Shown here: positions 1-15,691 of the stretch, piece by piece | How positions within the stretch are numbered: position 1 is the first letter of the stretch | Layout of the letters: each line of letters opens with the position of its first letter | Source: a bacterium | Lineage (GTDB): Bacteria; Thermosulfidibacterota; Thermosulfidibacteria; Thermosulfidibacterales; Thermosulfidibacteraceae | NCBI GenBank assembly: GCA_027022065.1 | Contig: JALVZS010000014.1 | Coordinates: 1-15,691, forward strand | Reading direction: 5' to 3' | Length of the DNA: 15,691 nucleotides | Notes under the pieces: model-generated | Seen by the model: only the letters and a program-made list of their open reading frames with translations | Told to the model about the DNA's origin: nothing | Databases searched by the model: none | Made by a program: the position numbers and the translations under genes

Positions 1-74
1 ACCTTGAAAGTGCAGAAGACTACAGAAAAAGCATCCCCGTAAGAAGGGACATAAAAGATGCTCTTGTTTCGTAA
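1..74 (+). CDS. C-terminal end of an unidentified upstream gene (partial)
   Basis: The third forward frame is open from the window edge to a TAA at 72-74 and reads LESAEDYRKSIPVRRDIKD then ALVS. This looks like a normal charged C-terminus with codon use like the neighbours. The frame overlaps the pilM start at 58 by 17 bases, which matches the tight packing seen throughout the window. The other two forward frames stop early, at 5-7 and 40-42. Too little is present to name the protein. It could be non-coding by chance, since only about 23 codons are visible. Confidence 0.5.
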   Translation, partial: LESAEDYRKSIPVRRDIKDALVS

Positions 75-1089
75 AAGGCCCTCCATAGGAATAGGCTTTG
101 ACATAGGAGCGTCTGGTCTCAAGATAGCCATTACAGAGAAGGAAAATGAAGACTACATCGTAAGAGACATCATAGTAGCAGAGCTTCCAGAGGGCTGCAT
201 TGACAAGGGTGAGATCAAGGAACCGGATGTCCTAATAGATATCCTAAGGGATGTTAAAAGAAGCCTTCCAAAAGGAGAAGTCTCGGTGGTTCTTTCTCCC
301 TCCAAATCGGCCATTGTTTCCTTCACCACCAACACCACCAACAACTTGAAGGAGCAAGTGGAGGAGGAGATAAAAAAGCGCATCCCGTTTTTTACCAACA
401 TTGAAATCTCCATGGATTACACCTTCAAAGAGGTTGACAAAAGCAAGTTTGTGGTAACGGTAGTTGTGGGAAAGAAAGATAAGGTAGACGAAATAGTTGA
501 GCTCTTTGACACAGCAGGTATAGAGGTAAGCTCCGTAACTAGCTCCTATGTGGCAACGGCCAACGCCGCTATACTCTGCTACCCTGAGATATCCGAGCAC
601 TCAGGAGCTGTTGTGGTGGACTTTGGATACCACATAACCTCGTGTGTATGCGTGAAGGCAGGAGCTATAATACACGGAGGATACTCAGAAACGGGAATAA
701 TGCACCTGGAAGAAAAAATCGCAAAGGGCCTTTCCCTACCAAGAGAAGAGGTGAAAGGAAGGCTCACCTCCTCGGACATAGACATCTACAGCCTCAACTC
801 CTTCGTTATAGAATTCCTAACAAGCTTTGTTCCAGAGATAGAGGGCTACATCTCCATGTGTCTAAGCGATACATCTGTGGAGTGCAACAAAAGCCTATTT
901 TTAGGCTGTGGAGGAGCCATTGACATAGCTCCTCTGTGGGAACACCTCAGGACCGCATTTTCACTGGCAGGTCCCATGGAGATACTGGACATATCGGGAA
1001 GACTAAAGATATACCACGAAGCCCTAAAGAAGCTTCAAAGTGTAGGCACGGGAAGGCTGATACCGGCCATAGGGGCAAGTCTGGTATGA
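58..1089 (+). CDS. pilM: PilM-like type IV pilus assembly protein (actin/FtsA fold)
   Basis: This 343-residue protein resembles PilM, the cytoplasmic actin-like (ASKHA) protein that binds the tail of PilN and couples the type IV pilus inner-membrane platform to its motor ATPases. The N-terminal phosphate-binding segment GFDIGASGLK lies at residues 13-22. A PilM-like 1C region follows, with a run of charged residues before IPFF at 109-112. The second phosphate motif VVVDFGYH lies at 185-192, and a GCGGA adenosine-type motif is near 285. Length is typical for the family. GAAGGGA at 43-49 is a suitable ribosome binding site 8 bases before the ATG. The usual pilN, pilO and pilQ genes do not follow; the next gene overlaps its stop as ATGA. 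Related activator ATPases of the BadF type were considered but lack this layout. Confidence 0.82.
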   Translation: MLLFRKRPSIGIGFDIGASGLKIAITEKENEDYIVRDIIVAELPEGCIDKGEIKEPDVLIDILRDVKRSLPKGEVSVVLSPSKSAIVSFTTNTTNNLKEQVEEEIKKRIPFFTNIEISMDYTFKEVDKSKFVVTVVVGKKDKVDEIVELFDTAGIEVSSVTSSYVATANAAILCYPEISEHSGAVVVDFGYHITSCVCVKAGAIIHGGYSETGIMHLEEKIAKGLSLPREEVKGRLTSSDIDIYSLNSFVIEFLTSFVPEIEGYISMCLSDTSVECNKSLFLGCGGAIDIAPLWEHLRTAFSLAGPMEILDISGRLKIYHEALKKLQSVGTGRLIPAIGASLV

Positions 1090-2393
1090 AGAAGGATTGC
1101 TACATTTTGTTCTCCCCCCAAGGCATGCTGGGATACGGGTATCCCATTTCCTCCTTTGAAAGGGCATTATCCTTTGATCCGGACTTCATCGGTGTTGACG
1201 CAGGTTCAACCGACGCAGGCCCATACAGACTTGGCTCTGGAAAGCCCACGGTCTCAAAAGAAGCGGTAAAGAAGGACCTCACCCCCATGGTTAGAGCCGC
1301 CCTCAACAGAAATATCCCTCTCTTCATAGGCTCGGCAGGGGGAGCTGGAGCAAGACCCCATGTGGAGTGGGTGCTGGAAATCCTCAAGGAGATACTGAAA
1401 GAAGAGAAAAGGAAGGCCAAGGTGGCCGTTATCTTCTCGGATGTGGATAAGGCCTGGCTTAAGGAGAAGCTCAAAAAGGGTATGGTTAAGCCTCTGGGGC
1501 CGGTGGCTGAGCTTTCCGAAAATGAGATTGAAAGGGCCATATCCATAGTGGCGGTGATGGGCGTAGAGCCTTATATAAGGGCTTTTGAAGAAGGCGCCCA
1601 GATCGTTCTTGCAGGAAGGTCCAATGACCCTGCAATATTTGCCTCTTTTGGGATAATGATGGGAGCAGGTGAAGGACCTGCGTTTCATCTGGGAAAGATC
1701 CTTGAGTGCGGAGCCATTGCAGCGGTTCCCGGAACGGCCTCTGACGGAATGCTGGGCTTTCTCTACAGGGATAAGTTCATAGTGGAGCCTGCAAATCCCA
1801 AAAGAATCTGCACGAAAACCTCCGTTGCAGCCCACAGCCTTTACGAAAAGGAGCACCCTTACCTCATAAAGGGACCAGAGGGCACATTAAATATGAAAAA
1901 CGCAAGGTTCACCCAGATTGACGAAAGAAGGGTAAAGGTTGAAGGCTCATCGTTTGAAAAGGCCAAGGAGTGCTGGATAAAGCTTGAGGGAGCTAGAGCT
2001 TCGGGATACAGAAGCATAACCATCGCCTTCATAAAGGATCCCCTCATGGTTCAGGCACAGGATGAGTGGAAAGAAGCCACAAAAGAGGCTGCAAAAGAGT
2101 ACTTTGGAGAAGGCACAAATCTAATACTTAGAACCGTAGGAAAAGAAGAAATCACACTGATAATAGAGGCCATAGCCGAGACACAGGAGCACGCTCAGGC
2201 CGTATGCTCTTGGGCAAGATCATTTCTCATGCACTACCACTACACAGGAAGAAAGGCCACATCGGGCAATCTTGCCATACCATTCTCACCCTCAGATATA
2301 CCCATGGGCAGGGTTTACGAGTTCAACATCCACCACCTTGTAAAGCTGGAGGAAGGCGAAAGCATTTTTGAAATAAACACAGAACTGTTATAG
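1086..2393 (+). CDS. AtuA/DUF1446-family protein
   Basis: The 435-residue product matches the acyclic terpene utilisation AtuA family (DUF1446). Family-like segments are FIGVDAGSTDAGP and IGSAGGAGARPH in the N-terminal third, and AGRSNDPAIFA and PGTASDGMLGF in the middle. The C-terminal part ends with the typical pattern of a small hydrophobic patch, PFSPSDIPMG and YEFNIHHLV. AtuA takes part in acyclic terpene breakdown in pseudomonads, but the biochemical role of the wider family is poorly defined, so substrate and reaction are not assigned here. The ATG at 1086 overlaps the pilM stop (ATGA), which implies translational coupling. The reading frame is open further upstream to 936, but that extension lies inside pilM. 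No transmembrane segment is visible, so a cytoplasmic protein is likely. Confidence 0.8.
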   Translation: MKKDCYILFSPQGMLGYGYPISSFERALSFDPDFIGVDAGSTDAGPYRLGSGKPTVSKEAVKKDLTPMVRAALNRNIPLFIGSAGGAGARPHVEWVLEILKEILKEEKRKAKVAVIFSDVDKAWLKEKLKKGMVKPLGPVAELSENEIERAISIVAVMGVEPYIRAFEEGAQIVLAGRSNDPAIFASFGIMMGAGEGPAFHLGKILECGAIAAVPGTASDGMLGFLYRDKFIVEPANPKRICTKTSVAAHSLYEKEHPYLIKGPEGTLNMKNARFTQIDERRVKVEGSSFEKAKECWIKLEGARASGYRSITIAFIKDPLMVQAQDEWKEATKEAAKEYFGEGTNLILRTVGKEEITLIIEAIAETQEHAQAVCSWARSFLMHYHYTGRKATSGNLAIPFSPSDIPMGRVYEFNIHHLVKLEEGESIFEINTELL

Positions 2394-2408
2394 TTCAAGA
2401 AACATTTG

Positions 2409-2437
2409 TTGACAGATGCACAGCAAGCATCTAAACT
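2409..2437 (+). promoter_or_regulatory. Sigma70-type promoter for rubrerythrin
   Basis: A consensus -35 box TTGACA at 2409-2414 is followed, after exactly 17 bases, by TAAACT at 2432-2437, which matches four of six positions of the -10 consensus. It lies in the only real gap between the AtuA-like gene and rubrerythrin and would start a leader of about 27 bases. A strong Shine-Dalgarno AGGGAGG at 2458-2464 follows, 6 bases before the rubrerythrin ATG. No obvious PerR or Fur-like inverted repeat was recognised. Confidence 0.6.
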
Positions 2438-2470
2438 TAACCGAGAAACTCAAGAATAGGGAGGTTTACC

Positions 2471-2974
2471 ATGAAGAAAATGTCAGAAAGATTCCTTAAG
2501 GAGGCCTTTGCAGGAGAGTCTCAGGCCCACATGAAGTACATACTCTACGCCAAAAAGGCTGAAGAAGAGGGCTATAAAAACGTAGCCCGCCTGTTCAGGG
2601 CCATTGCATTTGCCGAAGAGATCCACGCATTCCACCACTTCAGGATCTTGGGACAGCTTGGATCCACCGCTGAAAACCTCCAGGATGCCATAAACGGAGA
2701 GAATTACGAGATTGAGGAGATGTATCCATCCTTTGAAGCAGTGGCCAAAGAGCAGAAGGAGGGAAACGCCGAAAAGTCCTTCAGATGGGCGCTTGAGGCG
2801 GAGAAGGTTCACTCAGAGCTTTACTCCAAAGCCAAAGAGGCCGTAGAGGCTGGTAAGGACTATGAAGTGGGAGACATCTACATCTGTCCCTACTGTGGCT
2901 GGACCGTTGTGGGAGACGCCCCTGAAAGATGTCCTCTTTGCGGTGCCACAAAGGACAAGTTTGCAAAGTTCTAA
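2471..2974 (+). CDS. rbr: Rubrerythrin
   Basis: Rubrerythrin is a cytoplasmic non-haem di-iron peroxidase that reduces hydrogen peroxide with electrons passed through its rubredoxin domain, typical of anaerobes. The 167-residue protein has an N-terminal four-helix ferritin-like domain. Likely diiron ligands are E16 (in GESQAH), the E49/H52 pair (AEEIH), E80 and E83 before MYPSF, and the E111/H114 pair (EKVH). A C-terminal rubredoxin-like domain follows, with iron-binding cysteines at 139, 142, 154 and 157 in CPYCG and CPLCG. All expected ligands appear present. At 167 residues it is shorter than the roughly 190-residue Desulfovibrio vulgaris protein. Its own promoter and strong ribosome binding site suggest independent, high expression. 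Ligand numbering is by motif, not by alignment. Confidence 0.95.
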   Translation: MKKMSERFLKEAFAGESQAHMKYILYAKKAEEEGYKNVARLFRAIAFAEEIHAFHHFRILGQLGSTAENLQDAINGENYEIEEMYPSFEAVAKEQKEGNAEKSFRWALEAEKVHSELYSKAKEAVEAGKDYEVGDIYICPYCGWTVVGDAPERCPLCGATKDKFAKF

Positions 2975-2979
2975 ACAGC

Positions 2980-3001
2980 GGGTAGGGGTAATCCCCTACC
3001 C
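2980..3001. terminator. Hairpin between convergent rbr and recG, probable bidirectional terminator
   Basis: The sequence holds a perfect 9-bp stem, GGGTAGGGG at 2980-2988 pairing with CCCCTACCC at 2993-3001, around a TAAT loop. It begins 5 bases after the rubrerythrin stop and covers the recG stop codon (2996-2998 on the minus strand). Its position between two converging genes fits a shared terminator. No run of T follows on either strand, so it is not a canonical intrinsic terminator and may work weakly, with Rho, or only as an mRNA 3' end stabiliser. Confidence 0.5.
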
Positions 3002-5095
3002 CCCTTCCACATAGGAGAGCCTCTCCAAGATCCCTTTCCTTTCCAGTACCTCTTTAAGTAATCTATTTTCAGGCTTCATAAGGGCAAAGTCTTCCTCAAT
3101 GAGGTTGAAAGCTGCCCTTCTTGCATCCTGCAGTATTTCTCTGTCCTTTAGTATATCGGCCACGCGGAACTCGGTAAGCCCAGACTGCCTCACTCCCAGA
3201 AGCTCCCCAGGCCCCCTTATTTTTAGGTCCTCCTCGGCAATTTTGAAGCCATCCGTAGTCTCCTCCAGCACTTTGAGCCTCATGTAGCTCGTAGAGCCCA
3301 CCTTTTCGGAGCTTGTCATCAAGAGACAATACGATCTGTGCTCACCCCTTCCCACCCTTCCTCTAAGCTGATGAAGCTGTGAAAGGCCAAAGCGTTCGGC
3401 TCCCTCAACCATCATAACAGTGGCGTTGGGAACATCCACCCCCACCTCCACCACTGTGGTGCACACAAGCACATGTATCTTTCCCTCCTTAAACTCCCTC
3501 ATAACCCTTTCCTTCTCCTGCCCGTTCATCCTCCCATGAAGAAGCCCCACCCTAAACTCTTTGAACCTTTCCGCTATGAGAGGATACATCTCCAAAACCG
3601 AGGGAAGGTCCATCTTCTCAGACTCCTCTATAAGGGGAAAAACTATGTAAGCCTGCCTGCCTTTCCTGAGCTGGCTCTCTATAAACGCGTAGGCCTTCTC
3701 CCTGTCTTTGGGAGTTATCACTCTGGTTATCACCGGCTTTCTCCCCTTGGGCAGCTCATCTATCACAGAAACATCCAGATCCCCGTAAACCGTCAGCGCC
3801 AAGGTGCGGGGAATGGGAGTTGCAGTCATAACAAGGAGGTCGCAGTTTTCCCCCTTTTCCCTCAAGGCCTTCCTCTGCATCACTCCGAAGCGGTGCTGCT
3901 CGTCTATAACCGCAAGGCCAAGGGCCTTAAAGTTCACCCTCTCCTGTATGAGAGCGTGCGTTCCCACAACGATGTTCACGGCACCGCTCAAAAGGCCCCT
4001 GAGTATAATTTCCTTTTCGCCCCTGGGCGTGGATGAGGTAAGAAGGGCCACATTCACGGAAAGGCCCTTCGTCATCTCCCTTATGTTCCTGTAGTGCTGC
4101 TCCGCAAGTATTTCTGTAGGTGCCATAAAGGCCACCTGATATCCGTTGTCCACCGCCACCAAAGATGCGGCAACGGCAACCACGGTCTTACCTGAGCCCA
4201 CATCCCCCTGAATAAGCCTGTTCATGGGCTCAGGCTTTGCCATGTCGTTCAGTATCTCCTTTAGCACCCTCCTCTGAGCACTGGTAAGCTCAAAGGGAAG
4301 AGACGAGATAAACCTCTTTAAAAGCTGGGAGTTTGTATTGAAGGCTATCCCCTTAATCCTCCTAACCCCCGCCCTTCTCATGGCGAGGGCCACCTGCGTA
4401 AGGAAGAACTCCTCAAATATGAGCCTGTAGTGCCCCCTGCTCCTTCTGGCCTTCAGTTTTTCAGGCTCATCAAGCCCAAAGTGAACGATCCTGAAGGCCT
4501 CGGGAAGAGAGGGCATGCTCCTTGAAGAGAGGATGGAAGCGGGTATGTACTCCTCATAAACCGCCTCAAGCTCCTTTATGCACGAGTCCACAATCTTCTC
4601 AACGGTCTTTTGCCCCACCCCTTCCAAAGAAGGGTAAACAGGGAGTATCCTGGCAAACTTCTCAAGATCAACGAGCTCGTAATCCCTTGTTTCGGGATGA
4701 ACCACCTCAAGGCAGCGCTCGTACCTGTTGTAGCGCACATCCCCCACAACTAAAAACCTCTTCCCCTCGGCAAAGCGCTTCTTGAAGGCAGAGGCCTTGA
4801 AGTTGAACCACTTTGCCTTGATGATTCCTGTGTCATCCCTGAAGATCACTTCAAATATGTCTGTTCTCTTCTCTACAACGGATGCGCTCCAAACTTCCCC
4901 AATAAATACAGCCCTTTCCCCTGGTCGCAACTGCCCAATTTTTTTGATTTTCCTTCTGTCCTCGTAATCCCTAGGTATAAAGTAGAGCATGTCCTCAAGG
5001 GTGTTCACCCCCGCCTTCTTCAACACCTTAGCCCTCTGCGGGCCTACGTTCTTCACATACTGTATGTCCTTTGAGAGAACCTCAAAGAGTTTCAT
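2996..5095 (-). CDS. recG: ATP-dependent DNA helicase RecG
   Basis: RecG is a superfamily 2 helicase that regresses stalled replication forks and processes branched recombination intermediates. The 699-residue protein has the N-terminal wedge (OB-fold) domain at about residues 60-150. Next come Walker A GDVGSGKT at 297-304, the DEQH box at 398-401 and TATPIPRTLAL (motif III and its continuation). The C-terminal helicase half carries VVEVGVDVPNAT and LHQLRGRVGRG. Length is normal and all helicase motifs look intact. The ATG at 5095 overlaps the aroA stop as ATGA, with GGAAGG directly before it, so translation is coupled to aroA. This is the last gene of the minus-strand operon that starts behind the cobalamin riboswitch. 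A DNA-repair gene is an odd passenger there, and an internal promoter cannot be excluded. Confidence 0.96.
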   Translation of the reverse strand: MKLFEVLSKDIQYVKNVGPQRAKVLKKAGVNTLEDMLYFIPRDYEDRRKIKKIGQLRPGERAVFIGEVWSASVVEKRTDIFEVIFRDDTGIIKAKWFNFKASAFKKRFAEGKRFLVVGDVRYNRYERCLEVVHPETRDYELVDLEKFARILPVYPSLEGVGQKTVEKIVDSCIKELEAVYEEYIPASILSSRSMPSLPEAFRIVHFGLDEPEKLKARRSRGHYRLIFEEFFLTQVALAMRRAGVRRIKGIAFNTNSQLLKRFISSLPFELTSAQRRVLKEILNDMAKPEPMNRLIQGDVGSGKTVVAVAASLVAVDNGYQVAFMAPTEILAEQHYRNIREMTKGLSVNVALLTSSTPRGEKEIILRGLLSGAVNIVVGTHALIQERVNFKALGLAVIDEQHRFGVMQRKALREKGENCDLLVMTATPIPRTLALTVYGDLDVSVIDELPKGRKPVITRVITPKDREKAYAFIESQLRKGRQAYIVFPLIEESEKMDLPSVLEMYPLIAERFKEFRVGLLHGRMNGQEKERVMREFKEGKIHVLVCTTVVEVGVDVPNATVMMVEGAERFGLSQLHQLRGRVGRGEHRSYCLLMTSSEKVGSTSYMRLKVLEETTDGFKIAEEDLKIRGPGELLGVRQSGLTEFRVADILKDREILQDARRAAFNLIEEDFALMKPENRLLKEVLERKGILERLSYVEGG

Positions 5096-6357
5096 CCTTC
5101 CAGGACTTCAAAGAAATCAGGATAGGAAATGGATACCCACTGCGGCTCCTCTATCTCCACACCCTCCCTTGAGGCAAGCCCCGCAACTGCAAGCATCATG
5201 GCGATTCTGTGGTCTCTGTGGGAAAAGCACCTTCCACCCTTTGGAGGAGAAGGGCCTCTAACCACCATTCCGTCGGAAAGCTCCTCTATATCAACCCCAA
5301 GCCTCTTAAGCTCGGAAACCGTGGAGGATATGCGATCGCTCTCTTTAACCCTCAGCTCCCCCGCATCCTTCACAACCGTTTCTCCTTCAGCAAAAGAGGC
5401 AACTAGGCAGAGAAGCGGCATCTCATCTATCATGGAAGGCAGTCTTTCCTTACCAATTACTATTCCTTTAAGGTAAGGCGTGTATCTTGCCTCCACAACA
5501 CCCACAGGCTCCCCAAGCCTTTCTTCCTCAATTTCCCAGCTAACATCGGCCCCCATCTCCCTGAGAGCCTCAAAGAAGCTTATCCTTGTGGGATTGAGAA
5601 GAACACCCTCTACTACCACATGGCTTCCAGGAATCAATACGGCAGCAGCAACCCAGTATGCCGCAGAAGAAGGATCCCCCGGTACCTCAAAGGAAAAGGA
5701 AAAAGGGACAAAGGGCTTAAGTTTTACCCTCAGGCCCTTCACCTCCACATCCCCGCCAAGGGCTTTCAGCATCCTCTCGGTGTGGTCCCTGCTCTTAAAA
5801 GGCTCCTCCACCACAGTCGCGCCTTCCGCCCTCATGCCCGCAAGGAGAATGGCAGACTTCACCTGCGCACTTGCCACCTTTGTTTTATAGCTTATTCCCC
5901 TGAGCTTTCCGCCTCTGCACGCTATAGGAAGCCTCTCCGCATCATTCCTGCCCATGAAGGAAGCCCCCATTAAAGAAAGGGGCTCCACCACCCTTCTCAT
6001 GGGCCTTTTTCTCAAGGACTCATCCCCCGTGATAACGAAAAAGAAGGGATAGCCCGAAAGCAACCCCATGAGAAGGCGGGCCGTGGTTCCCGAGTTTCCC
6101 GCATCAAGCACATCCTCCGGCTCCCTCAATCCCCCTTTTATGAAAAATCCCCCTTCAGCCTTTTCAAAGCCAACACCACAAGCCTCAAGGCAGGCCTTTG
6201 TGGAAAGGCAATCCCTGGATAGAAGAGGCCTTCCCACAAAGCACCTCCCTGAAGAAACCGAGGCAAGCATAAAGGCCCTGTGCGTCAGAGACTTATCTGA
6301 AGGAACCGAAAGCCTCCTCACAAAATTTTTAACGGGTTCAATCCTTATCCTCTCCAT
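5092..6357 (-). CDS. aroA: 3-phosphoshikimate 1-carboxyvinyltransferase (EPSP synthase)
   Basis: AroA joins phosphoenolpyruvate to shikimate-3-phosphate, the sixth step of the shikimate pathway. The 421-residue product has the N-terminal SDKSLTHR segment (K22 region, substrate binding) at residues 20-27 and GNSGTTAR at 87-94, which contacts phosphoenolpyruvate. A DE-containing stretch, IDEMPLLCLVASF, precedes the second half. RDHRIAMM, the C-terminal family signature, lies at 381-388. Length is normal. The chosen ATG at 6357 gives the standard start MERIRIEP with GGTGG/GGCAGG just upstream; a longer in-frame reading to 6441 would add 28 residues unlike the family and lies inside cobA. The start overlaps the end of cobA by 20 bases, and the stop overlaps recG by 4. 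Confidence 0.95.
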   Translation of the reverse strand: MERIRIEPVKNFVRRLSVPSDKSLTHRAFMLASVSSGRCFVGRPLLSRDCLSTKACLEACGVGFEKAEGGFFIKGGLREPEDVLDAGNSGTTARLLMGLLSGYPFFFVITGDESLRKRPMRRVVEPLSLMGASFMGRNDAERLPIACRGGKLRGISYKTKVASAQVKSAILLAGMRAEGATVVEEPFKSRDHTERMLKALGGDVEVKGLRVKLKPFVPFSFSFEVPGDPSSAAYWVAAAVLIPGSHVVVEGVLLNPTRISFFEALREMGADVSWEIEEERLGEPVGVVEARYTPYLKGIVIGKERLPSMIDEMPLLCLVASFAEGETVVKDAGELRVKESDRISSTVSELKRLGVDIEELSDGMVVRGPSPPKGGRCFSHRDHRIAMMLAVAGLASREGVEIEEPQWVSISYPDFFEVLEG

Positions 6358-7081
6358 CCTGCCCACCACAAAAAGCCACCGCCCTGCCCACAATCCACAC
6401 AGCAGGGGGTCTAAAGCCAAAAGATTTTTTGATCTGCACAAGCTCGCCTAAAGTGGTTTTCACAATCCTCTCCCCCTCAAGCCCCACCGCCTCAGCAACC
6501 AAAACGGGCGTCTTATCAGAAAGCCCCTCCGCCATAAGGCTTTCTGCTATCTCCTCCATGGTGGACACTCCCATGTAAACCACAATGGTGCCCCCCAGCT
6601 CTACAAGCTGCCTGTAGGGGATATTTAGTCCCTTTCCCTCCTTTCTGTGACCCGTTACAAAGGAAACCACAGAAGAACAATCCCTGTGGGTTAGAGGAAC
6701 CTTGGCAGCCGCCGCAGCAGCAGACGCAGCAGTAACCCCAGGAACCACTTCAAAATCAACCCCCTCTTTCTTCAGAGCCTCCATCTCCTCCGCAGCCCTG
6801 CCGAACACAAGGGGATCCCCTCCCTTCAAACGAACCACCACCTTCCCCTCTTTTGCCCTTTTAACAAGCAACCTGTTTATCTCATCCTGAGGCATCGTGT
6901 GCCTTCCCTTCTCCTTCCCCACATACACAAGCTCGGCTTTAGAAGCATACCTGAGCACCTCAGAGGAGACAAGGTGATCGTAAAAGACCACATCTGCCCT
7001 CCTCAAAACCTCAACCGCCCTAAGGGTCAGAAGCCCAGGATCTCCAGGACCCGCTCCCACAAGGTAAACCTTACCTGCCAA
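6338..7081 (-). CDS. cobA: Uroporphyrinogen-III C-methyltransferase (SUMT)
   Basis: CobA uses two S-adenosylmethionine molecules to methylate uroporphyrinogen III at C2 and C7, giving precorrin-2, the branch point to siroheme and cobalamin. The 247-residue product shows the SAM-binding loop GAGPGDPGLL at 9-18, RLKGGDPLVFGR at 83-94, PGVTAASA at 113-120 and TGH at 142-144, all diagnostic of SUMT. It lacks the CysG dehydrogenase/ferrochelatase domain and any fused HemD domain. The start is a TTG at 7081, 11 bases before the end of the upstream binding-protein gene, with GAGAGGA nearby. No ATG or GTG fits better. Placement behind a cobalamin riboswitch and downstream of cbiK supports a role in corrin or siroheme supply. 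Confidence 0.94.
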   Translation of the reverse strand: MAGKVYLVGAGPGDPGLLTLRAVEVLRRADVVFYDHLVSSEVLRYASKAELVYVGKEKGRHTMPQDEINRLLVKRAKEGKVVVRLKGGDPLVFGRAAEEMEALKKEGVDFEVVPGVTAASAAAAAAKVPLTHRDCSSVVSFVTGHRKEGKGLNIPYRQLVELGGTIVVYMGVSTMEEIAESLMAEGLSDKTPVLVAEAVGLEGERIVKTTLGELVQIKKSFGFRPPAVWIVGRAVAFCGGQDGEDKD

Positions 7082-7892
7082 CTTTCCTCTCCCAGTTAAG
7101 AAAAATCCTGTTGAGATAAATCACATTATCAAAGCTTTTGGTATTCGCCCTGGCAAAGGAAAGCTCATCCACCTTCAACACCTCAAAGTCCATGCCCTTA
7201 AAGCAGGGACGCTTCAAAGGATACACAGGGTTTCTGTTCATGGGACCCACTTGGTATATGTATATATCGGGCCTCAAAAGCCTTGCCCTTTCGCAGGAAA
7301 GCCTCACAAACTTTCTATTCTGCCTAATGAGATAGACCCCTCCCGCCTTTTCCACTATGTCGGCCACTATGTTTCTTGATCCCGCAAGAAGATAGGGGTT
7401 CTGCATCACCTCATAAACTACCCTAGGTCTCACCCTCAAAGGCCTAATGTGCTTAAGCTTCCTTTTCAGCCTCTCAACGAGAAGCCTCGCCTCCTTTTCC
7501 CTCTTCAGTAGCTTCCCCAAGCTTTCTATGTGCCTCAAAATACCCTCAAGGGTGTAGGGATCGTAGAGGTAGAACTTTGCACCGAATCTTTCCGCAAGCT
7601 CCTTTGAGAAGAACCTCTCCGAAGACGCCACAATCAAGGTGGGTCTTAAAGAGGCGACTATCTCCACATTGGGCCTTATGTGGCTTCCCACAAATACCGC
7701 CTTTGGGAAGAGCTTAACATTTCTCGTCTTTCCCACAACGAGCTTATCCGCTCCAAGGGCGTGAAGCACATCGGCCGCAGCAGGGGAGAGCACTACAATC
7801 CTCTCAGTAGAAGCAGAAGAGCTTGCGCCTGCAAGCAGCAACACCATAAACGCTAAAAAGAAGCCCCTCATCCACCTCTGAAGCAGAAACAT
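7071..7892 (-). CDS. Periplasmic substrate-binding protein of a BtuF/FepB-type ABC importer
   Basis: This is probably the periplasmic receptor that hands a corrinoid or metal chelate to the FecCD-type permease encoded two genes upstream. It starts with a signal peptide (basic residues, hydrophobic FFLAFMVLLLAG, small residues ASSSAS before TER). There is no lipobox cysteine, so the mature protein should be soluble. The two-lobed TroA/BtuF fold is suggested by IVVLSPAAADVLHALG, RPNVEIVASLRPTLIVAS, a long central helix rich in Lys/Arg and a second lobe. The substrate cannot be read from sequence. Start choice is uncertain: ATG 7892 (273 residues) has GGGAGG 10 bases upstream, TTG codons lie at 7901 and 7898, and ATG 7871 (266 residues) gives the most compact signal peptide. 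In every case the start lies inside the end of the ATPase gene, implying coupling. Confidence 0.8.
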   Translation of the reverse strand: MFLLQRWMRGFFLAFMVLLLAGASSSASTERIVVLSPAAADVLHALGADKLVVGKTRNVKLFPKAVFVGSHIRPNVEIVASLRPTLIVASSERFFSKELAERFGAKFYLYDPYTLEGILRHIESLGKLLKREKEARLLVERLKRKLKHIRPLRVRPRVVYEVMQNPYLLAGSRNIVADIVEKAGGVYLIRQNRKFVRLSCERARLLRPDIYIYQVGPMNRNPVYPLKRPCFKGMDFEVLKVDELSFARANTKSFDNVIYLNRIFLNWERKVGR

Positions 7893-8529
7893 CGCCAACA
7901 ACCCTCCCGTTTTTGAGAAATATCAGCCTGTCAAAGTAAAAGACAGCGGCATTAACATCGTGAAGTGCACATATCACCGTTTTTTCAGAAGTCCTCACCC
8001 TTTCAAAAAACAGCTTTTCCGTTGCCACATCCATGAAAGATGTGGGCTCATCAAAAAGCTGTACAGGGGCATCCTGATTAAACACCCTCGCCACATCCAC
8101 CCTTCTTCTCTCCCCGCCGGAAAGGCTCCAGTAGAACCTGTCAGAAAGCCCTGTAAGATTCCAGAATTCAATAACCTCTCTGGTTTTCTTGAGGTCCTCC
8201 TCCCCCGGTCTTCCCTGAAAGAACCAGGGAAACCTCCCCATCAGAACCACATGAAACACCGTGTAGTTGAAGGAGAGCCCCACATCTTGCACCAAAATAG
8301 AGATCCTTTTTGCCCTCTCCCTAAGGGACATCCTGTTTATCGGCATCCCATCCAGAAGTATCTCTCCCTCAAAGGGGACAAGGCCTCCTAGGGCAAGAAG
8401 GAGGGTGCTTTTCCCTGAGCCGTTCTCCCCCAAAACCGCTACTTTATCCCCATCGTTAACGCTTAAGCCATCCACATTAAGAACGAACCTTCCCCTTTTC
8501 ACTCTCAGCCTAAAAACCCGAATGCCCAT
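7804..8529 (-). CDS. FecE/BtuD-type ABC transporter ATP-binding protein
   Basis: This is the cytoplasmic ATPase of an iron-chelate/cobalamin-type (FecBCDE, BtuFCD) importer. In the 241-residue product, Walker A GENGSGKST lies at 34-42, the Q-loop glutamine at 81, signature LSGGE at 136-140, Walker B VQLFDEP at 156-162 and the switch histidine at 190. All are intact. The ATG at 8529 has AGGGGAAG at a proper distance and overlaps the permease stop by 20 bases; the frame runs open to 8640, but that part is permease coding sequence. Its 3' end overlaps the binding-protein gene by roughly 70-90 bases, an unusually long overlap. Neighbours identify it as partner of the 8510-9457 permease. Confidence 0.92.
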   Translation of the reverse strand: MGIRVFRLRVKRGRFVLNVDGLSVNDGDKVAVLGENGSGKSTLLLALGGLVPFEGEILLDGMPINRMSLRERAKRISILVQDVGLSFNYTVFHVVLMGRFPWFFQGRPGEEDLKKTREVIEFWNLTGLSDRFYWSLSGGERRRVDVARVFNQDAPVQLFDEPTSFMDVATEKLFFERVRTSEKTVICALHDVNAAVFYFDRLIFLKNGRVVGDVSASEVDEGLLFSVYGVAACRRKLFCFY

Positions 8530-9457
8530 ATCTTCCCCTTGTAAGAAGCAGGTATAAAAAGAAGCCCCCTCCCATGATGGATGTGAGCACCCCAACGGGA
8601 ATCTCCGCCCCCTTAAGCAGAAGGCTCCTTGAAAGCGCATCGGCAGACACTAGAATCAGCGCTCCTATCACACTGGAAAAGAGAAGCACATCACCAGCAG
8701 AAGCCCCAAAAAGCCTCCTCGCTATGTGAGGAGCTATAAGCCCCACAAAGGCGATTATCCCACAGAAACTCACAGAAAAGGCCACCATGACAGTAGCCAC
8801 GGCAAAAAAGGCCCTCCTCGCCCACACCACATCCGCACCCAGAGAAAGGGCCGTGTAGTCGTCAAAGGAAAGCACATCAAGAAGAGCCGCCTTCCTATAG
8901 GCAAAGAGAAAGCAGAAGAGGAAAGCACCCAAAACGGCAAGTATCTTTCCCCAATCAATAAGCGGTATGCCCCCCATGAGCCAGAAGACCACAGAAAGGA
9001 CGCTTCCCTCAAAGAGGAACTTCAAAAGGCTTATGGTGCTTGACGCAACCACATTGACCACTATACCCGCAAGTATGAGGGTAACGGGCTCTACCGTTCC
9101 TCCTCTCATGGATATGAGGTAGACAAAGGCAAACCCCAGGGCACCCGTAACCACTGCCAAAGCAGGCACAAAGCAGAAGGGAAGCCCAAGGGATATGGCA
9201 AGCACCGCACCCAGCGCACAGCTTGAGGCAGTTCCTGTGGTGAAGCCGTCGGCCAGAGGATTTCTTAAGACGATCTGATACAGGGCACCGCTTGCCCCCA
9301 GAAGGGCACCGTTGGCAAGGGCAAGCACCACCTTAGGAAGCCTCACCTCCTTAATTACGGCAAATCCCATAGGAGAAAAGGGATCCACGAAAGAGGCCCC
9401 CGCCATAAGGGCGCAGAAAAAGGCCAAAACAAGAGCGATTAACAAGGTCTTCCTCAT
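8510..9457 (-). CDS. FecCD/BtuC-type ABC transporter permease
   Basis: This is the inner-membrane channel of an importer for iron chelates, haem or cobalamin. The 315-residue protein is highly hydrophobic, with about nine or ten membrane segments, slightly shorter than the 330-350 usual for the family. Family motifs are RLPKVVLALANGALLGASGALYQ near the N-terminus (shown in part), RNPLADGFTTGT, and the cytoplasmic coupling region GLIAPHIARRLFG followed by PVGVLTSIMGG near the C-terminus. The ATG at 9457 overlaps the stop of the ABC-2 permease gene as ATGA. Together with the FecE-like ATPase and BtuF-like receptor it forms a complete importer. Sequence alone does not separate a cobalamin substrate from a haem or siderophore; the upstream cobalamin riboswitch favours a corrinoid or cobalt complex. 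Confidence 0.92.
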   Translation of the reverse strand: MRKTLLIALVLAFFCALMAGASFVDPFSPMGFAVIKEVRLPKVVLALANGALLGASGALYQIVLRNPLADGFTTGTASSCALGAVLAISLGLPFCFVPALAVVTGALGFAFVYLISMRGGTVEPVTLILAGIVVNVVASSTISLLKFLFEGSVLSVVFWLMGGIPLIDWGKILAVLGAFLFCFLFAYRKAALLDVLSFDDYTALSLGADVVWARRAFFAVATVMVAFSVSFCGIIAFVGLIAPHIARRLFGASAGDVLLFSSVIGALILVSADALSRSLLLKGAEIPVGVLTSIMGGGFFLYLLLTRGRYGHSGF

Positions 9458-10188
9458 CCTTCAGCCCTTCTTGCCACAAAAAGGGCAATCCCGAACAGCA
9501 CAAGCGCCAGACCCAGAAGGAGAAATTTGTAAAGAGGATTAACCTCAAGCCCCAGAAGACTCCCCCTTATGAGCTTTGTGGAGTAGGTAAGGGGAAACAC
9601 ATACCCAAGGGGTCTCACGAAAGGGGGCATCTTCTCAATGGGATAGAAGGTATCAGACAGAAATATCATGGGCGTCATGACGAAGGTGGAAAAGGCAGCC
9701 TGATCCGCGTGGGACCTCACCACCATGGCAACAATAAAGCCCAAAAGGGAGAAGCAGCATAGGTGAAGCAGAAAGTACACCACGAAGTCCAAACCCAACC
9801 TGTATCCCAGATGGGCAAAAATAGCATAGGCGAGAAGCACCACCGCAGGGATAACCCCTTTTGTTATCCCGTATAGCACCTCCCCCACAACGATCTCCCA
9901 CCTCTTTATGGGAGCCACCAGATACTCGTCAAAGAGCCTGTAGTAGTAGCGGGATATGTGGACCTCAAGGGATATCCCGTATGCCTGGTTCATGCTGCTC
10001 ATGGTTATGAGGCCTGGAATAAGGAACTTCACATAGCTTGTGCCGTTTATGTGAGCGTTTTTGCCTATGCCGTAGCCAAAGGCCAAAAGAAATAGGGCCG
10101 GATATATGATGGAGGCGGACCAGACCTTGATCCACCTGTTTTTGAAGTTCACTATCTCCCTGTAGTAAACGGCCCTTATCCCGTTCAA
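9454..10188 (-). CDS. ABC-2 type transporter permease (NodJ/DrrB-like)
   Basis: This is the membrane subunit of an exporter-type ABC transporter. The 244-residue protein has about six predicted membrane helices: near residues 22-44, 50-68, 105-125, 134-156, 166-184 and 216-238. The ABC-2 family signature region FVMTPMIFLSDTFYPIEKMP lies before the last helix. ABC-2 proteins mostly export lipids, polysaccharides or drugs, and the substrate here is unknown. The start is a TTG at 10188 that overlaps the stop of the ATPase gene as TTGA, and its own stop overlaps the FecCD permease start as ATGA. It therefore sits physically between the chelatase and the importer genes. An exporter within a cobalamin-type uptake operon is unusual. 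Confidence 0.88.
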   Translation of the reverse strand: MNGIRAVYYREIVNFKNRWIKVWSASIIYPALFLLAFGYGIGKNAHINGTSYVKFLIPGLITMSSMNQAYGISLEVHISRYYYRLFDEYLVAPIKRWEIVVGEVLYGITKGVIPAVVLLAYAIFAHLGYRLGLDFVVYFLLHLCCFSLLGFIVAMVVRSHADQAAFSTFVMTPMIFLSDTFYPIEKMPPFVRPLGYVFPLTYSTKLIRGSLLGLEVNPLYKFLLLGLALVLFGIALFVARRAEG

Positions 10189-11030
10189 ACCTCTATCCTC
10201 CTGCCCGTAAGCCTCAAGAAGACATCTTCCAGGTTCACCTCCCTTATCCTCACGGGAGCGTTAATGGCCCTCGCCCTCTCCATGGCCTCCTCCCTGCTTT
10301 TGAAAAACTCCTCCTCTATTCCGTTTTCCGTCTCCACCTCAAGAACGAACCTGCCCAGCTTCATCTTTAGCTCTTCAGGTTCTCCCTCAGCCACTATCCT
10401 CCCCCTGTCCATGATGAGTACCCTCTGGGCAAGGGCATCCGCCTCCTCTATGTAGTGCGTGGTAAGTATTACGGTTTTACCCTCCCTCCTCAGCCTCACG
10501 ATGAAGTCCCACATACTCCTCCTCACCGCAGGATCAAGCCCCACCGTAGGCTCATCAAGGTATAGTATCTCCGGATCGTGAAGCAGTGCCCTCGCTATAA
10601 CCGCCCTCCTCTTCATACCCCCAGAGAGCTCATCGGCTTTCCTGTTCTTGTGCTCAAGAAGACCTGTAAACTCCAGAACCTCATCTATCTTTCTATCAAG
10701 CCTTCTGCCAGAAAGGCCAAAGAGAAGCCCGTGTATCTTGAGATTCTGGTAAACCGTAAGATCCTTGTCCAGGTTATTGTGCTGCGGAACGACCCCTATG
10801 AGCTTCTTCATAGCCACATCGTAGGCATCAAAGAGCTTCCCCCTGTAGTAAACCTCTCCCTCGTATTGGTTTATCAGACCCGTCATGATCTTTATAGTTG
10901 TGGTTTTACCTGCACCGTTCGGACCCAGAAGAGCGAGGGTCTCCCCCTCCTCCACGGAGAAGGAGACCCCCTTTAGTGCCTCAATCCTACCGTATCTTTT
11001 CCTTAAGTCCCTTACCTCAACCTCACTCAA
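10185..11030 (-). CDS. ABC-2 type transporter ATP-binding protein (CcmA/DrrA-like)
   Basis: This is the ATPase partner of the adjoining ABC-2 permease. In 281 residues, Walker A GPNGAGKT lies at 36-43, the Q-loop Q83 at VPQHNN, signature LSGGMKR at 135-141, Walker B ILYLDEP at 155-161 and the switch histidine at 192. A DrrA-type C-terminal extension ending in EDVFLRLTGRRIEV follows. The start is TTG at 11030; an in-frame TAG two codons upstream excludes any longer form. The first bases overlap the end of cbiK by 8. Motifs look fully functional. The exported compound cannot be told from the sequence; candidates are discussed in the findings. Confidence 0.92.
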   Translation of the reverse strand: MSEVEVRDLRKRYGRIEALKGVSFSVEEGETLALLGPNGAGKTTTIKIMTGLINQYEGEVYYRGKLFDAYDVAMKKLIGVVPQHNNLDKDLTVYQNLKIHGLLFGLSGRRLDRKIDEVLEFTGLLEHKNRKADELSGGMKRRAVIARALLHDPEILYLDEPTVGLDPAVRRSMWDFIVRLRREGKTVILTTHYIEEADALAQRVLIMDRGRIVAEGEPEELKMKLGRFVLEVETENGIEEEFFKSREEAMERARAINAPVRIREVNLEDVFLRLTGRRIEV

Positions 11031-12003
11031 GCTCTATACCCGCATCCCTTGCAGCATCTCTTATGTGATCAACGATGATCTGAGCAATGGCCTTCTTCTC
11101 TCCCAGCCCCTCAAGAACAGGCTCCACCTCAAAACCGTTTCTCTCAAGCACATTTTTCCATGAATCCGGTTTATCTCCCGCCATGTCGTTGTGGGCGTGG
11201 TCCCCAGCAACCTCCATAAAGGGCTTTAGAATAACCTTCTTTGTTTTGGCCTCCTTTTTAAGCTCCTCCACCACATCCTCAAGGGAGGGATAGCCCTCAA
11301 CGGTTCCTATAAACACCTGCACATCGGGATAGAGCTTCCTAAACATCTTCTGGGCCTCGGCGTATATGGCGCAAGAGAAGTACTCGTTGCCATGCCCCAT
11401 GTAAACCAAAACCGCATGCTTCTTCCTCGCAAGCTCCACATCGTCTTTCAAGGCCTCAACGAGCCTCTTCAGATCCTTATGGTAATCGTATTTATCTCCC
11501 CAATCCCCCGCTATGGGCCTTCCAAAGGCTATCTTGTGGAAGGGCCTCCAGTGCTCCTTAACAGTCTCAATGGAGCGAAGCGCCCTTATGTAGGAAAGCA
11601 GGTCCTCCACCTGTTCCATGTGATATATGTGCGTGGACTGCACAACGATATCCTTATACCCTTCCTCCTGTAGCTCATCCATAACCGTAAGAAAGCCTTT
11701 AACATACAGCACCTCCCTAGGAACACCCATGGCCAGCCATTTAGAAGCCTCCTTCTGCCTCTTCTTCCATATCCTCCTTATAATGTTTGAAGTGAAGGTT
11801 ATCCTCACCTCGGTGTGGGGAAAGGCCTTTCTCACGGCATTGGTTATGTTCTCCACGGCCTTAAGACCAGAGGGGTAGGTGGTGCCAAAGAAGGCAAGCA
11901 CAATGGCACTCTTACGCTGCTTGTTCATTTTCGCCTCCGCATGATGGAAACCTGCAAAAAGCACCACAAACGCCAAAAGATAGGCTAAGCATTTTTTAAA
12001 CAT
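11023..12003 (-). CDS. cbiK: Sirohydrochlorin cobaltochelatase CbiK with signal peptide (CbiK-P type)
   Basis: CbiK is a class II chelatase that inserts cobalt (in vitro also iron) into sirohydrochlorin in the anaerobic cobalamin route. The fold is supported by AIVLAFFGTTYPSG at the mature N-terminus and by the three metal ligands expected from the Salmonella enzyme: H204 (YMGHGNE), E236 (GTVEGYP) and H269 (AGDHAHNDMAGD). Residues 1-24 form a clear signal peptide: MFKK, a hydrophobic core CLAYLLAFVVLFAGF and an AEA cleavage site before K25. A periplasmic CbiK is known in Desulfovibrio vulgaris, where it binds haem and has been linked to metal transport. GGGAGG at 12010-12015 precedes the ATG. 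Extra histidines H20, H21, H125 and H128 might bind haem or metal. A second strong start exists at M26 (see separate entry). Length is 326 residues. Confidence 0.93.
   Translation of the reverse strand: MFKKCLAYLLAFVVLFAGFHHAEAKMNKQRKSAIVLAFFGTTYPSGLKAVENITNAVRKAFPHTEVRITFTSNIIRRIWKKRQKEASKWLAMGVPREVLYVKGFLTVMDELQEEGYKDIVVQSTHIYHMEQVEDLLSYIRALRSIETVKEHWRPFHKIAFGRPIAGDWGDKYDYHKDLKRLVEALKDDVELARKKHAVLVYMGHGNEYFSCAIYAEAQKMFRKLYPDVQVFIGTVEGYPSLEDVVEELKKEAKTKKVILKPFMEVAGDHAHNDMAGDKPDSWKNVLERNGFEVEPVLEGLGEKKAIAQIIVDHIRDAARDAGIELE
11926..11938 (-). promoter_or_regulatory. Internal Shine-Dalgarno and ATG within cbiK (possible cytoplasmic form)
   Basis: On the minus strand GGAGG (11938-11934) stands 5 bases before an in-frame ATG at 11928-11926, codon 26 of cbiK. 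This ATG lies directly after the predicted signal peptidase site. Initiation here would give a 301-residue protein starting MNKQRKSAIVLAFF, complete for the chelatase fold but without the export signal. The motif overlaps the codons for the AEA cleavage site (GCG GAG GCG), so it could be a by-product of that protein sequence. Confidence 0.5.
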
Positions 12004-12017
12004 ATCACACCTCCCAT

Positions 12018-13439
12018 CTAGAAGTTAACCTGCATGCGGGTTCCTATCACATAGACGCTGTCCGCATCCCCGTTGCCGTTGGGATTGACCACAAACTGAA
12101 AGTCTGGAGTAAGCTCTAAGTGTCCGTCAAAGAAGCTCGCCTTGTAGTAAACCTCCACATGGTGCTCGTCCTCCATGTCCACCTTCTCGGGATGCCTGTA
12201 GTAGTCGGAGTAGAAGTATTCCCTATAGGCCTTCTGTGCATCGTCATTCACAAAAACCACCCCATACGCCGCACCAAGCTCATCATTCTCTCTGCCCCAG
12301 AGCCTACCAGAAAGCCTAAAGCCGAAGCTTACCGCCCCCTTGATGGGCACAGTATCAAGACTGAGCTCCCCATCGGAGTAGTCTCCTAAAACGGCATCCC
12401 CGTTCTCCCAACCTGCCCTCAAAAAGGCAATCAAAGTATCCTTCACCATCTCCTGATCAAAGCTTATACCAATCCCGTAGTTCTCCTCGTCATCGTCAAT
12501 GCGCCCCCTCATGTGCTTAATGTCGTCCACATCAAGGTGGGATCTCGTGTTGAACCAGCCGTAGAGCCTGTAGTGGCCCTCAAGGCCCGAGATGTTTATC
12601 TTTGCTCCCACCTCCGCTATGCCGAAGACGCCGTCAAACAGATCCTCCCAGTCGGCATCCGCAGAGGCAAAGCCCACGCCCACATACCACTTTCCAAGAT
12701 CGTAGGTGAACCTTAAACCTGGTCCGTTGTCGTCGGGCCACTCCACCGCAAGGTTGTTCACAAAGCCGCTTGAGAGAAACTGCTCGGTCTCATCGTTGGC
12801 CACCTCGTTCGTGTCAAAGTAGTTGGTGAGATCCACCTTACCAACGGTGAAGGTAAATGTGCCAGGGCCAATCTTCACATCCTGCTCAAACCAGGCCTCA
12901 GTTATTTCAGCATGGGCCGTGTCCGTCCCAGGAGCATCATCATTGAAGCCGCTTATGGTGGGCACCTCATCGTCAACGCCATCCCCCTGACCGCCCTCAA
13001 TGAGCATGTAGGCCCTTGCGTTCTTCCAAAGCTCGCTTTCAATCTCCAGGTCAAAGCTCCAGGCACCGTCCTGCACATCACCCTCATCATGCTCGCGGTT
13101 GTTGTTGTCATCGTTGTTGATGGTTCCCTGACCAACCATGGTGATGTCAGCACTGATTTTGATGTTGCCTAGGGCTTCCTTCAGGCTCTCCACCACCTTC
13201 GCCTTCTCCTCCACCTCCTCCTTGAGCTTTCTGGTTTCCTCAAGGTTTGCCTCCATCCGCCTCTGCTTCTCCTCATACACCTTCAAACGCTCTTCCAGCT
13301 CCTGAACCTGCTTTTTCAGCTGCTGGATGGTTCTCATTATCTGCTCAAGCTGTGCCTGAGAGATCTGAACATCAGAGGCATAGGCTCTTAAAGGAACAAA
13401 TAAGAAAACGGCGAACAGGAAAGCTGCAACCCACCTCAT
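12018..13439 (-). CDS. OprB-family outer-membrane porin with N-terminal coiled coil
   Basis: This is the first gene after the cobalamin riboswitch. The 473-residue protein starts with a signal peptide (MRWVAAFLFAVFLF, cleavage after AYA at 19-21). A coiled coil follows at about 26-90, full of Gln, Glu, Lys and Leu in heptads, probably anchoring to peptidoglycan or forming a trimer stalk. An Asp/Asn-rich patch lies at 109-124. The rest is alternating beta-strand sequence typical of a 16-strand porin, ending VYVIGTRMQVNF with the C-terminal Phe needed for outer-membrane assembly. The end NPNGNGDADSVYVIG resembles OprB carbohydrate-selective porins. The ATG at 13439 is fixed by AGGAGG at 13446-13451 with 6-base spacing; the open frame further upstream is riboswitch leader. 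It is probably the outer-membrane entry route for the operon's substrate, in place of a TonB-dependent receptor such as BtuB. Substrate unknown. Confidence 0.87.
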   Translation of the reverse strand: MRWVAAFLFAVFLFVPLRAYASDVQISQAQLEQIMRTIQQLKKQVQELEERLKVYEEKQRRMEANLEETRKLKEEVEEKAKVVESLKEALGNIKISADITMVGQGTINNDDNNNREHDEGDVQDGAWSFDLEIESELWKNARAYMLIEGGQGDGVDDEVPTISGFNDDAPGTDTAHAEITEAWFEQDVKIGPGTFTFTVGKVDLTNYFDTNEVANDETEQFLSSGFVNNLAVEWPDDNGPGLRFTYDLGKWYVGVGFASADADWEDLFDGVFGIAEVGAKINISGLEGHYRLYGWFNTRSHLDVDDIKHMRGRIDDDEENYGIGISFDQEMVKDTLIAFLRAGWENGDAVLGDYSDGELSLDTVPIKGAVSFGFRLSGRLWGRENDELGAAYGVVFVNDDAQKAYREYFYSDYYRHPEKVDMEDEHHVEVYYKASFFDGHLELTPDFQFVVNPNGNGDADSVYVIGTRMQVNF

Positions 13440-13472
13440 CCCACACCTCCTAAAAGTTTTCACCTTATAAGC

Positions 13473-13511
13473 AAAAAGCCCCGGCCCTCTCACAAGGAGG
13501 AACCGGGGCTT
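13473..13511 (-). terminator. Intrinsic terminator in the riboswitch leader
   Basis: Transcribed on the minus strand, AAGCCCCGG (13511-13503) pairs perfectly with CCGGGGCTT (13484-13476) around a loop of 18 bases that can pair further. A run of five T follows (13477-13473). It lies between the riboswitch and the porin ribosome binding site, 34 bases before the ATG, which is the position of an expression platform. Formation with ligand bound would stop transcription before the operon. Confidence 0.8.
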
Positions 13512-13583
13512 ACACCCACACACCACCAAAACCCTCACAGCCCCTCCCGCGAGGGCCTTTACCGGCCATAGGCCGGGTGAGGC
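13512..13583 (-). promoter_or_regulatory. Riboswitch expression platform with possible antiterminator
   Basis: Between aptamer and terminator, the minus-strand segment GGGGCT (13544-13539) is exactly complementary to AGCCCC in the terminator's 5' arm (13510-13505), so it could form an antiterminator. The same GGGGC can instead pair with GCCCTC (13556-13551) in a local hairpin with one bulge, which would free the terminator. A separate perfect hairpin, CCGGCC-TAT-GGCCGG (13576-13562), sits just after the aptamer. The switching scheme is inferred from complementarity only. Confidence 0.5.
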
Positions 13584-13752
13584 TGTCCTGGGCCGGTCTC
13601 CTGGCTTCCGGATCATCCTACTCGCCCGCGCCTTCCCAGGGCAAAAGCCCCAGTGGCCTGTCGCCCCTTCAAAGGGCCAAGCGGGCTTTCGTCCCCGGTC
13701 ACAGTTGCGGGGCAGCGCCGGACTTTCACCGGACTTCCCGCCACCCAGGACA
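13584..13752 (-). ncRNA. Cobalamin (adenosylcobalamin-type) riboswitch
   Basis: Read on the minus strand, the closing P1 helix is a perfect 9-bp pairing of TGTCCTGGG (13752-13744) with CCCAGGACA (13592-13584). Inside are the conserved landmarks of the class: GGTGAAAGTCC at 13730-13720, the AACTGTGAC core at 13706-13698, GACGAAAGCCC downstream, and the B12 box AAGCCAGGAGACCGGCC at 13607-13591. The size of about 169 nt is normal. It should sense cobalamin, most likely adenosylcobalamin, and repress the porin-cbiK-ABC-cobA operon through the terminator that follows. The exact ligand preference cannot be told from sequence. Confidence 0.96.
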
Positions 13753-13758
13753 AAAGCT

Positions 13759-13787
13759 TTGGCACTTTTATCACAAAGGAATTAAAT
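13759..13787 (+). promoter_or_regulatory. Candidate promoter of the radical SAM gene
   Basis: TTGGCA at 13759-13764 (five of six consensus) is followed after 17 bases by TTAAAT at 13782-13787 (four of six). Transcription would begin near 13794, one or two bases from the ATG at 13796, so the mRNA would be leaderless. The absence of a well-placed Shine-Dalgarno agrees with this. The region is AT-rich, so chance matches are possible. Confidence 0.4.
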
Positions 13788-13794
13788 TTGTAAA
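13767..13794 (-). promoter_or_regulatory. Candidate promoter of the cobalamin riboswitch operon
   Basis: On the minus strand TTTACA (13794-13789, five of six of the -35 consensus) is followed after 16 bases by GATAAA (13772-13767, four of six). The predicted start near 13760 lies about 8 bases before the riboswitch P1 helix, just where it is expected. It shares its DNA with the candidate promoter of the divergent radical SAM gene. Confidence 0.5.
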
Positions 13795-13795
13795 T

Positions 13796-14848
13796 ATGGG
13801 AGTATGTAAGCTCTGCAGAAAGGAATCCGTGGAGATCTCAAGCACCATAGGCTTTTGCGCAGACTGCATAAGAAGGCGCCCCGATGATACACTTCCCCAA
13901 ATAGAAGAGGTGCACAGAAGAAGCAGAAGGCTCTTTAACCTGCCGGAGGAGCCTCCCCGCTCAAAAGATGGTATCCCCTGCAATCTATGTGTGAGAGGGT
14001 GCCGCATAAAAGAGGGTGAAAGAGGCTACTGTGGGCTTTGGAGAAACGAGGGAGGAAGGCTCGTGGGAGCAGGCCCTGATGAGGCGCCCGTCTCCTGGTA
14101 TCTTGATCCCCTTCCCACAAACTGCGTTGCGGGCTTCACCTGCAAGGGAAACAGAATGACAGGCTTTTACAACCTTGCGGTATTCTACGAGGCCTGTAAC
14201 CTCAACTGCCTCTTCTGTCAAAACTGGCACTACAGAAGAACAAACCTTAAAAAGACAAACCCCACAGAAAGCCTGCTCTCATCCGTAACTCCAAAAACCG
14301 CCTGCATCTGCTACTTTGGAGGAGACCTAGGCCCCTTCTCCCCCCACGCCATCCCTCTATCAAGAAAGGCTCTCAAGCTCAAAGAGGACATTATGATATG
14401 CTGGGAAACAAACGGCGCAGAAAACTTCAACATCCTAAAAGAGATGGTCCAGCTCAGCCTCAAGACGAAGGGCATAGTAAAGATAGACATAAAGGCCTTC
14501 TCCCCCTCTATCTACAAGGCCCTTTGTCACATATCTGGCGAGAAAATACACGAGAACTTCAAAAAGCTTGCAGAACTCATGCTTGAAGAAAGGGATCATC
14601 CACCTCCCATTGTGGCTTCAACCCTACTTGTTCCAGGTTATGTAGACGAAGAGGAGCTTTACGGAATAGCCCGCCTCATATCCAGCGTAAGCCCTGATAT
14701 ACCCTGGTCTCTTCTTGCCTTTCATCCAAACTTTGTGCTTACGGATCTTCCCACCACTTCAAGATCCCACGCAGAAAAGGCCATTAAAATAGCAAAAGAG
14801 GCTGGCTTAAGACATGTAAATTTGGGAAACATACACCTTCTACGCTAG
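13796..14848 (+). CDS. Radical SAM protein (PflA-activase-like) with N-terminal zinc-ribbon-like cysteines
   Basis: The 350-residue protein has the radical SAM motif CNLNCLFC (C134, C138, C141) that holds a 4Fe-4S cluster for cleaving S-adenosylmethionine. GGDLGP (175-180) and a DIKAF segment (231-235) follow as in pyruvate formate-lyase activase relatives (COG1180/COG1313 group). Two cysteine sets precede it: C4/C7 and C21/C24, a probable zinc ribbon, and C62, C65, C69 and C79 in the CNLCVRGC...GYCG pattern typical of this group. The segment DPLPTNCVAGFTC adds C110 and C116. The substrate is unknown. The start is ATG 13796, giving MGVCKLC. The frame is open back to 13577, but that part is the antisense of the riboswitch. 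AAAGGA at 13775-13780 is too distant (15 bases) for a good ribosome binding site, hence a possible leaderless mRNA. It diverges from the cobalamin operon. Confidence 0.88.
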   Translation: MGVCKLCRKESVEISSTIGFCADCIRRRPDDTLPQIEEVHRRSRRLFNLPEEPPRSKDGIPCNLCVRGCRIKEGERGYCGLWRNEGGRLVGAGPDEAPVSWYLDPLPTNCVAGFTCKGNRMTGFYNLAVFYEACNLNCLFCQNWHYRRTNLKKTNPTESLLSSVTPKTACICYFGGDLGPFSPHAIPLSRKALKLKEDIMICWETNGAENFNILKEMVQLSLKTKGIVKIDIKAFSPSIYKALCHISGEKIHENFKKLAELMLEERDHPPPIVASTLLVPGYVDEEELYGIARLISSVSPDIPWSLLAFHPNFVLTDLPTTSRSHAEKAIKIAKEAGLRHVNLGNIHLLR

Positions 14849-15691
14849 GGAAGATAGACCACCCTGTTCTTCCCTGCCTGCTTAGCCATGTACAGGGCCC
14901 TGTCCGCCCTCTCATAAAGGCTTTTGACCGTATCCGCTTCCCTTGCCTGTGTTACGCCAAAGCTTGCAGTTATGCGAACACTTCTTCCCTCACCCTTAAA
15001 AGTGGCCTGCTCCACAGCGGCTCTCAACTTCTCACACACTTTAAACGCCGCATTTATATTGGTCTCAACCAGCATCACTCCAAACTCCTCTCCCCCTATT
15101 CTGGCAAACACATCGGAACTCCTTATGTTCTCCTTTATCAGGTGGGAAAACTGGGCCAGAACCAGATCCCCAAAGGGATGCCCGTAGGTATCGTTCACCT
15201 TTTTGAAGTCATCTATATCCAGAAGCACAAGGCAGAAGGGCCTCTTGTACCTTCTAAACCTCTCAAGCTCCTCTCCCAACCTACTGAAAAACACCCTCCT
15301 GTTGTAGGCCCCAGTTAGAGGATCCGTTAATAAACAAGAGGAAATGTTCCTCATAAGGGGTGCAAGCCTTCTCGCCATCCTCCCCACCTCGTCGTCCCTC
15401 AGGGCAAGCTCCTCAATGTCGGAAAGATCCGCATCGTTAAGCTCAGCTATCCCCACAAGTGTGTCCACCACGCCGTTGAAGTAGCCCACCATGGCCCTGT
15501 GGTAAGACCTCAAAAGAAAGAACACAAAGAGCACATAGGCCACAACGAGGGTAACAATGAAGCCCTCCGAAAGAAGCAGATCCTCAAAGGACTCTTGTAT
15601 GTATCCCGCAATGGGCGCCGTTACCCAGGCAAGCACACGCCCTTTGTAATCCTTCCAGGGAACCGCTTCCACCAAGCCACTGCACTTAACG
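14845..15691 (-). CDS. Membrane-bound diguanylate cyclase (GGDEF), N-terminus beyond the window
   Basis: GGDEF enzymes make cyclic di-GMP from two GTP and so control attachment versus motility. The visible part starts with a segment like the end of a periplasmic sensor domain (KDYKGRVLAWVTAPIAGYI). One membrane helix (FIVTLVVAYVLFVFFLL) and a HAMP-like linker follow. The catalytic domain has DPLTGAYNRR, DIDDFKKVNDTYGH, the active-site GGEEF and YERADRALYMAKQAGKNRV. An RSSD inhibitory-site motif lies five residues before GGEEF, so product inhibition is expected. The frame is open to the window edge (a TTG at 15675 is not a convincing start), so the gene is 5' truncated here. Its TAG stop overlaps the radical SAM TAG in the palindrome CTAG at 14845-14848. 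Confidence 0.93.
   Translation of the reverse strand, partial: VKCSGLVEAVPWKDYKGRVLAWVTAPIAGYIQESFEDLLLSEGFIVTLVVAYVLFVFFLLRSYHRAMVGYFNGVVDTLVGIAELNDADLSDIEELALRDDEVGRMARRLAPLMRNISSCLLTDPLTGAYNRRVFFSRLGEELERFRRYKRPFCLVLLDIDDFKKVNDTYGHPFGDLVLAQFSHLIKENIRSSDVFARIGGEEFGVMLVETNINAAFKVCEKLRAAVEQATFKGEGRSVRITASFGVTQAREADTVKSLYERADRALYMAKQAGKNRVVYLP

Follow-up and report, generated by a model that had tools for sequence, protein, structure and literature searches.

The window, that is the whole stretch of 15,691 nucleotides analysed here, carries an operon led by a cobalamin riboswitch. Its features, in the order of transcription and followed by one downstream gene, are:

13574..13763, minus strand: cobalamin riboswitch aptamer RF00174 (cmscan 100.4 bits, E 1.6e-24; gathering score 31.5)
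about 13473..13511, minus strand: terminator hairpin followed by a U run, in the expression platform of the riboswitch, AAGCCCCGG...CCGGGGCTTTTT
12018..13439, minus strand: OprB-family porin, 473 aa, with signal peptide (PF04966, E 3.4e-39)
11023..12003, minus strand: exported CbiK-type sirohydrochlorin cobaltochelatase, 326 aa, with Sec-type signal peptide MFKKCLAYLLAFVVLFAGFHHAEA (PF06180, E 1.3e-76)
10185..11030, minus strand: ABC-2 exporter ATPase, abc2A (PF00005; best NCBIfam match drrA)
9454..10188, minus strand: ABC-2 exporter permease, abc2B (PF01061, ABC2_membrane, E 2.2e-25, 89.9 vs 26.9 bits)
8510..9457, minus strand: FecCD/BtuC-type importer permease (PF01032, E 3.1e-67)
7804..8529, minus strand: FecE/BtuD-type importer ATPase, start taken at ATG 8529 (PF00005; best NCBIfam match a haem ABC ATPase, under its cut-off)
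7071..7892, minus strand: periplasmic binding protein of the haem/B12-binding type (PF01497, Peripla_BP_2, E 1.9e-15)
6338..7081, minus strand: cobA/SUMT, uroporphyrinogen-III C-methyltransferase (TIGR01469, 299 bits for a cut-off of 185)
5092..6357, minus strand: aroA, overlapping cobA (TIGR01356, 412.9 bits)

Consecutive genes overlap throughout from cbiK to cobA, and 14 bp separate the porin gene from cbiK. The expression platform of the riboswitch (117 nt, 13462-13578) folds with -63.2 kcal/mol and a z of -4.85, and the SUMT assignment also exceeds the PRK06136 cut-off. The Rfam (RF00174), Pfam and NCBIfam matches confirm the sequence-only reading, which had placed a cobalamin riboswitch at the head of an overlapping operon of these genes; the range that it gave, 7071-13752, ends short of cobA, which extends to 6338. 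Behind cobA, aroA and then recG each overlap their predecessor; both may be co-transcribed, aroA probably as a passenger. In most relatives examined a riboswitch of the RF00174 family lies 5' of cbiK, of cbiA-cbiK or of the module, and almost every locus inspected is headed by a cobalamin riboswitch; the porin gene is also found 5' of cbiK in G001, G003 and several Desulfobacterota loci.

The signal peptide of CbiK has a hydrophobic core of 2.87 on the Kyte-Doolittle scale; across the CbiK set, signal peptides were called with a home-made hydrophobicity rule and a few manual corrections. The catalytic histidine pair, H204/H269, is invariant in 8 sequences and aligns with 2xvx and 1qgo, and the best PDB match is 2xvx/2xvy (122.8 bits). 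Judged by the chelatase family to which it belongs, by its catalytic histidines and by its signal peptide, CbiK would insert cobalt in the periplasm. With CbiD as the marker of anaerobic B12 synthesis, and class III (CysG/Met8-type) chelatases lying outside the genome-wide search, 29 CbiD-positive genomes, among them the complete single-contig genomes G103, G157, G162 and G166, yielded neither CbiX nor CobN and no cobaltochelatase other than exported CbiK.

The importer is of the FecBCD type, but does not reach the NCBIfam equivalog cut-offs of BtuCDF (BtuC PRK09535, 160 vs 461 bits; BtuD, 95 vs 281; BtuF, 29 vs 234). The model of the binding protein (pLDDT 92.9) has IsdE, ShuT and BtuF as closest structures; it has the helical-backbone fold of BtuF (Z 23.4 to 1n2z), and haem binders tie with it at Z 24. 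Three motifs of its sequence, GSHxRPN, GPMN and SRANT, are candidate pocket motifs. Over the 132 loci compared, FecCD is no more than 3.6 kb away from the CbiK gene in 56/104 cases when CbiK is exported and in 2/28 when it is cytosolic. Nine phylogenetically independent contrasts were available for this association, of which 5.6 went in the same direction and 0.1 in the opposite one (median p 0.06). The locus of G002 is without FecBCD, and at L254 a non-exported CbiK adjoins FecBCD; both cases count against a shuttle.

The ABC-2 pair falls short of the NCBIfam cut-offs of the DrrAB/NodIJ type (drrA, 266 vs 312 bits; drrB, 91 vs 223; nodJ, 74 vs 207). In the window's order it adjoins cbiK in G001, G002 and G008, and in G003 the ABC-2 ATPase gene lies beside cbiK, just before the contig end; no relative of the order that allowed the check departs from this linkage. 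The gene-order comparison proposed earlier gave the same arrangement, cbiK-abc2A-abc2B-fecCD-btuD-btuF, in the window's order and in two further phylum-level groups, G280 and the phylum of G118, which is probably Deferribacterota. Loss of the pair from the operon in relatives, named beforehand as what would refute a shuttle, was therefore not seen. In the phylum of G118 the ABC-2 orthologue is present in 15/15 genomes with exported CbiK, in 0/5 with cytosolic CbiK (Fisher p = 6.4e-5 for these two classes) and in 0/6 without CbiK; only two phylogenetically independent contrasts underlie this pattern, both concordant. In G168-G172, abc2A-abc2B-fecCD-btuD-btuF stays unbroken though distant from cbiK. 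The simpler idea of an unrelated ABC-2 passenger is rejected in view of this conserved adjacency, of the tracking of exported CbiK and of a module that travels intact. No orthologue of this pair was found in G103 and in many Desulfobacterota having exported CbiK and FecBCD, so that a shuttle there would need another exporter. In Sulfurospirillum, of the Campylobacterota, the cob cluster contains CbiK-BtuC-BtuD-BtuF together with an MsbA-like exporter (PMC7755780). Proteins of about 600 aa beside exported CbiK in L034 and L054 were considered as alternative ABC exporters and rejected, being SLC13-type-like by sequence; a Desulfobacterota sister subfamily of the ABC-2 pair lies in mixed gene contexts, which does not support that it is always B12-related.

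These linkages bear on a plainer explanation, in which BtuFCD takes up cobalamin beside a chelatase that works either in the cytosol or prior to its export, and in which neither the signal peptide nor the ABC-2 pair has any bearing on the function. In Desulfovibrio, indeed, the importer is annotated BtuCDF and stands with cbiK under one B12 element (Rodionov 2004, PMC545781). However, the dependence of the FecBCD linkage on the signal peptide of CbiK, the tracking of CbiK export by the ABC-2 pair, the distance to the BtuC and BtuF cut-offs and the integrity of the module even away from cbiK make this explanation improbable.

CbiM is uninformative as a genome-wide marker, since genomes that do not make B12 can have CbiM/NikM too; what tells is whether it is linked to cbiK. 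CbiM or CbiQ lies within the cytosolic-CbiK clusters of G146, G152, G153 and G316, and CbiM was not found anywhere in G103, G193, G280 and G003. It appears that, within the same phylum, CbiMNQO with cytosolic CbiK takes the place of the exported-CbiK module. In G265, exported CbiK adjoins CbiM and an ABC transporter set, which counts against a shuttle. CbiD-negative genomes of the G118 phylum are also without CbiK, with one exception (G145); likewise genomes without CbiK are without CbiD, six in that phylum and G004-G007 in the window's order.

Exported CbiK might instead serve the scavenging of metallotetrapyrroles or corrinoids, binding external cobalt or iron porphyrinoids or exchanging their metal and then delivering the porphyrinoids to the importer. 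The ABC-2 pair would in that case export something else, for example the demetallated ring or a toxic by-product. The binding protein does resemble IsdE as well as BtuF. FetB (PDB 9b86), of the Iht haem system of P. gingivalis, is likewise a CbiK-family chelatase outside the cytoplasm with a FecBCD-type importer alongside; unlike the window operon, it belongs to a haem/Mn-protoporphyrin context, with a TonB receptor in its system, and we know of no link to a cobalamin riboswitch. It is reported to exchange the metal of acquired porphyrins, which build up at the cell surface (PMC13402209), and CbiKP of D. vulgaris is described as a haem-binding protein (Lobo 2017, as cited in PMC8587615). We nevertheless hold scavenging to be unlikely: scavengers devoid of B12 synthesis would be expected to retain CbiK, at the opposite of what the joint absence of CbiK and CbiD indicates, the 29 genomes would be left without any known cobalt chelatase, and the swap with CbiM is not predicted. 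Moreover the operon holds no TonB receptor, as noticed earlier; elsewhere in the genome one is encoded, on contig C238, under another cobalamin riboswitch, the second.

We thus regard the operon as probably the cobalt-acquisition branch of anaerobic B12 synthesis, with metal insertion outside the cytoplasm and sirohydrochlorin as the shuttle. By known chemistry, CobA and precorrin-2 dehydrogenase would make sirohydrochlorin in the cytosol; the ABC-2 pair would carry it to the periplasm, where exported CbiK would load it with Co2+ entering through the porin. Co-sirohydrochlorin would return through the haem/B12-type binding protein and FecCD/FecE to the cytosol, for CbiL and the enzymes that act after it, and plentiful B12 would turn the loop off through the riboswitch. 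Sirohydrochlorin would then be a home-made cobalt shuttle. Comparative genomics prefers the tetrapyrrole metal shuttle, already imagined from the sequence, to the passenger reading, the transport of sirohydrochlorin and Co-sirohydrochlorin keeping its inferred status. Insertion of iron or another metal, so as to provide the periplasm or an importer with siroheme or haem, could be imagined since class II chelatases are promiscuous and Salmonella CbiK is able to support siroheme synthesis (PMC7689651). We consider it very improbable: cobalt is favoured because of the riboswitch control, the location inside cob clusters and the co-occurrence with CbiD.

On a broader scale, we lean towards the view that in several phyla B12 ring synthesis extends over two compartments, the exported ring trapping periplasmic cobalt and returning as Co-sirohydrochlorin in replacement of a cobalt-ion importer. 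If so, vitamin B12 synthesis has one of its central steps outside the cytoplasm, the cobalt and iron (siroheme) branches are kept apart by compartment, and there is a reason for many sulfate reducers and Deferribacterota to send out the one cobaltochelatase that they have. The cobalt source of many anaerobes would be explained too, as well as that of the CbiK-type delta-proteobacteria, in which a 2004 study had identified none of the known cobalt transporters (PMC545781). The shuttle could be put to a concrete test in culturable bacteria. Exported CbiK (CbiKP) and the riboswitch-cbiK-btuCDF association are already known; the exporter link and the sole-chelatase evidence look new. For “cobaltophore”, or sirohydrochlorin combined with metallophore and export, we found no paper in the open-access literature, subscription papers being mostly outside this search.

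D. vulgaris also carries a cytosolic CbiK; compared with its CbiKP system, the window operon adds the ABC-2 pair, the porin and cobA, and a second, cytosolic chelatase was not found. Both share an exported chelatase of the CbiK family, the catalytic histidines, the B12-element and a FecBCD-type importer (PMC545781; PDB 2xvx/2xvy). CbiMNQO with cytosolic CbiK also provides cobalt for sirohydrochlorin in anaerobic B12 synthesis, but imports free Co2+. The operon unites metallophore-type features—an exporter (ABC-2), an importer (FecBCD) and a chelator-making gene (cobA)—with an OprB porin in place of the TonB-dependent outer-membrane receptor. In the staphylopine cycle (CntE and CntABCDF) the chelator is exported and the metal complex re-imported by an ABC importer; here, by contrast, an intermediate of biosynthesis presumably serves as the chelator, metal insertion in the periplasm would be enzymatic, and the product would be consumed by the pathway.

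The sequence-only reading placed a riboswitch-led operon at 7071-13752; the riboswitch, a terminator hairpin, the porin, CbiK, the ABC-2 exporter pair, the importer and cobA are all present, and only the lower limit has to be moved, to at least 6338. The genes are tightly packed, porin to cobA, downstream of riboswitch and hairpin:

13763-13574, minus, cobalamin riboswitch (100.4 bits)
between riboswitch and operon, minus, strong terminator hairpin (from the fold)
12018-13439, minus, OprB porin
11023-12003, minus, CbiK
10185-11030, minus, ABC-2 ATPase (abc2A)
9454-10188, minus, ABC-2 permease (abc2B)
8510-9457, minus, FecCD permease
7804-8529, minus, FecE/BtuD-type ATPase
7071-7892, minus, binding protein (btuF)
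6338-7081, minus, cobA

Since aroA and then recG overlap serially downstream of cobA (2996-6357), control by the riboswitch may extend to shikimate and recombination genes. A divergent radical-SAM gene of the AmmeMemoRadiSam type (13718-14848, plus strand; 88 bits, below the cut-off) shares the intergenic region with the riboswitch.

CbiK starts with a textbook Sec signal peptide, and its catalytic histidines H204 and H269 are invariant in the alignment, matching those of D. vulgaris CbiKP (2xvx) and Salmonella CbiK (1qgo); judged by sequence, the chelatase looks exported and active. Another PDB relative is FetB (9b86) of P. gingivalis, reported as a chelatase swapping the metal of acquired porphyrins (PMC13402209), and CbiKP is already known, from a title cited in PMC8587615, as a haem-binding chelatase. 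Because of these two relatives, a CbiK-family protein acting outside the cytoplasm has precedent.

That the ABC-2 pair is an unrelated passenger is not borne out. Within the window's order cbiK-abc2A-abc2B is kept in G001, G002 and G008, and in G003 the contig ends after the ATPase. The module order cbiK-abc2A-abc2B-fecCD-btuD-btuF, sometimes with a SUMT gene, recurs in G118, G162, G165, G166, G173 and G193, of a phylum that is probably Deferribacterota (below, the G118 phylum), and in G280, from the phylum of G030. In four further genomes of the G118 phylum a divergent abc2A-abc2B flanks cbiA-cbiK-fecCD-btuD-btuF; in G168-G172 the exported cbiK is accompanied by a methyltransferase gene only, with abc2A-abc2B-fecCD-btuD-btuF located at another site of the genome as an intact operon. 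Where CbiK is exported, a profile search of the G118 phylum finds the permease orthologue in 15/15 genomes, at 343 bits or more; the tally is 0/5 where CbiK is cytosolic (top score 152 bits) and 0/6 where CbiK is lacking. The pair is thus part of the system. A sister ABC-2 subfamily of Desulfobacterota lies by cobalamin riboswitches, TonB receptors, ChlI/ChlD or CobN at loci L261, L306, L307 and L312, and in generic contexts in other genomes.

Whether a CbiK is exported was decided by a home-made hydrophobicity rule, with a few calls corrected by hand. Among the 132 of 162 CbiK loci with enough flank for neighbour counts, an exported CbiK has FecCD within 3.6 kb in 56/104 cases and a cytosolic one in 2/28 (Fisher 3.7e-6). 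One of these two is a tandem copy adjoining an exported one; the other, L254 of the Desulfogranum-like G252, is a real exception, a signal-less CbiK overlapping FecCD-BtuD-BtuF within a cob cluster, in a genome that also has an exported copy elsewhere. Cytosolic CbiK adjoins the cobalt-uptake genes CbiM or CbiQ in G146, G152, G153 and G316; in the G118 phylum, none of the 15 genomes that export CbiK has either gene next to it. G265 (Desulfobacterota, L256) breaks the pattern: its exported CbiK has CbiM and a set of ABC transporter genes as neighbours. The CbiK tree implies at least 3 changes of localisation in the focused set and 13 in the wide set, a Chrysiogenes-like cytosolic clade being nested inside exported ones. 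There are few independent contrasts, two for ABC-2, both concordant, and nine for FecCD (5.6 concordant, 0.1 discordant, median p 0.06); the association is consistent but short of proof by phylogenetic statistics.

Genome searches for CbiX, CobN, CbiK and CbiD found CbiD and a single signal-peptide CbiK, with neither CbiX nor CobN, in 29 genomes (G003, G103, G150, G154, G155, G157, G162, G165, G166, G168, G169, G171, G172, G173, G193, G194, G223, G234, G245, G251, G265, G269, G280, G283, G287, G288, G293, G327, G335), of which G103, G157, G162 and G166 are single contigs; weak CbiX matches there are CbiK itself. Exported CbiK is often the only chelatase found, with the class III (CysG/Met8) enzymes as a caveat. 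CbiD was found neither in the six genomes of the G118 phylum that lack CbiK nor in G004-G007 of the window's order, so that CbiK tracks B12 synthesis rather than salvage. The window's own genome (88% complete) gave no CbiD match and has a CobN, also with a signal peptide. Precorrin-2 dehydrogenases of three clusters are short, with the NAD-binding domain only, plus the central domain in one, which suggests that they are dehydrogenase-only, though they may also chelate.

A shuttle is the simplest model that accounts for the gene content, co-occurrence, CbiM swap and sole-chelatase status: the cell would make sirohydrochlorin in the cytosol and send it out through the ABC-2 pair, exported CbiK would insert Co2+ in the periplasm, and Co-sirohydrochlorin would return through the FecBCD-type importer, on to CbiL. 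Beside the observed gene content, order, signal peptide, conserved active site, co-occurrence and regulation element, we infer the direction and substrates of both transporters, the metal and the porin's role. For G103 and many Desulfobacterota a different exporter must be assumed. The table in PMC7755780 lists CbiK-BtuC-BtuD-BtuF in Sulfurospirillum cobamide clusters (SMUL_1551-1554, SMUL_1565), with CbiJ and CbiA on either side of an MsbA-like exporter; a different exporter may serve the same logic there. Riboswitch control of Desulfovibrio cbiK-cbiL and btuCDF, and CbiK-type delta-proteobacteria without known cobalt transporter, were reported in 2004 (PMC545781). In the literature searched, which takes in few subscription papers, we found no proposal of ring export and re-import of its cobalt form.

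The binding-protein model (pLDDT 92.9) is nearest to haem binders (IsdE, ShuT) and B12 binders (BtuF), with Z 23-24; named siderophore binders rank lower, about 21 or less. The importer scores fall short of the equivalog cut-offs for BtuF, BtuC and BtuD. Common to the binding proteins of the module are the motifs G[ST]Hx[RK]PN and GPMN, together with a conserved arginine of SRANT type; the GPMN region and the arginine are kept in more distant ones adjoining exported CbiK. A planar, anionic metallo-tetrapyrrole would fit as ligand.

A cobalamin riboswitch heads cbiK or cbiA-cbiK operons in G001, G003, G103, G118, G150, G154, G155, G157, G162, G166, G173, G193 and G280, and cbiK in 4/4 examined of the five G168-G172 loci. 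It lies directly upstream of ABC-2/FecBCD genes at L302 and L283; the separate ABC-2/FecBCD operons of G168-G172 had none above the gathering score. The window's own genome holds a second one (L025:9233-9429; L025 is contig C238, 5000-17774), heading a TonB-dependent receptor, DUF2162, MotA/ExbB, DUF2149, CobN and a CbiZ-domain protein, the last two each with a signal peptide; this gene set apparently serves exported corrinoid remodelling. Its CobN is broken into 349 and 870 aa by an apparent frameshift, and G001 has an intact 1249-aa copy (L150).
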